This document shows positions 1 to 64,000 of a stretch of 64,000 nucleotides of DNA, one piece after another. Each line of letters starts with the position of its first letter. The stretch's first letter is position 1. The stretch spans positions 1 to 64,000 of the forward strand of contig JAAYUV010000034.1 in NCBI GenBank assembly GCA_012517475.1, given 5' to 3'. Origin of the DNA: Peptococcaceae bacterium (GTDB lineage: Bacteria > Bacillota > Desulfitobacteriia > Desulfitobacteriales > Syntrophobotulaceae). Made by a program: the position numbers and the translations under genes. The notes under the pieces are model-generated. The model searched no databases. It saw only the letters and a program-made list of their open reading frames with translations, and had not been told where the DNA came from.

Positions 1-2
1 AC

Positions 3-674
3 TACTTAGGCGCCAGACTTATTGCCTTTGAGGATATCCTTGGGCTTGGCGACTATGCTTTAATTATTTCCGACAGCGGCGTTATTCAAGATGTGGCTCA
101 TAACCCCCTGGCTATTGAGCTGCTTCAGAAAGATGTCAAAATAATTGGGTCTCAGGTACTCACAACCAAAGGGTGTTTAATCGGTCAGGTTACCGAATTT
201 ATGATCGAAGAGGAAACCGGCAGGATCTCGGCCTGTCAAATCACGAATCCTCAGGGAAACATCAATCAAGTAAAGTGTGATCGAGTTATTACCTATGGCA
301 AAGAAATTATTTTGATCGATGATAATCCTTCTCCTCCCAAGCAGAACGCACCCGAACGAAAAGCCGCGAATCAAGCTCAAAACGTACCCCTCTCCAGTGA
401 AAAAGAACTGCTTAAGAAAAAGATTGAAGAATTCGGGAAAAGCGATAATTTGCCAAAGAAGACGGAAAGCAGCCCGGTTATCTCATTCCCCCAGGATTTT
501 AATGTCTTTGAACAGCGCCAGCTTCAATTTTTGTTAGGGAAAATTTTAGATAAAGATGTTCAGTTGGATAACGGAGGGTTATTGAAAGCAGGAGATAAAA
601 TTACGGCCGATTCTCTGTCTGCAGTAAAATCCCGGAATACGTTAATGCAGTTAACCGCCCACGTCGTCAAATAA
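3..674 (+). CDS. PRC-barrel domain protein, 5' end cut by window
   Basis: The reading frame is open from the first bases of the window, so the gene begins upstream; a GTG at 93 is internal and not a likely start. A PRC-barrel-like segment is visible (GSQVLTTKGCLIGQV, then a beta-rich stretch ending in IILIDD), and the residues before it (LIAFEDILGLGDYALII) look like the end of a first PRC-barrel, so this is probably a two-barrel protein. A charged Lys/Glu-rich linker follows, then a C-terminal segment of about 60 residues that I do not recognise. PRC-barrels occur in RimM and in sporulation or membrane-associated proteins such as YrrD; the substrate or partner cannot be told here. A second two-barrel protein lies at 33312-33770. 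The family call is fairly sure, the function unknown. Confidence 0.75.
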   Translation, partial: YLGARLIAFEDILGLGDYALIISDSGVIQDVAHNPLAIELLQKDVKIIGSQVLTTKGCLIGQVTEFMIEEETGRISACQITNPQGNINQVKCDRVITYGKEIILIDDNPSPPKQNAPERKAANQAQNVPLSSEKELLKKKIEEFGKSDNLPKKTESSPVISFPQDFNVFEQRQLQFLLGKILDKDVQLDNGGLLKAGDKITADSLSAVKSRNTLMQLTAHVVK

Positions 675-690
675 TTGAGGTGAAAAGATC

Positions 691-843
691 ATTAGGGAGA
701 GCGCAGAAAACCAGCTAAGCCAAAGCATTGTTGCACTGGATGAGTCGCCCAGGGCTTTGACTGCTGCCGCAAGCTTAGGTAATTATGTGTTTAAGGGCTA
801 TTCGTTTTGGAAAAGAATCAAAAAGAACCGTCTCCGTGATTAG
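691..843 (+). CDS. Candidate 50-residue ORF with ATT start
   Basis: Directly after the PRC-barrel gene is a good ribosome binding site (GAGGTG at 677-682) but no ATG, GTG or TTG at the right distance. An ATT at 691 lies 8 bases downstream and opens a frame of 50 codons ending at TAG 841-843. The product is polar at first (ESAENQLSQSIVALDESPRA) and ends in a basic tail (FWKRIKKNRLRD). Its end overlaps the convergent nth gene by 26 bases. ATT starts are rare (infC is the classic case), so this may instead be a decayed gene or a chance frame. No family recognised. Confidence 0.25.
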   Translation: MRESAENQLSQSIVALDESPRALTAAASLGNYVFKGYSFWKRIKKNRLRD

Positions 844-1453
844 GGCAGAGACTAGCCAGCGGACAATCTTTGCATCTGGGCTTTTTGGCACTGCAAATCC
901 TTCTCCCTAAAAATATCATCCGGTGATGGGTGTCTATCCAAAGATCCGGAGAAATGACCGAAGTAAGGTCTTTTTCTACTTTAAAAGGGTCTTCATGTGC
1001 AGATAGTCCAAGCCGTTTGGATACCCTTAAAACATGGGTATCAACGGGGAAAGCCGGAATTCCAAAAGCATTTGCTAAAACGACCCCGGCTGTTTTTCTT
1101 CCAACCCCGGGCAGTTCAATCAATTTGTGCAAATCCTGCGGGACGTTACCCTGGTATTTATCAACCAGTATTCTGCAGGTTTCCAGAATATGCTGAGCTT
1201 TTGTTCTGAAAAGACCGATCTTCTTGATTTTGCCCTCGAGTTGGGAAGGGGTTAGTTCCAGCATTTTTTCCGGTGTAGGATACTGGGCAAAAAGTTCAGC
1301 AGTAACCTCGTTTACTTTTTGATCCGTTGTCTGGGCACTGAGAATGGTCGCAATCAATAATTCAAAAGGATTACTGAAATGGAGTTCACAATAAGCATGG
1401 GGAAAGGTCTCTTCTAAGATTTGAAGAATGGAATTAACATGTTGTTTACACAT
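818..1453 (-). CDS. nth: Endonuclease III (DNA glycosylase/AP lyase)
   Basis: Base-excision repair enzyme removing oxidised pyrimidines and cutting the AP site. The 211-residue length is typical. The helix-hairpin-helix LPGVGRKTAG sits at about residues 114-123, with the catalytic Lys at 120 and the catalytic Asp (PVDTH) at 138, the same numbers as in E. coli Nth. The C-terminus carries the four cysteines of the [4Fe-4S] cluster with spacing C-x6-C-x2-C-x5-C (CSAKKPRCKDCPLASLC). It is divergent from mgsA and monocistronic as far as can be seen. Confident assignment. Confidence 0.97.
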   Translation of the reverse strand: MCKQHVNSILQILEETFPHAYCELHFSNPFELLIATILSAQTTDQKVNEVTAELFAQYPTPEKMLELTPSQLEGKIKKIGLFRTKAQHILETCRILVDKYQGNVPQDLHKLIELPGVGRKTAGVVLANAFGIPAFPVDTHVLRVSKRLGLSAHEDPFKVEKDLTSVISPDLWIDTHHRMIFLGRRICSAKKPRCKDCPLASLCPNHGDGSF

Positions 1454-1466
1454 TTAGCTTCTTCCT

Positions 1467-1496
1467 TTTACAATAATTTGTATAATACGTTATAAT
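1467..1496 (+). promoter_or_regulatory. Sigma-A-type promoter for mgsA
   Basis: TTTACA at 1467-1472 and TATAAT at 1491-1496, spacer 18 bases, about 50 bases ahead of the mgsA start. A second TATAAT at 1481-1486 overlaps the spacer and could serve as an alternative -10. Confidence 0.6.
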
Positions 1497-1547
1497 GAAG
1501 TAATTCTTTTTATTCTACTAGATAATCTTTTAAAGGAGGAACGAGTA

Positions 1548-1934
1548 TTGTTAAGTGTAGCGCTTATTGCCCATGACCAAATGAAACCGGAAATGATCAA
1601 ATTCGCACTCCAGAATAAAAATATCCTTGCCAAGTGTAAAATTACGGCTACGGGGACGACAGGTTCTCTCATCGAAGAACATACCGGTATTCAAGTTGAA
1701 AAAGTCTTATCCGGACCACTTGGGGGAGATCAGCAGATCGGGAGCAGGATATCCTGTCAGAGAGTTGATGTTGTGATCTTCCTTCGTGATCCGCTTTCGG
1801 CTCAGCCGCACGAACCGGACATTTCTGCGCTCTTGAGAATCTGCGATGTCCATAATATTCCGGTTGCGACAAACAGAAGCACTGCCGATATTTTAATACG
1901 TTATATCCATGACAAAGTTCAAGAATGTAAATAG
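1548..1934 (+). CDS. mgsA: Methylglyoxal synthase
   Basis: Converts dihydroxyacetone phosphate to methylglyoxal plus phosphate, a glycolytic overflow bypass; cytosolic. The 128-residue protein has the family's phosphate-binding loop TGTTG (about residues 36-40), the [10 protein letters not shown] segment with a catalytic Asp, and [10 protein letters not shown]. The start is TTG, chosen because TAAAGGAGGA at 1531-1540 sits at the right distance and no ATG is available. It stands alone between divergent nth and the convergent kinase gene, with its own promoter and a hairpin after the stop. Confidence 0.95.
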
Positions 1935-1936
1935 AG

Positions 1937-1961
1937 TTTACCCCGCTTTATGCGGGGTAAA
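1937..1961. terminator. Hairpin between convergent mgsA and kinase gene
   Basis: Ten-base-pair perfect stem (tttaccccgc / gcggggtaaa) with a 5-base loop, located in the 31-base gap between two convergent stops. No strong T-run follows on either strand, so it is a weak or bidirectional terminator at best. Confidence 0.45.
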
Positions 1962-1965
1962 GTTG

Positions 1966-3348
1966 TTATTCACCGGTATAAAGGCTTCCGCCAATAAATT
2001 CTCGTATGATGGAATTGAAAGGAACTTTACTGGTGTCCATCGGTTCAAAAAAGGATAAAAGGTTTAATAAACGCGATACGGCATCATGGTAAGGGCTTTG
2101 GGCAGAAACCTTTTCTAATAAGGGTTCTGCGAACGACCGCAGGGCATTGAGTTCATAGATCAGACTGGAGTTAAACATCACATCGGATTCCTCCTGATAC
2201 CTGAAGACATTGGTGTTTTCGCCCCTGCGCACACTTGCCCATTGTTTCAGTGTCCGTTCCGGATCAAAGCCCCTGAACTTGTCATCCCGCACAATTCGTC
2301 TGATCAGTCTTGCATCTGTTGTCGGGACTCTGTTATAGTTATCAATATTGAGCTGGAAAAGGGCACTGATATAAATCCTAAAGAAATAATTCCGGTTAAT
2401 AGTCGTCAGCAAATTGGGATTCAGGGCATGAATTCCTTCTACAACCAGAATATCGTCAGGCCCGAGGCGGAGACATTCGCCCCGGGCTGCCCGGTTGCCT
2501 GTAAGAAAGTCAAAAACCGGGGTTTCTACGGTCTCACCATGAATGAGTTGTTCCATCTGTTCATTCAGGTAAGGAAGATCCAGCGCTTCCAGGGCATCAA
2601 AATCAAGCTGGCCGGAAGCATCTTTTGGGGTCATATCGCGATTCACAAAATAATTATCCAAAGATAACGGGACCGGTTTTAAACCATTAACGCGGAGCTG
2701 GGTGGAAAGTCGCTGCGCAAAAGTTGTTTTCCCTGAAGACGAAGGACCTGAAATGAGAATCATCCGGACTGTTTTTTTCTCCTGGAGGATTCTGTCGGCG
2801 ATATCGGCAATTTTCTTTTCCTGAAGTGCTTCGGCAATGCCAATCAGGTCAAGGGAACGGCCGTTTTGGATATAGGAATTGACATCTTTAACCTGATCCA
2901 GGTTTAGATTTTCCAGCCACCTTTGGGTTTCCGAATACGTTGCAGATAGTTTTTCCGGGAGAACAAACTCTTGGGAACCATCGGTATCATCAAAATGAAG
3001 GATAAAACCGGGAGGAAAATGAATAATATTAAAGTCTCTAATGGAAGAGGTATCAAGGAAAGCACGGTAGATGGAATGGATTACGGTATTTCCAAGTTCA
3101 TACTTGAATTGGTTCCCTTCTTTGCCGAGCAAGCAGATCTTGCTGTTTTCCCTGACCCAATCTCTTAGTTTGGATTCAATTAACTTCACTTCTCTCGCGG
3201 AAACAAGGGAACCGGTAAATTCGCAGTAAATTCCATCTAAGATGGAGTAAGGAATTTTTAGTCTCTCTTCAGGAAAAAGTTCCTGGACGACCTTAATTAA
3301 TCCTAACTGCAAGGTCTGCCTGTATTTTCTTATATAATTTTCGGACAT
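1966..3348 (-). CDS. Uridine kinase-like nucleoside kinase with N-terminal extension
   Basis: P-loop kinase of the phosphoribulokinase/uridine kinase family; expected to phosphorylate uridine or cytidine. At 460 residues it is about twice the length of Udk. The first 190 residues are an extension of the kind found fused to Udk-type domains in Clostridia. The kinase domain starts near residue 195 with Walker A GPSSSGKTTF at about 200, followed by SLDNYF, a Lid/substrate segment with PVFDF, and the VVEGIHALNP strand. In vivo substrate is not settled by sequence. A promoter (TTGGAT/TATACT) lies upstream on the minus strand. The start ATG is preceded by an AGGTGATGG-type site. Confidence 0.85.
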   Translation of the reverse strand: MSENYIRKYRQTLQLGLIKVVQELFPEERLKIPYSILDGIYCEFTGSLVSAREVKLIESKLRDWVRENSKICLLGKEGNQFKYELGNTVIHSIYRAFLDTSSIRDFNIIHFPPGFILHFDDTDGSQEFVLPEKLSATYSETQRWLENLNLDQVKDVNSYIQNGRSLDLIGIAEALQEKKIADIADRILQEKKTVRMILISGPSSSGKTTFAQRLSTQLRVNGLKPVPLSLDNYFVNRDMTPKDASGQLDFDALEALDLPYLNEQMEQLIHGETVETPVFDFLTGNRAARGECLRLGPDDILVVEGIHALNPNLLTTINRNYFFRIYISALFQLNIDNYNRVPTTDARLIRRIVRDDKFRGFDPERTLKQWASVRRGENTNVFRYQEESDVMFNSSLIYELNALRSFAEPLLEKVSAQSPYHDAVSRLLNLLSFFEPMDTSKVPFNSIIREFIGGSLYTGE

Positions 3349-3407
3349 TCGCCATCACCTTCCATTTCATCCGGTCTTCTTAAATATCTTCTTTACGGAT
3401 CAAATTG

Positions 3408-3435
3408 AGTATAGTTTTTTTACTCTATTATCCAA
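3408..3435 (-). promoter_or_regulatory. Promoter for the uridine-kinase-like gene
   Basis: Reading on the minus strand: TTGGAT, 16-base spacer, TATACT, about 60 bases ahead of the start codon. The spacer includes an A-tract. Confidence 0.5.
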
Positions 3436-3621
3436 TTATAAAGAAAAATGGGTTACTTGTTCAACCCTCGGGAAAAGATTTCGTTCTAACTTGAACGACC
3501 TAACGATTTCATTTAAAATAAACATTACTATATTTATCTTATTGTTATTGTATAATATTATTTTATTGTTATTAAATTTGATGATCTTATTCTTGTGGTA
3601 ATTATTAGGGAGGGGAAGAGT

Positions 3622-5112
3622 TTGTATATTAGTACCCGGGGCAACATTGAAAAACAAACTGCTGCACAGGCCATTGCCTTGGGAATGGTCCCTCAGGGAG
3701 GGTTATTTGTACCGGAAACCATTCCCCATGTTGATTGGCAGGAACTCAAAGGTAAAAATTACGCTGGACTTGCTTTAAAAATCATGAACTTGTTTCTTGA
3801 TGATCTGCCGCCGGAAGTTTTGGACGAAGCCGTGAAAGTTTATGGTGACGGGCGCTTCGACACGACCAATCCGGTGCCTTTAACGGATGTGGGGAATTGT
3901 GGAATACTTGAACTGTGGCATGGTCCGACGGCTGCTTTTAAAGATATGGCTTTGCAAGTTTTGCCCTATTTGCTTGCTTCCAGTATCAAAACAATCGGAC
4001 TTCAGTCTGAAGTCTTGATCCTTACTGCAACCTCGGGGGATACAGGTAAAGCTGCTCTTGAAGGTTTTAAAGATGTTCCGGGGACAAAGATTGCAGTCTT
4101 TTATCCGGATGGAGGGGTAAGCCCGGTTCAGGAGCGCCAAATGATCACCACCGGCGGTTCAAACACCTATGTAGCTGCCGTGAAAGGCAACTTTGACGAA
4201 TGCCAGACTGCCGTTAAAAATATTTTTTCGTCACCTGTGCTAAAGCAAAAACTGGCTCAAAAGAATCTGGTTTTTTCTTCTGCTAATTCAATCAATTGGG
4301 GAAGGCTGATGCCCCAAATTGTGTATTATTTCTGGGCCTACCTGCAAGCAGCAGAAGGCGGGAAAATCAAGCCGGGGGAACAAATCAATATCGTTGTACC
4401 AACCGGAAACTTCGGCAATATTCTTGCCGCATACTACGCCAAAAGAATGGGGCTGCCTCTTGCCTATTTAATTTGTGCTTCCAATAAAAACAATGTTTTG
4501 ACAGATTTCTTCCGTAACGGTGTTTACGACAGCAAACGCCCATTCTTCCTGACATCTTCTCCTTCCATGGACATTCTGATTTCCAGCAATTTTGAGCGTT
4601 TCCTGTATGAAATGTCCGGGAGAGATGACGAGAAAATCCGGTCATGGTTTGCGGACTTAACGACTAAGGGGAAATTTGAAGCAGATGGGCAAACCCTTCA
4701 GGAATGCCGTCATAATATGATAGCGGGATGGGCCTCGGAAGAAGGGGTAGCAGAGACCATTCGTCAAGTCTATGAAGAGTTTGATTATCTTCTTGATCCT
4801 CATACCGCTGTGGGGATGAAAGTCTATGCGGACTATCGGAAGAAAAACGGTGATGAAACGTATACAGTAGTTACTTCTACCGCCAGTCCTTTTAAATTTG
4901 CGCATCATGTGTTAAATGCCCTCAATGGGGATACGGGGAACGAGAGTGACCCCTGGGAGGCTTTATACAGCTTAAGTGAAAGAACTGGCTGGGAAATACC
5001 AATAGGTCTTAAGTCTCTGTCGCAAAAGGCCGCTCAGAGAGTAACCCGGTGCAATCCGGATGAAATTAATGAATACTTGATTCGCGAATTCTCACTGGGC
5101 ACTTGCATTTAA
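3622..5112 (+). CDS. thrC: Threonine synthase
   Basis: PLP enzyme forming L-threonine from O-phospho-L-homoserine; last step of threonine synthesis. About 496 residues, the long form of the family. The N-terminus YISTRGN is the conserved opening of ThrC. The PLP lysine lies in GPTAAFKDMAL near residue 105, and the phosphate-cup region is TATSGDTGKAA. I place the start at TTG 3622 rather than the upstream in-frame GTG at 3595, because GGGAGGGGAAG sits immediately before 3622 and the protein then begins exactly at the conserved motif. Single gene; no other thr genes nearby. A hairpin terminator follows at 5277. Confidence 0.95.
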   Translation: MYISTRGNIEKQTAAQAIALGMVPQGGLFVPETIPHVDWQELKGKNYAGLALKIMNLFLDDLPPEVLDEAVKVYGDGRFDTTNPVPLTDVGNCGILELWHGPTAAFKDMALQVLPYLLASSIKTIGLQSEVLILTATSGDTGKAALEGFKDVPGTKIAVFYPDGGVSPVQERQMITTGGSNTYVAAVKGNFDECQTAVKNIFSSPVLKQKLAQKNLVFSSANSINWGRLMPQIVYYFWAYLQAAEGGKIKPGEQINIVVPTGNFGNILAAYYAKRMGLPLAYLICASNKNNVLTDFFRNGVYDSKRPFFLTSSPSMDILISSNFERFLYEMSGRDDEKIRSWFADLTTKGKFEADGQTLQECRHNMIAGWASEEGVAETIRQVYEEFDYLLDPHTAVGMKVYADYRKKNGDETYTVVTSTASPFKFAHHVLNALNGDTGNESDPWEALYSLSERTGWEIPIGLKSLSQKAAQRVTRCNPDEINEYLIREFSLGTCI

Positions 5113-5183
5113 AAAAATCATCAAGTAAAATTATTAATTGGAAGGATGGGGAACCTTCCTGGGAGATAGGTGGACGAGGTGGT

Positions 5184-5218
5184 TGAAACAGGCAGTGGAA
5201 CGTACGCTGCCTGTTTCA
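5184..5218 (+). repeat. Stem-loop downstream of thrC
   Basis: Perfect 12-base-pair inverted repeat (tgaaacaggcag / ctgcctgtttca) around an 11-base loop that itself contains the palindrome cgtacg. No T-run follows, so it is not an ordinary terminator; it directly precedes the mini-hairpin repeat at 5224. Confidence 0.5.
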
Positions 5219-5223
5219 CTATA

Positions 5224-5275
5224 TGACGTCCATGGATGGACTAATGCCGCGGTGCCATGGAGGGCAAGGAGCGGC
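5224..5275 (+). repeat. Dispersed mini-hairpin repeat (copy 1)
   Basis: Two short palindromes in a row (gtccatggatggac and tgccatggagggca), the second framed by gccgc / gcggc so the unit can fold as a branched structure. The first 28 bases (5224-5251) are identical to 33992-34019. It fills part of the 307-base gap between thrC and acs. Confidence 0.7.
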
Positions 5276-5276
5276 G

Positions 5277-5308
5277 AATACCGGTAAAGGCCGGTATTTT
5301 GCTTTTTA
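5277..5308 (+). terminator. Rho-independent terminator after thrC
   Basis: Stem aataccgg / ccggtatt with 6-base loop at 5277-5298, followed by TTTGCTTTTT. Confidence 0.7.
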
Positions 5309-5340
5309 ACCGCTTATTGGTGCAGTTCAATCCTGAGTGG

Positions 5341-5368
5341 TTGCAAGGTATTATCCGTATGATATGAT
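5341..5368 (+). promoter_or_regulatory. Sigma-A-type promoter for acs
   Basis: TTGCAA at 5341-5346, 16-base spacer, TATGAT at 5363-5368, about 50 bases ahead of the acs start. Confidence 0.6.
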
Positions 5369-5419
5369 GATGCAATAGATAGATATAATATTTTAGGGGT
5401 TAGAATGGGGGAAAAGTAG

Positions 5420-7351
5420 ATGACCGAAGGGGTTTTTAAAGGGTTGGAAGAAAACCGTATCTTCCAGCCTTCAGAAGATTTCCGGAAAAAGGCGTTGATT
5501 GCTGATCCGGAGATTTACGCAAAAGCTGAGGACAGATTGGCTTTTTGGGAAGAACGGGCCGCAGATCTCAGCTGGTTTAAAAAATGGGATTCCGTATTGC
5601 AGTGGAATCCGCCGCATGCCAGGTGGTTTGACGGGGGTAAGATCAATGCTTCTTATAACTGCCTTGACAGGCACTTGGAAGGTCCCCGAAGAGAAAAACC
5701 TGCAATCATATTTGAGGGTGAGCCGGGGGATTCCCTTGTTTTGACGTATGCCGAGCTTCACCGCGAAGTATGCAAATTCGCCAATGTTTTAAAATCCATG
5801 GGTGTAAAAAAGGGTGAGGTCGTTACGATCTATATGCCTATGGTACCCGAAGCCGTAATCGCCATGCTCGCCTGTGCCAGGATTGGAGCACCTCATAGCG
5901 TGGTTTTCGGCGGCTTTAGCGCCGAAGCTCTCCGGGATCGGATCAACGATGCCGGATCAAAGGTTTTAATTACCTCGGACGGCGCGTTCCGAAGGGGAAA
6001 AACACTGCCTATCAAGCAAAATGTTTGTGCAGCCCTGAAAGGTGTTCAGGGTATCGAGAAAGTAATTATTGTTAACCGAACCGGAATTGATATTGAGATC
6101 ATTCCTAACCGGGATGTTTTCTATCATGATTTGATGAAGGATGCCTCCCCGGATTGTCCTGCAGAACAAATGGAGGCAGAGGATATCCTGTTTATTCTAT
6201 ATACCAGCGGAACTACAGGCAAACCCAAAGGGGTAGTCCATACCACGGGAGGTTATCTTACCGGGGTATCCACAACCCATCAGTATATTTTTGATATCAA
6301 AGAAGATGATATTTACTGGTGCACCGCTGATATCGGCTGGATCACCGGACACAGCTATCTGGTATACGGCCCGCTGACCAATGGTTCAACCATTGTTCTT
6401 TTTGAAGGCACACCGGATTACCCGGAAAAGGACAGATTCTGGGAGATCGTAGAAAAGTATAAAGTGACCATTCTGTATACTGCCCCGACAGCTATCCGGA
6501 CTTTCATGAAATGGGGAGCCGGGTACCCGGACAAAAGGGATCTTTCCAGTTTAAGACTGTTGGGGACGGTTGGAGAACCTATCAATCCTGAAGCTTGGAT
6601 GTGGTTTTTCAAACATATCGGCAAAGAGAGATGTCCGATCGTTGATACCTGGTGGCAGACGGAGACGGGAATGATTATGATTGCTCCTTTACCGGGGGTA
6701 ACGAATCTCAAACCCGGTTCCTGTACCGTACCATTCCCGGGCGTGAAAGTTGAAATCCTGAATAAGGCAGGCCAGCCGGTTCAAAACGGGGAGGTTGGTT
6801 TTGTAGCCATTACCGAACCGTGGCCGGCCATGCTCCGGACTGTTTATCAGGATGATAACCGGTTTAAGGATGCCTACTGGAGCAATTGGCCAGAGAAGTA
6901 CTTTGCGGGAGACGGGGCAAAAGTCGATGAGGACGGATATTTCTGGATCATCGGCAGAGTTGATGATGTAATCAATGTCTCAGGACACAGGATCGGAACG
7001 GCAGAAGTCGAAAGTGTGCTGGTAGAACACCCTGCTGTCGCTGAAGCAGCTTGTATCGGCAAAACCCATGAGCTAAAGGGCCAGGCTATTGCAGCTTTTG
7101 TTACCTTGCGGGAAGGCGTCGCCTCCAGTGATGAGTTGGTAGATGAACTCAAAAAATATATTGCTGTTAAGATTGGAGCGATTGCCCGGCCGGATGATCT
7201 TTATCTGACAGAGGAATTGCCCAAAACCCGAAGCGGGAAAATCATCCGCAGAATTCTAAGGGATATTGCTGAAGGGCGTGCTATAGGCGATACAACCACA
7301 CTCGCCGATTCGTCTGCGGTTGAGGCTTTGCAAAAATTGAGCAGGAGTTAA
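5420..7351 (+). CDS. acs: Acetyl-CoA synthetase (AMP-forming)
   Basis: Activates acetate to acetyl-CoA through acetyl-AMP; cytosolic. The 643-residue length is standard. Motifs in order: adenylate-forming loop [11 protein letters not shown] near residue 260, WWQTETG near 411, the hinge and [11 protein letters not shown] near 525, and [13 protein letters not shown] near 600, which holds the catalytic lysine that is reversibly acetylated in this family. An AcuA-type acetyltransferase, known in Bacillus subtilis to inactivate AcsA at that lysine, lies 3.7 kb downstream. The gene has its own promoter and a strong terminator. Confident assignment. Confidence 0.97.
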
Positions 7352-7369
7352 TTTCATAGACAATGGAAA

Positions 7370-7411
7370 AAATGCAGCCCGTCTTATCAAGGCGGCCGCT
7401 GCATTTTTTTA
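7370..7411 (+). terminator. Rho-independent terminator after acs
   Basis: Stem aaatgcagc / gctgcattt with an inner paired segment, followed by an unbroken T-run (TTTTTTT) at 7404-7410. Confidence 0.85.
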
Positions 7412-7421
7412 TTGCTGTACA

Positions 7422-7430
7422 TGATATAAT
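7422..7430 (+). promoter_or_regulatory. Extended -10 promoter for CYTH gene
   Basis: TGATATAAT matches TGnTATAAT exactly, about 65 bases ahead of the start codon. No good -35 is seen, as expected for an extended -10 site. Confidence 0.5.
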
Positions 7431-7496
7431 AGGGGTGCAAAAACATCAAGTTTCCCTATTCAGGGAATAAGCAAAACCGGAAAAGAGGTTTGTTAT

Positions 7497-7973
7497 ATGG
7501 GAATTGAAATAGAACGAAAGTTTCTGGTCCATCATCATCTCCTGCCTGTATTAAAAGGTGGGGAAAGATTGATCCAGGGATACCTTTCCGAGAAGCCCTC
7601 CATCAGATTTAGGATCACCGGAAAGACCATGGTGATTACGATCAAGGAGTATTTTTCCGGAGACAGGCGTTTTGAACTGGAAACACCCGCAAAGGAAATC
7701 ACCAGCGAAGAGATGGACAAACTGCGGGAGCTCGCAGTTTGTCCCCCAATTGTTAAGGTCAGGTATAAAATTCCCGATGAACAGGGATTGACCTGGGAGA
7801 TTGATGTTTATGAGGGTGAAAATCAAGGGCTGATTACAGTGGATATTGAGCTTCCAAGTCCAAATTATCCTGTAGAGTTCCCTGATTGGGTGAATACCGG
7901 CAAAGAAATCACCTTTGATTCCCGCTATTCCAACCTGAACCTTGGTAAAACACCATTTTCCCAATGGTTTTAG
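7497..7973 (+). CDS. CYTH domain protein (triphosphate tunnel metalloenzyme)
   Basis: The N-terminal signature EIERKF (ExExK) at residues 3-8 defines the CYTH superfamily, which hydrolyses inorganic triphosphate or acts on other triphosphates using divalent metal. At 158 residues it is a single-domain form like the bacterial NE1496/YgiF N-domain type. Alternating charged strands (FRITGKTMVITIKEY, RRFELETP, WEIDVYEG) fit the tunnel fold. The substrate is not predictable. It is monocistronic between acs and pepF. Confidence 0.85.
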   Translation: MGIEIERKFLVHHHLLPVLKGGERLIQGYLSEKPSIRFRITGKTMVITIKEYFSGDRRFELETPAKEITSEEMDKLRELAVCPPIVKVRYKIPDEQGLTWEIDVYEGENQGLITVDIELPSPNYPVEFPDWVNTGKEITFDSRYSNLNLGKTPFSQWF

Positions 7974-8086
7974 GGTAAGAGATTTTTATCTGATCGGTAA
8001 TACAAATTCTTTTGTACCTAAAATTAGTAATTTTCCCTCCGACTGTGTATAATAATCAAGAGTAACCATGGCAGGAGGGATTTATT

Positions 8087-9886
8087 TTGTCTGAAATTTT
8101 ACGTTCCAGAGAGGAAATTCCGCAAGAAGATAAATGGAACCTCGAAGATATTTTTGCGACGGATGAAGCATGGGAAGAACGTTATAAAGAGACGGAAAAA
8201 CTTATTGGACTTTCCGGCAAATATCAGGGCAAGCTGGCAGAAAGCGCAGACTTGTTTGTAGAATGTCTCGAATGGGCAGATCATTTGGGCCTCAATATGG
8301 AAGACTTATTTACGTATGCGCGGATGAGAAGAGATGAAGACAACCGGATTTCCCGCTACCAATCCATGACGGACAGAGCAAGTATGCTTTCTGTTCAGGC
8401 CGGAAGCGCTTTATCGTTTATTGTTCCCGAGATCTTGTCAATACCGGAAGACCGCTTTAAAGAGATGCAGAAGAACCCAAAAATGGATATCTATGATCAT
8501 TATCTGGAAAATATTCTGAGGCAGAAAGAACACGTCTTATCTTTAGCGGAAGAAAAACTTCTTGCCGAGGCCAGTGAACTGGCGGCCGCACCGAGCACCA
8601 TTTTCAGCATGGCCAATGATGCCGATCTAAAGCTGGGTCATATCCGGAATGAAGATGGGCATGAGGTTGAACTGACCAAAGGGAATTTTATCAAATATAT
8701 GGAGAGCAAAGAGCGAAGGGTAAGGCAGGATGCTTTTACGACGCTTTATGCCGCTTATCGTAAACAAATCAACTCCTGGGCGGCCATGCTCAATGCCAGT
8801 GTTAAAGGGGATGTTTTCTTTGCCAGAGTAAGAAAATATAATTCCGCAATAGAAGGGGCCCTGGATGATGATAAGGTACCCATTGCCGTCTATGATTCCC
8901 TTATTCAAACCGTACATGACTTTCTTCCCCAGTTTCAGCGTTACATTCGATTGCGGAAAGAGGTTCTCGGGGTAGAAGAACTGCATATGTACGATATTTA
9001 CGTTCCTCTCGTTCCGGAAATGAACGTGCATATTCCTTATGAAGAAGCAAAAACTACGGTGAGAAAGGGCCTTGAACCATTAGGGGAGGAATACCTGAAG
9101 GTGCTGGATGAGGGTTACCAATCCGGGTGGATCGATATTTATGAAAATGCCGGCAAGACAAGCGGCGCATATTCCTGGGGGACTTACAGTTCCCATCCGT
9201 TCGTCTTGCTCAATCATCAAAATACGTTTGACTCTCTCTTTACGTTAGCGCATGAAATGGGGCATGCTTTGCATAGTTATTTTTCCAACAAGAACCAGAT
9301 TCATCTTTACGCCGGTTATAAGATTTTTGTGGCTGAAGTGGCCTCCACACTCAATGAATCGCTGGTCATGAGACACCTGATCCATACCACAACGGACCGG
9401 CAGATGAAGGCATACCTTCTGAATCACTATCTGGAGCAGTTTAGAGGGACTGTTTTCCGGCAAACCATGTTTGCAGAATTTGAAAGGGACATTCATGCAG
9501 CCGTGGAGAGGAACGAGTCACTCACGGCGGAATACTTATCCAAGATTTACAGGGATCTAAATCTCAAGTATTTTGGGGAAAACATGGTTCTGGACGAGGA
9601 AATCAACATCGAATGGGCAAGGATTCCCCATTTTTATAATGCGTTTTACGTATATAAATATGCCACTGGTTTTTCTGCAGCGACCTCTTTTGCCCATCAA
9701 ATTATTGAAAACGGACAGCCGGCAGTGAAGAAGTACCTTGAATTCTTAGGAAGCGGCGGTTCGGATTACCCGATAGAACTTTTGCGTAAAGCAGGGGTTG
9801 ACATGGAAAAACCGGAGCCGGTTCAACAGGCACTGACAGTCTTTACGGAACTGTTGGACGAATTGGAGGATCTTCTTAAAAAATAA
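8087..9886 (+). CDS. pepF: Oligoendopeptidase F (M3 family)
   Basis: Cytosolic zinc metallopeptidase cutting short peptides. The HEMGH zinc motif is at about residues 389-393, with the third ligand Glu in EVASTLNE near 418. At 599 residues it has the usual length of PepF. The start is TTG at 8087, supported by GGCAGGAGGG a short distance before. It has no visible operon partner. Confident family assignment. Confidence 0.96.
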   Translation: MSEILRSREEIPQEDKWNLEDIFATDEAWEERYKETEKLIGLSGKYQGKLAESADLFVECLEWADHLGLNMEDLFTYARMRRDEDNRISRYQSMTDRASMLSVQAGSALSFIVPEILSIPEDRFKEMQKNPKMDIYDHYLENILRQKEHVLSLAEEKLLAEASELAAAPSTIFSMANDADLKLGHIRNEDGHEVELTKGNFIKYMESKERRVRQDAFTTLYAAYRKQINSWAAMLNASVKGDVFFARVRKYNSAIEGALDDDKVPIAVYDSLIQTVHDFLPQFQRYIRLRKEVLGVEELHMYDIYVPLVPEMNVHIPYEEAKTTVRKGLEPLGEEYLKVLDEGYQSGWIDIYENAGKTSGAYSWGTYSSHPFVLLNHQNTFDSLFTLAHEMGHALHSYFSNKNQIHLYAGYKIFVAEVASTLNESLVMRHLIHTTTDRQMKAYLLNHYLEQFRGTVFRQTMFAEFERDIHAAVERNESLTAEYLSKIYRDLNLKYFGENMVLDEEINIEWARIPHFYNAFYVYKYATGFSAATSFAHQIIENGQPAVKKYLEFLGSGGSDYPIELLRKAGVDMEKPEPVQQALTVFTELLDELEDLLKK

Positions 9887-9972
9887 CTGTCAAATATTTG
9901 CGAAATAAGTATTTTGTTGTTACTATAGTTGTTAGAATAAGAGAGAGATCAGAAATATGGAGGTAAATAAGA

Positions 9973-10818
9973 GTGGCTAGTTCATGCAGCAGTTGTTCTT
10001 CAGCTTCCTCCTGTTCCGGCAGCTGTCCTTCCGTTCCGGAACTCACGGAGGCCCAAAAAATAAGTAATGTAAAAAATGTCATTGCAATCATGAGCGGCAA
10101 GGGTGGCGTTGGGAAATCCTCTGTCACCGGAATGCTTGCAGTCAGTTTAATGCGTCAGGGTTATAAAGTCGGGATCCTTGATGCAGATGTGACAGGTCCC
10201 AGTATTCCCAAAATATTTGGGATAAAGGATAAAGCCGATGCCAATGAAATCGGTATTGTGCCGGCGGTAACCCCAAAAGGCATTAAAATTATTTCCTTGA
10301 ATCTGATGATACCCAATGAGGATGATCCGGTCATTTGGAGAGGTCCGATAATTTCTCAGCTGGTTAAGCAGTTTTGGACGGATGTAATTTGGGAAGAACT
10401 GGATTATCTGCTGATCGACCTGCCGCCGGGAACCGGTGATGTTCCGATTTCTGTTTTCCAATCCATTCCCGTTGACGGGGTTGTTATTGTTTCAAGTCCT
10501 CAGCAGCTTGCCAATATGGTTGTTAGAAAAGCAATAAAAATGGCAAATATGTATGAAGCTAATTTTTATGGACTTGTTGAAAATATGGCATATGTTGAAT
10601 GTCCTGACTGTCATAAACGCATAGAGATTTTCGGCAAACCCCGTGGGGAAAAAGAAGCGGAATTTAATGAAATTCCTTTCTTAGGAGAACTGCCCATTGA
10701 TCCAAAGCTTGCAGAATTATCCGATGCCGGGAATATCGAAGAATACAGTTCTGAATATTTCGACCGGATTGCTCAAAAACTTATTGCCCGCAGTAAAGAA
10801 AAAGCTTCCAAAGAATAG
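9973..10818 (+). CDS. Mrp/NBP35-type iron-sulfur carrier ATPase
   Basis: P-loop ATPase of the Mrp/ApbC family, which holds and transfers [4Fe-4S] clusters. The deviant Walker A SGKGGVGKSS lies near residue 40 and the DLPPGTGD switch near 155. The N-terminal 20 residues are almost all Ser and Cys with CSSC pairs, the NBP35-like extension that can hold a cluster. A further CPDC pair near residue 213 is the bridging-cluster site. The start is GTG after GGAGGT at 9959-9964. Directly downstream is the MITE-like element, so any longer operon is broken here. Confidence 0.9.
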   Translation: MASSCSSCSSASSCSGSCPSVPELTEAQKISNVKNVIAIMSGKGGVGKSSVTGMLAVSLMRQGYKVGILDADVTGPSIPKIFGIKDKADANEIGIVPAVTPKGIKIISLNLMIPNEDDPVIWRGPIISQLVKQFWTDVIWEELDYLLIDLPPGTGDVPISVFQSIPVDGVVIVSSPQQLANMVVRKAIKMANMYEANFYGLVENMAYVECPDCHKRIEIFGKPRGEKEAEFNEIPFLGELPIDPKLAELSDAGNIEEYSSEYFDRIAQKLIARSKEKASKE

Positions 10819-10847
10819 AATAGGGTAAGTGTTTACCGAAAAAAATA

Positions 10848-11011
10848 GGGCTGTTGCAAAACGACTAGTTTCCGTAATGTATAGACAGCGTCAAGCGCGT
10901 TACGCATGCGTAACGCGATGCGGTGCGCGGCTGTTTGCGCCACGGATGGCGCAATCTGCCGAGAGCGGCTATACATTATGGAAACCTTCTTAGGAGTTTT
11001 GCAACAGCCCC
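10848..11011 (+). mobile_element. MITE-like inverted-repeat element
   Basis: Perfect 15-base terminal inverted repeats (gggctgttgcaaaac at 10848-10862 and its complement at 10996-11010) bound a 164-base element. Just inside lies a second arm pair, gtttccgtaatgtatag against its near-perfect complement. The centre contains the 23-base palindrome around cgcatgcg and a gcgccacggatggcgc hairpin. No coding capacity. A collapsed copy of the ends is found at 38441-38473. Confidence 0.75.
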
Positions 11012-11074
11012 TTTGACTTCTTTATATTTCATTAATAAAAAAACTGTGTATAATTAAGCCAATAGGAGATAAAG

Positions 11075-11716
11075 ATGTTTACTGAGGAGGCTTTTCTTGT
11101 GACAAAGGATTGGACGAACGTAACTCGAACAATCCATACGCCGGAAGGTAATTTGTTAATTAGTGGAACTACTTCTCCGCAAACGTTGTCAATGTTGAAC
11201 ATGGATCTTCAGCTGAAATCATTTCGTCCCGCCAAAAGGCAAAAAGCCGCCCTGATGGAAATTAGCGAACTGACAGATGGCAAAGTAGTCACGGCACAGC
11301 TGAATGGGGATCTTGTCGGGTACATCACATTTCATCCCCCGGATGAATTCGAAAGATGGTCTCAAGGACCCAAAAAAGTACTGGAACTTGGAGCCATTGA
11401 AGTTTCTCCGGTCGTAAGAAAATACGGAATTGCCAGGAATATGCTTGAAGTTGCTTTCGAAGATCCTGTTATGGAAGACTATATTGTTTTGGCAACAGAG
11501 TACTATTGGCATTGGGATCTTGAAGGAACCGGAATGCATATTTGGGAATATCGTGAAATGATGCGGCGTCTCATGGAACATGTCCATTTGGTAGTTAAAG
11601 ATACTGATGACGAGGAAATTTCTTCCCATCCTGCCAACATGCTTATGGTGCGGTATGGTAAGAATGTCAGCACACCAACGATTCGAGCCTTTGAACAGTT
11701 GCTTTTTTCTGAATAA
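11075..11716 (+). CDS. acuA: AcuA-type protein acetyltransferase
   Basis: GNAT-family lysine acetyltransferase that, in Bacillus subtilis, acetylates and inactivates acetyl-CoA synthetase. Family landmarks are visible: SFRPAKRQKAALMEIS near residue 50, GYITFHPPDEFERWS near 85, ELGAIEVSPVVRKYGIARN as the acetyl-CoA-binding region near 105-125, then LATEYYWHWDL and EISSHPANMLM. Length 213 matches AcuA (about 210). Two starts are possible: ATG 11075 behind AGGAG, or GTG 11099 behind a very strong GAGGAGG; I keep the longer form because it fits the family's N-terminus better. The acuB and acuC partners are not present here. Confidence 0.9.
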   Translation: MFTEEAFLVTKDWTNVTRTIHTPEGNLLISGTTSPQTLSMLNMDLQLKSFRPAKRQKAALMEISELTDGKVVTAQLNGDLVGYITFHPPDEFERWSQGPKKVLELGAIEVSPVVRKYGIARNMLEVAFEDPVMEDYIVLATEYYWHWDLEGTGMHIWEYREMMRRLMEHVHLVVKDTDDEEISSHPANMLMVRYGKNVSTPTIRAFEQLLFSE

Positions 11717-11880
11717 AATAAAAGCGGTTTTAGGCTGATTTCAGACAAAAAAAGATTGTTTTGAAGTAAATAGAATAGTTAATTAAGCTTCTTTTTGTAT
11801 AGTATCATTATGCTAATGTTGTATGGTTCCTTTGCGGTTTGCAAAAAAAACGGAATATGTATAAAATATTGTTGAACGAT

Positions 11881-12576
11881 TAAATATGCAAACTGCATGT
11901 TTATTCAAGAACAAGTAAGTTTCTTTTGGGCTATGGAACGTTATTCTAGTGCACAAAACGGGCGTTCGAGGGCGGGCCTAAGAATCCGCTAAGGGCATAC
12001 CGATGAAGTTCCTGGTGGTGGCTTGGGACGCCCAGTCATGGGCTGCTGCTGGGAGTTAAGGACTTAGGGGGATCTGCAATGGCATGTGGGCGCTACCCTT
12101 TGTCCGTGGAGGCCCATGTTCGTGGCTTGATTTTAAGCTATGACTTGGGGATGAACCTGCATTAGGAAGGAACTTAGTGCAGTGTAGCCTGCCTTGAGGT
12201 GGGGAAGTTGGGAAGGCGTGAGATGGTAAATTGGTGTTGGCAAACACGAATTTATCTGCCAGAAATTCTTTTCTGCAAAAGAGGCTAGGACGTCCGGGAG
12301 TGTAAAGGAAAACTTCTAGAGCGTTTTTATTAAAAAGGATTGAAGTGCGGACTAAGTGGTGATCAAGTTCTGAAAGTGGCAACACTTCAGACCTGGAGGA
12401 AGGGGAAACCGCCTTAGGGGAAACCCTGGGGATCCCGGTGGGAAAACCTACTTGACCTAAGCCGCAACATTTACTTTTTAATATCCTAAGGTCCAAAAGA
12501 CTTTTACTTCCATCGTAAATCATCATGTATTTAATAGGGAAACTTTGCGAAGTAAAATCATTTGCTTCGCTTTTTT
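11881..12576 (+). ncRNA. Large structured RNA, candidate OLE-class RNA
   Basis: This 870-base gap (11717-12586) has no credible gene on the plus strand. From about 11940 it turns markedly G-rich and shows many self-complementary stems, e.g. a long hairpin around 12225-12262 closed by ggca, ctgaaagtg-gcaa-cacttcag near 12372 with a GNRA loop, aggg-gaaa-ccct near 12416, gccca-gtca-tgggc near 12030, and ctgcattag / cttagtgcag near 12158. It ends in a strong terminator at 12547-12576, giving a transcript of 600-690 bases. A 10-bp hairpin at 11881-11903 may be the 5' end. Size, ornate folding and host type (anaerobic Firmicute) fit OLE RNA, but that identity is from general recall, not alignment. 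The promoter is unclear. Confidence 0.6.
12547..12576 (+). terminator. Terminator of the large RNA
   Basis: Perfect 10-base-pair stem (gcgaagtaaa / tttgcttcgc, one G-T pair) with a 4-base loop at 12547-12570, followed by TTTTTT. It points in the plus direction, away from the convergent activator gene that ends at 12587. Confidence 0.85.
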
Positions 12577-12586
12577 ATTTTGGTCA

Positions 12587-14710
12587 TTATTTGCCTGCCA
12601 ATTCGTTCTCTTTTATATATGATAGAAACAACTCACCTTCCCTGGTGATCTTGCTCCCTTGTCTTGTCTTTCCCGCTTGGACGTAACCCATTTCTTCAAG
12701 AATCTTCAGCAATTGACGTACTTTATGATCCGCGAAATCTTCGCCGCAGTTGTGAAGTGCACGTTGAAGAGACTGTCGTCCGATGCCTTTATTGAGAAAA
12801 GAGACCTTAGAGACTTCGGTAAGGATGAAAACAACGGGTTTAAGCAGTTCCTGTTTCTGCAATTGTATCATGATTTGTTCATTGTTAGTCTCACAAATGG
12901 GGGAGATTTTTTCCCGCACAGGTCTTTTTTCCATATTCCTAATCATATAGGGTGGGATATGTCTGATCGTTGCAGTCTCATCCGGTCCAATGATGCTGCA
13001 AAGGTATTTAGCCACATTCTGCAATTCGCGAATATTTCCTGGCCAGCGGTAGTCTAAGAGAAAATTTTTCAATGGGGGCTCAAAAACCAGTTCACGGTTA
13101 TATGCTTTTTGTGTGAAATAATTGATGAGCACAAAAACGTCTTCTCCGCGGGCACTAAGGGGTGGAATTGTAATGGGCAGGGCACATAAACGATAAAATA
13201 AGTCTTCCCGGAATTTCCCCTCACTAATCAGCAACTCAAGATTCTGGTTAGTAGCAGCGATCACTCTTACATCCACCGGTGTCAGCATATTGCTTCCAAC
13301 ACGGCGTACCTTTTTTTCCTCCAAGACCCTCAAAAGTCTTTTTTGAACCTCTAATGAGGCATCGCCAATCTCATCCAAAAAAATTGTTCCCAGATGGGCT
13401 TCCTCAAACAGGCCCGCTTTTCCGCCTTTTTTTGCCCCGGTAAATGCTCCGTCATCATAGCCAAACAATTCACTCTCTACCAGATTTTGCGGTAATGCTG
13501 CAAAGTTGATGGCAACAAAAGGTCCTTCTTTTCTCTCAGAATAATTGTGTATAGCTTCAGCAAACAGTTCTTTTCCGGTTCCGCTCTCTCCTTGAAGGAG
13601 TATTGTCAGATCTGTCCTTGCAAATTTTTTAGCTTGTGTTAATGCTGAAATCAAAATGCCGGAATGACCAACAATGTGACTGAAAGTTGCTTTTGCCACA
13701 TTGCAGTTGTTTTTTAGTTCCCGCCTAACTTTGGCTTCCAAGTCTTTAACCTGGACAACCGGCCGGAAAGTCGCGACTGCGCCTTTGGCAAATCCTGATT
13801 CGTCCCGGAAAGGATTGGTACTGACAATGTAATAACTCCCGTTAATTCTCTTAATCTCGTTGGCAATTCCTTCCTCAGTATGAATGCAAGCTAAAAAATC
13901 AACCTGTGGAATCACTTCGGTTGCGTCGCGATCAAAGGCCTGAATCCAATTAATTTCCAGAAGTTTTTGCGCTACCGGATTGAAGACAATGATTTTATTC
14001 TTTTCATTAACAGCTACAATGGCCTCATCGACCGTGTTTAAAATGACTTCCATCTTGTGCTTCAATTCATTATTCTGGGCAGCCATTTTATATTGATTGA
14101 TGCTGAGGTTAAGAATCGCTTGAATATAGTAATGGGAGATTTCATTAATTAGTGTCATCGGTAGCTTAAGAAGTTGAATAAGCTGGGCGAAGGTTGAAAT
14201 ATCAATGCTCCTTGCGCCAATATCAATGACTTTCTTAATTCTGCGGGGCACGAGATAGTCTACTCCCGGCGTAATTGCACATGCAATATCCTCAGGAAGT
14301 AGTCCCCTCTGCTCCATTTCACAGCCTGGATAATACGGTATGAGATCAAGAAAGCTGAAGCCCAGTTTTTTAATAATATTAATGGTAGAAAGGGCAGCTT
14401 CTTCCCAGATCCCAACAACAATAGCTCTCGTTCCCGGGGCGAGTTCCAACAGTTTGTCAAGATGTTCGCTGTTGATGATGCGCTCAGCAACTAAATAATG
14501 TTTATGGGGAGGAAGCTGGCTCTTAACGACTTGAAGGATAGTTGAACTTGCTGCTACGTAGATATCACAGGTCGGATAAGGCAAGATGTCTTCATGCTGA
14601 AGACACCATACTTTTACCTCAATATAAGCGCCCAAGAATTTCATTAACTGTTTAGCAATAAAATTACAGGTTGATTCACTGTTTCCAATATAGCAAACAA
14701 TTTTTTTCAT
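12587..14710 (-). CDS. PrpR-type sigma-54-dependent transcription activator
   Basis: Enhancer-binding protein expected to activate the adjoining carboxylate cluster. Domains in order: a PrpR_N-like sensor (about residues 1-195), a PAS domain (about 215-320), and the AAA+ domain (about 340-575) with Walker A GESGTGKE near 370 and the sigma-54-contacting loop GAFTGA near 423, Walker B IFLDEIGD and the sensor stretch RWPGNIREL. The last 100 residues lack an obvious Fis-type helix-turn-helix. They look like a winged helix instead (HKVRQLLKILEEMGYVQA), which is unusual. It is the last gene of the minus-strand cluster, 125 bases after tctA. A matching -24/-12 promoter lies at 22416. Confidence 0.88.
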   Translation of the reverse strand: MKKIVCYIGNSESTCNFIAKQLMKFLGAYIEVKVWCLQHEDILPYPTCDIYVAASSTILQVVKSQLPPHKHYLVAERIINSEHLDKLLELAPGTRAIVVGIWEEAALSTINIIKKLGFSFLDLIPYYPGCEMEQRGLLPEDIACAITPGVDYLVPRRIKKVIDIGARSIDISTFAQLIQLLKLPMTLINEISHYYIQAILNLSINQYKMAAQNNELKHKMEVILNTVDEAIVAVNEKNKIIVFNPVAQKLLEINWIQAFDRDATEVIPQVDFLACIHTEEGIANEIKRINGSYYIVSTNPFRDESGFAKGAVATFRPVVQVKDLEAKVRRELKNNCNVAKATFSHIVGHSGILISALTQAKKFARTDLTILLQGESGTGKELFAEAIHNYSERKEGPFVAINFAALPQNLVESELFGYDDGAFTGAKKGGKAGLFEEAHLGTIFLDEIGDASLEVQKRLLRVLEEKKVRRVGSNMLTPVDVRVIAATNQNLELLISEGKFREDLFYRLCALPITIPPLSARGEDVFVLINYFTQKAYNRELVFEPPLKNFLLDYRWPGNIRELQNVAKYLCSIIGPDETATIRHIPPYMIRNMEKRPVREKISPICETNNEQIMIQLQKQELLKPVVFILTEVSKVSFLNKGIGRQSLQRALHNCGEDFADHKVRQLLKILEEMGYVQAGKTRQGSKITREGELFLSYIKENELAGK

Positions 14711-14835
14711 AATTCCCCCTCACTGTATTTCCACAAATATCCAAATGAGTTTTAGATTCTCCGCAGTCAGGAAGAAAACCTCTTTTTTTTTCGCACTTTT
14801 TCAAATACAGCAAAAAATTTCTTGTTTCATCTTAT

Positions 14836-16350
14836 TTAGGCTTCATCAGATTCCCTTTCCTTATAGGCCCCATGCTTAATGATGTGATAGACCTGGAAAG
14901 CGGTGACAATGCAGAAGATAGCAGAAAGAGTCAGGGAAATCGGGCGTTGGAAGAAAATGAGCCAGCTGCCTTCCGAAAGGGAGAGGGATTGCCGAAGAGC
15001 TTCCTCCATCATTCCTCCGAGAATTGTGCCTAAGAGGAGGGGAGGCAATGGGAAATCAAGTTTACGCATGACATAGCCCAGAACACCAAACAGCAGCATA
15101 ATCCACAGACTAAACAGACTATTGGACAGACTGTAGATTCCCAGTACCGAGAGTACGCAGATAAAGAGAGACATCACCGCATAGGGAAGGCGCAGGATTT
15201 GCATAAATAAGGATATGAGCGGCAGATTTAAGATAAGCAGCATCACATTGCCGATATACATACTGGCGATCAAGCCCCATACTACATCGGGATGGAGTTG
15301 AAATAACGTTGGTCCGGGACTGATACCGAGGAGCATAAAACCGCCGAGCAAGACTGCGGTAGAACCCCCGGCCGGAATACCAAGAGTAAGCAAAGGAATA
15401 AACCCGCCTGCCGCAGAACCGTTGTTGGATGATTCCACGGCAGCAACCGCAGGCATATGTCCGGTGCCAAATTTCTCTTTGGTTTTGGAAATAGCTTTTT
15501 CAATACCATAGGTAATAAATGTACCGATGGTTGCTCCGCCGCCAGGCAGACATCCAATCCCAAATCCGACGAGGGAACCGCGTAAGATAGGGAAAATACT
15601 TTCTTTCCAGTCAGATTTTGAAGGCAATAATTCTCTAACCTTAAATTTTTTCAATTGGGTAATAGGAATTTGCATCACTTCAAGGTTGCATAGTATTTCA
15701 GCTACTGCAAAAAGTCCGATGGCAACGACGACAAACTCGATTCCATCCATTAACCCGATAACGCCAAATGTAAACCTGGCCTCACCGGTCAAGCGGTCAA
15801 TGCCGATTGTGGAGACCATAAGACCAATCACCGTGGAAATCAGCCCTTTAATGATGTTGTTGGTAGATAAAGCGGCTACTAAGGTGAAAGAAAGGGTCAT
15901 CAATGTAAAGTATTCCGGCGGTCCGAACTTAATGGCAAGTTTGGCCATGGTAGGAGCTAAGAATCCTAACAGGACAAGTCCTACGGTGCCCGCAATGAAG
16001 GATCCGAAAGCTGCAATTCCCAGCGCGGCTCCGCCGCGCCCCTTTTTGGCCAGTTCATATCCTTCTACCGCCGTCATGACGGAAGAAGACTCACCCGGAA
16101 TATTGGCGAGTATTGAGGTGGTGGATCCGCCATACATTGCGCCATAATAAATACCTGCCAGTAAAATAAGGGCACTGGCAGGGTCCCGTCCAAAGGTGAG
16201 CGGCAAAAGAACAGCAATCCCTGTTACCGGCCCCACACCCGGCAGAACGCCAATGATTGTCCCCACCGTAACACCAATCAAAGCCCAAAGAAGGTTCATT
16301 GGAGTTAAGGCGATACTAAATCCGTAGAATAGTTGCTCTAATCCGTCCAT
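14836..16350 (-). CDS. tctA: Tripartite tricarboxylate transporter, large membrane subunit
   Basis: TctA-family permease, about 504 residues with roughly a dozen hydrophobic segments, which moves the substrate handed over by the periplasmic-type binding protein. The conserved glycine-rich signature PGVGPVTGIAVLLPLTF is near residue 38, and a second one, GCLPGGGATIGTFITYG, near 265. It starts 15 bases after tctB stops, with GAGGAGGCC ahead of the start. The substrates of this family include citrate, tartrate and other di- or tricarboxylates; here the neighbouring aconitase-like enzymes point to a citrate-like acid. Confidence 0.95.
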   Translation of the reverse strand: MDGLEQLFYGFSIALTPMNLLWALIGVTVGTIIGVLPGVGPVTGIAVLLPLTFGRDPASALILLAGIYYGAMYGGSTTSILANIPGESSSVMTAVEGYELAKKGRGGAALGIAAFGSFIAGTVGLVLLGFLAPTMAKLAIKFGPPEYFTLMTLSFTLVAALSTNNIIKGLISTVIGLMVSTIGIDRLTGEARFTFGVIGLMDGIEFVVVAIGLFAVAEILCNLEVMQIPITQLKKFKVRELLPSKSDWKESIFPILRGSLVGFGIGCLPGGGATIGTFITYGIEKAISKTKEKFGTGHMPAVAAVESSNNGSAAGGFIPLLTLGIPAGGSTAVLLGGFMLLGISPGPTLFQLHPDVVWGLIASMYIGNVMLLILNLPLISLFMQILRLPYAVMSLFICVLSVLGIYSLSNSLFSLWIMLLFGVLGYVMRKLDFPLPPLLLGTILGGMMEEALRQSLSLSEGSWLIFFQRPISLTLSAIFCIVTAFQVYHIIKHGAYKERESDEA

Positions 16351-16365
16351 TCTCTAGGCCTCCTC

Positions 16366-16866
16366 TTATCTGAAAGTTTCCATAAACATAGGCAGCGGAA
16401 TGCGTAAGGCTATTTCAAAAATAAGAAATCCTAAAACAGCCATCGCAACAGCCGGGACAAGCGTTTTTAGGAACCTGAACCCGTATAAAAGCATGAGGTA
16501 TCCAATACCAAACAGGATGGTATCAATGATAAAACCCAGGTAGGGCAGTAACACCAAATAGACGCCTAAAACAACCAGACCTTTTACAATTCTCTTTACA
16601 CGATTGGCTATAGGCTCTTGAATTTTTTCAACATCGCTTTGTACTGAGGCAGCTTCTTCCGGGGCATCCTCCAGCGATTTGCTTTTCTTGCCGGCGGTGA
16701 TAAAGAGCAGGATGGACAAAAATCCAAGGATAGTAGCAAGAAACATTGGAAAAATACCGGCGCCGATTTCATATTGTAATGCTGCGCGGGGTATCCTCCA
16801 TGCATTGACAAAAACAAAAAGCGCCAAGCAGATTAATACCACGGCTGATTTACGGTCATGGCCCAA
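16366..16866 (-). CDS. tctB: Tripartite tricarboxylate transporter, small membrane subunit
   Basis: A 166-residue protein with four predicted membrane segments (AVVLICLALFVFVNAW near the N-terminus, a second near 40-60, and two in the C-terminal half), the shape of TctB. A charged cytoplasmic loop separates the second and third segments. The start is TTG, supported by GGAGGT upstream. It lies between tctC and tctA, the usual order. Confidence 0.88.
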   Translation of the reverse strand: MGHDRKSAVVLICLALFVFVNAWRIPRAALQYEIGAGIFPMFLATILGFLSILLFITAGKKSKSLEDAPEEAASVQSDVEKIQEPIANRVKRIVKGLVVLGVYLVLLPYLGFIIDTILFGIGYLMLLYGFRFLKTLVPAVAMAVLGFLIFEIALRIPLPMFMETFR

Positions 16867-16936
16867 GCAACATGCACCTCCTTTTGCGGCAGCAGGGGGG
16901 CAGTTCTAAGAACTGCCTCCCCCCTGAAGACCAATA

Positions 16937-17902
16937 TTATTTTGCAAATGCTTTTTTGTATAATTCTGTTTTGGCGGTAATGGTTTTTTGGAATTCAGCA
17001 GAACCCTGGAAGGCTGGAATTTGCATGTTGGCAGTATATGTTTTCTTGTACTCAGGGTCTTCCAGCGCTTTTTTGATAGCATCTTCTAAAATTTTCACAA
17101 TCTCATCCGGCGTATCTTTAGGTGCGGCGATTCCGCGGAATTTATCAATAGAAAGGTCCGGATAGCCCTTTTCGGCAAAAGTAGGGATGTCTGGCGATGC
17201 CGGATTGCGCTGTGAGTTAAAGGACATAAGAATTTTTACCTGTTTGGCATCAAGCTGGGGTTTAATTTCCGCGATTTCGGCGACACTCGCCTCAACATCT
17301 CCGCCGAGTACAGCGGTCAAGGCTTTGGATCCATCTCCCATGAGAACGGAAGATATTTTGGCATTATGTTTTTTAATCAGGGTATCAATTACCGCGGTTT
17401 CGGGAGTTCCGGCCTGAGAAGCGGCCCACTTGATATTTTGTTTACCTTTAAAGATTGCTTCCAGCATAGAATCTGCAGTCCATTTACTGTCGGCACGGAC
17501 ATACAAAACATTGGGGTCAAGCACAACCCGTGCAACCGGCTTAAAAGAACTTAAATCCTTTGGAATATTATTGTTGATTGGGGTAATGATCATAGTATCG
17601 GTTATCCCAAGCAGGGTATAGCCATCGGGTTTGGACTCGGCGACATACTGCAGGGCAACTGCGCCGGAACCGCCGCTCCTGTTGTCAATTACGACGGTGT
17701 TACCTGTTGCGGTCTGAATAGCTTTCCCCAGTTGACGGGCGAAAACATCGCCGCCGCCGCCCGGTGCAGTGTGAGCGACTAAGGAAATAGCTTTATTCGG
17801 GAATTTTTCTTTGGCAGGGGCAGCCGCAGGCTGATTGGCACAACCTGCAACTAATACCAATACCAACAGAATACTGATCACAAGAGTCGAAATTTTCCTC
17901 AT
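16937..17902 (-). CDS. tctC: Tripartite tricarboxylate transporter, substrate-binding lipoprotein
   Basis: Bug/TctC-family extracytoplasmic binding protein, 321 residues. The N-terminus is a lipoprotein signal peptide ending in the lipobox VAGC (Cys near residue 20), so the mature protein is membrane-anchored, as expected in a Gram-positive. The family motif APGGGGDVFAR is near residue 47 and VIDNRSGGSGAVA near 75. It is the first gene of the transporter set, 169 bases after the unknown Cys-rich gene. The ligand cannot be told from sequence. Confidence 0.93.
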   Translation of the reverse strand: MRKISTLVISILLVLVLVAGCANQPAAAPAKEKFPNKAISLVAHTAPGGGGDVFARQLGKAIQTATGNTVVIDNRSGGSGAVALQYVAESKPDGYTLLGITDTMIITPINNNIPKDLSSFKPVARVVLDPNVLYVRADSKWTADSMLEAIFKGKQNIKWAASQAGTPETAVIDTLIKKHNAKISSVLMGDGSKALTAVLGGDVEASVAEIAEIKPQLDAKQVKILMSFNSQRNPASPDIPTFAEKGYPDLSIDKFRGIAAPKDTPDEIVKILEDAIKKALEDPEYKKTYTANMQIPAFQGSAEFQKTITAKTELYKKAFAK

Positions 17903-18071
17903 TCGTTAATCCTCCTTTTCATTTTTACCCTTACTAATTGGAAATAAGCAATAGATCTTTTTGGCTGCTGGTTATCACTCCCTCATCTATAGAATTCAGT
18001 TCAATGAAAAAAGAAAAGTTCTTATAAATTTTTAATAAATAACCCATTCAGATGGAAAACGAGCTAAACCT

Positions 18072-18707
18072 TTAGTTGGCTTCAGAAGAGCTTTTGTTTT
18101 TCTCCAATATTTCCACGCACCGCACGGGGTTAAAGATGCCGCAATAGCAGAAATTGGCCAGTTTAATCGCCCCTTCTTCGGCGGTAAGACGTCCTTTCAC
18201 GACCTGTTCCCGTACATGTTGTACAAATTTGGGAGGGATCATGTGGTGTCCGCACATCGTAGTCACAGACAAAGTCACATCATCGGGCAAATTTTCTTTC
18301 TTGCCCCATATCCCCAAGGAATAATTAATGGAATGGGGTGTTACACCGGCCTCTTTACAGGCTGGAATGACTTCTGAAAGAATCCCGGCAATCACTACCG
18401 ACATACCTGTTTCTTTTGCTTTGACCAGTTTAAGAAACTCAACAACTTGCTCGCTTTTCGTAAAGACTCCCCTCAGACGGGACTTATCCGAAAGTTTATC
18501 CTTAATTTCTTCGACACTGCAGCTGGTGATAGGCCCGGTTTTGACATCACCCCAGTTTTCAGAGCCACAGGCTTCTGCCGCAGCAATGAACTCAAGGGCC
18601 TTTGGTTTAATGTCCTTATCATTTACTCCTTTGGTCTGGTACATAAACCAGACGAAGTCTCTCTTTTGCGATTCAATTTCTCCTGACCGGTGCAGGGAAT
18701 GAGTCAT
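18072..18707 (-). CDS. Unknown Cys/His-rich cytosolic protein of carboxylate cluster
   Basis: I do not recognise a named family. The 211-residue product has no signal peptide or membrane segment. Conserved-looking Cys/His groups are spread along it: AACG, TSC, TTMCGHHMIPP, NFCYCGIFNPVRC. These could bind metal or an iron-sulfur cluster, but no standard spacing is met. The middle part (MSVVIAGILSEVIPACKEAG, then SINYSLGIWG) reads like a TIM-barrel or Rossmann-type alpha/beta core. I place the start at ATG 18707, which follows AGGAGGGATTAAT. An upstream in-frame ATG at 18731 would overlap the previous gene. Being 11 bases after the ferredoxin-domain gene suggests the two act together in catabolism of the imported acid. 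Confidence 0.7.
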   Translation of the reverse strand: MTHSLHRSGEIESQKRDFVWFMYQTKGVNDKDIKPKALEFIAAAEACGSENWGDVKTGPITSCSVEEIKDKLSDKSRLRGVFTKSEQVVEFLKLVKAKETGMSVVIAGILSEVIPACKEAGVTPHSINYSLGIWGKKENLPDDVTLSVTTMCGHHMIPPKFVQHVREQVVKGRLTAEEGAIKLANFCYCGIFNPVRCVEILEKNKSSSEAN

Positions 18708-18718
18708 ATTAATCCCTC

Positions 18719-19453
18719 CTAATCCAAGCATAGAGGACGTCCAAGTCCGACATTTACCTTGCCCCGGTGGGGCTGAGGAATGGATAGTTCATTCAGACAG
18801 TCGAGTACATTCGTCTCACCGTCTTCATTAACCCGAAGAATCAAGCCTAACGAGAAAACGGTATCGATTTCCCGCTCGACCTTTTGTAATGCTTTTAGCA
18901 CGTTGCTCAGCAGGGTTTCCGGGCATTTGGCCTCGACGATTACAGAAAGCAAGTGATAATGGAGGCATTCCTCCACTAATTCACCGGTCTTGAGGTCCTT
19001 CATTAAGGCAGCCAGAGGGGTATGCTCTGCCGATTGGAGTTCTGCACCAGCTGCGGCTAAGGCCATGGCTACTTTTGAGGCATCCCTGAGATAGACTCCC
19101 ATTCCCGGCCTGCCCATATCGATACAGATACCAACTTCACCTTTTTTGATTCTCCCTGAGACATCATTTGTTTTTACTTCTTCCGTCCCCCTGCCTGTAA
19201 CTCCGGTCACACCATGATTTTCGACCGGATCACTAATGACATGCTGGAACAGCTTATAAAAGTTATCCAACTCGACGGGTTCAATGGCTTCATGTTTGCA
19301 AACCCGTTGTCGTAGACAAACATAACACTCCGTACAGCGGTTCTGGTCTATGCGGCATTTTTTTATCGTTACATCATAAATAATCGCATCCACCGTGCAA
19401 TAGGTCTGACATGCTTTACATCCGTTACATTTTTCGGTATTAATGACACTCAT
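18719..19453 (-). CDS. Ferredoxin-like protein with unrecognised C-terminal domain
   Basis: About 244 residues. The first 60 residues hold two cluster motifs: CNGCKACQTYC (CxxCxxCxxxC), then CTECYVCLRQRVC with a longer last gap. The remaining 170 or so residues form an alpha/beta domain I cannot name (GICIDMGRPGMGVYLRDASKV near 110, VGLGRP at the end). It might transfer electrons to or from the dehydrogenase or an aconitase-like partner, but this is inference. ATG 19453 is preferred over TTG 19459 because AAGGGTGA sits six bases before it. It lies between the LeuD-like gene and the unknown Cys/His-rich gene in one operon. Confidence 0.75.
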   Translation of the reverse strand: MSVINTEKCNGCKACQTYCTVDAIIYDVTIKKCRIDQNRCTECYVCLRQRVCKHEAIEPVELDNFYKLFQHVISDPVENHGVTGVTGRGTEEVKTNDVSGRIKKGEVGICIDMGRPGMGVYLRDASKVAMALAAAGAELQSAEHTPLAALMKDLKTGELVEECLHYHLLSVIVEAKCPETLLSNVLKALQKVEREIDTVFSLGLILRVNEDGETNVLDCLNELSIPQPHRGKVNVGLGRPLCLD

Positions 19454-19490
19454 TGGCAATCACCCTTTCCTGAACTTACTATTTCCTTCT

Positions 19491-20000
19491 TTACTTACCC
19501 ATCTGGTTTTCAAGGTAGGGGATAAGTCCGCCTAACTGAATGTACTCAAGCATAAATTCCGGCGGCTTGGTAAACTCATAATTTCTGCCGAGGGCATGAT
19601 TTGTAATCACGCCTTTTTCCAGATCTACTTCCACCCGGTCTCCCTCCGAAGTCTCTTCGACCAGCTGAGGACAAATAAGCGCAGGTATCCCAATATTAAA
19701 ACAATTGCGGTAAAATATTCTGGCAAAAGACTTGGCAATGACTACCCTGATCCCGGCATATTTCAGAGCCTGAGGCGCCTGCTCGCGGCTGGAACCGTAA
19801 CCCAGGTTCTCACCGGCAGCAAAGATATCTCCAAAGCGGACCTGCGCTGCAAATTTGGGGTCACAGCCTGCCATACAGTTTGCGGCCAATTCATGAGGTT
19901 CCACTTCAGTCATAAAGCGGGAGGGCAAAATATGATCGGTACTTATGTTATCTCCAAATTTCCACAATCGCCCTGAGTAAATCAATTTGTCAGCAACCAT
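19491..20000 (-). CDS. Aconitase-like hydro-lyase, small (swivel) subunit
   Basis: LeuD/homoaconitase small-subunit family, about 170 residues. The opening GRLWKFGDNISTDHILPSRF and the YGSSREQAP substrate-binding loop near residue 70 are the family signatures. It pairs with the LeuC-like subunit directly upstream. I place the start at ATG 20000 because a GGGGG stretch lies 9 bases before it; an in-frame ATG at 20009 would overlap the preceding stop. No other leucine genes are nearby, so a role in leucine synthesis is not supported; the context favours isomerisation of an imported hydroxy-acid. Confidence 0.9.
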   Translation of the reverse strand: MVADKLIYSGRLWKFGDNISTDHILPSRFMTEVEPHELAANCMAGCDPKFAAQVRFGDIFAAGENLGYGSSREQAPQALKYAGIRVVIAKSFARIFYRNCFNIGIPALICPQLVEETSEGDRVEVDLEKGVITNHALGRNYEFTKPPEFMLEYIQLGGLIPYLENQMGK

Positions 20001-20001
20001 T

Positions 20002-21261
20002 TCATACATCCCCCAGCAAGTTTCTTGGATCGGTAATACAGCCTGTTACGGCACTGGCTGCAACTGTCAGGGCGCTGGCAAGGTAGATCTTACCTCCAAC
20101 CCCCATGCGTCCTTCCATATTGCGGGTAGTAGTGGAGATACATACCTCTCCCGGAGCAAGGCAGCCTACTTCATATCCGCCGCAGACGCCGCACGAAGGC
20201 GAACTGATGATAGCTCCCGCTTTCAACAATGTATCAATAATCCCTGACCGCACTGCCGCTGCCATAACATGTGAGGTATTGGGAACAATCACAAAACGCA
20301 CACCGGGGGCTATTTTTCTCCCTTTAAGAATCTTGGCAGCCTGCTCCAGGTCGTGATAAAAAGCACCGGAACATGAACCCAAGGCTGCCTGGTGAATCTC
20401 AGTTCCTGCGACATCCGTCACGACTCCCCCGCTGGTAGGGAGCGGGGGAGTCGCCACCATAGGCTCGAGGCTGGAGACATCAAAATGGATAACAGCCACA
20501 TATCTCGCATCCGGATCGGCAGAAATGATCTCCTCCTGGGCAGAACCTGCCCCAATTTTAGCAAGCAGCCGACTATCAACAGGCATGAGTGCATTTTTCA
20601 CACCCATCTCCAAACTCATCACTGTAATGACCATTCTTTCATCGAGAGTCAGTTTATCGATTAGGGAACCTTCAAACTCTACCGCCATATAATTAAGGAA
20701 GGAGGGCCCAAAATGCTTCAGTATCAACAGGGCTACGTCTTTAGAGCATATTCCCGGCGATAGTTTGCCATTCAGTACAATCTTAATGGTTTCCGGAACT
20801 TTCATCCATATTTTTCCTGTTGCTAAGACTGCGGCCATTTCGGTTGAACCAATTCCGGTTGCTAAGCAGCCGAATGTTCCTAAGCCAACGGTATGAGAGT
20901 CGGACCCTACAACAATGTTGCCCGGACGGGGAATCCCTTCTTCTGCCATGACAGGGTGAGAAATCCCCCTGCCGACTTCAATCAGATGACACCCATATTG
21001 TCCGGCGAAATCCCTGATATTCCGATGGTGTTGAGCAGCCCGGATCGTTGATGATGGTGAATGATGATCAAGAACAAAGTAGACCTTATCGGAATCCCAT
21101 ACTTTAGCCAGTGGCAGCTTAGAAAATTGCTGAATAGCAATTGGACCGTTATTATCGTGAATAAAGGCTACATCTACTGGAACTTCAATGATTTGGCCCG
21201 GAGTAATATCTTTTCGATTGGTTTTATACGATAGGATTTTTTCCGTTACTGTCAGGCCCAA
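20002..21261 (-). CDS. Aconitase-like hydro-lyase, large subunit (LeuC/HacA family)
   Basis: Iron-sulfur hydro-lyase of the 3-isopropylmalate/homoaconitate dehydratase type, 419 residues. Conserved pieces include DHHSPS near 65, GSDSHTVGLGTFG near 118, and the paired cluster cysteines in SPSCGVCGG near 357. The first cluster cysteine lies in GSCSGA near 295, where LeuC and HacA normally read GSCTN(G/A), and RNMEGRMG replaces the usual RNFxGRxG. These changes sit around the active site and suggest a different substrate from isopropylmalate. The start is TTG after AGGGGGA. It is 20 bases behind the dehydrogenase gene and next to the small subunit. Confidence 0.9.
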   Translation of the reverse strand: MGLTVTEKILSYKTNRKDITPGQIIEVPVDVAFIHDNNGPIAIQQFSKLPLAKVWDSDKVYFVLDHHSPSSTIRAAQHHRNIRDFAGQYGCHLIEVGRGISHPVMAEEGIPRPGNIVVGSDSHTVGLGTFGCLATGIGSTEMAAVLATGKIWMKVPETIKIVLNGKLSPGICSKDVALLILKHFGPSFLNYMAVEFEGSLIDKLTLDERMVITVMSLEMGVKNALMPVDSRLLAKIGAGSAQEEIISADPDARYVAVIHFDVSSLEPMVATPPLPTSGGVVTDVAGTEIHQAALGSCSGAFYHDLEQAAKILKGRKIAPGVRFVIVPNTSHVMAAAVRSGIIDTLLKAGAIISSPSCGVCGGYEVGCLAPGEVCISTTTRNMEGRMGVGGKIYLASALTVAASAVTGCITDPRNLLGDV

Positions 21262-21281
21262 GTTATAATCCCCCTGTCCAA

Positions 21282-22367
21282 TTACTGCAGCTTTTGAATT
21301 GTTTCACAGATCGATGCACCCATTTGTTCAGTAGAAGCGTCTCCTCCTAAATCCGGCGTTACCAGTTGTAAATCATCCAGTACTTTGTCTATGGCGAGTT
21401 CAATATCGCGCGCAGCTTGAATCGCCCCCTGATCTTGTTTTTTGTTTCCGAGCCAGGAAAGCATCATTTGTGCCGACATGATCATGGCATATGGATTAGC
21501 GATATGCTTACCGGCAATATCCGGAGCGGACCCGTGGGTAGCCTGGGCCATGACGTATTTATTACCTACGCAAAGACCCGGGGCCATTCCTAATCCTCCG
21601 ACAAGTCCGGCCGCTTCATCTGTTAAAATATCGCCGAACATATTTGTCGTTACTACAACGTCAAACTTTTGCGGCCGCATCACCAGATTCATGGCAAAGG
21701 TGTCTACGACCATTGTGTCAAAGGTTATGTCCGGATACTCTTTGGCAACTTCCCTGCATGTATCTACAAATAGACCGCAGCTCATTTTCCAGACAGTATT
21801 TTTATGAATGGCCGTCACTCTTCGGAGCTTATTGCGCTGCTGTGCAACTTCCATCGCCGTCCTGGCTACCATTTCGGAGTTCCGTCTGGTGATTACTCGC
21901 GCAGAGAGAGCCATATCCGGAGTTGGCATAAACTCGCCGACTCCTTTGTACATATTCCGGTCCGGCTGAAATCCTTCATTATTTTCCCTGATAATCACGA
22001 CATCAACATTCTTATGTAAGCTTGGCAGGTTGCAATAAGACTTTGTCGGTCGAACATTGCTGACCAGATCGAATTGCCGGCGCAATATAGGATGAGGGTT
22101 AACGGCTTTGGGATCGTCTTTGGGGTAATTCATATGTCCAATAGGGCCGAGAATCCAGCCGTCCAGCTCATACAAAGTATCCAATGTGATTTGGGGCAAC
22201 GTTTCGCCCGTTTGCTGGTAAGAAACATATCCCACCGGCAGCGGAACCCAGTCTATTTGCACATCCTGATACCTTTTTACTGCACATTGCAGGACGTCAA
22301 CAGCAACGGGAACAATCTCCAAACCAATATCATCTCCGTTTAGAATTCCAATTTTGTATTTGGCCAT
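21282..22367 (-). CDS. Beta-decarboxylating dehydrogenase (isocitrate/isopropylmalate family)
   Basis: NAD(P)-dependent oxidative decarboxylase of a 2-hydroxy-3-carboxy acid, 361 residues. Family features: the GDDIGLEIVP opening, the arginine-bearing LRRQFDL and NVRPTK strands near 95-107, the catalytic lysine region HKNTVWK near 190, and the metal-binding TNMFGDILTDEAAG near 240. After ENNEGF, where relatives usually have the catalytic Tyr, this protein reads Gln, although a Tyr occurs six residues later; this may shift the chemistry. It is the first gene of the cluster, directly behind a sigma-54 promoter. Isocitrate, homoisocitrate, methylisocitrate or a tartrate-like acid are all possible substrates. 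Confidence 0.88.
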   Translation of the reverse strand: MAKYKIGILNGDDIGLEIVPVAVDVLQCAVKRYQDVQIDWVPLPVGYVSYQQTGETLPQITLDTLYELDGWILGPIGHMNYPKDDPKAVNPHPILRRQFDLVSNVRPTKSYCNLPSLHKNVDVVIIRENNEGFQPDRNMYKGVGEFMPTPDMALSARVITRRNSEMVARTAMEVAQQRNKLRRVTAIHKNTVWKMSCGLFVDTCREVAKEYPDITFDTMVVDTFAMNLVMRPQKFDVVVTTNMFGDILTDEAAGLVGGLGMAPGLCVGNKYVMAQATHGSAPDIAGKHIANPYAMIMSAQMMLSWLGNKKQDQGAIQAARDIELAIDKVLDDLQLVTPDLGGDASTEQMGASICETIQKLQ

Positions 22368-22415
22368 CTATCATTTTCCTTTCTGAAGTTTATCTATTTT
22401 CTAACCAGACTTTAT

Positions 22416-22431
22416 AGCAAGAGTGATGCCA
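22416..22431 (-). promoter_or_regulatory. Sigma-54 (-24/-12) promoter of the carboxylate cluster
   Basis: On the minus strand the sequence TTGGCATCACTCTTGCT matches the RpoN consensus (TGGCACGNNNNTTGCW) at TGGCA and TTGCT with exactly 10 bases between GG and GC. The expected transcription start is about 40 bases ahead of the dehydrogenase start codon. A PrpR-type sigma-54 activator is encoded at the end of the same cluster. Confidence 0.8.
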
Positions 22432-22511
22432 ATTATCAGATTATTTGATTTATATTGGGAATTGCTTTTGTTGAACACTTTATTGCATACAGGACATTAT
22501 TTATAAAAGCA

Positions 22512-22570
22512 ATTAGGCAGCTATTAGGCGACTATTGTGCCAGATTTATAACGCCTAATAACAGCCTAAA
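22512..22570. promoter_or_regulatory. Inverted-repeat activator binding site (candidate UAS)
   Basis: Two direct TTAGGC units (attaggc-agct-attaggcg) face two complementary GCCTAA units (cgcctaat-aaca-gcctaaat) around a 21-base centre. The region is centred about 135 bases upstream of the predicted sigma-54 transcription start, the usual place for enhancer-binding protein sites. A further TTAGGC half-site is at 22605-22610. Confidence 0.65.
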
Positions 22571-22615
22571 TATTTAGAATTTTCTGTATATAGATATAAA
22601 AAATTTAGGCAGGTC

Positions 22616-22652
22616 CCAAAAAAAGAAAGTCGCTAACAAACCGTTAGCGACT
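22616..22652 (-). terminator. Terminator of the bactofilin-peptidase operon
   Basis: Perfect 10-base-pair stem (agtcgctaac / gttagcgact) with 5-base loop at 22628-22652; on the minus strand it is followed by TTTCTTTTTTT. It lies 64 bases after the bactofilin stop. Confidence 0.85.
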
Positions 22653-22715
22653 ACATCATGACTGTTTATTCCTTATTTGGGTTTAGCTCAAACAATTAAT
22701 ACAGAACCAAATTGT

Positions 22716-23159
22716 TTACTTCTTCTCATCCGCATTGTCTGTTAATGAAGAAGCATAGATGGCGTTATCGCCATTGCTGGTTTCTTCATAGGAGCTTGTG
22801 CCGATAAAGCGTGCGCCTTGATCGATTTTTAGCTGTCTGGTATTGATATCACCATACAGACGGGCAGTTGAGCTTAATTCCAGCAAATCTTTAGCCTTAA
22901 CGTTGCCGCGGACTTCTCCTGCAATACTAATTGTCTGCGCCTCGATATTGGCTTTTAGTATCGCGGATTGGCCGATGAACAAATCGCCGCTTACATTAAT
23001 TGTGCCTTCGATATTGCCGTCTATTCTGGCATTGCCCTTGGAAACAAAAGAACCTTTGACCTCACAGTCTTCAGCGAGATAGGTAACATTGGAGTTGGTA
23101 CTGACGATTCTGGTTACGGGTTTAACCTCAGCTTCTTTTTTACCAAACATCTTTTTCAC
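22716..23159 (-). CDS. Bactofilin family cytoskeletal protein
   Basis: A 147-residue bactofilin (DUF583). The core from about residue 25 to 120 is a run of short beta-helix turns (VKGSFVSKGNARIDGNIEGTI and so on), with unstructured ends, typical of these polymer-forming proteins that organise envelope processes. It overlaps the upstream M23 peptidase gene by 4 bases, an arrangement often seen because bactofilins localise or control such peptidases. Confidence 0.92.
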   Translation of the reverse strand: MKKMFGKKEAEVKPVTRIVSTNSNVTYLAEDCEVKGSFVSKGNARIDGNIEGTINVSGDLFIGQSAILKANIEAQTISIAGEVRGNVKAKDLLELSSTARLYGDINTRQLKIDQGARFIGTSSYEETSNGDNAIYASSLTDNADEKK

Positions 23160-24052
23160 TGCTCCTTAGTTAAAGTTGTAAAAATTAACGGATCCACTAA
23201 TTCACCATTCACATAGGCAGAATAGTGAGAGTGGCTGCCGGTACTTCTTCCGGAATTGCCGCTATAGGCAACAACTTGACCTTTTTTAACCTGATCTCCG
23301 ACGTTTACAACCAGCTTGGAGTTATGGGCATAAAACGTGACGACTCCAAAACCATGATTAATCTGTACTTTTCTTCCCCAATAACCGTCCCAGCCCGCAA
23401 ATGTAACGATCCCGTCAGCGACGGCCATCACGGGAGTGCCAACAGGGCAGGCGATGTCAATTCCGGTATGGAATTCACTTGTCCATCTGCCAAAAGGATT
23501 TCTTCTGTACCCAAAGTCGGAAGAGATAGGACCATTGACCGGCAGAATGCTTGGAGTATGGTTTACTTTGTCTTCTTGCTTAACGGTAACATCGTAATAT
23601 TCTTCAAATTTTTGCTTTTGATTTTCCAATAGAGCAGAGGCTTGATCCAAACTGGCAGGTTCGGAATAGGACTGAAGTGAAAAATTCCCGCGGCTTGGTT
23701 CAGTTTCGCTGGTTTCCTGGTCTATTTTTAAAATGCTGGCGATTTTCTTTTCCATGGAAGCAATTGCCAGGAGATTATCATTAATCTCGGCGGATTTTTC
23801 ATTAAGACGGGCTATTTCTAAATTTTTGGCCTGCAATTCCAGTTCCAGCTGATCGACATAAGCAATTTTTTGTTGGTAACTTTTTATGTAGTACGACTGG
23901 TAAATATCATGAATGCACATGCCGGAAAATAATAACCCAAAAGCGGCTGAACTGATTACGATGATTTTTTTTGCTTTTATAGAAAATTGAATTTGATTCG
24001 GTGCTTTTTCATGTTCAGGGGGAATGATGATAATCGAATATTTATTTTTCAA
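23156..24052 (-). CDS. Membrane-anchored M23 family metallopeptidase
   Basis: A 298-residue envelope peptidase expected to cut peptidoglycan cross-bridges. One membrane segment (IIVISSAAFGLLFSGMCI) is near residues 30-48, followed by a coiled coil to about 100 and a C-terminal LytM/M23 domain (about 175-290). Zinc ligands are seen as HTGIDIACPVG (H and D) and the H-x-H of GSHSHYSAY, where most relatives read GPHLHxE. It is translationally coupled to bactofilin. Confidence 0.92.
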   Translation of the reverse strand: MKNKYSIIIIPPEHEKAPNQIQFSIKAKKIIVISSAAFGLLFSGMCIHDIYQSYYIKSYQQKIAYVDQLELELQAKNLEIARLNEKSAEINDNLLAIASMEKKIASILKIDQETSETEPSRGNFSLQSYSEPASLDQASALLENQKQKFEEYYDVTVKQEDKVNHTPSILPVNGPISSDFGYRRNPFGRWTSEFHTGIDIACPVGTPVMAVADGIVTFAGWDGYWGRKVQINHGFGVVTFYAHNSKLVVNVGDQVKKGQVVAYSGNSGRSTGSHSHYSAYVNGELVDPLIFTTLTKEQ

Positions 24053-24203
24053 GCTATCACTCCTGAAAAGATAGTAAAAAGAGACAAAAAAAGATAAGAT
24101 ACTTTTTCAAAGGAAATTTAATTACAATAAACCCATTTTTAGGATATACACCTTTCGTCCTATTGTCAATAACAAGAATTGACAGAAATACCGACAATAT
24201 ATA

Positions 24204-25967
24204 CTAAGAATCTTCATTATGAAAGAATTTATAGACTTCTTGGGCAATTGGCAATGTCAGCCCGGAGTTTTTTAATTCTTCTACCGAAGCACTTTTTATT
24301 CCCTCTATGGAAAGAAATGTGCGGAAAAGCTGTCTTTTACGCTTGGGGCCGATTCCGGGGATTCCATCCAGTTCAGAAGAGGTCATTTTTTTTATTCTCT
24401 GCTGTCTATGGAAAGTGATCGCGAAGCGGTGGACTTCGTCTTGAATTCGCTGGATAAAATGAAAGACTTCCGGAACTGAACCGAGGGATATTTCCTTACC
24501 TGTGCTGTCAATCAAACTTCGCGTTTCATGGCGGTCGTCTTTCACCATTCCGGCTACAGGGATACTTTCACCGAGTTCCCGTAAGACGGAAAGAGCCGCC
24601 TTAACCTGTCCTTTGCCGCCGTCTACCAGGATCAGGTCCGGGAGTTGGGCGCCTTCCTTTATTAACCGGGAATATCTGCGGAAAACAACATGTTTAAGAT
24701 ATGCAGTATCGTCGTTATTATTCGTCAGGGGCAGGATATTGTATTTTCTGTAGTTGGAGCGGCAGGGTTTCCCATCAACAAACTGAATCATCCCGCCAAC
24801 AACATTCGTTCCCGATAATCCGGAAATATCAAAAGCTTCAATCACATTTGCTTCGGGAATTCTTAGGACTTTCGTAAGGCTGTCTAAAGTCCTATTCAGT
24901 TCCTCGCTTTTTACATTTTCCAGATTAATTTTTTCTTCCAAAACAGTTTTGGCATTGGATTCGGCCAGACCAATTAATTCACGGGTTTTTCCCCGTTTGG
25001 GAACAACAAGGGGATACAGGTCCATCACAGAAGTTTCGGAGATTTCGGAGACACAGATTTCATCCGGCAGAGCCGCAGTATTCGAATAATATTGAACAAG
25101 AAAAGAAATAAAAGCCTCTTCCGGTTCCGAGTAATATGGAAAAATAAAGCCATCGCGCGTAATGAGGTTTCCCTGACGGAAACAGAAGACCTGGATGCTG
25201 ATCAGCTCCTCATTAGCAAAATATGCAGCAATATCGCGGTTCTTAAAGTCATTGAGAGTAATGTTCTGTTTTTCACTGACTTTTTGCAGATCGTTTATTA
25301 AATCGCGGTATTCCCGAGCCGCTTCAAACTGTAATGAGGCGGCGGCTTCCCGCATTTTCTCCGCTAACCAGCCGATAATACTTTTTTGGTTGCCCCGTAA
25401 AAACAAGCTCGCTTTTTCCAAAACTTCTTTATAGGCATCAGGGGAAACTTCCTGAATACAAGGTCCGAGACACTGACCAAGATGAAAATAAAGGCAAGGC
25501 TTGGCAGGGATCTGATTACACTTGCGGAAAGGGAAAAGCCGGTTAAGCAGCCGTGAAGTTTCCCTTGCGGCTGTTGCATTCGGATAAGGCCCGAAGAATT
25601 TGCCGGCTTTTTTATTTATCTTTCTGGTTACCAGGATCCGGGGGTGTTTTTCGGATGTAATCAGGATATAGGGGTAAGTTTTATCATCCCTCAGCATAAT
25701 GTTGTAATGCGGGTTGTATTTTTTAATCAGGTTGCATTCCAGCAATAGGGCTTCAACCTCGGATGCTGTCAGGATATATTCAAAATCATAAATTTCACTG
25801 ACCAGTTTTTGGGTTTTTTGATCATGCGAACCGGTAAAATAGGAACGGACCCGGTTTTTCAGAATTTTAGCCTTCCCAACGTAGATAATTGTGCCTGCCG
25901 CATTTTTCATCATATAAACACCGGGCTTGTCCGGTAATAATTGCAGCTTCTTTTTGAGCAGATCCAT
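24204..25967 (-). CDS. uvrC: Excinuclease ABC subunit C
   Basis: Nucleotide excision repair nuclease that makes the incisions in the UvrB-DNA complex. The 587 residues begin with the GIY-YIG domain (PGVYMMKNAAG, then IIYVGKAK at about 15-35), followed by a UVR motif near 200-235 for UvrB contact, the C-terminal RNase H-like nuclease (FDISGLSGTNVVGGMIQFVDG near 385) and tandem helix-hairpin-helix (LDGIPGIGPKRKRQL near 540). Complete and of normal length. It is divergent from the gene at 26070. Confidence 0.97.
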   Translation of the reverse strand: MDLLKKKLQLLPDKPGVYMMKNAAGTIIYVGKAKILKNRVRSYFTGSHDQKTQKLVSEIYDFEYILTASEVEALLLECNLIKKYNPHYNIMLRDDKTYPYILITSEKHPRILVTRKINKKAGKFFGPYPNATAARETSRLLNRLFPFRKCNQIPAKPCLYFHLGQCLGPCIQEVSPDAYKEVLEKASLFLRGNQKSIIGWLAEKMREAAASLQFEAAREYRDLINDLQKVSEKQNITLNDFKNRDIAAYFANEELISIQVFCFRQGNLITRDGFIFPYYSEPEEAFISFLVQYYSNTAALPDEICVSEISETSVMDLYPLVVPKRGKTRELIGLAESNAKTVLEEKINLENVKSEELNRTLDSLTKVLRIPEANVIEAFDISGLSGTNVVGGMIQFVDGKPCRSNYRKYNILPLTNNNDDTAYLKHVVFRRYSRLIKEGAQLPDLILVDGGKGQVKAALSVLRELGESIPVAGMVKDDRHETRSLIDSTGKEISLGSVPEVFHFIQRIQDEVHRFAITFHRQQRIKKMTSSELDGIPGIGPKRKRQLFRTFLSIEGIKSASVEELKNSGLTLPIAQEVYKFFHNEDS

Positions 25968-26069
25968 TCGTATCTCACCCCTCTATAAATTGTAGAGGGT
26001 ATGCTCCCAAGATGCAACATGGTATCATATTCGAACCTATTTTTACGTATATTTTTATGAGGTGATATT

Positions 26070-26576
26070 ATGCGCACGGAGTGGGGACGACCGCCCAAAA
26101 ACGACTTGTGGAGTGATATCCAGGCCCTTGCTTTATGGGTCTTTATCGTAGGAATTGTGGGTTATCTGCTTTTCCCGGATTTTTTTCATAGTGTTTATAA
26201 CCGGTTGACACTCACTTCGGGGGAAACGGAAAGCATAGGAGAAATTACTTTGCCTTCTTCCAATATCAACTTATCGGATACAAGCAGTCAATATTCCTTA
26301 CCCAATGTTTATAATTCTATCTACTCAGGTAATAGTGAAATATCGGATGGCTATTGGGCTCTTTTCGTTATGGAAAATGAATTCTCTCAGCTGGCACTGT
26401 CAACGGAAAGTTATGCTTTTGTTCTCAAATTAATTGACGGGGACAGAAAAGCCGAGGTGAAGAATACGGTATTGCTGGCGGCTAACGGCAAGATTCAAAA
26501 GTATGTTGTCAGTGATGAAGTATATGCCATTTTATTGAATATGAGTAAAATTAATACGCGATCAGGAAAAATCTAA
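26070..26576 (+). CDS. Hypothetical single-pass membrane protein
   Basis: A 168-residue protein I cannot assign to a family. A 20-residue hydrophobic segment (ALALWVFIVGIVGYLLF) lies near residues 19-35, followed by a Ser/Asn-rich linker and a small C-terminal domain of about 80 residues that would be outside the membrane. The start ATG is preceded by GAGGTGAT. It is divergent from uvrC and its stop overlaps the convergent YdcZ-like gene by 4 bases. Confidence 0.7.
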   Translation: MRTEWGRPPKNDLWSDIQALALWVFIVGIVGYLLFPDFFHSVYNRLTLTSGETESIGEITLPSSNINLSDTSSQYSLPNVYNSIYSGNSEISDGYWALFVMENEFSQLALSTESYAFVLKLIDGDRKAEVKNTVLLAANGKIQKYVVSDEVYAILLNMSKINTRSGKI

Positions 26577-27016
26577 CGGAAAAGAAGTTTAGCCCCCAGG
26601 GCAAATAAGGCAAGACCTAATACCTGCCACGGATTCCAGGCGATTCTCTGTACTCCGAGGATACCGAAATGGTCGATAATCACGGCAACGCCAACCTGAC
26701 CGACAATAATGGCTGTTGTGGCATTGCAAACTCCGATTTTGGAAATGGATAAGGCTACCAGAGCGACGATGGCTACGCTTAAGGCCCCGCCAAGATACAA
26801 ATACCAGGGAATTTGTAACCATTTATACCGTAATGCCGGTTCTTTCCAAATAAATAGGGCAATTACCGCAGTTAACGTTCCCAGGATATGAACCATCAAT
26901 GTGGAGGAAAGCAAGGATGTTTTTTGCGTCAACTGGGAATTCAGAGTTCCTTGCAAAGCCATAGCCGCACCGGATAAGGCGGCCATTACCGCGGGAATTG
27001 AAAGATATTTGAGCAT
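26573..27016 (-). CDS. DMT superfamily (DUF606/YdcZ-like) membrane protein
   Basis: About 147 residues with five hydrophobic segments. The opening MAALSGAAMALQGTLNSQL and the end VLGLALFALGAKLL are typical of the DUF606/YdcZ branch of drug/metabolite transporters. These are half-size relatives that usually work as pairs; no second copy is next to it. I move the start from an upstream in-frame codon at 27085 to ATG 27016 because AGGAGG lies just before it. The substrate is unknown. Confidence 0.82.
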   Translation of the reverse strand: MLKYLSIPAVMAALSGAAMALQGTLNSQLTQKTSLLSSTLMVHILGTLTAVIALFIWKEPALRYKWLQIPWYLYLGGALSVAIVALVALSISKIGVCNATTAIIVGQVGVAVIIDHFGILGVQRIAWNPWQVLGLALFALGAKLLFR

Positions 27017-27168
27017 GCGTACCTCCTGTAAAATGTTGAATATATTAAAAAAACCAAAAGAAAAATATATGGGCAAGAACACCAAGACAGTTAAAAATAT
27101 TGTAGTATTTGTTGATTTTGTTAAGGGGAAAATAGAATTGAATTGTTATAGAGAAAAGAGGTGGAAGA

Positions 27169-27519
27169 ATGGATTTTAATCCTGAGCTGGTGCGAAGGGC
27201 CCAAATGCTGCTTACTCTTGATCATTCGCTGTCTCAGGTAAAAGAAATCCTTTTACGCGAAGGATATCCCGATGATCAAGTTAAAGAATTAATTGAAGCG
27301 ACCGAAGAGGTTCTTAATTATTTCGTACCTCCGGTGTATGACGACAATAAGATAGCGATTGATATCCGGCATTCCAATAAAGACATTGAAATGGATCCTT
27401 CTCCGGACCTCCTCGTTGACAGGATCAGCGGCAAAGTAGAGCTCTTAACCCCGCATCTCCAGGAAACGTGGAGGGTTGCCAACGAAATCCGTAAATCCAT
27501 ACGATATCAATACCGGTAA
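27169..27519 (+). CDS. Hypothetical protein, 116 residues
   Basis: Not recognised. The first half is helical and resembles a UBA-like or small helical bundle (LVRRAQMLLTLDHSLSQVKEILLREG), the rest is polar without membrane segments or cysteines. A GAGGTGG site precedes the ATG and a good terminator follows at 27527, so it appears to be a real single-gene unit. Confidence 0.6.
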   Translation: MDFNPELVRRAQMLLTLDHSLSQVKEILLREGYPDDQVKELIEATEEVLNYFVPPVYDDNKIAIDIRHSNKDIEMDPSPDLLVDRISGKVELLTPHLQETWRVANEIRKSIRYQYR

Positions 27520-27526
27520 ATATAAC

Positions 27527-27558
27527 AACAGGGATATAATCAATCCCTGTTTATTTTT
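27527..27558 (+). terminator. Terminator after the 116-residue gene
   Basis: Nine-base-pair stem (aacagggat / atccctgtt) with a 7-base loop, followed by TATTTTT. Confidence 0.75.
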
Positions 27559-27732
27559 CCTAAAATAGTGCTTAATATGTAGAAAGCTTGCTGGCAAAAA
27601 GTGCGGAACTCATTTATTATATCAGTATAAGAGGTAAGGTGACACCCCTTCTCAATTTTGCATATTCCTTTAAAGGAAGGAATGTCTCCGCTGAATTTGT
27701 GTTAGTATATGCATTCTCAGGAGAAATGAAAA

Positions 27733-28215
27733 ATGAAAGTAGGCATACTATCGGATACACATATTCGTAAAGACAGGACCCTTCCGCGCTTTGTCTGGGA
27801 ATCTTTGTTGGGAGTAGACAAGATTCTGCATGCCGGAGATATCGTCAATGAAAATGTCCTGGAAGAACTGGCACTCATAGCACCTGTTATTGCTGTGGGA
27901 GGAAATTGTGACTGGTGGGTAAAAGATTTACCTGATAAGATCATTACGGATTTAGGTCCTTTCAGAATTGGAATTACCCACGGTTATTTGGGAAAAGGAA
28001 GCAATACTCCGGAAAGGGCCTACAATACATTTTCAGAAGATCATGTGGATTTGATCGTCTTTGGTCACAGCCATATCCCGTATAAAAGTTTTCATCATGG
28101 GATTCTTCTTTTTAACCCCGGATCACCTACCGAGAGAAGAGGACAGCCGCATTACTCCTTAGGAATGATGACCATTGAAGATGGGGTATTTGATGTTCAG
28201 CATTTGTTCTTTTAA
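27733..28215 (+). CDS. YfcE/MJ0936-type metallophosphodiesterase
   Basis: Calcineurin-like phosphoesterase of 160 residues. All metal-binding motifs are present in order: SDTH near residue 7, AGDI near 34, GNCD near 57, THG near 83, GHSH near 112. The GNCD form (instead of GNHD) is the hallmark of the YfcE/MJ0936 group, which hydrolyses phosphodiesters in vitro; the physiological substrate is unknown. It is followed after 17 bases by the DUF2103 gene, likely an operon. Confidence 0.9.
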   Translation: MKVGILSDTHIRKDRTLPRFVWESLLGVDKILHAGDIVNENVLEELALIAPVIAVGGNCDWWVKDLPDKIITDLGPFRIGITHGYLGKGSNTPERAYNTFSEDHVDLIVFGHSHIPYKSFHHGILLFNPGSPTERRGQPHYSLGMMTIEDGVFDVQHLFF

Positions 28216-28232
28216 GATGTGGAGATTATCGT

Positions 28233-28904
28233 ATGAAATTTAGACAAAACAAAATCAAAAGGGAGCACAGCATTATCAACGGGGGGTTGGACTGGCTCGA
28301 AGAGTTGAGCAAGAAGAGGGAAGTAACGGACATTATTCCCGGGGTGATCGATATCACCAATTCCAGGGAACGGGGCATTTTCTATCAATATGAAACTCCC
28401 ACAGGATGCAAGCTTTTTATGAAAAACGGCGGTGCAATCCAGGAAGTTTTTGTAGTGACCCAAAAACCAGAGGTTGTTCAGGCGTGGATAGCTAAGATTA
28501 TGGAGGAGTTATCGCTTTTGGAAGCAGCCTTAGTGACGGAGAATATGGATTTAAGCAAAAGCGCAGAACAGGAATTACCCAAAAAGGTTAAGCCCAAAAC
28601 CTCTAAACCAAACAACCCTTTACGCAGTGCGGAAAACTCCAAAGAGACATTGTTAAGTAAACGGGATGGGCTTTTATCCGGAATAAAAGAAGAATACCAG
28701 CTTGTAGAAATTAACCAGGGGCTGAGGGATTCTTATGTGGATAGTTTGGCCAGTATGGCTGATTTAGATAATCCTACGATTGAAGATGCTTTGGAGCCTT
28801 CCGTTAAGGATGCTCTGGAAAACCTTCAGGAAAACCTGCCTAAAACAAAACGCTCAGAAAGCAAGCAATCAACCAAAACAGGACGATCAAGAAGCGGTAA
28901 ATGA
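28233..28904 (+). CDS. DUF2103-like protein with long tail
   Basis: 223 residues. The first 90 (NKIKREHSIINGGLDWLEEL, IIPGVIDITNSRERG, TPTGCKLFMKNG) resemble DUF2103, a family of putative metal-binding or nucleic-acid-linked proteins of unknown role. The remainder is a charged, low-complexity tail ending in a basic Ser/Arg/Lys stretch (GRSRSGK), which may bind nucleic acid. Family assignment is by memory of the conserved region only. Confidence 0.6.
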   Translation: MKFRQNKIKREHSIINGGLDWLEELSKKREVTDIIPGVIDITNSRERGIFYQYETPTGCKLFMKNGGAIQEVFVVTQKPEVVQAWIAKIMEELSLLEAALVTENMDLSKSAEQELPKKVKPKTSKPNNPLRSAENSKETLLSKRDGLLSGIKEEYQLVEINQGLRDSYVDSLASMADLDNPTIEDALEPSVKDALENLQENLPKTKRSESKQSTKTGRSRSGK

Positions 28905-28993
28905 TTTATTGAATTTTGTAAATAATAAGGATGTCTATCGGAAGACTCCTTTTCAGTTTGCTCAAAACAAATCAACTTCAGGAGGTATATGAA

Positions 28994-29599
28994 ATGGCCA
29001 CACTGCTTTATGTAAAAGCAAACCCCAAATCGGATCAGGAATCAAGAACTTTTCGAATTTCCGAAGCTTTTATCAATGCATACCGCAAAGCAAATCCGGG
29101 AGATCAAATGATTACTCATGACTTATATGCTGAAAATATCCGGCCGATCACCGCGGAGCAACTGCAAACACGGTACACACCAAAAGATGAAAGTGTCCGT
29201 CAGCATCCTATCTACAAGTATGCCTATGAATTCAAAACTTCGGATAAGATTGTCATCGCGGCGCCTATGTGGAATTTGAGCTTTCCTGCTATTCTCAAAT
29301 GTTATCTGGATTATATTATGGCTGTCGGAATTACGTTTCAGTATACTGAAAATGGTCCGGTTGGATTATGCCAGGGGAAAAAAGCGGTTCATATTGTTAC
29401 CCGGGGAGGAGTATACTCAGAAGGGCCTGCTGCAGCATTTGAAATGGGCGATAAATACTTAAGGGTCCTTTTCGGATTTCTGGGGATAACGGATTTTACC
29501 ACCATAGCGGCAGAAAAGCTTGATGTGATAGGGACAGATGTAGAAGGTGTTATAGCGGAAGCGATCAAAAAAGCGGAGAACAAAGGGTTAAATTTTTAG
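28994..29599 (+). CDS. azoR: FMN-dependent NADH:quinone reductase / azoreductase
   Basis: Flavodoxin-fold enzyme of 201 residues reducing quinones and azo compounds with NADH. Signatures are VKANPKSDQESRT near residue 7 (FMN phosphate loop) and APMWNLSFPAILKCYLDYI near 97 (the PMWN flavin-binding motif). The start at 28994 is fixed by CAGGAGG directly ahead; the frame is open further upstream but without a ribosome site. It ends 3 bases from convergent rarA. Confidence 0.92.
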   Translation: MATLLYVKANPKSDQESRTFRISEAFINAYRKANPGDQMITHDLYAENIRPITAEQLQTRYTPKDESVRQHPIYKYAYEFKTSDKIVIAAPMWNLSFPAILKCYLDYIMAVGITFQYTENGPVGLCQGKKAVHIVTRGGVYSEGPAAAFEMGDKYLRVLFGFLGITDFTTIAAEKLDVIGTDVEGVIAEAIKKAENKGLNF

Positions 29600-29602
29600 C
29601 AT

Positions 29603-30904
29603 TTATTTATCTGATACCGGTTTGCCGCGATTCTTATCCATTCCTTTCCCGGAAGGTTCAAAGAATTGAACATCCTTCGCTTCCTCCGGCAGATAATCTT
29701 GTTCCACCCAGTTTCCCGGATAAGCATGAGGATAAAGATAATCCGTACCGTGACCAAGAGTTTTTGCCCCTGGGTAATGAGCATCCCGCAAATGAGCGGG
29801 AACTTGTCCGGCTTGATGCTGCTTTACATATTCTACGGCATTGGAGATAGACGTAACTATGGAATTGCTCTTGGGTGCCGTGGCGATAGCAAGCACTGCC
29901 TGAGCCATTGGAATTCTGGCTTCAGGCATTCCAATCCACTCCAGGGCGTTGGCTGCGGCATGGGCCTGAAGCATCGCCATGGGATCGGCAAGACCCACAT
30001 CTTCGGAAGCGTGGACGAGGATTCTGCGCATGATAAAGCGGGGATCCTCCCCGGATTCCAACAGGACCGCAAACCAATAAAGAGCTGCATCGGGGTCTGA
30101 TCCCCGCATACTCTTGATCATGGCGGATATCATATCATAATGATTATCTCCGGATTTATCAAAGCGGAAATGTCTTTGCTGGACAGATTCCGTGGCAATC
30201 TCCAAATCGATTTTTCTCACACCGTCTTCAGGTACTGTCGTCAGGACTGCAAGTTCCATGGCATTTAACGCCCGGCGCAAGTCTCCCCCTGCAAAATCAA
30301 TCCAATGCTGAAATGCTTCCGGGGTAATGTCTGTGCGATAGTTTCCCAGTCCCCGCACTTCGTCCCGAAGTGCTTTCTCTAGTCCCATTCGTACCTCTTC
30401 ATCTGAGAGCAAATTCAACCTGAAAATGGTGGAACGGCTGAGGAGGGCGGAGTTAATTTCAAAGTAAGGGTTTTCCGTGGTTGCGCCGATAAAAGTAATA
30501 ATTCCTTTTTCGACAGCCGGAAGAAGGACATCCTGCTGGCCTTTATTAAAACGGTGGACTTCATCGCAGAAGACCAGAGTTTTCTGATGATAGAGATGGA
30601 GCCTTTCCTCGGATTTCTCGATGATTTCCCGGATTTCCTTGACTCCGGAAGATACGGCATTAATCCGGATAAAAAAAGATGTCGTTGCATTGGCAATCAC
30701 CTGAGCCAGGGAAGTTTTCCCGGTTCCCGGTGGTCCGAATAAAATAAGGGAACTGACCCTGTCGGCTTCGATAGCGCGGCGTAAAAGCTTGCCCGGCCCC
30801 AGTATATCTTGCTGACCTATGAAATCTTCCAATGTGGAGGGCCGCATTCTTTCTGCTAAAGGTGCAACTGTATTCTGGTCAAAAGCAGACGAAAATAGGT
30901 TCAT
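29603..30904 (-). CDS. rarA: Replication-associated recombination protein A (AAA+ ATPase)
   Basis: AAA+ ATPase of the clamp-loader-like RarA/Mgs1 family acting at stalled replication forks. Around 433 residues. [12 protein letters not shown] lies near residue 21, Walker [10 protein letters not shown] near 57, Walker [15 protein letters not shown] near 105, and the C-terminal tetramerisation domain after about 270. The start is set at ATG 30904 (MNLFSSAF), since the extra 18 upstream codons lack a ribosome site. It is divergent from iscR, as yrvN and cymR are neighbours in Bacillus. Confidence 0.94.
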
Positions 30905-30976
30905 AGCAATTTTTTTCCTTTCCGAATTTAAAACTATTATATCAGGAATAATCTTCATTTTTAACTGAGAAGATTA

Positions 30977-31005
30977 TTGACAAATTCCGATTGGTTTAGT
31001 AGGAT
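30977..31005 (+). promoter_or_regulatory. Promoter of the isc operon
   Basis: TTGACA at 30977-30982, 17-base spacer, TAGGAT at 31000-31005, about 55 bases before the iscR start. The spacer and flanks (ccgattggtttagtaggat) look like an Rrf2-type operator, so autoregulation by the first gene is likely. Confidence 0.7.
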
Positions 31006-31060
31006 ATAAATGTACTTGCCGCCTGTTTAAAATTTTTTGGCGAGGCGAGAGGTGAAATCG

Positions 31061-31516
31061 GTGAGATTTTCTACTAGGGGTAGATACGGTGTTCAGATCA
31101 TGGTTGATCTGGCCAGACATTCCGAGGAGGGGCCCATTTCTTTAAAAAGTGTTGCCGACAGGCAAAAACTTTCTGAGCATTATTTGGAGCAACTGGTCCC
31201 TGAGTTAAGAAAAGCAGGATTGGTCAAAAGTATCAGAGGCGCTCAGGGCGGATATGTGTTGGCTAAGAAACCGGAAGATATTTATATCGGAGATGTGATC
31301 AGGGTCTTGGAAGGCCCCATCGCTCCGGTGGAATGCAACAATCAAACAGGAAAAGACTGCTGCGAAAAAACCAGTTTTTGTGTTACCCGTGAGGTATGGG
31401 TTAAAGTCAGAGATTCCATTAACGATCTGGTCGATTCCATTTCTCTGGCCGATTTAATCAAAGATGCAGATAACGGAGAGGGAGAAAAAGTAAACCTCTT
31501 TGAAGATGAAGCATAA
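31061..31516 (+). CDS. iscR: Rrf2 family transcription regulator (IscR/CymR type)
   Basis: 151-residue winged-helix regulator at the head of the iron-sulfur operon. The N-terminus MRFSTRGRYGVQIMVDLA is the family opening; GTG 31061 is chosen as start because GAGAGGTG lies just upstream. The wing and recognition helix are seen in SVADRQKLSEHYLEQLV and RGAQGGYVLAK. Cysteines occur in VECNNQTGKDCCEKTSFC near residue 91-106, so binding of an Fe-S cluster, as in IscR, is possible; the Bacillus orthologue CymR instead senses cysteine synthase. Both readings remain open. Confidence 0.9.
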   Translation: MRFSTRGRYGVQIMVDLARHSEEGPISLKSVADRQKLSEHYLEQLVPELRKAGLVKSIRGAQGGYVLAKKPEDIYIGDVIRVLEGPIAPVECNNQTGKDCCEKTSFCVTREVWVKVRDSINDLVDSISLADLIKDADNGEGEKVNLFEDEA

Positions 31517-31546
31517 TGTACCTTTTCAGCGAAACGGAGGATTTAT

Positions 31547-32716
31547 ATGAGACGCATCTATCTTGATCACAGTGCAACTACACCGGTAGACCCGCAGGTA
31601 GCCGAACTGATGATGACTTATTTTCTTGAATATTACGGCAACCCATCCAGTGTTCATTTTTTCGGACGCCAGGTCAGAAAAGCGCTGGAAGAGGCTAGAT
31701 CCCAGGTTGCTTCTTTGATTAATGCGAACCCCGCTGAAATTACCTTTACCAGTGGTGGTACGGAAGCGGATAATCTGGCCATTCAGGGCGCTGCCAGGGC
31801 CAGAAGCAAAAAAGGAAAACACCTGATTACTACGGCCATAGAGCATCATGCGGTCCTGGATACCATGGAATTTCTGGCAAAGAACGGTTATGAACTGACC
31901 ATTCTTCCTGTTGATGAAGAAGGGATCATAAGCGTAGAGGAACTGAAAAAAGCCATTCGGCCTGATACCATCCTGATCAGTGTCATGCATGCCAATAATG
32001 AAGTGGGTTCCATTCAGCCTGTTGAAGAGATAGGCAAGATTGCCAGGGAAAAAGACATTCTCTTCCACGTTGATGCTGTTCAATCTTTAGGCAAGCTTCC
32101 TATAGATGTTAAAGCGATGAATGTGGACTTGCTGACTGTTTCCAGCCATAAGATTTACGGGCCGAAAGGGGTAGGAGCCTTATATGTCCGCAAGGGCGTA
32201 AAAATTTCTCCGCTTGTTTTTGGAGGATCACAGGAGCGCAAATTGCGTTCCGGAACAGAAAATGCTCCCGGGATTATTGGATTCGGCAAAGCCTGTGAAT
32301 TAGCCGGTCAAAGAATGGAAGAAGAAAATAAAGAACTGGTCAGGCTGAGAGATAAGTTAATGGATGGAATTATCTCCAGGATTGATAAAGTAAAAATCAA
32401 CGGCCCGTTAGGGGATAAGCGCCTGCCCAACAATGTCAACGTAAGTATCAATTTTGTTGAAGGCGAATCCCTGCTGTTAAGTCTTGATATGTTGGGAATT
32501 GCTGCTTCCAGCGGCTCGGCGTGTACTTCCGGATCACTTGACCCGTCCCACGTTCTTCTGGCTATGGGGCTTAGCCACGAAGTGGCTCACGGATCCTTAA
32601 GGCTGTCCCTGGGAAGGCATAATACGGAAGAGGATATTGATTACGTCCTGCAGGAACTTCCCAAGATCGTTGACAGGTTGAGGGAAATGTCGCCCCTCTA
32701 TCATAAGGCGAATTAG
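31547..32716 (+). CDS. iscS: Cysteine desulfurase
   Basis: PLP enzyme taking sulfur from cysteine for iron-sulfur clusters and tRNA thiolation. 389 residues. The PLP lysine is in SSHKIYGPKGVG near residue 204, and the active-site cysteine is C326 in SSGSACTSGS. The SGGTEADN cofactor loop is near 70. It starts 30 bases after iscR and is followed by iscU, the conserved order. Confidence 0.96.
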   Translation: MRRIYLDHSATTPVDPQVAELMMTYFLEYYGNPSSVHFFGRQVRKALEEARSQVASLINANPAEITFTSGGTEADNLAIQGAARARSKKGKHLITTAIEHHAVLDTMEFLAKNGYELTILPVDEEGIISVEELKKAIRPDTILISVMHANNEVGSIQPVEEIGKIAREKDILFHVDAVQSLGKLPIDVKAMNVDLLTVSSHKIYGPKGVGALYVRKGVKISPLVFGGSQERKLRSGTENAPGIIGFGKACELAGQRMEEENKELVRLRDKLMDGIISRIDKVKINGPLGDKRLPNNVNVSINFVEGESLLLSLDMLGIAASSGSACTSGSLDPSHVLLAMGLSHEVAHGSLRLSLGRHNTEEDIDYVLQELPKIVDRLREMSPLYHKAN

Positions 32717-32763
32717 CAGGTTGGGAGAAATACCAAGCATTGAGCACATAGGAGTGAAAAAGA

Positions 32764-33138
32764 ATGTATTCAGAAAAAGTAATTGATCATTTTACAAACC
32801 CCCGTAATGTTGGTGAAATTGAAAATGCTAATGGTATCGGGCAAGTCGGTAATGCCAAATGCGGCGATATTATGCGGATAACCCTGGATATCGAAGATAA
32901 TATTATTAAGGACGTTAAATTTAAAACTTTTGGCTGTGGAGCTGCAGTAGCTACCAGCAGTATGGTTACGGAAATGGTGAAAGGGAAAACGCTGGAGGAA
33001 GCAATGGAGATTTCCAATGCCACCGTTGCTGAAGCGCTTGGAGGCCTGCCCCAGACCAAAATGCATTGTTCCAATCTGGCTGCTGATGCAGTACACGCTG
33101 CGATTAAAGATTATTTGGATAAAAAAACGAAGGTGTAA
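32764..33138 (+). CDS. iscU: Iron-sulfur cluster scaffold protein IscU/NifU-like
   Basis: 124-residue scaffold on which clusters are assembled. The three ligand cysteines are all present: C33 in NAKCGD (with the Asp that tunes cluster release), C58 in TFGCGAA and C102 in KMHCSN. It lacks the LPPVK Hsc recognition motif of proteobacterial IscU, in line with Clostridial NifU-N proteins. It is 47 bases downstream of iscS. Confidence 0.95.
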   Translation: MYSEKVIDHFTNPRNVGEIENANGIGQVGNAKCGDIMRITLDIEDNIIKDVKFKTFGCGAAVATSSMVTEMVKGKTLEEAMEISNATVAEALGGLPQTKMHCSNLAADAVHAAIKDYLDKKTKV

Positions 33139-33144
33139 GAATAG

Positions 33145-33231
33145 CCTGAAAATGATTTCAAAAGCAGTGTATGGATAAGTGGCGGCGTGGACAGTTCCAT
33201 GGCCGCTTCTTACTTTACGGACAACCCGTAA
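33145..33231 (+). pseudogene. mnmA: Remnant of mnmA (tRNA 2-thiouridylase)
   Basis: A 28-codon open stretch without a start codon reads ...SSVWISGGVDSSMAASYF..., the PP-loop ATP-binding motif that opens MnmA (SGGVDSSVAA). It then runs into TAA at 33229. The place is exactly where mnmA follows iscS/iscU in Firmicutes. The rest of the roughly 360-codon gene is gone. The PP-loop is shared by other ATP pyrophosphatases, so the identity rests on position plus motif. Confidence 0.65.
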
Positions 33232-33311
33232 CAAAAATGTTATAAATGAATATAAATTGTTAATTATGGCAAAAGTATTAGGTGTTATAATAAATACGTG
33301 ATGAGGGATTT

Positions 33312-33770
33312 ATGCGGAGGATGAGAGATCTTGTCAGGCTCCCGGTCATCTGCCAAAATACCGGCCAAAAACTCGGCTGGGTAAAAGATATTCTGTTTGA
33401 TGAAAAAAGCAATCTTGTCACAGGAATTATATTGGAAAAAGACTCGCTTATTAAACCCCAGCAAAGAAGGGTTGTTAGAGCAGATATCCTCTCCTTTGGC
33501 AAAGAATCTCTCATGGCTGATAAACTCTCCAGAAAAAGATGCACCGGTACTTGCTGGTCGGAAAAAGTAGGGAGTAAGGTTTACAACGGGGATGGAGAGA
33601 TTAAGGGGACCGTTGGGGATATTTTCGTTGATAACTTGGTTGAAAATGTGCTGGGTTATGAGATTTCTGACGGATTGTTTGCAGATATATTCAAAGGCAG
33701 AGAAGCAATTTTTGAAGAAAATATTCTTGCCGAAAGCCAGGATGTTATCGTTATTGAAGGAGGTTCATAA
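33312..33770 (+). CDS. PRC-barrel domain protein (YrrD-like)
   Basis: 152 residues with two PRC-barrel halves: RDLVRLPVICQNTGQKLGWV near residue 5 and KVGSKVYNGDGEIKGTVGDI near 87. It corresponds by position to yrrD of Bacillus subtilis, which also lies between the mnmA region and yrrI/alaS. Function of YrrD is not established. A TATAAT at 33289-33294 may be its -10. Two bases separate it from the zinc-ribbon gene. Confidence 0.85.
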   Translation: MRRMRDLVRLPVICQNTGQKLGWVKDILFDEKSNLVTGIILEKDSLIKPQQRRVVRADILSFGKESLMADKLSRKRCTGTCWSEKVGSKVYNGDGEIKGTVGDIFVDNLVENVLGYEISDGLFADIFKGREAIFEENILAESQDVIVIEGGS

Positions 33771-33772
33771 TC

Positions 33773-33970
33773 ATGATTTGCCCTGTTTGCGGAGGGCGAC
33801 AAATTGGCAAGGTTGGTGTAGAACAGTACTATTGCTGGGATTGTTGCGTAGAATTTAACAGTCATACGGACAAGGTCGTGGTTTATGACCTTGAAGAGGA
33901 TGGAACACTCGTAGCCTGGGAAGACTTTTATCTGGAAAGTCAGGAAGTAATGCAGGCTGCTGCAGAGTAG
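33773..33970 (+). CDS. Small zinc-ribbon protein
   Basis: 65 residues. Two Cys pairs, CPVCGG at residues 3-8 and CWDCC near 21-25, are the knuckles of a zinc ribbon; the rest is acidic with no known motif. It follows the PRC-barrel gene by 2 bases and is probably co-translated with it. No more specific function can be given. Confidence 0.75.
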   Translation: MICPVCGGRQIGKVGVEQYYCWDCCVEFNSHTDKVVVYDLEEDGTLVAWEDFYLESQEVMQAAAE

Positions 33971-33991
33971 CTCAGACAGTCCTTAACTGAT

Positions 33992-34095
33992 TGACGTCCA
34001 TGGATGGACTAATGCCGCGACGGCCATGGAAGGCCTAGTGTCGCCGAAGCCATGGATGGCGTAAGGCGACTGGTGCCATGGACGGCAAAGAGCGG
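33992..34095 (+). repeat. Dispersed mini-hairpin repeat (copy 2, expanded)
   Basis: Four short palindromes with a common atgga core follow each other: gtccatggatggac, ggccatggaaggcc, gccatggatggc, tgccatggacggca. Framing pairs gccgc / gcggc and gtcgcc / ggcgac allow a nested, branched fold. The first 28 bases equal those of the copy at 5224. It fills the gap between the zinc-ribbon gene and the AI-2E-type permease. Confidence 0.7.
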
Positions 34096-34133
34096 CTACT
34101 TAAGAAAAATAGGAGGTTGGGATTTTCAAATAT

Positions 34134-35225
34134 ATGAAAAGACCGGCCTTTTATTTCTTAAGACGGGGGTTAAAAATGAAACGTTCTCAAATCCGATGGA
34201 TTTTTATTGCATTATTGGTTTTGCTCAGCGGTTTTTTTCTTTTCAGTGTAAAAGACATTATTTCCCCTTTTGTTGTGGGTGTGGTTCTGGCCTATCTCTT
34301 AAGCCCGCTTGTTACTTCTCTGGAGAAAAAAGGCCTCAGCCGCCGAAGTTCTGTTGCTGTCATCTTTATTTGGATTACAGTATTATTCACTTTGCTGATG
34401 TTTTTGCTTTTGCCTAAACTATATACCGAATTAGGAAAACTGGCGGTAGTTTTGCCGGAGAGATTTCAGGTTATTTATGATTATGGACAAAATGCCAAGG
34501 AATATTACGGGCAGACCGGTTTGCCCGGAGAAGTAAGCAAATTAATTGACGATAAACTGGTTCAGGGACAATCGTTTCTGATCAATTGGCTAAAAAACGT
34601 TGTTGAAGATTTGCCGGGATTACTTTCCTACATAGGGCTGATGATCCTGTCGCCCATCCTGGCCATTTATTTTCTGTTGGATTGGAAGAAGATCACCGAG
34701 GGGGTTATCCAACTCGTTCCGGGGAAGATGCGAGGAGAATGGTACAGGCTCTTACAGGAAGTAGATTTTATTATTCAGCGTTATATCCAGGGAAATATTA
34801 TCGATGCCGCACTGGTCGGGTTTATTATCGGCTTTGGTGTGAAACTCATAGGAATGGAATATGCGCTCCTCATAGGGGTAATTTGCGGGATTACCAATCT
34901 TATCCCTTATTTTGGTCCTATCCTGGGTGGTATCCCATCCGTTCTCCTTGCCCTGAGCAAAAGCCCGATGATGGCGATGAAGGTCGCTCTGGTCATTTTT
35001 ATCGTGCAACAGATCGACGGAAATATCATTAACCCCCGCCTGATGAGCAATAAAGTGGGATTGCATCCGCTTTGGGTAGTGTTTGCTCTTCTGGCCGGAG
35101 GGGAACTCGACGGGATTATGGGGATGCTTGTGGCTATTCCCCTGGCAGCTATTCTGAAAATCATATTCCGGGAAATATATTATTATCTGGTATCGCCCAA
35201 GGTACTTAAATCCAGCAAAGAATGA
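34134..35225 (+). CDS. AI-2E family transporter (YrrI-like permease)
   Basis: A 363-residue polytopic membrane protein with about eight hydrophobic segments. The family core FIIGFGVKLIGMEYALLIGV, NLIPYFGPILGGIPS and GLHPLWVVFALLAGG in the C-terminal half is the signature of the AI-2E/PerM family, which includes exporters of signals and ions; the substrate is unknown. By position it is yrrI, just upstream of alaS. The start is uncertain: ATG 34134 lies 17 bases from AGGAGG, while ATG 34176 (MKRSQIRW) has GGGGGTT just ahead and may be the true one. Confidence 0.88.
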   Translation: MKRPAFYFLRRGLKMKRSQIRWIFIALLVLLSGFFLFSVKDIISPFVVGVVLAYLLSPLVTSLEKKGLSRRSSVAVIFIWITVLFTLLMFLLLPKLYTELGKLAVVLPERFQVIYDYGQNAKEYYGQTGLPGEVSKLIDDKLVQGQSFLINWLKNVVEDLPGLLSYIGLMILSPILAIYFLLDWKKITEGVIQLVPGKMRGEWYRLLQEVDFIIQRYIQGNIIDAALVGFIIGFGVKLIGMEYALLIGVICGITNLIPYFGPILGGIPSVLLALSKSPMMAMKVALVIFIVQQIDGNIINPRLMSNKVGLHPLWVVFALLAGGELDGIMGMLVAIPLAAILKIIFREIYYYLVSPKVLKSSKE

Positions 35226-35231
35226 GTCCTG

Positions 35232-35261
35232 TTGACAGAAATCTTCTGAATTGGCTATACT
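35232..35261 (+). promoter_or_regulatory. Promoter of alaS
   Basis: TTGACA at 35232-35237 and TATACT at 35256-35261 with an 18-base spacer, about 55 bases before the alaS start. No T-box leader is present in the short gap. Confidence 0.7.
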
Positions 35262-35316
35262 AAATTGATCGATTAATGAAAAGCTCTTTTGAGCCTTCCA
35301 TATAAGGAGGAAGAAG

Positions 35317-37944
35317 ATGTATAGCGGAAACCAATTAAGGGAAATGTTTTTAAAATTCTTTGAACAAAAGGGACACTCGATTCAACCGAGCGCCTCTTTG
35401 ATACCGAAAGATGATCCGACCCTGCTTCTCACGGTTGCGGGGATGGTGCCGTTTAAGCCCTATTTTATGCGGCAGGTTGAACCTCCTTTTCCCAGAGCCA
35501 CCACATCGCAGAAATGTGTCCGTACTCCCGATTTGGAATCGGTGGGAAAGACAGCCCGTCACCACACTTTTTTTGAGATGCTTGGCAACTTTTCTTTCGG
35601 AGATTATTTTAAAAAAGAAGCTATCCGCTGGGCTTGGGAATATGTAACAGAAGTCTTAAAACTCCCGATAGAAAAATTATGGGTAACCATTCACCCCGAA
35701 GATGAAGAGGCCAGGAACTTTTGGATTCAGGAGGCTGGTGTTAATCCTGACCGGATCGTTCCTGATCCGGAAAACTTTTGGGCAGCAGGCCCGGTAGGTC
35801 CGTGCGGTCCTTGTTCGGAAATCTATGTAGACCTCGGAGATACCCGCGGATGCGGTAAAGAGGACTGTGCCATCGGCTGCGACTGCGACCGTTTCCTGGA
35901 GATCTGGAACCTGGTATTTATGCAATATAACAGGGATGAGGCCGGTACCCTTACTCCCTTGCCAAAGCAAAATATCGATACCGGGATGGGACTGGAGAGG
36001 ATCGCTTCCGTTATGCAAGGGGTGGGTTCCAATTTTGATACGGATTTATTTATGCCGATTATTAATAAAACCGCTCAGATTGCCGGTGTAACCTATAAAA
36101 AGGATCCTAAGACAGATATTGCGCTCAAAGTGGTTGCTGACCACACCCGGGCAGTTTCCTTTATGCTGGCTGACGGCATCCGTCCCAGCAGCGACGGCAG
36201 GGGTTATGTCCTGAGACGTATCCTGCGCAGGGCTGTCCGCTATGCCCGTCTTCTCGGAATAGAGAAACCGTTCTTAGAGCAGGTCTTTTTGGTCATTCAG
36301 GAACACTATGGCCAGTGGTACACGGAACTCAAAGAAAATGAAAATTTTATCCTGAATCATTTGCGATTGGAAGAAAAGAATTTTCAGTCTACCCTGGAAC
36401 AGGGAACCCTGCTTCTGCAGGAGAAAGTCAAACTCCTTTTGGAAAGCGGGAAAAAGGAACTCAGCGGCGAAGATGCTTTCCATTTATACGAAACCTACGG
36501 TTTTCCGGTGGAATTAACCGAAGAAATGCTTCTGGAAGAAGGCATCTCCGTGGATATGGAGTCCTTCAGGAAAGCATCGGATGAACATCGCCGCCTGGCT
36601 AAGGAGCAATCAAGACAAATGAAAGCTGCCGTAGAAAATGCGGCGCTTTTGGAAAAAGCCAAGGCCCTGGGGCCTACCCGTTTTGTCGGGTATCAGGAAT
36701 TAACAGCGGATTGCGTCGTTGAGGCCTTGTTTACGGACGAAGGCGAAACGGAGAGTGTAGGGGAAGGAGAAGAAGTTCTTTGTCTTCTGAGCAATACTCC
36801 TTTCTATGCGGAAAGCGGCGGCCAGGTTTCGGACGAAGGTATTCTGGAGACAGATAAAGCCTCAGCTCAGGTGCTGGAATTAAGAAAGCTTCCCAGCGGA
36901 GCGGTTAGTCATAAAATTTTGGTTAAGAGCGGGGTCCTTAAAAAAGGAGACAAAGCCCATGCTATAGTGAATGCTGAAGTTAGAAAAGCCGTCGCCATCC
37001 ATCACAGTTCGACTCATCTATTGCACCATGCCTTGCGCAAAGTCATTGGAGAGCACGTTCAGCAGGCGGGTTCACTGGTTACCGCAGACCGCTTACGGTT
37101 TGATTTCTCTCACTTTTCCGCATTAACCAGGGAGGAAATCCTGGCGGTTGAAGATGTTGTCAATGATCTCATATTGTCAAATCTTGGAGTTAGCGCCGAA
37201 GAGATGAATATCAGCCAAGCCCGGGCCAAGGGAGCAATCGCTTTGTTCGGTGAGAAATACGGGGAGATTGTCCGGGTCGTAGAAATGGGTGATCGCAGTA
37301 TTGAACTCTGCGGCGGGACCCATGTAAGGAGTACAGGGGAAATCGGACTGTTCAAAATCGTTTCCGAAGGCGGGATCGGCGCCGGTTTAAGACGGATCGA
37401 AGCAGTAGCCGGGAAAGAAGCGCTTTCCTATTTAAGGGATCTGGAAAACCAGCTGAATGAAATCAATATCCTGTTGAAAGCCCAACCTCAGGAAACGGTG
37501 AAGAAAGTTCAAGCCCTTTCGTTGCAAACGAAAGATTTGGAGAAAGAAGTCCAACAGCTGACAGCGAAATTATCCAAATTCGAGGCCGACAGTATCCTGG
37601 GTAAAGTACTGGACGTCCGGGGGGTTAAGGTTCTTGCGGCACGTGTTCAGGCTGCCGACATAGAGACACTAAGACAAACTGCAGATATGCTTCGGGATAA
37701 GATGGCAGAGGGGGTTATTGTTCTTGGTGCAATTGCCGACGGGAAGGTAAATCTGGTTACCATGGTTCACCCTGCAGGTTTAAGCGGACTGCATGCCGGA
37801 AAGATTATTAAGGAAGTTGCAGCGATTACCGGCGGCGGCGGGGGAGGTCGTCCCGATATGGCTCAGGCCGGCGGAAAAGACCCTTCCAAGCTGGGCGAAG
37901 CCCTCGATAAAGTTCCTTCAATAATTTCTCAGTTTTTGGGATAA
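35317..37944 (+). CDS. alaS: Alanyl-tRNA synthetase
   Basis: Class II synthetase charging tRNA-Ala, 875 residues with all domains: catalytic core (about 1-240; motif 2 near RTPDLESVGKTARHHTFFEMLGN), tRNA-recognition helices (about 240-460), editing domain with zinc ligands HHSSTHLLHH near 565 and CGGTH near 667, and the C-terminal DHHA1-type domain ending in GGGGGGRPDMAQAGG. Complete, own promoter. The following ireB, ruvX and yrzB genes are the conserved neighbours. Confidence 0.98.
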   Translation: MYSGNQLREMFLKFFEQKGHSIQPSASLIPKDDPTLLLTVAGMVPFKPYFMRQVEPPFPRATTSQKCVRTPDLESVGKTARHHTFFEMLGNFSFGDYFKKEAIRWAWEYVTEVLKLPIEKLWVTIHPEDEEARNFWIQEAGVNPDRIVPDPENFWAAGPVGPCGPCSEIYVDLGDTRGCGKEDCAIGCDCDRFLEIWNLVFMQYNRDEAGTLTPLPKQNIDTGMGLERIASVMQGVGSNFDTDLFMPIINKTAQIAGVTYKKDPKTDIALKVVADHTRAVSFMLADGIRPSSDGRGYVLRRILRRAVRYARLLGIEKPFLEQVFLVIQEHYGQWYTELKENENFILNHLRLEEKNFQSTLEQGTLLLQEKVKLLLESGKKELSGEDAFHLYETYGFPVELTEEMLLEEGISVDMESFRKASDEHRRLAKEQSRQMKAAVENAALLEKAKALGPTRFVGYQELTADCVVEALFTDEGETESVGEGEEVLCLLSNTPFYAESGGQVSDEGILETDKASAQVLELRKLPSGAVSHKILVKSGVLKKGDKAHAIVNAEVRKAVAIHHSSTHLLHHALRKVIGEHVQQAGSLVTADRLRFDFSHFSALTREEILAVEDVVNDLILSNLGVSAEEMNISQARAKGAIALFGEKYGEIVRVVEMGDRSIELCGGTHVRSTGEIGLFKIVSEGGIGAGLRRIEAVAGKEALSYLRDLENQLNEINILLKAQPQETVKKVQALSLQTKDLEKEVQQLTAKLSKFEADSILGKVLDVRGVKVLAARVQAADIETLRQTADMLRDKMAEGVIVLGAIADGKVNLVTMVHPAGLSGLHAGKIIKEVAAITGGGGGGRPDMAQAGGKDPSKLGEALDKVPSIISQFLG

Positions 37945-38050
37945 AATAAAATAGAAAACTTTGGTATATTTTTATCAGGAGACAGGTAATTTTCATCTTG
38001 ATGGAGAATATTTATTATCAAAACTGGTAAAAAGAAAGGAGGTATAAACC

Positions 38051-38305
38051 TTGAGTAAGATGGAAGATACAATGATGTTTAAATCCCTGGCCGGGGATAA
38101 TTCCGCAAGGGAAATATTGCAACAGGTTTATGCTGCACTACAGGAGAAAGGATATGATCCGATTAACCAGTTGGTCGGTTATCTGATGTCCGGAGATCCT
38201 GTTTATATTACCAGTCATAATCAGGCGAGAACCAAGATTCGCAAGCTGGAAAGGTATGAGTTACTGGAGGAACTGGTGGGTCACTATTTACATGACCTTA
38301 AGTAA
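38051..38305 (+). CDS. ireB: IreB family regulatory phosphoprotein (UPF0297)
   Basis: 84-residue cytosolic protein. The family landmarks [39 protein letters not shown] are intact. In enterococci IreB is phosphorylated by the IreK Ser/Thr kinase and affects cephalosporin tolerance, with Thr residues near the N-terminus as targets; a Thr is at residue 7 here. The start is TTG after AAAGGAGGT. Elsewhere ruvX follows at once, but here an extra gene lies in between. Confidence 0.93.
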
Positions 38306-38440
38306 GATGCACCGGCTTACTCTCATGATTTTGTATGACAGCATTATCGGTATTCTGAAGGGGACTTCACTTGGCGATAATGCTTAATCGTAATGTCCAT
38401 TTTTGAGGTGATATCCTATTCCGGCGGATAGAAATATTAA

Positions 38441-38473
38441 GGGGTTGTTGCAAAACGACTTTGCAACAGCCCC
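38441..38473 (+). repeat. Collapsed copy of the MITE-like element ends
   Basis: A 14-base-pair hairpin (ggggttgttgcaaa / tttgcaacagcccc, one G-T pair) with loop acgac. Its left half, including the loop, matches the left end of the 10848-11011 element (ctgttgcaaaacgact), so it looks like the same element with its interior deleted. It lies just before the inserted aldo/keto reductase gene. Confidence 0.65.
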
Positions 38474-38514
38474 TTCGTTCATCCTTTGTCTACAAACGCC
38501 CAGGGGGGAGAGAT

Positions 38515-39459
38515 TTGCATCAAGTAAGATTGGGTCTCAAGGGACCGGAGGTTTCGGAGGTCTGTTTCGGAAGTCTGGCTATTTCCCCTCTTCAGGGCAG
38601 GGTTTCAGTGGATCAGGGCAGAGAAATATTGACGTATGCTTACAGCAGGGGTATTGATTGGGTTGATACCGCAGAAATATATGATAACTACTCTCAATTA
38701 AAGCCTGTTCTCGCCCAATGTCCCGGGCTGAGAATCGTCACCAAGTCCTATGCCGTAACGGCGGAAGACTTGTTTGCGAGCTTGGAGAAGGCCCGAAAGG
38801 AACTGGGAAGAGACTTTATCGATATTTTTTTGCTTCATGAACAAGAAAGTCATCTTACCCTGAAAGGTCATGCGGGAGCCTGGGAAGCATTACTTGAAGC
38901 TAAAGCCAAAGGACTTGTGGGATATCTCGGAATTTCCACTCACGCGGTTCAGGGAGTAAGGGCCGGGGCACTGCAGCCCGGACTGGATATCCTTCATCCC
39001 ATTATTAATTATCAAGGCTTAGGGATTATCGACGGTTCTTTGGAAGATATGTTACAGGCTATTGCCTTCGCAGCTGATTTAGGGATTGGGATCTATGCCA
39101 TGAAAGTATTCGGAGGGGGACATTTAACGAAGGAGCCGGAGAAAGCACTTCGCTTTGTGCGGGATATAAGGGGAGTTCAGGCTATGGCTTTGGGGATGTC
39201 CTCACTGCAGGAAGTCGATTATAACCTGGCTTTGCTGGCAGGAGAAGAAGTTCCGGAACAACTCAAAAATGCGGTCGCGCACCGGGAACGGAAATTATAT
39301 ATTGCGGATTGGTGCCAGGGATGCGGGGCTTGTGTTGAGGCCTGCTCCCAAAAAGCTTTGGTGATAAGGGAAGGACAAGCATCACTCGGAACAAAGGAAT
39401 GTATCCTCTGCGGCTATTGCGGGCGGGTATGTCCGCATTTCTGTTTGAAGATTGTTTGA
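38515..39459 (+). CDS. Aldo/keto reductase fused to a 4Fe-4S ferredoxin domain
   Basis: About 314 residues. An aldo/keto reductase barrel (YSRGIDWVDTAEIYDNYSQL near 45, KSYAVTAEDLFASLEKARKELG near 80, DIFLLHEQE near 107) is followed by two ferredoxin motifs, CQGCGACVEAC near 272 and CILCGYCGRVCPH near 297. Such fusions are common in anaerobes and probably take electrons from reduced ferredoxin; substrate unknown. TTG 38515 is chosen as start because GGGGGGAG sits ahead of it; the longer frame begins inside an inverted repeat and is not credible. It interrupts the usual ireB-ruvX pair. Confidence 0.88.
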   Translation: MHQVRLGLKGPEVSEVCFGSLAISPLQGRVSVDQGREILTYAYSRGIDWVDTAEIYDNYSQLKPVLAQCPGLRIVTKSYAVTAEDLFASLEKARKELGRDFIDIFLLHEQESHLTLKGHAGAWEALLEAKAKGLVGYLGISTHAVQGVRAGALQPGLDILHPIINYQGLGIIDGSLEDMLQAIAFAADLGIGIYAMKVFGGGHLTKEPEKALRFVRDIRGVQAMALGMSSLQEVDYNLALLAGEEVPEQLKNAVAHRERKLYIADWCQGCGACVEACSQKALVIREGQASLGTKECILCGYCGRVCPHFCLKIV

Positions 39460-39491
39460 TTCGTGCATAATGTACGGTGGGGGGTGGAATA

Positions 39492-39899
39492 TTGAGGATA
39501 ATGGGTCTTGATCTTGGGGAAAAAACAATCGGGGTGGCTATGAGTGATCCCCTGAAGATAACCGCTCAGGCTTTGGTTGTCATCAGGAGGTCCGGCCGGG
39601 AAATGGAGGAGCTGAATAGCCTCATCCGGGAGTATGAAGTTGAAGAAATTGTTTTAGGATATCCGCGTAATATGAATGGTACTTTGGGAGATAGGGCGAG
39701 ACTGTCGGAGGAGTTTTCCCAAATTCTTCAGACCAGGTTTTCCTTGCCTGTGAAATTATGGGATGAGAGGCTGAGTACGGTAGGTGCACAAAGGGCTTTA
39801 CTGGAGGCTGACCTATCCAGGGCTAAAAGAAAGAAGGTCATTGACAAAATGGCTGCCGTTTTTATCCTTCAGGGATATTTGGACAGCCGTAGAATATAA
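39492..39899 (+). CDS. ruvX: RuvX/YqgF family Holliday junction resolvase-like nuclease
   Basis: About 135 residues, RNase H fold, implicated in 16S rRNA 5' maturation and in resolving branched DNA. The motifs MGLDLGEKTIGVAMSD at the start, EIVLGYPRNMNG near 60 and WDERLSTVGAQ near 95 are intact, with catalytic Asp and Glu residues visible. Start TTG 39492 follows a GGGGGGTGG site. It belongs to the ireB-ruvX-yrzB set. Confidence 0.93.
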   Translation: MRIMGLDLGEKTIGVAMSDPLKITAQALVVIRRSGREMEELNSLIREYEVEEIVLGYPRNMNGTLGDRARLSEEFSQILQTRFSLPVKLWDERLSTVGAQRALLEADLSRAKRKKVIDKMAAVFILQGYLDSRRI

Positions 39900-39985
39900 T
39901 ATTAACGTATTCTTAACTTGGTATGTTTGACAATCTTTACCTATAAGGTTACAATTACAATATCTTTTGGATGAGGTGAAAAATA

Positions 39986-40294
39986 ATGAGTGATGAGATC
40001 AATAACCAGGAAGAAATGGATGAGGCTTTTGATATCGTTGTATTAAATGATGATGAAGGCAATGAACATGAATTCATGCACCTTGCCACTGTCGAAGTTG
40101 AAGGCAATACCTATTTTGTTCTTCTCCCTGTTGAAGAAACAGAAGATGAAGATGAAGAGGCTGAAGCAATTATTCTCAAGGTCGGAAAAGATGAAAACGG
40201 CGAAGACATGCTGATGGACATTGAAGACGATGAAGAATGGGAAAAAGTTGCCGACGCTTGGGAAGAGATGGAAGAAGAATTCGAAGAAGAGTAA
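39986..40294 (+). CDS. DUF1292 family acidic protein (YrzB-like)
   Basis: 102 residues, about half of them Asp or Glu in the second part. The core FDIVVLNDDEGNEHEFMHLATVEVEGNTYFVLLPVE is the DUF1292 signature. Function unknown; it conservatively follows ruvX in Firmicutes. Starts behind GAGGTG. Confidence 0.92.
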   Translation: MSDEINNQEEMDEAFDIVVLNDDEGNEHEFMHLATVEVEGNTYFVLLPVEETEDEDEEAEAIILKVGKDENGEDMLMDIEDDEEWEKVADAWEEMEEEFEEE

Positions 40295-40352
40295 AATAAA
40301 AGAATTCATTAAGGTAAAATTAGTCCTCCATAAAACTACGCTCTGAAATCAC

Positions 40353-40390
40353 CGAAACTCACGATTCAATTCGTGAGTTTCGTATTATTA
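40353..40390. terminator. Stem-loop after DUF1292 gene
   Basis: Perfect 12-base-pair stem (cgaaactcacga / tcgtgagtttcg) with 6-base loop, followed by TATTATT on the plus strand. Probably a terminator, though the T-run is interrupted. Confidence 0.6.
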
Positions 40391-40458
40391 AAAAAAATAG
40401 TATAATAATTAAAGTTTAGTTTAGAGACTAACCCTACTTAAGAAAGAAGAGAAGAAGA

Positions 40459-41496
40459 GTGAAAAGAAAACGCAGCAGCGTTTTTGCCGGAAGCAAGGCC
40501 AGGAAATATCTAACGGTCTTTATTGCCTTACTGATTCCGCTTTTTGCAGGCGCCTTATGGTGGTCGGGCAATTTAAAACCCGTGTCCGATTCAGGGCAGG
40601 AACAAGTTTTTGTTCTGAAAACAGGAATGACCGCATCCCAGATTGCCCAGGAGCTGGAGGACAAAAAGATTATCCGCAGTGCAGAAGTATTCCGCCAATT
40701 ATGCCGGATGAACAAAGCAGATTCCAAGTTGGTGGCAGGGATGTACTATCTTTCTCCTACCCTCAGTTCCCAGCAGATCCTGGATATTTTATTAAAAGGC
40801 CCGCAGCCTGATATCATACGGATAACCATTCCGGAAGGGTATACCGTTGCTGAAATCGTCAGTACCCTGGTTAAAAACGGTCTCGGGACAGAAGATGAAT
40901 TCTATAAAGTAATGCAAAACTTTTCAGCCAAAAATTATGATTTCTTAGAAGGGATTCCCTCCGGGAATAAACGCTTGGAAGGTTTTCTCTTTCCCGATAC
41001 CTATTTCTTTGACAAAAAATCTAAGCCTAAAGACGTAATTGAACGCTTTTTAGACCGTTTTAATAAGGAGCTTACCGCAGAGACCAAATCGCGTCTGCAG
41101 GAACTAAATATGTCGGTCTTTACCTGGGTAATTAAAGCTTCGTTGGTGGAGAAAGAAGCGGCGAAAGAAGAGGAACGGCCGTTAATTGCCGGAGTGTTTG
41201 AGAATCGCCTGCGGACGGGGATGCCCCTGCAATCCTGTGCGACCGTCCAGTACATACTGGGGGAAGTGAAACCGGTTTTGAGTCTGGCAGATATTGAGAT
41301 CGATTCTCCGTATAATACGTACAAGAACCCAGGGCTTCCGCCCGGTCCTATCGCCAATCCCGGTCATGCTTCGTTACATGCGGCGCTTAATCCCTCTAAG
41401 ACTGATTATTTTTATTTTGTAGCTAAAAATGACGGTTCTCATGCCTTTGCGGTGACGTATAATGAACATTTAAGGAATGTGAGTAAGTATCAATAG
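40459..41496 (+). CDS. mltG: Endolytic transglycosylase MltG
   Basis: Membrane-anchored lytic transglycosylase that ends nascent glycan strands. 345 residues, one membrane segment near 20-38 (TVFIALLIPLFAGALWW), a LysM-like part (TIPEGYTVAEIVSTLVK near 118) and the YceG catalytic domain with the catalytic Glu in ASLVEKEAA near 235. GTG start behind a weak AAGAAGAG site. By synteny it equals yrrL, which follows yrzB. Confidence 0.93.
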   Translation: MKRKRSSVFAGSKARKYLTVFIALLIPLFAGALWWSGNLKPVSDSGQEQVFVLKTGMTASQIAQELEDKKIIRSAEVFRQLCRMNKADSKLVAGMYYLSPTLSSQQILDILLKGPQPDIIRITIPEGYTVAEIVSTLVKNGLGTEDEFYKVMQNFSAKNYDFLEGIPSGNKRLEGFLFPDTYFFDKKSKPKDVIERFLDRFNKELTAETKSRLQELNMSVFTWVIKASLVEKEAAKEEERPLIAGVFENRLRTGMPLQSCATVQYILGEVKPVLSLADIEIDSPYNTYKNPGLPPGPIANPGHASLHAALNPSKTDYFYFVAKNDGSHAFAVTYNEHLRNVSKYQ

Positions 41497-42051
41497 GTTT
41501 CATTCTTACAGAATCCGATAAAAGAATTTTATCAGATTATTCTGAAAAATATATTGACATAGGTCACGAAGTGTTTTAGAATAAAAATCACCCCCCGTTA
41601 AACATTACTTTCGAAAGAAGGGGTTTCGGGGAGACACTCTGATAACCTTAATCCTGAATCTTCATTAATAATACTCGTAACTGATGTTATTCCGAAGTCC
41701 ATCAGGGAGAATCGAGAGATTTGAACAATGGTACGGGAGAAAAACAAAAAGTTGGACCCTTGGGTCTGTAGTAAGATTAATGAACTTGAAACCGGATCGC
41801 AAGATTTGTTTCAAATGGGATGGCAGGGTTGGCTGGGGACAGGGTGAAAAAAAGGAGGATGTCCGTATTGGAAATCCACCAAGAGGTAAAGGGGTAGATT
41901 CATTCTCATTAAACCGAGAAGAGGATCTGCCCTTTTACCATTGCAAAAAAGCTCGGAATTACTGGATTTAACGAAATTGACACCCCACTTTTTATGGGGT
42001 ATGATGCAGGAAAAGAGATGAATATCTGAATTAAGGGAGTGTATCAGAGCC
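41497..42051. other. 555-base region without a credible gene
   Basis: It holds a hairpin after mltG (gataaaa / ttttatc), a strong promoter at 41554, and about 470 bases of sequence without an ORF that has start, ribosome site and coherent protein. At 41857 a strong AAGGAGG is followed by a TTG, but the frame stops after nine codons; the bases behind it stay open in a shifted frame. This looks like a decayed small gene, or a small RNA driven by the promoter. Confidence 0.4.
41554..41582 (+). promoter_or_regulatory. Strong sigma-A promoter with no obvious gene behind it
   Basis: TTGACA at 41554-41559, exactly 17 bases, TAGAAT at 41577-41582. The next coding start is 470 bases downstream (mntA). 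Confidence 0.7.
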
Positions 42052-42366
42052 ATGGTTAGAACCTTTGGGGAAGCAGCGATGGTTGTCCGAGACGCTATTG
42101 AAAATAAGTACCCCCAGGTTAATCGCGCATTTATTTTTGGTTCTTTCGCAGAAGGCGTACAAACAACTGAAAGCGATTTAGACGTATTGGTGGAATTGAA
42201 CGATTCTATGGGACTCCAATTTATATCCATGATACAGGACATTGAAGAGGCTGCCGGTACAGCAGTTGATGTTATTACAATAAAACAAGCTCATGATATT
42301 GAAGAAAAATTTGGGTACGATATCCTAGGAAAAGCGAGACCGGTATATGAAAGAGCAAAAAGTTAA
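42052..42366 (+). CDS. mntA: MNT-type nucleotidyltransferase antitoxin
   Basis: 104 residues, minimal nucleotidyltransferase. The active-site signature GSFAEG-x9-DLDVLVEL lies at about residues 31-51 (GS...DxD). In type VII toxin-antitoxin pairs MntA modifies its HEPN toxin with AMP on a Tyr and so silences it. It overlaps the HEPN gene by 20 bases, the normal layout. The pair sits between mltG and trpB, outside the conserved alaS-U32 gene order. Confidence 0.9.
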   Translation: MVRTFGEAAMVVRDAIENKYPQVNRAFIFGSFAEGVQTTESDLDVLVELNDSMGLQFISMIQDIEEAAGTAVDVITIKQAHDIEEKFGYDILGKARPVYERAKS

Positions 42367-42694
42367 AATAATTCTTCTGCACATCATGGAAGATTTGCAG
42401 GATATTGAGCTTTTTCTCCAAAACATTTCCAAAGAGGAATTCTTGACTAGCTCTATGATAAAAAAAGCAGTATCAATGTCATTGCTTAATATTGGTGAGC
42501 TGTCCAAAGAATTGCCAGCAGCCTTGACCACAAAATATCCAGATATTCCATGGGTGAGTATTGTTGGTTTGCGTAATAGAACAGCCCATGGTTATCATGG
42601 TCTGGACCCGGAAATCATATGGAATATTTGCAACAAAGATTTAAAGGAATTCGAAAAAGTGATAGCATATGAAATACAGCAAATCAATAAATGA
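42347..42694 (+). CDS. hepT: HepT-like HEPN ribonuclease toxin
   Basis: 115-residue all-helical HEPN protein, expected to be the toxic RNase of the pair. The catalytic motif R-x4-H is seen as RNRTAH near residue 82, followed by GYHGLD, whose Tyr is the usual site modified by MntA. No frameshift; the pair looks functional. A strong terminator follows. Confidence 0.9.
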   Translation: MKEQKVKIILLHIMEDLQDIELFLQNISKEEFLTSSMIKKAVSMSLLNIGELSKELPAALTTKYPDIPWVSIVGLRNRTAHGYHGLDPEIIWNICNKDLKEFEKVIAYEIQQINK

Positions 42695-42726
42695 GTTTTT
42701 GTCGAGTTTCTACTATAGAAAAGATA

Positions 42727-42766
42727 AGCGCATACCTGAAATCGTACAGGTATGCGCTATTTTTTT
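42727..42766 (+). terminator. Terminator after the toxin-antitoxin pair
   Basis: Perfect 12-base-pair stem (agcgcatacctg / caggtatgcgct), 8-base loop, then ATTTTTTT. It may also serve convergent trpB from the other side. Confidence 0.88.
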
Positions 42767-42773
42767 GTAATAA

Positions 42774-43952
42774 TTATTCCTGCATCATATCAAAGATCTG
42801 CTGAACATCTTTATCTCCACGTCCGGAGAGGTTAACGATAAGAATACTGTCTTTGGACATGCCGGGGGCGATCTTCAGGGCGTGAGCAACAGCGTGGGCG
42901 CTTTCCAGGGCAGGAATAATCCCCTCGGTCTTGGATAGGGTATGGAAGGCTTCCAGGGCTTCCTGATCGGAGATAGTAACATATTGAGCCCGTCCTATAT
43001 CATTGAGGTAGGAATGTTCCGGGCCAACGCCGGGGTAATCTAGTCCCGCTGAGATGGAGTGGGTGGGGAGGGGTTCTCCCTGTTCATCTGCCATGACGTA
43101 GCATTTGAACCCGTGGATAATACCCGGTTTCCCTGCTGCGATCGGGGCTGCATGCTTGCCGGTTTCCAGACCATGGCCGGCGGGTTCGACACCAATAAGC
43201 CTTACCCCCTGATCCGGAATAAAATCAGCAAAGATCCCGATTGCATTGCTGCCGCCTCCGACGGAAGCGATCACGGCATCCGGCAGCTTTCCTTCCGCCT
43301 CAAGGATTTGAGCTTTGGCTTCCCGACTGATAATGGATTGGAAGTGTTTCACCATGGTGGGATAGGGATGGGGGCCGACAGCAGATCCCAGCATATAAAA
43401 AGTATTCTTGTAATTCATAATGAGGTCTTCCAGAGCAGCGTCAACCGCATCTTTCAGGGTACGGGTTCCGCGGGTTACCGCTACCACTTTTGCTCCCAGG
43501 AGTTCCATCCGGAATACGTTTAAGGCCTGTCTGCGGGTGTCCTCTTCACCCATGTAGATGATGCATTCCATATCGAAAAGGGCGCAGGCAGTAGCTGTGG
43601 CTACCCCGTGCTGACCTGCTCCGGTTTCGGCGATCACTCTCTTTAGGCCCATTCGTTTTGCCAAAAGCACCTGGCCGATCGTATTGTTGATCTTGTGTGC
43701 TCCGGTGTGATTCAGGTCTTCGCGTTTCAGGTAGATCTTGGCTCCCCCTAGTTTTGCCGTGAGTTTTTCCGCAAAATATAAAGGATTGGGACGGCCGACA
43801 TACTGTTTCAGGTAATAATCAAGTTCTTTATTGAATTCGGGATCGTTTTTAAACTTTTCAAAGGTGTTTGCCAGGTTGTCCAGAACTTCCAGAAGATCGG
43901 GGGGAACAAAACTACCCCCATATTCGCCAAAATAGCCTTTTTGTGTTGTCAT
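42774..43952 (-). CDS. trpB: Tryptophan synthase beta chain
   Basis: PLP enzyme joining indole and serine to tryptophan. 392 residues, TrpB1 type. The PLP lysine is in HTGAHKINN near residue 85, and the phosphate-binding loop GGGSNAIG is near 228. Other Trp genes, including trpA, are absent around it, so it may work on free indole or with a TrpA encoded elsewhere. It lies in the middle of the mltG-U32 region with the MNT/HEPN pair, which suggests that both arrived by insertion. An 8-base inverted repeat lies upstream. Confidence 0.95.
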
Positions 43953-44018
43953 CAGAATTCCTCCATTTTCATATCCAATTTTTTTGTTCTTCGTAAATTC
44001 ACTGTAGTAATTTCACCA

Positions 44019-44038
44019 GTATAGTATTTTTACTATAC
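44019..44038. promoter_or_regulatory. Palindrome upstream of trpB
   Basis: Gtatagta-tttt-tactatac: perfect 8-base arms, about 70 bases ahead of the trpB start and 115 ahead of the U32 gene. It could be an operator or part of a promoter for either; nothing decides between them. Confidence 0.4.
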
Positions 44039-44153
44039 AACAGCTATGGCGGTCAAGGGGAAAATGATAATTTTACCTTTTCCCTGATTACGCTTATAAT
44101 AATAGAATAAGAATGCTAAAATAAGTATTTTTCAGGCATCAGGAGGAACACCA

Positions 44154-45398
44154 ATGAATAAGCCGGAAATTCTTGCTCCAGCCGGGGATCTGGAAAAACT
44201 TCGTTTTGCTTTAGCCTATGGGGCAGATGCCGTTTATGCCGGAGGAAGCGCTTTTGGGCTCAGGGCTTATGCCGGAAACCTGAATGAAGAAGAGATGCGG
44301 CTGGGGGCGGAATACGCTCATCAATTAAACCGCAAATTATATATCACGGTGAATATTTTTGCCCATGAAGAGGATTTCAGGTTCCTCAAAGATTACCTGC
44401 ATTTCCTCAGGGAGACCGGGGTGGACGGAATTATCGTTTCCGATCCTGGGATAATGGCTATTGCCAGGAAAGAGACCCCCGAATTAGGGATTCATCTCAG
44501 TACCCAGGCCAATTGCACCAATTCTTCCAGCGCAAATTTTTGGTTTGATCAAGGAGTAAGGAGAATCGTTCTGGCGAGGGAACTCACCCTCGAAGAAGTA
44601 ACCAATATTCGTCCCAAGGTTGAGGGGGAGCTGGAGATCTTCATCCACGGCGCCATGTGCATGTCCTACTCCGGTCGCTGCCTGTTAAGCAATTATTTGA
44701 CAGGCAGGGACGCCAACAGGGGAGAATGTACCCATCCCTGCCGCTGGGGATATGCCCTGGTGGAGGAAAAAAGACCCGGTCAATATTTTCCTCTCGAAGA
44801 GGATGTCAGGGGAAGCTACATATTTAATTCCCATGATCTTTGTCTTCTTCCTCATCTTCCGTTGCTTAAGAAAATCAACCTGGATAGCTATAAGATTGAA
44901 GGCAGAATGAAAAGCGCTTATTATGTTGCCAGTACGGTGAAGGTGTACCGGGAAGCGGTAGACGTGCTTTGGGAACAGGGAGAAGATGAATTCCGGAAGC
45001 GGCTCCCCCTGTGGCTTGCTGAAATGGACAAGGTCAGCCACCGGGATTATTCCACAGGATTCCTTTTCGGCAAGCCGGGAGCTGAAGCTCATAATATTGA
45101 AACTTCCAACTATATCCGGGAGTATAGCTTTGTCGGCAGGGTTCTTGAAGAAAAAGAGTGTCAGGAATTAGGCAAGAAGGAGTACGGTTTCTGGATCGAA
45201 CAGCGCAACAATTTCCGGGCAGGGGATGAGCTGGAAGTTCTTTCTCCAGAGGGAGAACCCTGGACTTTCCGGGCGGAGGGACTTTGGGATCTGGAGGGAC
45301 AAGCGGTTGAAGTGGCCAGACACCCCCAGCAAAAATTGAAAATTACGCCCCCGGTTCCCCTGGAACCCTTCAGCATCCTGCGTAAACCTCAAAAATAA
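44154..45398 (+). CDS. U32 family peptidase-like tRNA hydroxylation protein (YrrO/TrhP-like)
   Basis: 414 residues. The opening MNKPEILAPAGDLEKLRFALAYGADAVYAG and the Cys-bearing signature IHGAMCMSYSGRCLLSN near 165 with GECTHPCRW near 195 define the U32 family. By synteny and length this is yrrO, whose family (TrhP/RlhA) helps hydroxylate uridine in tRNA rather than acting as a protease; the cysteines probably hold a cluster. The partner yrrN and the methyltransferase yrrM are missing. Confidence 0.92.
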   Translation: MNKPEILAPAGDLEKLRFALAYGADAVYAGGSAFGLRAYAGNLNEEEMRLGAEYAHQLNRKLYITVNIFAHEEDFRFLKDYLHFLRETGVDGIIVSDPGIMAIARKETPELGIHLSTQANCTNSSSANFWFDQGVRRIVLARELTLEEVTNIRPKVEGELEIFIHGAMCMSYSGRCLLSNYLTGRDANRGECTHPCRWGYALVEEKRPGQYFPLEEDVRGSYIFNSHDLCLLPHLPLLKKINLDSYKIEGRMKSAYYVASTVKVYREAVDVLWEQGEDEFRKRLPLWLAEMDKVSHRDYSTGFLFGKPGAEAHNIETSNYIREYSFVGRVLEEKECQELGKKEYGFWIEQRNNFRAGDELEVLSPEGEPWTFRAEGLWDLEGQAVEVARHPQQKLKITPPVPLEPFSILRKPQK

Positions 45399-45620
45399 GG
45401 AGATTCTTGAAAATAATCTGAATAATCGAAGATTGGATCAAGACGCTTATGAAAGACCAAACCGGACGTTTATCAAAAAAATCTATCAAAAAGCATTAAG
45501 AAAATAGGATCATAATAGTTCAAAAGTCCTATCGCGTCATCTGGAGGGATTTTAAAAAGATTTCAAATAAAAAATTTAGTTGAATGGTATTATTTCAGTG
45601 GAATCGGAAGGAAGAGTTAA

Positions 45621-45866
45621 GTGGAATTTAAGCTGCAAAATAAAAAGGATAGCTTCGGAAGTGACAGTGACTTGCTGGTTAAGGCCAAGGTCGCCCGGTC
45701 AGAAATCCAGCTTTTAGCCAAATATGTGGAAGGGATGGGCCATCTTGGAGTCGTCACCACCACCGACCGGATGACCGGGGAGGTCGTTATTCAGACCACC
45801 AGGTTTTGCTGGCCGGAATTAGAAAAACTCTTGTCGAAACTGCCCTTGAAGATAATCTATTTGTAA
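45621..45866 (+). CDS. DUF4911 domain protein
   Basis: 81 residues. The second half (YVEGMGHLGVVTTTDRMTGEVVIQTT) fits DUF4911, a small beta-alpha domain of unknown function common in Clostridia and usually found near U32 peptidase genes. GTG start behind GGAAGGAAG. No membrane segment. Confidence 0.75.
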   Translation: MEFKLQNKKDSFGSDSDLLVKAKVARSEIQLLAKYVEGMGHLGVVTTTDRMTGEVVIQTTRFCWPELEKLLSKLPLKIIYL

Positions 45867-45905
45867 AATTAATGTTATTATTTCTAAAAAATAGCATTTT
45901 TGTGA

Positions 45906-45935
45906 TTGACGAATAGGACTCGGTGCATGTATTAT
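45906..45935 (+). promoter_or_regulatory. Promoter of the pilin gene
   Basis: TTGACG at 45906-45911, 18-base spacer, TATTAT at 45930-45935. A short hairpin (caaaggt-gatt-acctttg, 45956-45973) lies in the expected 5' leader. Confidence 0.6.
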
Positions 45936-46031
45936 GAAGAATAAGAAATGTTAGGCAAAGGTGATTACCTTTGTCCATACATATTTAAATCCCCAAAACA
46001 ATAATAAGGAAAAAGAGAGGAAGATGTAGAG

Positions 46032-46571
46032 ATGAAGAGAAGAAAAGACTCAGGGTTCACCCTTATTGAACTCATGATCGTCATTGCAGTTATTGGTATT
46101 TTGGCGATTGTGTTGGTACCGAAGGTTGGGACAGTGAAAACACAATCAAAAACGGCCGGACTAGATACAAATATTAGACTGGTACAAGGGTATTGTGAAA
46201 GTAAGATTGATAAGTGGATATCAAAATCTACAACAACTCTAAATGTTGCAACGGAGATTCGGGATTCTTTTACAAGTACTGACGATACTAAGAAAGCAGT
46301 TAATCCTTATACTTCCAAATCTACCAGTGCTACTTCAGCAGCTGCTTTACCAACTGTCGCTGGAGATTATTCAATTTATATTGTTAATGTACCTGATGAT
46401 GCGCCAGATACCATTGCAGTTAATAATTCTTATTTAGCAGGAGCTATTCTGGTTGTTATTGAAAATTCAGATGGTGCTGTTGGCACAGTTCCAATTGAAG
46501 CGGTTCATCTTTACGCTTATGACCAAGATGGAAAAGTTCTAAGTGAAAAAACAGTTGTAGTTAAACCATAA
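46032..46571 (+). CDS. Type IV pilin (major pilin candidate)
   Basis: 179 residues. The prepilin leader ends KDSG followed by FTLIELMIVIAVIGILAIVLVP, the class III signal cut by prepilin peptidase with Glu at position +5 for assembly. The C-terminal globular part is Ser/Thr/Ala-rich, with one Cys near residue 57. It has its own promoter and terminator, so it can be made in excess of the machinery genes that follow. Lower GC than the neighbouring pilB. Confidence 0.92.
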   Translation: MKRRKDSGFTLIELMIVIAVIGILAIVLVPKVGTVKTQSKTAGLDTNIRLVQGYCESKIDKWISKSTTTLNVATEIRDSFTSTDDTKKAVNPYTSKSTSATSAAALPTVAGDYSIYIVNVPDDAPDTIAVNNSYLAGAILVVIENSDGAVGTVPIEAVHLYAYDQDGKVLSEKTVVVKP

Positions 46572-46601
46572 ATTTAGCTGTTGTAAAAAAATGATATTAT
46601 A

Positions 46602-46632
46602 AAGGGTGTTTCTTTAAACACCCTTTTCTTTA
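46602..46632 (+). terminator. Terminator after the pilin gene
   Basis: Perfect 10-base-pair stem (aagggtgttt / aaacaccctt), 4-base loop, followed by TTCTTTAT. Confidence 0.8.
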
Positions 46633-46654
46633 TATTCTAAACTCGTTTCTTTTT

Positions 46655-46663
46655 TGTTATAAT
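46655..46663 (+). promoter_or_regulatory. Extended -10 promoter of the pilB operon
   Basis: TGTTATAAT matches TGnTATAAT, 30 bases before the pilB start. Confidence 0.5.
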
Positions 46664-46693
46664 TGCAATTAGAGTAGGAAGGGAGGGATTCCC

Positions 46694-48394
46694 ATGGCAA
46701 TCAAAAGAAAGAGACTGGGCGAAATTCTTCTCGATGGCGGGGTCATTAATGAGAGACAGCTGGAAGAGGCACTAGCCAGACAGAAGGGTCTCGGGATGAA
46801 GCTGGGGGAAGCCCTTATTCATTTAGGGTATGTCAAAGAAGATGATATCCTTCTTACCATGAAGCAGCAGTTAAACATTCCGATTATAGACATTAACCGG
46901 ATTGTTGTCGCGGATCAGGTATTGAAGCTTTTGCCTGAATCCGTGGCCCGCAAGTATGAAGTGGTTCCTGTGGATATCAGTAACAACCGTCTGATCGTGG
47001 CCATGAATGACCCGACAAACTATTTCGCTCTTGATGACATCCGCCTGGCTGTCGGAATGCTTATCCGGCCGGTATTGGCCAGGAAAAACGATATCCTGAA
47101 GGCCATTGACCGCCATTACGGGCGGAGCGAAGCGGAGAAAGCGGCCCGGGAATACGCCAAACAAGCCGGGGTATCCCCTGTGGCGGCAGCGGTAGAACTC
47201 ATGAGTGCAGCTCCTCCCGGGGCAGATGATGAGGACACTCCCGTTATCCGTTTCCTGAATACCATTATTGAAAATGCTGTGAATAACTACGCAAGTGACA
47301 TTCATATTGAGCCTATTGAGGAAGAGCTGAGGGTCCGTTACCGGGTGGACGGTGTGATGCGCGAAGTCCTGCGTACCCCGATCTCCATGGCCGGACCGGT
47401 CGTCAGCCGTGTGAAAATCATGTCCGATTTGAATATCGCCGAAAGAAGACTACCGCAGGACGGCCGCATCTCCTACCAGGCCCCTGACCGGAATATTGAT
47501 CTTCGTGTTTCGGTGATCCCTACCATGTTTGGGGAAAAGGTGGTTTTGCGTATTCTGGACAGGGCCAGTGTGATTCTGGATAAAGAAAAGCTTGGTCTTA
47601 CGGAACGGGACCAGGAACAATTTGATGAACTAATCCGCAAGCCATACGGGATTGTCCTTGTTACCGGTCCTACCGGAAGCGGTAAGACAACGACCCTTTA
47701 CACCATGCTGAACCAGCTTAATTCTGAAGACAAGAATATCATAACGTTGGAAGATCCGGTGGAATTCAATTTCAAAGGAATTAACCAGATTCAGGTGAAC
47801 GCCAAGGCCGGACTTACCTTTGCCGCAGGCCTTAGGGCCATCCTCAGACAGGACCCCGATATCATTATGGTCGGGGAGATGCGTGACAATGAAACGAGTG
47901 AAATTGCGGTTCGATCCGCTTTAACCGGTCACCTGGTCCTGTCCACCATTCATACCAATGACGCGGCCAGTGCTGTTACCAGGCTGATCGATATGGATAT
48001 TGAACCTTTCCTGATTTCCGCATCCCTGGTCGGGATTATCTCGCAAAGACTGGTACGTACGATATGCCCGAACTGTGCGGAGGAATATGAAGCGAGTTAC
48101 CACGAACTAAACCTTTTAGGGGTGACCACCGGGCAAAGGGTGATGCTCCGCAGGGGAAAAGGGTGTAATTACTGCCACTTCAGCGGGTATAAAGGCCGGA
48201 GAGGGATCTTTGAAATTATGCAGATTACCCCGGGACACAGGAGCCTGATCGACAGCCGGTCAACAGCCGACGAATTGCGGGAATACTCCTTGTCCATGGG
48301 CATGACGACCCTGAAAGAATCCGCCGCCAAGCTTGTCCTAAAAGGAGTCACTACGATCGAGGAACTGCTCAGAGTCACATTTGTCAACGAATAG
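46694..48394 (+). CDS. pilB: Type IV pilus assembly ATPase (PilB/GspE)
   Basis: Cytoplasmic hexameric ATPase that drives pilus extension. 566 residues: N-terminal MshEN-like domain (LGEILLDGGVINERQLEEAL near 8), then the motor with Walker A GPTGSGKTTTLYT near 325, Asp-box and Walker B DIIMVGEMRD near 395, and a tetracysteine zinc knuckle CPNC...CNYC near 458-496. GTP/ATP-driven retraction ATPase pilT is not seen in this window. First gene of the machinery operon. Confidence 0.97.
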   Translation: MAIKRKRLGEILLDGGVINERQLEEALARQKGLGMKLGEALIHLGYVKEDDILLTMKQQLNIPIIDINRIVVADQVLKLLPESVARKYEVVPVDISNNRLIVAMNDPTNYFALDDIRLAVGMLIRPVLARKNDILKAIDRHYGRSEAEKAAREYAKQAGVSPVAAAVELMSAAPPGADDEDTPVIRFLNTIIENAVNNYASDIHIEPIEEELRVRYRVDGVMREVLRTPISMAGPVVSRVKIMSDLNIAERRLPQDGRISYQAPDRNIDLRVSVIPTMFGEKVVLRILDRASVILDKEKLGLTERDQEQFDELIRKPYGIVLVTGPTGSGKTTTLYTMLNQLNSEDKNIITLEDPVEFNFKGINQIQVNAKAGLTFAAGLRAILRQDPDIIMVGEMRDNETSEIAVRSALTGHLVLSTIHTNDAASAVTRLIDMDIEPFLISASLVGIISQRLVRTICPNCAEEYEASYHELNLLGVTTGQRVMLRRGKGCNYCHFSGYKGRRGIFEIMQITPGHRSLIDSRSTADELREYSLSMGMTTLKESAAKLVLKGVTTIEELLRVTFVNE

Positions 48395-48406
48395 GTAGGT
48401 TATTTC

Positions 48407-49612
48407 ATGCAGTTCAACTATAAAGTCATCGATGAAACAAAAACGATAAAAAAAGGAACATTGCAAGCAGCTGACCGGGAAGCAGCCAAAAGGATGATGC
48501 TGGAGAACAAATGGCAGATTATCGAGCTGCAGGAAGGAAACCAACTGCTCGATATCCTGAACAAAGCGGTGGAGTCCAAGCTCAGCTATGAATCCATCTC
48601 TTCCTTTTGTACCCAGATGGCGATGATGATCCGGACAGGGGCCAATCTGGTCAAGGGCCTGGAAATATTAAAGGCCCAGTCCAAAGACAAAAACCTGCAG
48701 CGGGTAATCACGACCTTGATTACCGAGGTGAGCAGGGGAAGCTCCCTGTCCGCGGCTATGAGGACCTGCGGGCGAGCCTTGCCCGAACTACTGGTGAACC
48801 TGGTAGCGGTAGGGGAGCAGAGCGGGAATCTGGATACGGTTTTAAACAATATGGCCGAGTATTATGACCGGGAGAACTTTATCCGCAAGAAGATTGCCAG
48901 TGCTTCGGTATATCCGGCCATTCTGACTTCGGTTTTGGTGATTTTGGTTATCTTTTTCATCAATTTTATCCTGCCGGAAATTACCGGACTTTTGAATGAT
49001 TCGGGAGGGCAGCTGCCCCTTATTACCCAGATCATGATCAATTCAGCCGGCTTCCTCACGAGAAATTTCTTGTTACTGATTGTTTTGATTATTGGTCTGG
49101 TGGCTGGGTATTTCAAATTGCACAGCATTCCCAAGTATAAGCTCCAAATTGACGGGATCAAGCTAAAAATCCCTTTGCTGGGCAAGAATATCAAAAACGT
49201 CATTACAGCCCGCTTTTGCAGGACCATGGCGCTTTTCCTGAAAGCATCCATTCCTATTGTTCCCATCCTGGATTCTATGGAGAAAATCGTGGGGAACGAG
49301 GTCTCCCGGATGGCTGTGGTTCAAGCCAAAGAAAAGATCATTAAAGGAAAAGGGCTGGCGGCATCTTTCGGGGAAGAGAAATTTTTTGACGAGATGGTGA
49401 TCCAAATGATGACCATCGGGGAAGAAACGGGCCAACTGGATGATTTAATGGAGGAAATCGCAAAATACTACGATAAGCAGGTTGAGATCGGAATCGGGAA
49501 GATGGTCGCTTTGGTGGAGCCGGTCTTTACCATTATTATCGGTATTTTTGCGGGACTCATGGTCATTTCCGTTGCGCTGCCGATTTTCAATATGTCCCAG
49601 GGTATTAAATAA
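48407..49612 (+). CDS. pilC: Type IV pilus inner-membrane platform protein (PilC/GspF)
   Basis: 401-residue polytopic platform protein. Two T2SSF domains (about 70-190 and 270-395) each with the QMAMMIRTGANLVKGLEIL / RTMALFLKASIPIVPILDSM type helix pair; membrane segments near 175, 220 and 375. Starts 12 bases after pilB. Normal length. Confidence 0.95.
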   Translation: MQFNYKVIDETKTIKKGTLQAADREAAKRMMLENKWQIIELQEGNQLLDILNKAVESKLSYESISSFCTQMAMMIRTGANLVKGLEILKAQSKDKNLQRVITTLITEVSRGSSLSAAMRTCGRALPELLVNLVAVGEQSGNLDTVLNNMAEYYDRENFIRKKIASASVYPAILTSVLVILVIFFINFILPEITGLLNDSGGQLPLITQIMINSAGFLTRNFLLLIVLIIGLVAGYFKLHSIPKYKLQIDGIKLKIPLLGKNIKNVITARFCRTMALFLKASIPIVPILDSMEKIVGNEVSRMAVVQAKEKIIKGKGLAASFGEEKFFDEMVIQMMTIGEETGQLDDLMEEIAKYYDKQVEIGIGKMVALVEPVFTIIIGIFAGLMVISVALPIFNMSQGIK

Positions 49613-49735
49613 TAATATTTGTTTTATATTTTTCTTTACATATTTAAAGGAATTTGTTTTTCCTCAGCGAAAAAATGGTGGATAAATTAATTTTTCCGGT
49701 GAAAAAGAATATTCTGATCTGTGGAGGATGCATCA

Positions 49736-51019
49736 ATGGGTAAGCCATCTTGGCATAAATCCATAAATAATTTCGGTTTTACCTTATTGGAGCTGATGTT
49801 TGTGGTTGCCATCATCGGTATTTTGGCAATTGTGGCAGTCCCAAGCTATTCAGCAGTGAAAGAGAATTATCGGCTGGAAAATGGAGCGCAAAAAGCAGTT
49901 TCCCAATTGCAATACGGTAGGCAAATGGCCATGGATAAAAGGGAAACCATCTATATTGTATTCCAGCAAACTCAAGTAGGGGTGTATAGAAATAACGGCG
50001 GTACCTTGGAGTTAACCGGTCCCGCTTTACCGTATGAGGGCGGGGTTACTTTCACTGCCTCTTCAGCGGATAATAACTGGCTTTATCCCATCCATCAAAA
50101 CCCAAGTGATTCAAATTCACTGCTTCTGGGTTATGGGGTAAGTTACGATTTCAGAGGTTTCTTGAAAGACCCTGCACAAAGCGGAACAATTCGTTTGCAG
50201 TCTTTGAGCGGCAAGAAGGTCTGTATCCTCATCGGAGAGGGGACAGGCCGAATTGACATTGATAAGTGTGAGGAAAACAATAGTGGCGGCAATGAGAATC
50301 CCCCGCCCTTAAGCTATTGCGAGCAAGGGGATGGACCTCTTCCCAATTATCCGGCCTGGGTTGCTCAGGCGTATCCGTCTACAACCTATGTCATTTATAA
50401 CGGCCGGGCGTTCTATAACAGGTATTATGCCAGTGCCTCCGATATTCCCGGAAATCTGGGTGCTCCATGGCAAGAAGTGACGAAACAATGGAGAAATTTT
50501 AATGTATATGATACCGGGAATAAAGTATGCTACAATAACCGACAGTTCCAGGCAAGATATTATTCCTATAACCAACAGCCGGGTATTGTAGGTAATCCTT
50601 GGAATGAGCTGACGGATGAGTGGCGGGATTTCAATGAGTATACCGTGATTAATACTGTTGTGAAATATAATTCCAAACAGTTTAAGCTCAGGGAAAATTA
50701 TTCTTACAACCAGCAGCCAGGATTGCAGAGCAGTCCCTGGCAGGAATTAACGGACCAATGGCGGGATTTTAATGTCTATAATCTAAATGATCTTGTTTAT
50801 TATAACGGAGCTCGGTTTAAAAATAGGATTAGCTATTCTAAAAATCAACAGCCTGGTTTGATCAGCAGTCCTTGGCAGGAAATAACGGACCAATGGAGAA
50901 ATTTCAATGTCTATAATGCTGGTGATGAAGTGATGTATAACGGACATCGCTACAGGGCGAAATGGTACACACAAAACGAACAGCCCGGTGCCGCCAGTGT
51001 TTGGCAGTTAATCAGTTGA
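49736..51019 (+). CDS. Pseudopilin with five tandem CBM5/12-like repeats
   Basis: About 427 residues. An N-terminal GspH-like pseudopilin (FGFTLLELMFVVAIIGILAIVAVP, then a small domain to about residue 180) is joined by an NPPP linker to five repeats of about 45 residues. Each repeat has the pattern FNVY-x-x-GD-x-V-x-YN-x-x-x-F-x-x-R-x-YS-x-NQQPG-x-x-x-x-PWQELTDQW; the last (YNAGDEVMYNGHRYRAKW... VWQLIS) is a classic chitin/cellulose-binding CBM5/12 motif. The first repeat is the most divergent. ATG 49736 is chosen because GGAGG lies 8 bases ahead. This suggests a pilus tip or minor subunit that binds chitin, cellulose or another glycan. I know of no standard pseudopilin with this layout. Confidence 0.85.
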   Translation: MGKPSWHKSINNFGFTLLELMFVVAIIGILAIVAVPSYSAVKENYRLENGAQKAVSQLQYGRQMAMDKRETIYIVFQQTQVGVYRNNGGTLELTGPALPYEGGVTFTASSADNNWLYPIHQNPSDSNSLLLGYGVSYDFRGFLKDPAQSGTIRLQSLSGKKVCILIGEGTGRIDIDKCEENNSGGNENPPPLSYCEQGDGPLPNYPAWVAQAYPSTTYVIYNGRAFYNRYYASASDIPGNLGAPWQEVTKQWRNFNVYDTGNKVCYNNRQFQARYYSYNQQPGIVGNPWNELTDEWRDFNEYTVINTVVKYNSKQFKLRENYSYNQQPGLQSSPWQELTDQWRDFNVYNLNDLVYYNGARFKNRISYSKNQQPGLISSPWQEITDQWRNFNVYNAGDEVMYNGHRYRAKWYTQNEQPGAASVWQLIS

Positions 51020-51039
51020 CCTACGGGGAGTGCGCCTTT

Positions 51040-51396
51040 ATGAAGCAAAAAGACAATGGAATGACGACCTTGGAAGTGGTTATCGCTTTTGCCATACTGA
51101 TTATTGGTGTTGGCTTTATGCTCATGAGCAACAAGGCATACTATGCATTCCGCGAGCAGCGTCAGGAAAGACAACAAATGATTTTCTACGCCGCCGGAGA
51201 AATGGAAGCTTACCTGGAAGGACAGAACGTAGAATATACCTCTCCCCCTTTTGACAAGTATGAAGTAACAAGATTTCCCCCTCAGCCTACTTCTAATCCC
51301 TACCTCGAGATTATTCAGATCCAGGTGTACAAAAAGGACTCTCCCACTAATCCGGATCCAGTTTCAATTTATTCCTACAGGGTGAAAACGCAATGA
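51040..51396 (+). CDS. Pseudopilin (PilV/GspI-like)
   Basis: 118 residues. Leader KQKDNG then MTTLEVVIAFAILIIGVGFMLM, a class III signal with Met at +1 instead of Phe, which is tolerated. The rest is a small globular domain. ATG 51040 is chosen; the open frame upstream overlaps the previous gene and lacks a ribosome site. It overlaps the next gene by 4 bases, indicating translational coupling. Confidence 0.8.
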   Translation: MKQKDNGMTTLEVVIAFAILIIGVGFMLMSNKAYYAFREQRQERQQMIFYAAGEMEAYLEGQNVEYTSPPFDKYEVTRFPPQPTSNPYLEIIQIQVYKKDSPTNPDPVSIYSYRVKTQ

Positions 51397-51905
51397 GAAG
51401 AGATAAAGAAAACGGGTTTACCCTTTTAGAAGTTATGATTGCGGTAGGACTTTTCTCCATTCTTATGTTTTCCATTGCCCAGATGATGAGGGCTGAAATA
51501 GGCTTGTTTAATTCCGAAAATAATACCAATCAAAACGAACAAAAAGCCAGAACCGCATTAAATCACGTTTTGGATGAAATACGGTTATACGGATATGTCA
51601 CTTATATTGGGGACGGCGGAAATGATGATGGATTTTATTCGCAGGATCCGGAGGGTACCAAGTGTCTGGTTAATTTAAACCCTTCATCTGCCAATCAAAG
51701 CCTTGCGGAGTTGTATTACTTGCCTGACAAAGATGAGCTGTGGTATAACGATCTGGCTCATGCAAGGACCTACTTGGTGACTGATCATATTACTACCCTT
51801 GAAATTCAAGGGGTTACCGCCCATTTAGCCAGGATCAGGGTAGTGGCGGGTGAGCCGGCATCGGATTCATCTTTTGAACTGGTAACCTGGGGAAGGCTTT
51901 ACTAG
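51393..51905 (+). CDS. Pseudopilin (PilW/GspJ-like)
   Basis: 170 residues. Leader RRDKENG then FTLLEVMIAVGLFSILMFSIAQMM, a textbook class III signal with Glu at +5. The C-terminal part is beta-rich and similar in size to GspJ/PilW. It forms part of the minor-pilin set assumed to prime pilus assembly. Confidence 0.85.
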   Translation: MRRDKENGFTLLEVMIAVGLFSILMFSIAQMMRAEIGLFNSENNTNQNEQKARTALNHVLDEIRLYGYVTYIGDGGNDDGFYSQDPEGTKCLVNLNPSSANQSLAELYYLPDKDELWYNDLAHARTYLVTDHITTLEIQGVTAHLARIRVVAGEPASDSSFELVTWGRLY

Positions 51906-51915
51906 GGGGAATATA

Positions 51916-52272
51916 ATGAAAGACAGGGGCGCGGCATTATTAACATCCGTTATTGCCATTATCGTTTTAGCTTTAATTGCAGGAACGTTCTATTCCCTTT
52001 CAGCGAGCCGGGCAAGGATGGAGACATCGGAAGAGAAGGGACTAAAGGCTTACTACTTAGCGGAGGCAGGAATCCAGTTTGGAATCGCCCATGCCTATCA
52101 ACTTTCGGATATACCGGATGCCCCGGTTACACAGGAAAATCCTTTTGGATCAAGTTATGGGGGCAGTTTTACGGTTTCATGGATCGATAACGGGACCACG
52201 GTACTGGTAAGGAGCACAGGTCAGTACCAAGGAGTCACCCGGAAATTAGAAGCCAACTTTTTGATGGAATAA
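51916..52272 (+). CDS. PilX/GspK-like minor pilin
   Basis: 118 residues. MKDRGAALLTSVIAIIVLALIAGTFYSLS is the PilX-type N-terminus (no Glu at +5), followed by AYYLAEAGIQFGIAHA, the conserved PilX helix. Short for the family. 10 bases behind PilW-like gene. Confidence 0.82.
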   Translation: MKDRGAALLTSVIAIIVLALIAGTFYSLSASRARMETSEEKGLKAYYLAEAGIQFGIAHAYQLSDIPDAPVTQENPFGSSYGGSFTVSWIDNGTTVLVRSTGQYQGVTRKLEANFLME

Positions 52273-52298
52273 TCATTTCTTGGAGGGGAGGAAAAGGG

Positions 52299-52883
52299 AT
52301 GTTTAAAGTCCGGAAGCTCATCGGAGTTCTGCTGCTCACACTTCTTCTATTATTATCTGCCGGTTGCAGCGAGGGCAGCCCGGGAGAGGTTAATGAAAAC
52401 GATACAAATTATCACAGTGATGATGATAATGCTCCCCGAACTTTTGTTTTTGCAGACCAGTATCCTTACCCCGGGAAAAAAGCCGAATGCACTATTCTGG
52501 ATAAAACCCCCAATGTTCCTCATACAGTTTATATTTACGTCATTAACAACGGGGAAAACTGGAAGGATAATGACGTAAGGAATATTACAATTACGTATTA
52601 TGATTTAACCAGGCCCGGTGTTACTGTGGCAATCAATTCAAGTCAGATTCACATTCTCAAAGATGGAAAGAAAGATGATCAGACCTATATTCGGGTAGAT
52701 AATGTTGTGTATCCACAAAACGCCAGGGGCTATTTCCTTATCCAAGGTGAAATTGAACAAGGGAACAATAAATGGTATCAGAAATCGGTTTCGAGTAACC
52801 AGTACAACTATGGGACTCCTCCTCCGGTCCAACCACCGCTTAAAAAAGAAAACCTTATCTATGAAAAAGAAATTGTTCAGTAG
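52299..52883 (+). CDS. Lipoprotein of the pilus operon, unknown function
   Basis: 194 residues. Signal peptide with lipobox LSAGC (Cys near 24), then a Glu/Asp/Asn-rich linker and a domain of Ig-like look (DKTPNVPHTVYIYVINNGENW, then NITITYYDL). Possibly a surface partner of the pilus; family not recognised. It lies between the minor pilins and pilM. Confidence 0.75.
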   Translation: MFKVRKLIGVLLLTLLLLLSAGCSEGSPGEVNENDTNYHSDDDNAPRTFVFADQYPYPGKKAECTILDKTPNVPHTVYIYVINNGENWKDNDVRNITITYYDLTRPGVTVAINSSQIHILKDGKKDDQTYIRVDNVVYPQNARGYFLIQGEIEQGNNKWYQKSVSSNQYNYGTPPPVQPPLKKENLIYEKEIVQ

Positions 52884-52895
52884 GAGACTTCATCC

Positions 52896-55373
52896 ATGAA
52901 AAAACATTGGCTGGCCGTAATCCGCGATCATAACCTCAGTATCGCCAGAGTCGCTGCCGGAAGAAATCATGAAATGAAAGTAATGTTCCTTTCGGAGTAT
53001 AATTCTGAAGGAACGGGACATACCGAGACGGGGGAATCGTTTGACCTGGATTTTGGGGGCATAAAGAACTGGCTCCAAAGACAGCGGGTTCCGCTGAAAC
53101 AGCTGAAACTGGCCGTATCAAGTTTTGGCCTGATTACCAGGGTCATTGCCCTTCCCAAAATGACCAATAATGATCTCGAAAAACTCATTACCGATCATAT
53201 TGACCAATATTTTACTTTTAATGTCCAAAATTACATTATTGATTACAGAGTCCTTAACAAGTATTGGGAAAATGAAAAACCAATGATTAATGTTTTAATG
53301 GCGGCCTTCCCCCGGGAGAGAATGGAGAATGTGTGGTCGTTATGCCAGTATCTGGGCTTTGAACCGATGGTCGTGGATCTGACAGCGGATTGTTTGGCCA
53401 GGCTTTATTCCAACCTTGCGGAAAAAGTACAAGGGACCCGTTCACCCGACAGTGAACCGGGAACGATCCCCGGAGATATGGCGATTGTCTCTTTGAATGG
53501 AGACAAAGTGGAATTCGTTCTTTTGGAAAACGGGGTCTTTTTCTTATACTCGGATATGGAATTAGATCTAAGAACAGTTTCTGCAGATATCAATCAGAAA
53601 ATCTCGGAACAAGTTCATTTAACGACAAAATTAGAAGAAGATAAAGTCCCTTTTCTCCGATTGGAAAAGGAAGAAGTTCCTTTGCCTCAATCGGGTGAAC
53701 TTCTTCTTCAGCCAAGAGTACAAGCGACCTTTGAGGGAAATTTATTTGCTGCGGGATCAGAGAAAATTACCCTTAATTTGTCTTCTTATACCGATGATGT
53801 GAAATTATTGTCTTCCCAGGATGATACCACTAATCTCTTGCAAGACAATATTGAGGTAGGAGAAAAATCTGAAGATAAAGCCTTGTCAATGACAGGTATA
53901 GGTTTTGAGGATATGCAGGAGATCGCGCCGGGGGATGTTTCTGTACCCCTTGATTTCACCGTCCGGGAGGTGCGGGAACGGCTTTTGAATCAGCTGATCG
54001 GATTAGAAGATCAGGAGCGCGGCAGGGAGGATCATGACTTCGCTGGGAACAAGGAAGATGATGATTTCGATTTCCGCCTGGAGGATTTTTATGAGGATGA
54101 TGATGAGGATTTTTTTACAAGTGATAAAAAAATTACAAATTTTGATATTGATCCCAAAGCGGATAATTCATATTTTTCTTTGAATGAGTTGGGATTTTCT
54201 CAAGAACCTTGGAAAGAAATAAAGGACAGCAATACTTATTCTGTTGAATCTGTTGTAGATGAGACGGAAAATGAAAATTTCTTTGCTGAAGAGATAGAAG
54301 AAGTAAAAGCAAGCCAACCAACATCAAACGAAGAATTTTTACACATTGTCGATGAAGATGTTTTTATGGACTTGGCCAAAGCCCTGCCCCAGTTGGATTT
54401 TTCTATTGTTCAGAATCAACAGGATCAGCAAACGGGTATCCCTTTGCTGGAGATGGAGTCTGTTGAGGAAGTTCCGGTAAGCAGCCATGATGTTCCCGGG
54501 GACAATTTTGAGGAGAATTTCGTAGAAGACAATCTGCTTTTGCTTGACGAAGAGAAAGATGACTTTAAGCAAGCTGCTTTGTTGATCAACCACAAAAAAG
54601 AAGAGCAAGAAGAGTTTGTCCTGGAAGATCTTTTTGTTCCCCTGGAAAACTTGGATGAAGAGTTAGCCATTACCTTAACCAACCAGCAGATGGCTAAACA
54701 GGAAGACCTACCGGAAGATTCGGAAGAAGACGGCCTGTATTCTTTACTGCAGGATTTTCCGGAGTTCACGTTGGAAGATATTCCCGAGTTACAGTTGGAA
54801 AGTTTACCTGAGCTGCCATTGGAAGGTCTTCCGGAGATATCTCCGGAAGAAATGGAGCAATTAGGTTCAAACGCTGTAATTCACGAAGAAAGTACTTCTC
54901 AAGGATCGGAAAAACGGGAAGAATTGATTGACCTGGATCGTTCTCTGCAAAACGAACTCAAAACGGTGCCTCCCATCACCATCCCTATTGGTATTGAAGA
55001 AAAAAGCATTTTTGATAACCTGGACTTAAATATGGGAGCGGGAGGTTTGGAGAAAATTGAAGCCCGCCTCATGGACCGGGATCCCAAAGATGAGCTGGAA
55101 GATAACCTTAGTCCGGTTTTATCGACCCTTTCCGAACTTTTAAGCTTTTTTGCGGCCCGTCACTTTGGACAGACTGTCCATTCTGTATATCTAACCGGGG
55201 AGTTTTGTAATTTGCCTTATCTGGAAGATATTTTCCGGGAAAATCTTGGTGTCAATACGGTGATCGGTTTTCCGAACGGCTGGAAGCCCAGGTTTGAAGG
55301 AAATAGTAAAGCTCTGGCCGGAGAGTGGCAAAAGTATGGGAGTTTATACGGTCTTGCCCTGAGGGAGGATTAG
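52896..55373 (+). CDS. pilM: PilM-like ATPase with a large acidic insertion
   Basis: 825 residues, more than twice the usual PilM (about 350). The actin-like N-terminal part is seen in residues 1-225 (LPKMTNNDLEKLITDHIDQYFTF near 90, the DLTADCLARL nucleotide region near 157) and the C-terminal part in the last 90 (SVYLTGEFCNLPYLEDIF and GWKP... ALAGEWQKYGSLYGLAL). Between them, about 500 residues are acidic and low-complexity, with a repeat of the form LE(D/S/G)(I/L)PE(L/F) near 630-660. PilM links PilN/O to PilB. The frame is intact with no stop, so the insertion is real. It ends one base before pilN. Confidence 0.85.
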   Translation: MKKHWLAVIRDHNLSIARVAAGRNHEMKVMFLSEYNSEGTGHTETGESFDLDFGGIKNWLQRQRVPLKQLKLAVSSFGLITRVIALPKMTNNDLEKLITDHIDQYFTFNVQNYIIDYRVLNKYWENEKPMINVLMAAFPRERMENVWSLCQYLGFEPMVVDLTADCLARLYSNLAEKVQGTRSPDSEPGTIPGDMAIVSLNGDKVEFVLLENGVFFLYSDMELDLRTVSADINQKISEQVHLTTKLEEDKVPFLRLEKEEVPLPQSGELLLQPRVQATFEGNLFAAGSEKITLNLSSYTDDVKLLSSQDDTTNLLQDNIEVGEKSEDKALSMTGIGFEDMQEIAPGDVSVPLDFTVREVRERLLNQLIGLEDQERGREDHDFAGNKEDDDFDFRLEDFYEDDDEDFFTSDKKITNFDIDPKADNSYFSLNELGFSQEPWKEIKDSNTYSVESVVDETENENFFAEEIEEVKASQPTSNEEFLHIVDEDVFMDLAKALPQLDFSIVQNQQDQQTGIPLLEMESVEEVPVSSHDVPGDNFEENFVEDNLLLLDEEKDDFKQAALLINHKKEEQEEFVLEDLFVPLENLDEELAITLTNQQMAKQEDLPEDSEEDGLYSLLQDFPEFTLEDIPELQLESLPELPLEGLPEISPEEMEQLGSNAVIHEESTSQGSEKREELIDLDRSLQNELKTVPPITIPIGIEEKSIFDNLDLNMGAGGLEKIEARLMDRDPKDELEDNLSPVLSTLSELLSFFAARHFGQTVHSVYLTGEFCNLPYLEDIFRENLGVNTVIGFPNGWKPRFEGNSKALAGEWQKYGSLYGLALRED

Positions 55374-55916
55374 ATGAAGGAACGAGCGCAGTTTAACTAT
55401 GCCCAACGCTGGAGAATAGAACAAAGCGGAAATAAACGCCTTACCCAAAAAAGGAAGAAAAGCATTTTCGCCTTCACGCTGATAAGTTTTTTAGTTGTTG
55501 CGCTTTTGGCCTCCCCTTGGGTTTGGCAGTTTATTCTGAACTATCAACTGGATAAAATTGAACAAAGCATTACGGCGTATCATGATGTGGCGGTTACCAT
55601 GGAGGATGTAGACCGGCTGAAAGGTGAGATTGCCAGAATGAACAGCTTTCTGGCGATTTCTCAGGGAAAGTCCAAAAAACCACGGGAGGTTCTAACACAA
55701 ATCAACAAGTTACTTCCGACGGGTACAACTGTGACTTCTTTTTCTCTCCAGGCGGATAATTCGGTTCAAATCAATGTCGATGTACCAGGGCCGGTTGATT
55801 TGGCCAAGTTCTGGATGAATTTCAGGGATTCGGGGCTTTTTACGGATTTTGACATGAAAACGGTGTCTCTAACGGATGAAGTTCAACATCTGAGTCTTAC
55901 ATTAAAGTTAAAGTAG
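55374..55916 (+). CDS. pilN: Type IV pilus assembly protein PilN-like
   Basis: 180 residues. Short basic cytoplasmic N-tail (the part that binds PilM), one membrane segment near 38-57 (FLVVALLASPWVWQF), coiled coil and a small C-terminal ferredoxin-like domain. ATG follows directly on the stop of pilM. Weakly conserved family, so the call rests on topology and gene order. Confidence 0.82.
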   Translation: MKERAQFNYAQRWRIEQSGNKRLTQKRKKSIFAFTLISFLVVALLASPWVWQFILNYQLDKIEQSITAYHDVAVTMEDVDRLKGEIARMNSFLAISQGKSKKPREVLTQINKLLPTGTTVTSFSLQADNSVQINVDVPGPVDLAKFWMNFRDSGLFTDFDMKTVSLTDEVQHLSLTLKLK

Positions 55917-55931
55917 GGGAATTAGAGGCCT

Positions 55932-56462
55932 ATGAATAAGCAAAAAAACCAGATCCTATTCTTGGCTGCGGTTATCGTTTTAGGCATCCTTTATGCCTAT
56001 GTCCAGTATTTATTTATTCCGGAATGGGGTGTCTTAAAACAAAAGACTGCCCAGGTCTCTGAGCGTCAGGCCTATCTTACCCGGATGGAAAACAGCTATA
56101 AAGATTTTTCTGCGCTGAAGCAACAGTCTTCAAGCCTGAAAGCCCAGGTTTCGGTCTTGGATAAGAAAGTCCCCAAGAAACTGGATAAACCGGATATCAT
56201 GCTTACGATATATAATTTGGCCAAAAATAACGGCCTCAGTCCCAAGAGTCTTACTTATGAACCCATTAAAGATGAAGGGCAGTACCTGACGATGGGGATG
56301 AATTTTTCCTGTACCGGACCGGCAGAGAATATTTATACCTTGGTGGATCAATTTTTGAAAGGAAATAAATATATTTTTGCTTTGGACAGCATCAGTTTTA
56401 CTTCAAATAAAGACGGATCGACTGCGAATATGCGGATTGTGGCATATGCCTATAAGCCATAA
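55932..56462 (+). CDS. pilO: Type IV pilus assembly protein PilO-like
   Basis: 176 residues. Membrane segment near 8-25 (ILFLAAVIVLGILYAYV), coiled coil, and a ferredoxin-like C-terminal domain. PilN and PilO pair in the envelope subcomplex. Last gene of the machinery operon; no pilP, pilQ or pilT follows, as expected in a Gram-positive for pilP/Q. Confidence 0.82.
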   Translation: MNKQKNQILFLAAVIVLGILYAYVQYLFIPEWGVLKQKTAQVSERQAYLTRMENSYKDFSALKQQSSSLKAQVSVLDKKVPKKLDKPDIMLTIYNLAKNNGLSPKSLTYEPIKDEGQYLTMGMNFSCTGPAENIYTLVDQFLKGNKYIFALDSISFTSNKDGSTANMRIVAYAYKP

Positions 56463-56498
56463 TCTGTTTTCGACATACCAGAATTATTGAATTTTGGA

Positions 56499-56532
56499 AG
56501 GGCAGGACCAAACCTGCTCTTTTCATTTTCTG
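56499..56532 (+). terminator. Terminator of the pilus operon
   Basis: Eight-base-pair stem (agggcagg / cctgctct, one G-T pair), 6-base loop, followed by TTTCATTTTC. Confidence 0.65.
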
Positions 56533-56635
56533 ATTCAATGAAGTCGCACTGAAAAATTTCATTAATCCGGATAAGCAGTATTCCTTGCTCCTAAGCATAG
56601 TAATTTATAAGAGCATGCTAAAGGAGTGACGGAGT

Positions 56636-57382
56636 ATGATTACGGAAGTTTTTTTAGTCGGACTCGCTTTGTCTGTGATTAAAGGGGTAACCCTTTTCGT
56701 ATCTTATATCAATAATAATGCATTTCCACAGCCTCTTAATGAACAGGAAGAATCTGAATATCTTAAGGTCCTGGCTGATTTCAAGGATAAGTCCAAAGAA
56801 TCTCCCAATGAACTCATTGTAGAAAATGCAAGAAATAAGCTGATAGAGCATAATTTAAGACTTGTCGCTCATCTGGTAAAGAAATATGATGGGACAGGAG
56901 AGGACAGCGATGATCTTATTTCCATTGGCACCATCGGTTTAATTAAAGGGATCAATACCTATAATGCGGATAAAGGAACCCGCCTGGCAACTTATGCGGC
57001 CCGCTGTATTGAAAACGAAATCCTGATGTATTTAAGGTCCCTGAAAAAATCCAGGGGAGAAGTATCCATGTATGACCCGATTGGGACAGATAAAGAGGGG
57101 AATACGATTAATCTGATCGATGTTTTAGGAACCGACCCAGACGCCATTTCCGACCAGGTAGAAAGTGAATTCGAACAGCGGGTGGTTATCGATAAATTAA
57201 AGTGTTTATCCAAGAGAGAACGAATGGTCATTCAATTGCGTTTCGGGTTAATGAACGGACCCAAGAAGACCCAACGGGAAATTGCCAAGATGTTGGGGAT
57301 TTCCCGGTCCTATGTTTCCCGTATCGAAAAGAAAGCGGTGCAAAAACTGACGGAAGAAATGAAAGAACATAAACCATCCTGA
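56636..57382 (+). CDS. sigK: Sporulation sigma factor K (with pro-sequence)
   Basis: 248-residue sigma-70 family factor for late mother-cell gene expression. The first 20 residues (MITEVFLVGLALSVIKGVTL) are the hydrophobic pro-sequence, normally removed by SpoIVFB. Region 2 (NLRLVAHLVKKYD, DLISIGTIGLIKG) and region 4 (KTQREIAKMLGISRSYVSRIEKKA) are complete. The gene is uninterrupted, so no skin-type element splits it. This supports an endospore-forming ancestry. Confidence 0.94.
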   Translation: MITEVFLVGLALSVIKGVTLFVSYINNNAFPQPLNEQEESEYLKVLADFKDKSKESPNELIVENARNKLIEHNLRLVAHLVKKYDGTGEDSDDLISIGTIGLIKGINTYNADKGTRLATYAARCIENEILMYLRSLKKSRGEVSMYDPIGTDKEGNTINLIDVLGTDPDAISDQVESEFEQRVVIDKLKCLSKRERMVIQLRFGLMNGPKKTQREIAKMLGISRSYVSRIEKKAVQKLTEEMKEHKPS

Positions 57383-57463
57383 TGAAGAGAAGTGTTGCTC
57401 TGGAATATTCGGCTGATATATAATAGTTTGGAATAGAATTTTGAAAGCAGAGGATAGGACAGG

Positions 57464-57979
57464 ATGATCGGAATTTTGCGGCCATATCTGCAGTATGAAT
57501 CTTTGCAAGATATTCCGGTCGAGGATCTTCTGGCGAAAGGGATCAGGGGACTGCTGTTGGACCTTGATAATACGGTTGCTCCCTGGAATGATAAGTCGCT
57601 CACGAGAGAAGTAATCGATTGGTTTGAAAAAATTAAAAAGGCAGGCATCAGGGCCTGCATTGTTTCCAATAATCAGCGTCCGGACAGGGTTTCCGCGGTA
57701 GCCGATGTTCTTGGCATCTTTTATGTCTATAAGGCTTCCAAACCCAGGAAGAAAGCGTTTTATTCGGGGCTTGATACTTTGGGACTGCAAAGTACTGAAG
57801 TGGCTGTGATTGGGGATCAATTATTTACGGATGTCTTCGGTGGCAACAGGCTGGGGATGAAGACAATCCTTGTTTCGCCAATTGACGAAAAGGAGTTTGC
57901 CGGGACTAAGGTTTTGCGTTTTATGGAAAGAATCGTTGGCAGAAAGGCCAGGTTTACAAGGAATATTCGAAAGGCTTAA
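57464..57979 (+). CDS. yqeG: YqeG family HAD-type phosphatase
   Basis: 171 residues. HAD motif I LLLDLDNTVAPWN near residue 28 (two Asp), motif II IVSNNQRP near 65, motif III region KPRKKAF near 89 and IGDQLFTDVFGGNRLGMKT near 110. YqeG homologues dephosphorylate phosphatidylglycerophosphate in plants and some bacteria; whether that holds here is inferred. Confidence 0.9.
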   Translation: MIGILRPYLQYESLQDIPVEDLLAKGIRGLLLDLDNTVAPWNDKSLTREVIDWFEKIKKAGIRACIVSNNQRPDRVSAVADVLGIFYVYKASKPRKKAFYSGLDTLGLQSTEVAVIGDQLFTDVFGGNRLGMKTILVSPIDEKEFAGTKVLRFMERIVGRKARFTRNIRKA

Positions 57980-58001
57980 ACATAACGAGGTACTGTAAAG
58001 G

Positions 58002-58844
58002 ATGAAATTTGCAATTATCGGGAATCCGGTCGACCATTCCCTTTCCCCTGAAATGCATGACGCAGGATATAGAGCCTTGGGTTTGAATGCGGTATATCAC
58101 CGCATTCCTGTTACTATATCCGGAATCGGGCAGGGAGTCCGGTACCTGTTGGACAATCACTACGATGGGTGGAATGTAACCTATCCGTTAAAGGAAGCCA
58201 TTCTTCCTTTCTTAGATCAGGTCTCACCGGATGCCTTGCATATCGGGGCGGTCAATACAGTTAAAAGAGTCGATGGTCGGCTGATCGGTCACAATACTGA
58301 CGGAGAAGGTTTTGTTCAATCACTGCCGGCTAAAGGATTTGAATTAAACGGAAAAATAGCAGTGATTCTGGGGGCAGGGGGAGCGGCCAAAGCCATTGCC
58401 GTTTCTTTAGCTCAAAAGGGGATGCAGATCCTGATTTTAAACCGCAATAAAGAGAAAGCACAGGAACTAGCCGAACAGGTATGCAAGCTCGGAGGGAATG
58501 CTGCTTGGGGATGCTTTGGAGCCGGTGATTGGCTGCACAGCGTAGACCTTTTAATACAAACAACCCCTGTCGGAATGAAGAGTGAGAGATACCCTTTTCA
58601 GCTCAAAGGAATTAATCCTTCTTCCTTAGTTGTGGATATCATTTATTATCCTGAGAAAACTCGTTTCCTTGCAGATGCTGAAGAAAATGGATGCAGAACA
58701 ATGAACGGGTTGGGAATGTTATTATACCAGGGGATTCTTGCCTGGAAGTTTTGGCTGAATGTGGAAGCGCCTGTATCCGTCATGCACAGGGCTCTGACAG
58801 AAAAAATAAGGAGCTTGGACCAAGGTGAGAGTGAGAACAAATGA
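58002..58844 (+). CDS. aroE: Shikimate dehydrogenase
   Basis: NADPH-dependent reduction of 3-dehydroshikimate to shikimate. 280 residues. The substrate region IGNPVDHSLSPEMHD (SLS motif) is near 6-20, KEAILPFLD with catalytic Lys near 66 and NTDGEGF with catalytic Asp near 102, and the Rossmann loop ILGAGGAAKAIA near 125. It overlaps the next gene by 20 bases. Together with aroK and aroB it forms an aromatic-precursor operon. Confidence 0.95.
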   Translation: MKFAIIGNPVDHSLSPEMHDAGYRALGLNAVYHRIPVTISGIGQGVRYLLDNHYDGWNVTYPLKEAILPFLDQVSPDALHIGAVNTVKRVDGRLIGHNTDGEGFVQSLPAKGFELNGKIAVILGAGGAAKAIAVSLAQKGMQILILNRNKEKAQELAEQVCKLGGNAAWGCFGAGDWLHSVDLLIQTTPVGMKSERYPFQLKGINPSSLVVDIIYYPEKTRFLADAEENGCRTMNGLGMLLYQGILAWKFWLNVEAPVSVMHRALTEKIRSLDQGESENK

Positions 58845-59262
58845 TACCGGATATACGTTGCTGGAAATCCTGCTTGTATTGGTGCTTTTAGCAGGAGGAG
58901 GTTTCTTTTTGCTCATTCAAATACCTCATGATATTCAGGAAAACAGCATTGAAATTTCCGCTTCAAGGTTGCTGCAGGATTTAAGGGAAGTACAGCAAGC
59001 ATCAATGTCCGGAAACATTTGGTACCGGGTGAAATTTTACTCCCAAACAAATGAGTATATGATCTTTAAAGCGGGAGAATTCTTACGTTCCGTTCGTCTT
59101 TACCCGGGGGTGGTTTTTGGCAACACCCCTCCCGAGCTTATTTTTTTACCTTCCGGAGTTCCTTCAACCGGAATGACGGTGACCTTAAGAACCGGGGACC
59201 GGGAAAGAAAAGTAATCATAGCGCCTGTCATGGGCAGGATGAGGATCGAGATAGAGAGGTAA
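58825..59262 (+). CDS. Pseudopilin (GspH/PilE-like) inside the aro operon
   Basis: 145 residues. A class III signal is visible: MRVRTNDTG then YTLLEILLVLVLLAGGGFFLLIQ, with Tyr at +1 and Glu at +5. The domain after it is small and beta-rich, like GspH. GTG start inside aroE. It is separated from the main pilus operon by sigK, yqeG and aroE and is squeezed between aroE and aroK, overlapping both; this order is conserved in some related Clostridia as far as I recall. Confidence 0.82.
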   Translation: MRVRTNDTGYTLLEILLVLVLLAGGGFFLLIQIPHDIQENSIEISASRLLQDLREVQQASMSGNIWYRVKFYSQTNEYMIFKAGEFLRSVRLYPGVVFGNTPPELIFLPSGVPSTGMTVTLRTGDRERKVIIAPVMGRMRIEIER

Positions 59263-59792
59263 TGACTTTGACAAATGCACAACATGGCAATCTGAAGAAT
59301 ATTATTCTTGTCGGTTTTATGGCTGCAGGCAAAAGCAGCGTAGGAAGGACCTTAGCCAGAGAACTTGGCTGGGACTTTCTGGATACGGATAGCGAGATAG
59401 AAAAAGTGACCGGAATGAAGATCCCGGATATGTTTCGGAAATATGGTGAAGTCAGATTCCGTTCGGAAGAAAATTTGGTTATTAAAAAATTGAAAGATAT
59501 TACTTATACCGTAATTGCAACGGGTGGAGGCTCCATCTTGTTCGAAGAAAACAGGAGACTGCTCGAAGAACTGGGGATGATGGTACATCTCTATGTGCCG
59601 GTGGACGTAGCTCTGCAAAGGGTAAAAAGGCGTCAGGACAGGCCCCTTTTCAATAAAAGTCTGAGCGAGATTCAAAAGCTCTGGCAGGAAAGACTTGTAA
59701 TCTATAATCAGATTCCGATTACGATAGATACATCTGCAAGGAGCATTGAAGAGATAGCAGAAGAAATTCTGGCGATTGTGAAAGGCGGTTAA
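59262..59792 (+). CDS. aroK: Shikimate kinase
   Basis: Phosphorylates shikimate with ATP. 176 residues. Walker A GFMAAGKSSVG near 18, shikimate-binding DTDSEIEK near 41 and FRSEEN (Arg) near 65, ATGGGSI near 86, lid RRQDRPLF near 126. Its start overlaps the stop of the preceding pseudopilin by one base (TAATG). Confidence 0.96.
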   Translation: MTLTNAQHGNLKNIILVGFMAAGKSSVGRTLARELGWDFLDTDSEIEKVTGMKIPDMFRKYGEVRFRSEENLVIKKLKDITYTVIATGGGSILFEENRRLLEELGMMVHLYVPVDVALQRVKRRQDRPLFNKSLSEIQKLWQERLVIYNQIPITIDTSARSIEEIAEEILAIVKGG

Positions 59793-59796
59793 CAGC

Positions 59797-60876
59797 ATGC
59801 GACAGAGAATTGATGTTGGCGGAAGTCATGGTTATCCATTATTTTTAGGGGTCCCTATAGAAGAACTGGGGGGCTACCTGGAGGAACGATACGGCGCCAG
59901 AGGGCACTATCTGATTATTACCAATACCCTGGTTGCGGATTTATACGCCGATAAGCTAATGAATGGTTTAAAACAATTTCGTACCGAGCTGATTGCAGTA
60001 CCGGACAGTGAAGAGGAAAAATCCCTGAACCGGATCAGTAAGCTTACGGAACAAGCCTTGCGCTGCAGGGCGGACCGGGATACCATGGTTTTAGCTCTTG
60101 GAGGAGGGGTCATAGGAGACCTGGCTGGTTTTTTTGCCAGTATTTTTATGAGAGGAATAAGATATATTCATATTCCCACCACCTTACTGGCTCAAATCGA
60201 CTCCAGCATTGGGGGTAAAGTTGCGGTAAATCATCCTTCCGGAAAAAATTTATTGGGATCTTTTTATCCGCCGCAGGCAGTTTGGACAGACTTTTCGACA
60301 TTGGATACTCTTCCCTGGAAAGAGATTCAGAACGGGCTTGCCGAAACAATTAAACATGCGCTGGTATCCGATCCGAATTTGTTTGACTTTATTGAAAGCC
60401 ATACTGAGGAAATAAAATGTGCAGATTTTAAAGTAATGAAGGAATTGGCGATGAGATCATTGGCCGTCAAGGTTAAGATTGTATCGGAAGACGAAAAAGA
60501 GAAAGGACAAAGGATTCTTTTAAACCTTGGACACAGTTTTGGCCATGCGCTGGAAACGGATGAAGCCTATAAAGGGGTTACCCATGGGCAAGGCGTCAGT
60601 ATCGGTCTTGCAGCTGCATCCAGTCTGGCTCACGCCAGGGGGCTTATGACCGATTCGCAGTTGGACAGAATCATTAACCTGCTGACGAAGTTGGATTTGC
60701 CAACATCGATTGAATCCAGGGATCCAGAGATCTTGCTGAATCATATGTCGGCGGACAAAAAAAACAAAGCAGGAAACAAAATCCTCGTTTTACCCGTTGG
60801 AATTGGAAAATCCTCTGTCGCGACAGATTGTGAAGATGAGGAAATCGTAAAAGCCTGGAAAAAAGTAATAAAATAA
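59797..60876 (+). CDS. aroB: 3-Dehydroquinate synthase
   Basis: NAD- and metal-dependent cyclisation of DAHP to 3-dehydroquinate. 359 residues. GGGVIGDLAGFFASIFMRG near 105 (NAD site), PTTLLAQIDSSIGGKVAVNH near 125, and metal ligands Glu near 182 (LAETIKHAL), His in NLGHSFGHALE near 245-249. Starts 4 bases after aroK and ends the operon; terminator follows at 60908. Confidence 0.96.
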   Translation: MRQRIDVGGSHGYPLFLGVPIEELGGYLEERYGARGHYLIITNTLVADLYADKLMNGLKQFRTELIAVPDSEEEKSLNRISKLTEQALRCRADRDTMVLALGGGVIGDLAGFFASIFMRGIRYIHIPTTLLAQIDSSIGGKVAVNHPSGKNLLGSFYPPQAVWTDFSTLDTLPWKEIQNGLAETIKHALVSDPNLFDFIESHTEEIKCADFKVMKELAMRSLAVKVKIVSEDEKEKGQRILLNLGHSFGHALETDEAYKGVTHGQGVSIGLAAASSLAHARGLMTDSQLDRIINLLTKLDLPTSIESRDPEILLNHMSADKKNKAGNKILVLPVGIGKSSVATDCEDEEIVKAWKKVIK

Positions 60877-60907
60877 ACTGGGAATAGAAGGAAATTGTTT
60901 ATAAATG

Positions 60908-60946
60908 GCAAAATATGCTACACGCATGTTTTGCTATTTTTATTTT
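60908..60946 (+). terminator. Terminator of the aro operon
   Basis: Eleven-base-pair stem (gcaaaatatgc / gcatgttttgc, one G-T pair), 5-base loop, followed by TATTTTTATTTT. Confidence 0.8.
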
Positions 60947-61093
60947 GATTATTAAGTATTTTAAAGGTAATTGAGGGAAAATGTGGAATTAAAAATGCAT
61001 CAGCTTTAAAATAGTTCTTTAGACACCAGAAGGAGCTGATTGGACAAACTATTATCTCAGTACTGACTATGAGTTTTAATTTTTAGCTAAGGT

Positions 61094-61243
61094 AATGATG
61101 ATAATGATAAAGGTTTTTCTGGATCTTGATGAGCCAGCGGAGATCTTTATTGAGGGAATATCCATGGGTAAGGGCGGAGAAATGGGATAGTATGAGTTTT
61201 GTCCGGCGGATGTAAAAGTGACGGATTGTTGGGGAGGAAGGAA
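61094..61243 (+). pseudogene. Interrupted short frame ahead of cas3
   Basis: Between aroB and cas3 (369-base gap), one frame reads MMIMIKVFLDLDEPAEIFIEG..., then a TAG at 61187-61189, then YEFCPADVKVTDCWGG and a stop that nearly touches the cas3 start. The coherent protein-like composition on both sides of the stop suggests the tail of a decayed gene. Not recognised; chance is possible. The rest of the gap holds the aro terminator and AT-rich sequence. Confidence 0.3.
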
Positions 61244-61245
61244 AT

Positions 61246-64000
61246 AATGAACTTGGAAGGTTGGACGGCGAAGGTACTCTGGGCAAAAAAAGCTAAAGGC
61301 AACCAAGAAAAGCAATGGCTTCCGCTTGTGATACATATGTCAGATGCCGCAGAAATCGCAAAATTGGTTTGGCATCATTGGCTTTCTTCTTGTACTAAGC
61401 GAAAGATTACCCGCAGTATTTTCGTGACCCAAGAAGGTGCTGCCGATTTTGAGGATGCGGCGCTGCCATGTTTTGTTTTCCTTGCAGCAGGACATGATTT
61501 GGGCAAGGCAATACCTGCTTTTCAGGGGAAGCTTAGTAATTCAGAATTTGACGAGCAGCTGCGCAAGCAACTAATTGACGCAGGCCTGTCGATTCCAAAT
61601 AACATTCATTTCCGTCAAGTGCGGCATTTTTGGGCATCCCAGCTTATTTTGAGACGGTTTGGATTCTCTCGGAAGCTGGCGGTGATTCCCGGCGGACATC
61701 ATGGACAACCTCCAAGTTATAAACAGTTGGATGAGCTTGGAACGGCTTATCAGACGGACTTGGGATGGGAGCAAGGGCAAGAAGCCTGGAGTAAGCTGCA
61801 GCAGGAATTATTGGCATATGCGCTCATGCTTGCCGGTGTTTCGGAGCAGGAAGCGCAGTCCTGGCAGCCGGACATTACAGCTCAGGTACTGCTCAGTGGG
61901 CTGGTTATTATGGTGGACTGGATTGTCAGCAATGAAATATATTTCCCGTATATAGATTTATCCGGTAGTGCAAGCTTGTCAAATAAGCGAGCTATGGCCG
62001 CATGGAAGGAAATCGATCTGCCTGAGTGCTGGAGCCCGGATAATGCCTGGGACTGGATGGGTGAAAAGTTTTACGAAAAACGTTTTGAGCTTAAAAAGCC
62101 GCGCCCGGTGCAAACCGCCATCCTGAACTTGCTTGGGAATGTGTCACGCCCGGGAATAGTGATACTCGAAGCGCCAATGGGCGAAGGAAAAACCGAAGCT
62201 TCTCTGGCGGCGGCAGAGCTTTTGGCAAATATGACGAAACGGAGCGGTGTATTTTTCGCTTTGCCGACACAAGCAACTGCCAACGGTTTGTTTTTGCGGA
62301 TCTGCAGTTGGATTGAACGGCTGGAGGATGGAGTTGACCACGCCGTACAACTTGCCCATGGCAAGGCCGATCTTAACGAGCTGTATAACAAAATCCAAAC
62401 GTCTACAAAGGAAATGGGCGGTTTTTGGGTGGGCGGAGAAGAAAGCGAGGAAACCGGTGATGATGCCATCATCGTCCATGAATGGTTTTCCGGACGTAAA
62501 AAAGGCATTCTTGCAGACTTTGTCATCGGTACCATTGACCAGGTACTTATGGCTGGATTGAAGCAAAAACATCTGGCTTTGCGGCACCTGGGACTTGCCA
62601 ATAAGGTTGTAATTCTGGATGAATGCCACGCTTATGACGCTTATATGAGCCAATATCTCTATAAAGTTCTAAACTGGTTGGGCGCATACGGCGCACCGGT
62701 GGTTGTTCTTTCCGCAACGCTGCCGGGAGATAAACGCAAACAGCTGATTGACGCCTATTTGAACCGGGAAAGCGCGCCTGTAAGGGAATATGATCCGGTA
62801 TTTGATAAGGAAAAACCTGAAGCTCCGCCATTGCCTCCGTGGGCAACTACCTGTGATTATCCGATCATTACTTTCACCGATGACTGCGATATACATCAGG
62901 AAAAGATCAGCGGCGAACGGCGTCCGCTTGAAGTTGCGCTTAAAGTTTTGCCGGATGATGAACAAATCGCGTTGGTTCTGGCAGACTTGCTTTCCGAGGG
63001 CGGCTGTGCCGGAATTATTGTCAACACCGTAAAACGCGCTCAAAAGGTTGCTTGTAAACTTAACGAATTCTTTGACGAAGATTGCGTCCAGCTGTTGCAT
63101 TCCCGCTTTCTTGCCATGGACCGGGCGCAAAAGGAAAAGGACCTTTTCGAGAAATTGGGTGCTGACAGTGAAAGAGAAAACAGACGCCCGAAGCGCTGTA
63201 TTGTGGTTGGTACTCAGATCTTCGAGCAAAGCTGTGATCTTGATTTTGACGTTTTAATTTCGGATATCTGCCCCATGGATTTGCTTATTCAGCGCCTTGG
63301 CCGGCTGCACCGGCACCGGCGCAGCCGCCTGCCCAAGCTGCTTGAGGCCCGGTGCTTTATTACCGGTATGAATGATGCCGGTTTTGACCGCGGCGCCGAA
63401 CTTGTTTATGGTAAATATCTTTTAATGAACACACGGGCATTGCTTCCATCATCTATAAGATTGCCCGACGACATTCCCCAGCTGGTGCAGGAGACCTATC
63501 GGCCGGAGGGATTGCCGATGCCGCCGGAATTACAGCCGGAGTATGAGGCCGCAAAAGAGAAACAAGAACAGAAAATAGCAAAAAAAATAGCAAAAGCGCA
63601 TGATTTTCAAATATGTGATCCGTATAAGGGAATGGGTGATCTGGTCGGCTGGCTGGATACAAGTATTACAGAAGACCCATCCGGTAAACGTGGCGAGGCG
63701 GCAGTGCGCGATACGGAAGATTCACTTGAAGTTTTAGTTGTACAGCGGCGCGGCAAAGAGTACTATATGCTGCCTTGGCTTGCCAAATTCAAAGGTCGAA
63801 AAATCCCTTCGAATATGCCTCCGGAAACGGAACTTGCCCGGGCGATGGCAGAATGCAGCATACAGCTTCCCCGCGAGCTGTGTTGGAAATTGGACGACAC
63901 CATCAGGGAACTGGAGAAAATTTCTCTGCAGGCGTTATGGGCGTGGCAGCAATCACCCTGGCTCAAAGGAGAATTATTTTTGGTGCTCGATGAGAAGCTT
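61246..64000 (+). CDS. cas3: CRISPR-associated helicase/nuclease Cas3 (type I-E), 3' end cut by window
   Basis: 918 codons are visible and the frame is open at the window end. Domains in order: HD nuclease (about 1-260; H30 in PLVIHMSD, HD in AAGHDLGKA near 83-84, GGHHGQ near 150), then the SF2 helicase with Walker A EAPMGEGKTEA near 309, DECH box ILDECHAYD near 461, SATLPG near 490, and motif VI QRLGRLHRH near 684, then the C-terminal domain. Cas3 degrades DNA marked by Cascade. The HD-helicase fusion and size fit type I-E. ATG follows GGGGAGGAAGG. The effector genes (casA-E), cas1, cas2 and the array should lie downstream, outside the window. Confidence 0.95.

Follow-up and report, generated by a model that had tools for sequence, protein, structure and literature searches.

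We identified a full-length OLE RNA (RF01071) at positions 11917–12504 on the plus strand of the window, the 64,000-nt stretch of DNA analyzed here. Few conserved bacterial RNAs of unknown biochemical function reach the size of OLE. We read the present case as a variant of this known RNA class, in which a stand-alone, relocated ole gene supplies the RNA for a ribonucleoprotein (RNP) complex of OLE, OapA acting in trans and OapC, without OapB, and we put the probability of this whole reading at roughly 80%. With somewhat less confidence, we consider it probable that OapB-free OLE RNPs with ole unlinked from oapA are a feature of two large families, and that GYGA versus GNAA at the P13 tip is a signature of OapB across Bacillota.

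Identity and extent of the OLE RNA

When the whole window was searched against every Rfam family, OLE RNA was the sole match (433.1 bits, E = 7.8e-124; curated cut-off, 50 bits), covering model positions 1–616 over 588 nt with only small gaps. The RNA is present as a single copy in the window's genome, and the same search of 14 control genomes returned no matches. Of the 159 base pairs in the Rfam model, 137 are canonical in the window's sequence, 12 are non-canonical and 10 are gapped, so that 137/149 ungapped pairs are canonical. The predicted 702-nt transcript folds at −251 kcal/mol, compared to a mean of −208 kcal/mol for shuffled sequences (z = −10). GNRA loops are found at P12.2 (GCAA, 12379–12382) and P13 (GAAA, 12420–12423).

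A sequence-only reading of this DNA had proposed a structured plus-strand RNA with GNRA-type loops at 11881–12576 and had named OLE as a possible identity. Both proposals held up, and the covariance-model search that it had suggested yielded the significant full-length match described above. Its span does contain the structured RNA; the RNA proper begins at about 11917, within a predicted transcript whose ends lie near 11875 and 12577.

To this match we can add covariation among 31 OLE sequences drawn from two families of the order, the window's own (f1) and another (f2). In this set, paired cells make up 89.3% of the total. Both-side changes occur at 60 pairs (at most 48 after shuffling; 17–26 for slid controls) and in 376 cells (at most 158 after shuffling; 50–86 for slid controls). 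There is no conserved plus-strand reading frame, the median longest stop-to-stop stretch being 60 codons among the 31 relatives, in agreement with the earlier impression that no coherent plus-strand ORF is present. A 156-aa minus-strand ORF (12056–12526) was rejected as a gene, as frameshifts and stop codons interrupt it in those relatives that we inspected. The sequence-only reading had held that a lack of match and covariation, or a conserved frame, would speak against OLE, and on each point the result favors OLE. The full-length covariance-model match and the covariation together establish that 11917–12504 is a genuine full-length OLE RNA. There is thus next to no chance that the region encodes a different structured RNA, or is protein-coding sequence mistaken for one, since this is already contradicted by a full-length match at E = 8e-124 with no hits among the controls, by the covariation and by the absence of a conserved frame. 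The host side of the OLE definition agrees: the RNA is about 600 nt long without a conserved frame, is flanked by a predicted promoter and terminator, and belongs to a member of the Bacillota.

The predicted promoter is sigma-70-like (TTGCAA-17-TAAAAT, 11839–11867, plus strand), with a start expected near 11875, and a TTTTGCAAA...TAAAAT-like sequence also lies upstream of ole in the f1 members G001, G003, G008, G017 and G021. The terminator noticed earlier is present as a sequence feature, an intrinsic terminator at 12547–12576 (plus strand) with a 10-pair stem, a 4-nt loop and T6; terminator-like hairpins follow ole in many relatives, with differing sequences. These features suggest that ole is transcribed as a stand-alone gene from its own predicted promoter to its own terminator. 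A possible conserved 5′-leader hairpin between promoter and OLE start, hinted at by the window and G001, was discarded when RNAalifold across the family gave 0.0 kcal/mol.

Relocation of ole away from oapA

The ole gene is found in tandem with oapA "almost always" (PMC9723947), an arrangement that is typical of the class and not defining. This tandem order is not found in the window's genome (G000), where the two genes lie on separate contigs. Both oapA and the isoprenoid/recN block are absent from the window, confirming the remark in the sequence-only reading that the RNA lies outside its usual neighborhood, and the search for oapA elsewhere that it had proposed located one intact gene on another contig (G000:C104:9172–9756). 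As query we used the OapA of a third family of the order (f3, represented by G026 and G028), which has the classical tandem ole-oapA locus, and the two proteins are 42% identical. In the window's genome, oapA sits in the block xseA-xseB-ispA-DUF212-oapA-dxs-tlyA-nadK-argR-recN. The ispA-DUF212-oapA-dxs-recN genes are common to this block and the f3 locus; in f3, ole exactly fills the interval between DUF212 and oapA, whereas in G000 this interval is a 26-nt gap without ole. The same ole-less block was found in G001 (same genus), G002, G006, G008, G025 and G031.

The two families f1 and f2, which together comprise Dichloromethanomonas, Desulfosporosinus and relatives, have a new ole site, with CYTH-pepF-mrp-SAHH and/or GNAT upstream and bactofilin/M23 or NlpC/P60 followed by uvrC downstream. 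The upstream side is present in the window without SAHH, the kept neighbors being genes for an Mrp-family ATPase (9973–10818, plus strand) and a GNAT acetyltransferase (11075–11716, plus strand). The usual downstream neighbors, bactofilin, M23 peptidase and uvrC (22716–25967, minus strand), are parted from ole by a cluster of about 10 kb (12587–22367, minus strand) that is not part of the RNA gene; in G001 nothing comes between ole and the bactofilin and M23 genes. We note that this cluster appears catabolic, encoding a sigma-54 activator, a TctABC transporter, aconitase halves and a member of the isocitrate/isopropylmalate dehydrogenase family. No plasmid records matched the region. As the vacated block and the new site are common to f1 and f2, the simplest reading of these neighborhoods is one relocation of ole in their common ancestor.

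To place this arrangement in the phylum, we used an even set of 150 genomes, in which OLE was detected in 111 and OapA in 112. All 111 OLE carriers encode OapA, and the one additional OapA genome is 78% complete. Coordinate comparison places ole upstream of oapA, at a distance of no more than about 0.5 kb, in 106/111 carriers, the five non-tandem carriers being three from this order (G000, G025 and G027), G071 and G111. Among relatives, OLE and OapA occur together in 33/34 OLE carriers. Three genomes (G009, G010 and G173) have OapA but no detectable OLE; these are draft assemblies, possibly with gaps.

Likewise, ole is missing from the oapA blocks in G071 and G111. In G111, ole (L128:9740–10318) lies 800 kb from the oapA block (L129), and OapB is kept. 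As G064, a family mate of G111, has tandem ole-oapA, relocation has occurred more than once. In G071, ole (L126:7886–8482) lies beside genes that by eye resemble phage head/scaffold genes, the oapA block is on L127 and OapB is absent; this looks like an independent relocation. In the open full-text literature, we found no paper joining OLE RNA with Desulfitobacterium or Desulfosporosinus.

Loss of OapB and the P13 tip

Of the three essential protein partners of OLE, OapC/YbxF (L7Ae family) is encoded in the window's genome (L055:4627–4878) between rpoC and rpsL. OapB, reported to be essential in the OLE system of Halalkalibacterium halodurans, follows a different course. In G028 its gene lies between map and infA, and the product resembles the H. 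halodurans OapB of known structure (7k9b, E = 7.7e-9). The KOW domain model (PF00467) was rejected as a detector, as it misses this real OapB, and its silence in the window's genome was not counted; dedicated OapB profiles were therefore built from the G028 protein. With an 11-sequence profile, OapB was found in 0/38 f1/f2 genomes, including the window's and several single-contig assemblies, while profile searches recovered it in 41/44 OLE carriers elsewhere in the phylum. Further, map adjoins infA in the window's genome and related genomes, with no ORF between. Profile search and synteny thus show the loss of OapB from the f1/f2 clade, where a very divergent or non-orthologous protein could have taken its place. 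OapB is also absent from G026, G071, G093, G150 and the eight RF39-like genomes searched, the last in agreement with PMC11332333.

The published OapB-binding region is P12.2/P13 (PMC9723947, PMC12054373). In the window, model alignment places the P12.2 hairpin at 12370–12390 (plus strand); the P13 arm follows at 12391–12439 (plus strand), with the tip GGAAAC at 12419–12424. We compared this tip among OLE RNAs L001–L030, L086–L115, L126–L141 and L142–L181. It reads GGYGAC in 34/37 OapB-bearing genomes, GGAAAC in 30/31 f1/f2 genomes and G150, and GGUAAC in G026, G071, G093 and RF39-like sequences, so that the loop is GNAA in six OapB-less lineages. With each of these lineages counted once, the association of A at the third loop position with OapB loss gives a Fisher p = 1.4e-5, a value that is somewhat too favorable, since the genomes with OapB are related and not fully independent. 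Contrasts within families agree (G026 versus G028; G093 versus G135 and G172). There are exceptions: G061, G117 and G176 have OapB with A in the loop, and G048 has GUGA without OapB. These comparisons suggest that, exceptions aside, the base at the third loop position of P13 goes with the presence of the OapB gene across Bacillota: G where OapB is encoded and A where it is not. Elements flanking P13 are also clade-specific. The motif GGGAAAACCTACTTGACCTAAG, just after P13, was considered as a marker of the order and dropped, since it also occurs in RF39-like MAGs and a Paenibacillus.

The proposed complex and its relation to known OLE systems

We propose that ole left the DUF212-oapA site in the common ancestor of the two families and settled downstream of mrp-SAHH-GNAT. 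OLE would most likely still be the scaffold of a membrane-bound RNP that contributes to stress tolerance. OapA, made in trans from its original locus, would anchor the RNA to the membrane, and OapC/YbxF would bind its k-turn, both interactions being drawn from H. halodurans, as are the suggested assembly, location and stress role of the complex as a whole. Given the loss of OapB and the change of the P13 tip from GYGA to plain GAAA, we infer that the complex assembles without OapB, the P13 arm either folding by itself or docking to RNA in its place.

The RNA could also have altered assembly or function, as L9.3 and other positions that are fixed elsewhere have changed. In the cryo-EM structure of the C. 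acetobutylicum OLE dimer, the L9.3 GGCC palindrome forms a kissing loop that bridges the two copies (PMC12286853); the window instead has GGCA (12239–12242, plus strand), as do 12/13 f1 members, the window included, and this bridge has probably been lost in the family. Altogether, 17 positions that are otherwise at least 85% conserved differ in f1 and f2. Set against the same dimer, most positions of the 5′ domain that are conserved elsewhere are kept (30/31 in consensus 81–120), as are 24/25 in consensus 161–200; by our own mapping from the published description, these two stretches would hold the OapC k-turn strands.

Such changes raise the question of whether ole, transcribed or not, is a decaying relic that lost its function after relocation. 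Several otherwise fixed nucleotides differ, the covariance-model scores (388–436 bits) fall below those of most tandem-ole genomes (mostly 440–560 bits), and elsewhere in these families ole and oapA have been lost as a pair. A relic is expected to decay, however, and what we observe is strong compensatory covariation, 88–94% identity to f1 relatives, a promoter and terminator that have been kept, and oapA retained almost wherever ole is. We regard a relic as very improbable.

A less remote alternative, though still an unlikely one, accepts a functional RNA and holds that some other protein, perhaps of the KOW or ribosomal type, now stands in for OapB and recognizes the GAAA tip of P13 as its signal. 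GAAA is nearly fixed in f1 and f2 (30/31), as expected under selection and not drift, and the clade-specific elements around P13 point the same way. In the window's genome, however, the KOW model (PF00467) detects only two proteins, identified by position and sequence as ribosomal protein L24 and NusG, and a stable GNRA loop docking on RNA would explain the conservation without any protein. We favor the complex of OLE, OapA and OapC.

A clade in which OapB is gone while the RNA and OapA persist (as does OapC, in the window's genome) would distinguish the core of this machine from an accessory component. The parallel change in the P13 loop, in turn, makes a testable prediction of a contact. With ole unlinked, nature also provides a form of the gene whose deletion or transfer would leave oapA and its important neighbors intact.

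Compared to the H. halodurans system of OLE with OapA, OapB and OapC (PMC9723947, PMC12054373, PMC11332333), the RNA family is common over its full length, the oapA and ybxF/oapC genes are present in both, and the OapC k-turn region is highly conserved. The differences are that ole here lies away from oapA with its own predicted promoter and terminator, that the OapB gene is absent and that the P13 tip is GAAA, whereas the OapB-bearing genomes sampled mostly have GYGA. CNNM/MpfA-type transporters have been reported to anticorrelate with OLE (PMC11332333). We found no CNNM/CorC-type (MpfA) protein in G000 and G001, unlike in most relatives, and the mean number per genome is 1.74 in OLE-less relatives versus 0.82 otherwise; these counts fit the published anticorrelation.

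OLE variants 1 (TANB77) and 2 (RF39), described by Fernando and Breaker in 2024, also largely lack OapB (PMC11332333), and the RF39-like RNAs sampled here have an A-type P13 loop (GUAA) too. Those variants, however, occur in reduced genomes mostly without OapC, and their RNAs are shortened in P7–P9 or lack P7/P8 (PMC11332333). The RNA described here is near full length and comes from genomes of about 2–6 Mb, and the window's genome retains OapC. With the variants compared by description, the alignment of all 588 nt over the full Rfam model with small gaps only argues against a P7–P9 shortening of the window's OLE RNA.

Follow-up and report, generated by a model that had tools for sequence, protein, structure and literature searches.

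Reductases of the IspG/IspH type are ferredoxin-dependent, with electrons passing from NAD(P)H through a flavoprotein and a ferredoxin to a three-Cys [4Fe-4S] cluster and from there to the substrate. The CDGSH/mitoNEET proteins, in turn, are 3Cys-1His [2Fe-2S] proteins with the motif CxCx2(S/T)x3PxCDG(S/A/T)H. The window analysed here, meaning the whole stretch of 64,000 nucleotides from a Peptococcaceae bacterium, carries two adjoining genes, one for a ferredoxin-fused protein (FD) and one for its partner, a Cys/His protein (CGH). The pair would share the electron scheme of the IspG/IspH-type reductases, CGH having three invariant Cys and a putative cluster, but its organisation differs in that FD is a separate partner. 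No sequence relative in the PDB and no fold match for CGH at E <= 0.001 pointed to these reductases, although absence from a list of matches is not exclusion. With CDGSH/mitoNEET, CGH has in common a candidate ligand set of three Cys and one His, with a CxC pair, but the order is reversed (MCGH, then CxCG 35 residues on) and there is neither a CDGSH motif nor a Pfam match.

Residues 1–64 of FD share their fold and eight cysteines with clostridial ferredoxin, AprB and the C-terminus of HdrA, whereas FD also has an x5 spacing in its second cluster motif, a C-terminal domain that is absent there, and an obligate partner in CGH. The PII-like regulators SbtB and CPII resemble CGH in a ferredoxin-like alpha/beta fold and in having transporter neighbours; the fold similarity is weak, however, and CGH adds a helical Cys/His part and a ferredoxin partner. 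Finally, clusters of Ni-CODH, CooF and FNOR, as they appear in passages of two CODH papers (PMC6344411, PMC8776680), are comparable to a large group of FD-CGH loci in operons with CooF, a CODH-like gene and a flavoprotein gene, except that the CODH-like protein beside FD-CGH is short with few conserved Cys; the passages matched within these papers contain no FD-CGH-like partner pair. Our literature search found no paper describing the pair, and a paper on a fluoroacetate operon (PMC10838667) was set aside as unrelated. The type of machine, a ferredoxin-linked redox enzyme, is already familiar, and CGH and the C-terminal domain of FD fit no described family, fold or system searched.

Results

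FD and CGH lie in a run of genes on the minus strand of the window, which is listed here from its upstream end:

22416..22431, minus strand: sigma-54 (-24/-12) promoter-like site, TGGCATCACTCTTGCT (consensus match, not proof)
21282..22367, minus strand: isocitrate/isopropylmalate dehydrogenase family protein, first gene of the predicted operon (PF00180, E 2.7e-84)
20002..21261, minus strand: LeuC/aconitase-type hydro-lyase large subunit (PF00330; NF001614 above cut-off)
19491..20009, minus strand: LeuD/DmdB-type hydro-lyase small subunit (TIGR02087 above cut-off)
18719..19453, minus strand: FD, a 2[4Fe-4S] ferredoxin domain with a C-terminal domain of ~180 residues, 244 aa
18072..18707, minus strand: CGH, the Cys/His partner of FD, 211 aa (true start 18707)
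16937..17902, minus strand: TctC-type substrate-binding protein of a tripartite tricarboxylate transporter (PF03401, E 3.4e-38)
16366..16866, minus strand: TctB-type small membrane subunit (from position and clustering with TctB homologues)
14836..16350, minus strand: TctA-type large membrane subunit (PF01970, E 2.3e-158)
12587..14710, minus strand: sigma-54-dependent activator, probable operon regulator (PF00158, E 2.9e-66)

The gaps from the dehydrogenase through LeuC, LeuD, FD, CGH, TctC, TctB and TctA to the activator are 20, -8, 37, 11, 169, 70, 15 and 125 bases. The promoter-like site is the sole exact sigma-54 match in the window and stands 48 bases upstream of the dehydrogenase gene, and terminator-like hairpins are found upstream of the operon (22652-22628) and just past its end (12547-12570). 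From the gene order, the sigma-54 site and the flanking hairpins we infer that these genes are co-transcribed, with the 169-base gap before TctC wide enough that another start could be accommodated, and FD-CGH most likely belongs to a single catabolic operon under sigma-54 control that includes a carboxylate importer. The promoter-like site also agrees with the presence of a sigma-54 activator at the other end of the operon.

Within the pair, the distance of 11 bases given in the earlier note is borne out, as the ATG of CGH (18707) follows the stop of FD (18719) on the same strand. The start at 18731 in the list of open reading frames is too early, and ATG 18707 is preferred; it has a good ribosome site (AGGAGGG) and opens the conserved N-terminus of the CGH family, MTH[ST]LHR. 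FD itself runs from ATG 19453 to its stop at 18719, and most of the over-long FD reading frames found among its relatives had wrong upstream starts. The parts of the two proteins referred to below are as follows:

19397..19429, minus strand: FD motif 1, CNGCKACQTYC, of the form CxxCxxCx3C (Cys9/12/15/19; kept in 138-139/139)
19298..19336, minus strand: FD motif 2, CTECYVCLRQRVC, of the form CxxCxxCx5C (Cys40/43/46/52; kept in 139/139)
18722..19258, minus strand: FD C-terminal domain with invariant GRGTEExKTN, GRP, P146, E174 and GKxNxGLG (alignment of relatives)
18246..18257, minus strand: CGH MCGH motif, Met151-His154, with Cys152 and His154 as probable metal ligands (149/149)
18138..18149, minus strand: CGH CxCG motif, Cys187-Gly190, with Cys187 and Cys189 as probable metal ligands (both Cys 149/149)

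The N-terminal domain of FD scores above the Pfam cut-offs for Fer4 and Fer4_2, and residues 1–64 are, by sequence and by fold (Z 8-9), an ordinary 2[4Fe-4S] ferredoxin. All eight cysteines are retained across 139 FD sequences (one of them in 138). Both cluster motifs are thus present as first described, and the last spacing of the second, which had been thought unusual, is x5 in 112 of the 139 proteins, x7 in 23 and x4 in four, making CxxCxxCx5C the normal form within the family. Against the curated NCBIfam ferredoxin subunits (AprB, PorD/KorD, RnfB and others), the best score of FD was with aprB, at 30.9 bits where the cut-off is 135.65. The C-terminal domain had resisted placement before and does so still, with its ~180 residues matching no family in Pfam or NCBIfam and no meaningful chain in a profile search of the PDB. 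Arg88, Glu92, Lys94, Arg115, Glu174 and Lys232 of this domain are retained among the 139 sequences. A ferredoxin-like core is common to the models of this domain and of CGH; the idea that the domain is a duplicate of CGH was dropped, as their profiles show no similarity (hhalign probability 0.3 percent).

In CGH, Arg7, Gly135, Met151, Cys152, Gly153, His154, Cys187, Cys189 and Asn193 are invariant in 149/149 sequences, and His3, His6, Asp17, Asn29 and His125 nearly so; Met151 varies in some archaeal members from loci beyond this set. The CxC pair follows Cys152 at a spacing of 35 residues in 148 of 150 proteins. The groups MCGHH, CYCG and NPVRC that had hinted at metal binding are all present, and their Cys152, His154, Cys187, Cys189 and Asn193 are among the invariant residues, but the second His of MCGHH is free to vary (G/H/A/S). 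Chance does not account for these motifs, since MCGH and CxCG..N vary little or not at all across the family. To judge from the alignments, the three Cys with the His suggest that CGH binds a metal or Fe-S cluster, and the many conserved charged residues of CGH and of the FD C-terminal domain that a ligand or substrate is bound. The CGH of the window had no consistent significant match in Pfam, NCBIfam or PHROGs (the last queried with this protein alone), 30 diverse relatives gave nothing beyond scattered single weak hits in Pfam and NCBIfam, and neither single-sequence nor profile searches against PDB sequences returned anything meaningful.

AlphaFold2 models of both proteins were confident (mean pLDDT 92 for CGH and 89 for FD). 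In the CGH model the N-domain is alpha/beta and ferredoxin-like and the C-part is helical, with the MCGH and CxCG loops of this C-part each flanked by confident helices. Foldseek found no match to the PDB at E <= 0.001 for either model, and no enzyme can therefore be named by analogy. With VIA-align, the CGH N-domain reached Z 6.5-7.4 over ~75-87 residues against SbtB/CPII; ferredoxin-like domains, PII-like ones included, gave Z 6-7.5, and such values are usual for a common fold. For FD, the VIA-align rows cover only the ferredoxin part, and CPII was among the weak Foldseek hits. The FD C-terminal domain and the helical part of CGH showed no clear fold relative in these searches, which probed both weakly. 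The profile search and structure prediction proposed in the earlier note, which took the two for proteins without recognised function, have thus placed neither CGH nor the FD C-terminal domain in a family, or in a fold at E <= 0.001, and clear matches to described families were sought and none found.

The link between the two proteins, on the other hand, extends far beyond the window. FD is the immediate same-strand neighbour of 159 of the 163 CGH genes at the loci examined and precedes CGH in 154, the junctions being mostly within 20 bases or overlapping. Each of the other four is readily explained: L076 stands at a contig end, L065 is a tandem of FD-CGH-CGH, the C-terminus of FD can still be made out in a masked stretch at L121, and L181 has 0.7 kb in which no gene was called. 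The pairwise distance matrices of FD and CGH correlate with r = 0.87, compared with a mean r of 0.44 and a maximum of 0.67 when partners were swapped among paralogues of the same genome (300 trials), and it follows that FD and CGH were duplicated and inherited as a unit. Such co-inheritance alone is no proof of contact, and is partly explained by tight linkage. An apparent gene fusion of the two (L096, 9158-10630, a reading frame of 490 residues) goes out of frame mid-way and is likely an assembly frameshift. Two or three different FD-CGH pairs stand in tandem within one operon at seven loci (L065, L073, L075, L081, L103, L105, L169), and the pairs of one operon often come from distant branches of the family.

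CGH was found in 12 of 61 related genomes and in 27 of 398 across the phylum, with up to seven copies in one closed genome and FD duplicated alongside. Among 84,980 species genomes there are at least 468 confirmed relatives, a lower bound given the strictness of the motif scan (peptide TMCGH[GH][ML][IV]), and these belong to Bacillota, Desulfobacterota, Synergistota, Chloroflexota, Aminicenantes and archaea. Within the class of the Bathyarchaeota genome, CGH occurs in 25 of the 151 genomes drawn, once on a closed chromosome, which shows that the archaeal copies are not stray contamination. The window's own genome holds a second pair on contig C111 (L143, G000:C111:53263-55989), in an operon of CooF, a short CODH-like protein, FD, CGH and a flavoprotein.

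A TctA gene (PF01970) lies within 8 kb of 48 of the 80 CGH genes in 36 genomes, where ~1.9 would be expected; this association is one of proximity (8 kb) and not of shared transcripts. The remaining 32 copies have no TctA nearby, and 41 of the 130 TctA genes in these genomes are near CGH. Co-variation of CGH with TctC is weak (r 0.31, against 0.24 expected from the species effect). In operon-like units with FD-CGH, TctA is present in 54 of 132, and 17 of the 132 consist of a transporter, a regulator and FD-CGH alone. Eighty loci from the motif scan were picked by similarity to the query, which inflates the counts of the query's own subfamily. Other importers beside the pair are TRAP transporters. 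The neighbouring enzymes are mostly those of hydroxy-acid or sugar-acid metabolism (HIBADH, PdxA, Ldh_2, IDH, Zn-ADH, IlvD, CoA-transferase III and D-serine-dehydratase-like proteins), and are too diverse for any single reaction to be named. LeuC and LeuD each occur in 8/132 units, and the pair stands beside many other enzymes or none, from which we conclude that it is a portable module. Of the redox or activation step in the window's pathway that had been proposed for the two proteins, a redox role therefore fits, but a role specific to LeuCD and the dehydrogenase does not hold.

Low-potential redox genes form the other recurrent setting. An AOR, a MoaD and a ferredoxin gene adjoin FD-CGH in bacteria and in Bathyarchaeia-class genomes (in the order FD-CGH-ferredoxin-MoaD-AOR at L210, L211, L215, L216 and L223), and the setting of CooF, a CODH-like protein and a pyridine-nucleotide flavoprotein recurs, with a CODH-like gene at 18 loci. 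In a Dehalococcoides sp. JdFR-56 MAG (L122, 7864-9987), a Fer4_20 + Pyr_redox_2 NAD(P)H flavoprotein is inserted into FD between its ferredoxin part and its C-terminal domain; this is a real insertion and ties FD to NAD(P)H electrons.

Judged on its sequence, the CODH-like neighbour is not a normal Ni-CODH, as the group keeps neither the full set of B- and C-cluster ligands nor the full length. Most members have 420-530 aa, and four N-terminal Cys alone are conserved across the 18; the copy in this genome, which has three proper CODH genes elsewhere, scores 46 bits against a CODH model cut-off of 478. The group is mixed, as one member (L180) still has some of the C-cluster cysteines. By comparison, the passages matched in PMC6344411 state that only CODH sequences without deletions in the D-, B- and C-clusters and the catalytic residues were used there.

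Discussion

The near-constant pairing, the lack of a described family and the importer and low-potential redox neighbours indicate that FD-CGH is probably an uncharacterised organic-acid redox enzyme. More specifically, we give about even chances to its being a two-subunit iron-sulfur redox module that acts on imported (hydroxy)carboxylates, with lower confidence in any named reaction than in the module itself. FD would carry electrons through its two [4Fe-4S] clusters, and its C-terminal domain, predicted to be alpha/beta and rich in invariant Arg, Lys, Glu and Asn, would combine with the Cys152/His154/Cys187/Cys189 site of CGH into an active site around a metal or Fe-S centre. The substrate, a carboxylate and probably a hydroxy-carboxylate, would be imported by the tripartite tricarboxylate or TRAP transporter and then reduced or oxidised, with low-potential electrons swapped between it and ferredoxin or, in some operons, NAD(P)H by way of the flavoprotein. 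The operon-specific copies and the minimal units of transporter and FD-CGH argue that the pair acts on the imported compound and not on one partner enzyme, and each copy in a genome may be specialised for the substrate of its own operon.

Other readings account for part of these findings. FD-CGH could be an activation or maturation factor, one that uses reduction to build or mend the metal centre of an enzyme encoded nearby, of the LeuCD type here and AOR or CODH-like elsewhere. The pair does adjoin enzymes of the Fe-S, W or Ni type, both in the window and in the AOR and CODH-like operons, and a ferredoxin is a usual part of reductive activators; we nevertheless hold this to be unlikely, as the 17 units of transporter, regulator and FD-CGH leave no client enzyme, most neighbours (HIBADH, PdxA, Ldh_2 and Zn-ADH families) have no need of Fe-S repair, and operon-specific paralogues, up to seven per genome, would be unusual for a maturase. 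The same copies, along with the many invariant charged residues, suggest substrate binding, and so speak against a mere electron-transfer adaptor that links dehydrogenases to the pools of ferredoxin or NAD(P)H but lacks a substrate site. Links to three types of low-potential redox module and to many NAD-dependent dehydrogenase genes would suit an adaptor, but the 17 units have no oxidoreductase beside the pair, and of all the readings this is the one to which we give the least credence.

The exactly three invariant Cys and one His of CGH would also be in keeping with a non-redox Fe-S lyase, hydratase or isomerase acting on carboxylates, in which a three-cysteine cluster in CGH is an aconitase-like Lewis acid that FD does no more than keep reduced, and the adjoining carboxylate importers and many hydroxy-acid enzymes of the operons are in its favour. 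An obligate ferredoxin partner with two clusters, the fusion to a flavoprotein and the links to AOR and CODH-like genes point instead to real electron traffic, making this quite unlikely. Very unlikely, too, is a role in which FD-CGH senses redox state and gates the importer of carboxylates through regulatory PII/ACT-like domains: the transporter linkage is strong, and the CGH N-domain and FD C-terminal domain do resemble the ferredoxin-like fold of PII-like transporter regulators, yet the SbtB/CPII Z-scores are what any ferredoxin-like fold may give, many copies stand without a transporter beside AOR or CODH-like genes, and so many invariant charged residues would be unusual in a sensor.

The redox module acting on imported carboxylates may, tentatively and with clearly less assurance, be taken a step further, to a new class of ferredoxin-dependent enzyme in which a Cys-x-His...Cys-x-Cys centre of a kind not seen before, formed by CGH together with the FD C-terminal domain, would reduce, dehydroxylate or oxidise imported hydroxy-carboxylates. 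Were this so, anaerobes would have a widespread way of handling organic acids that has been overlooked, each transporter operon having its own tailored copy. An enzyme of this kind would fill an unannotated step in anaerobic organic-acid breakdown and help to show which substrates belong to the many orphan tripartite tricarboxylate transporters. FD-CGH is common in anaerobes, yet beyond the ferredoxin domain it is absent from the curated libraries searched, and its invariant residues and minimal operons make it directly testable.

Two further neighbours were seen. Beside the archaeal AOR sets there is often a divergently oriented gene that was taken, by eye, for a glycerate kinase, and these sets with the kinase suggest a link to chemistry of the glyceraldehyde/glycerate type. 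A short M29-peptidase-like protein (~325 aa, PF02073) adjoins FD-CGH together with TctCBA at five loci (L063, L066, L079, L180 and L188).
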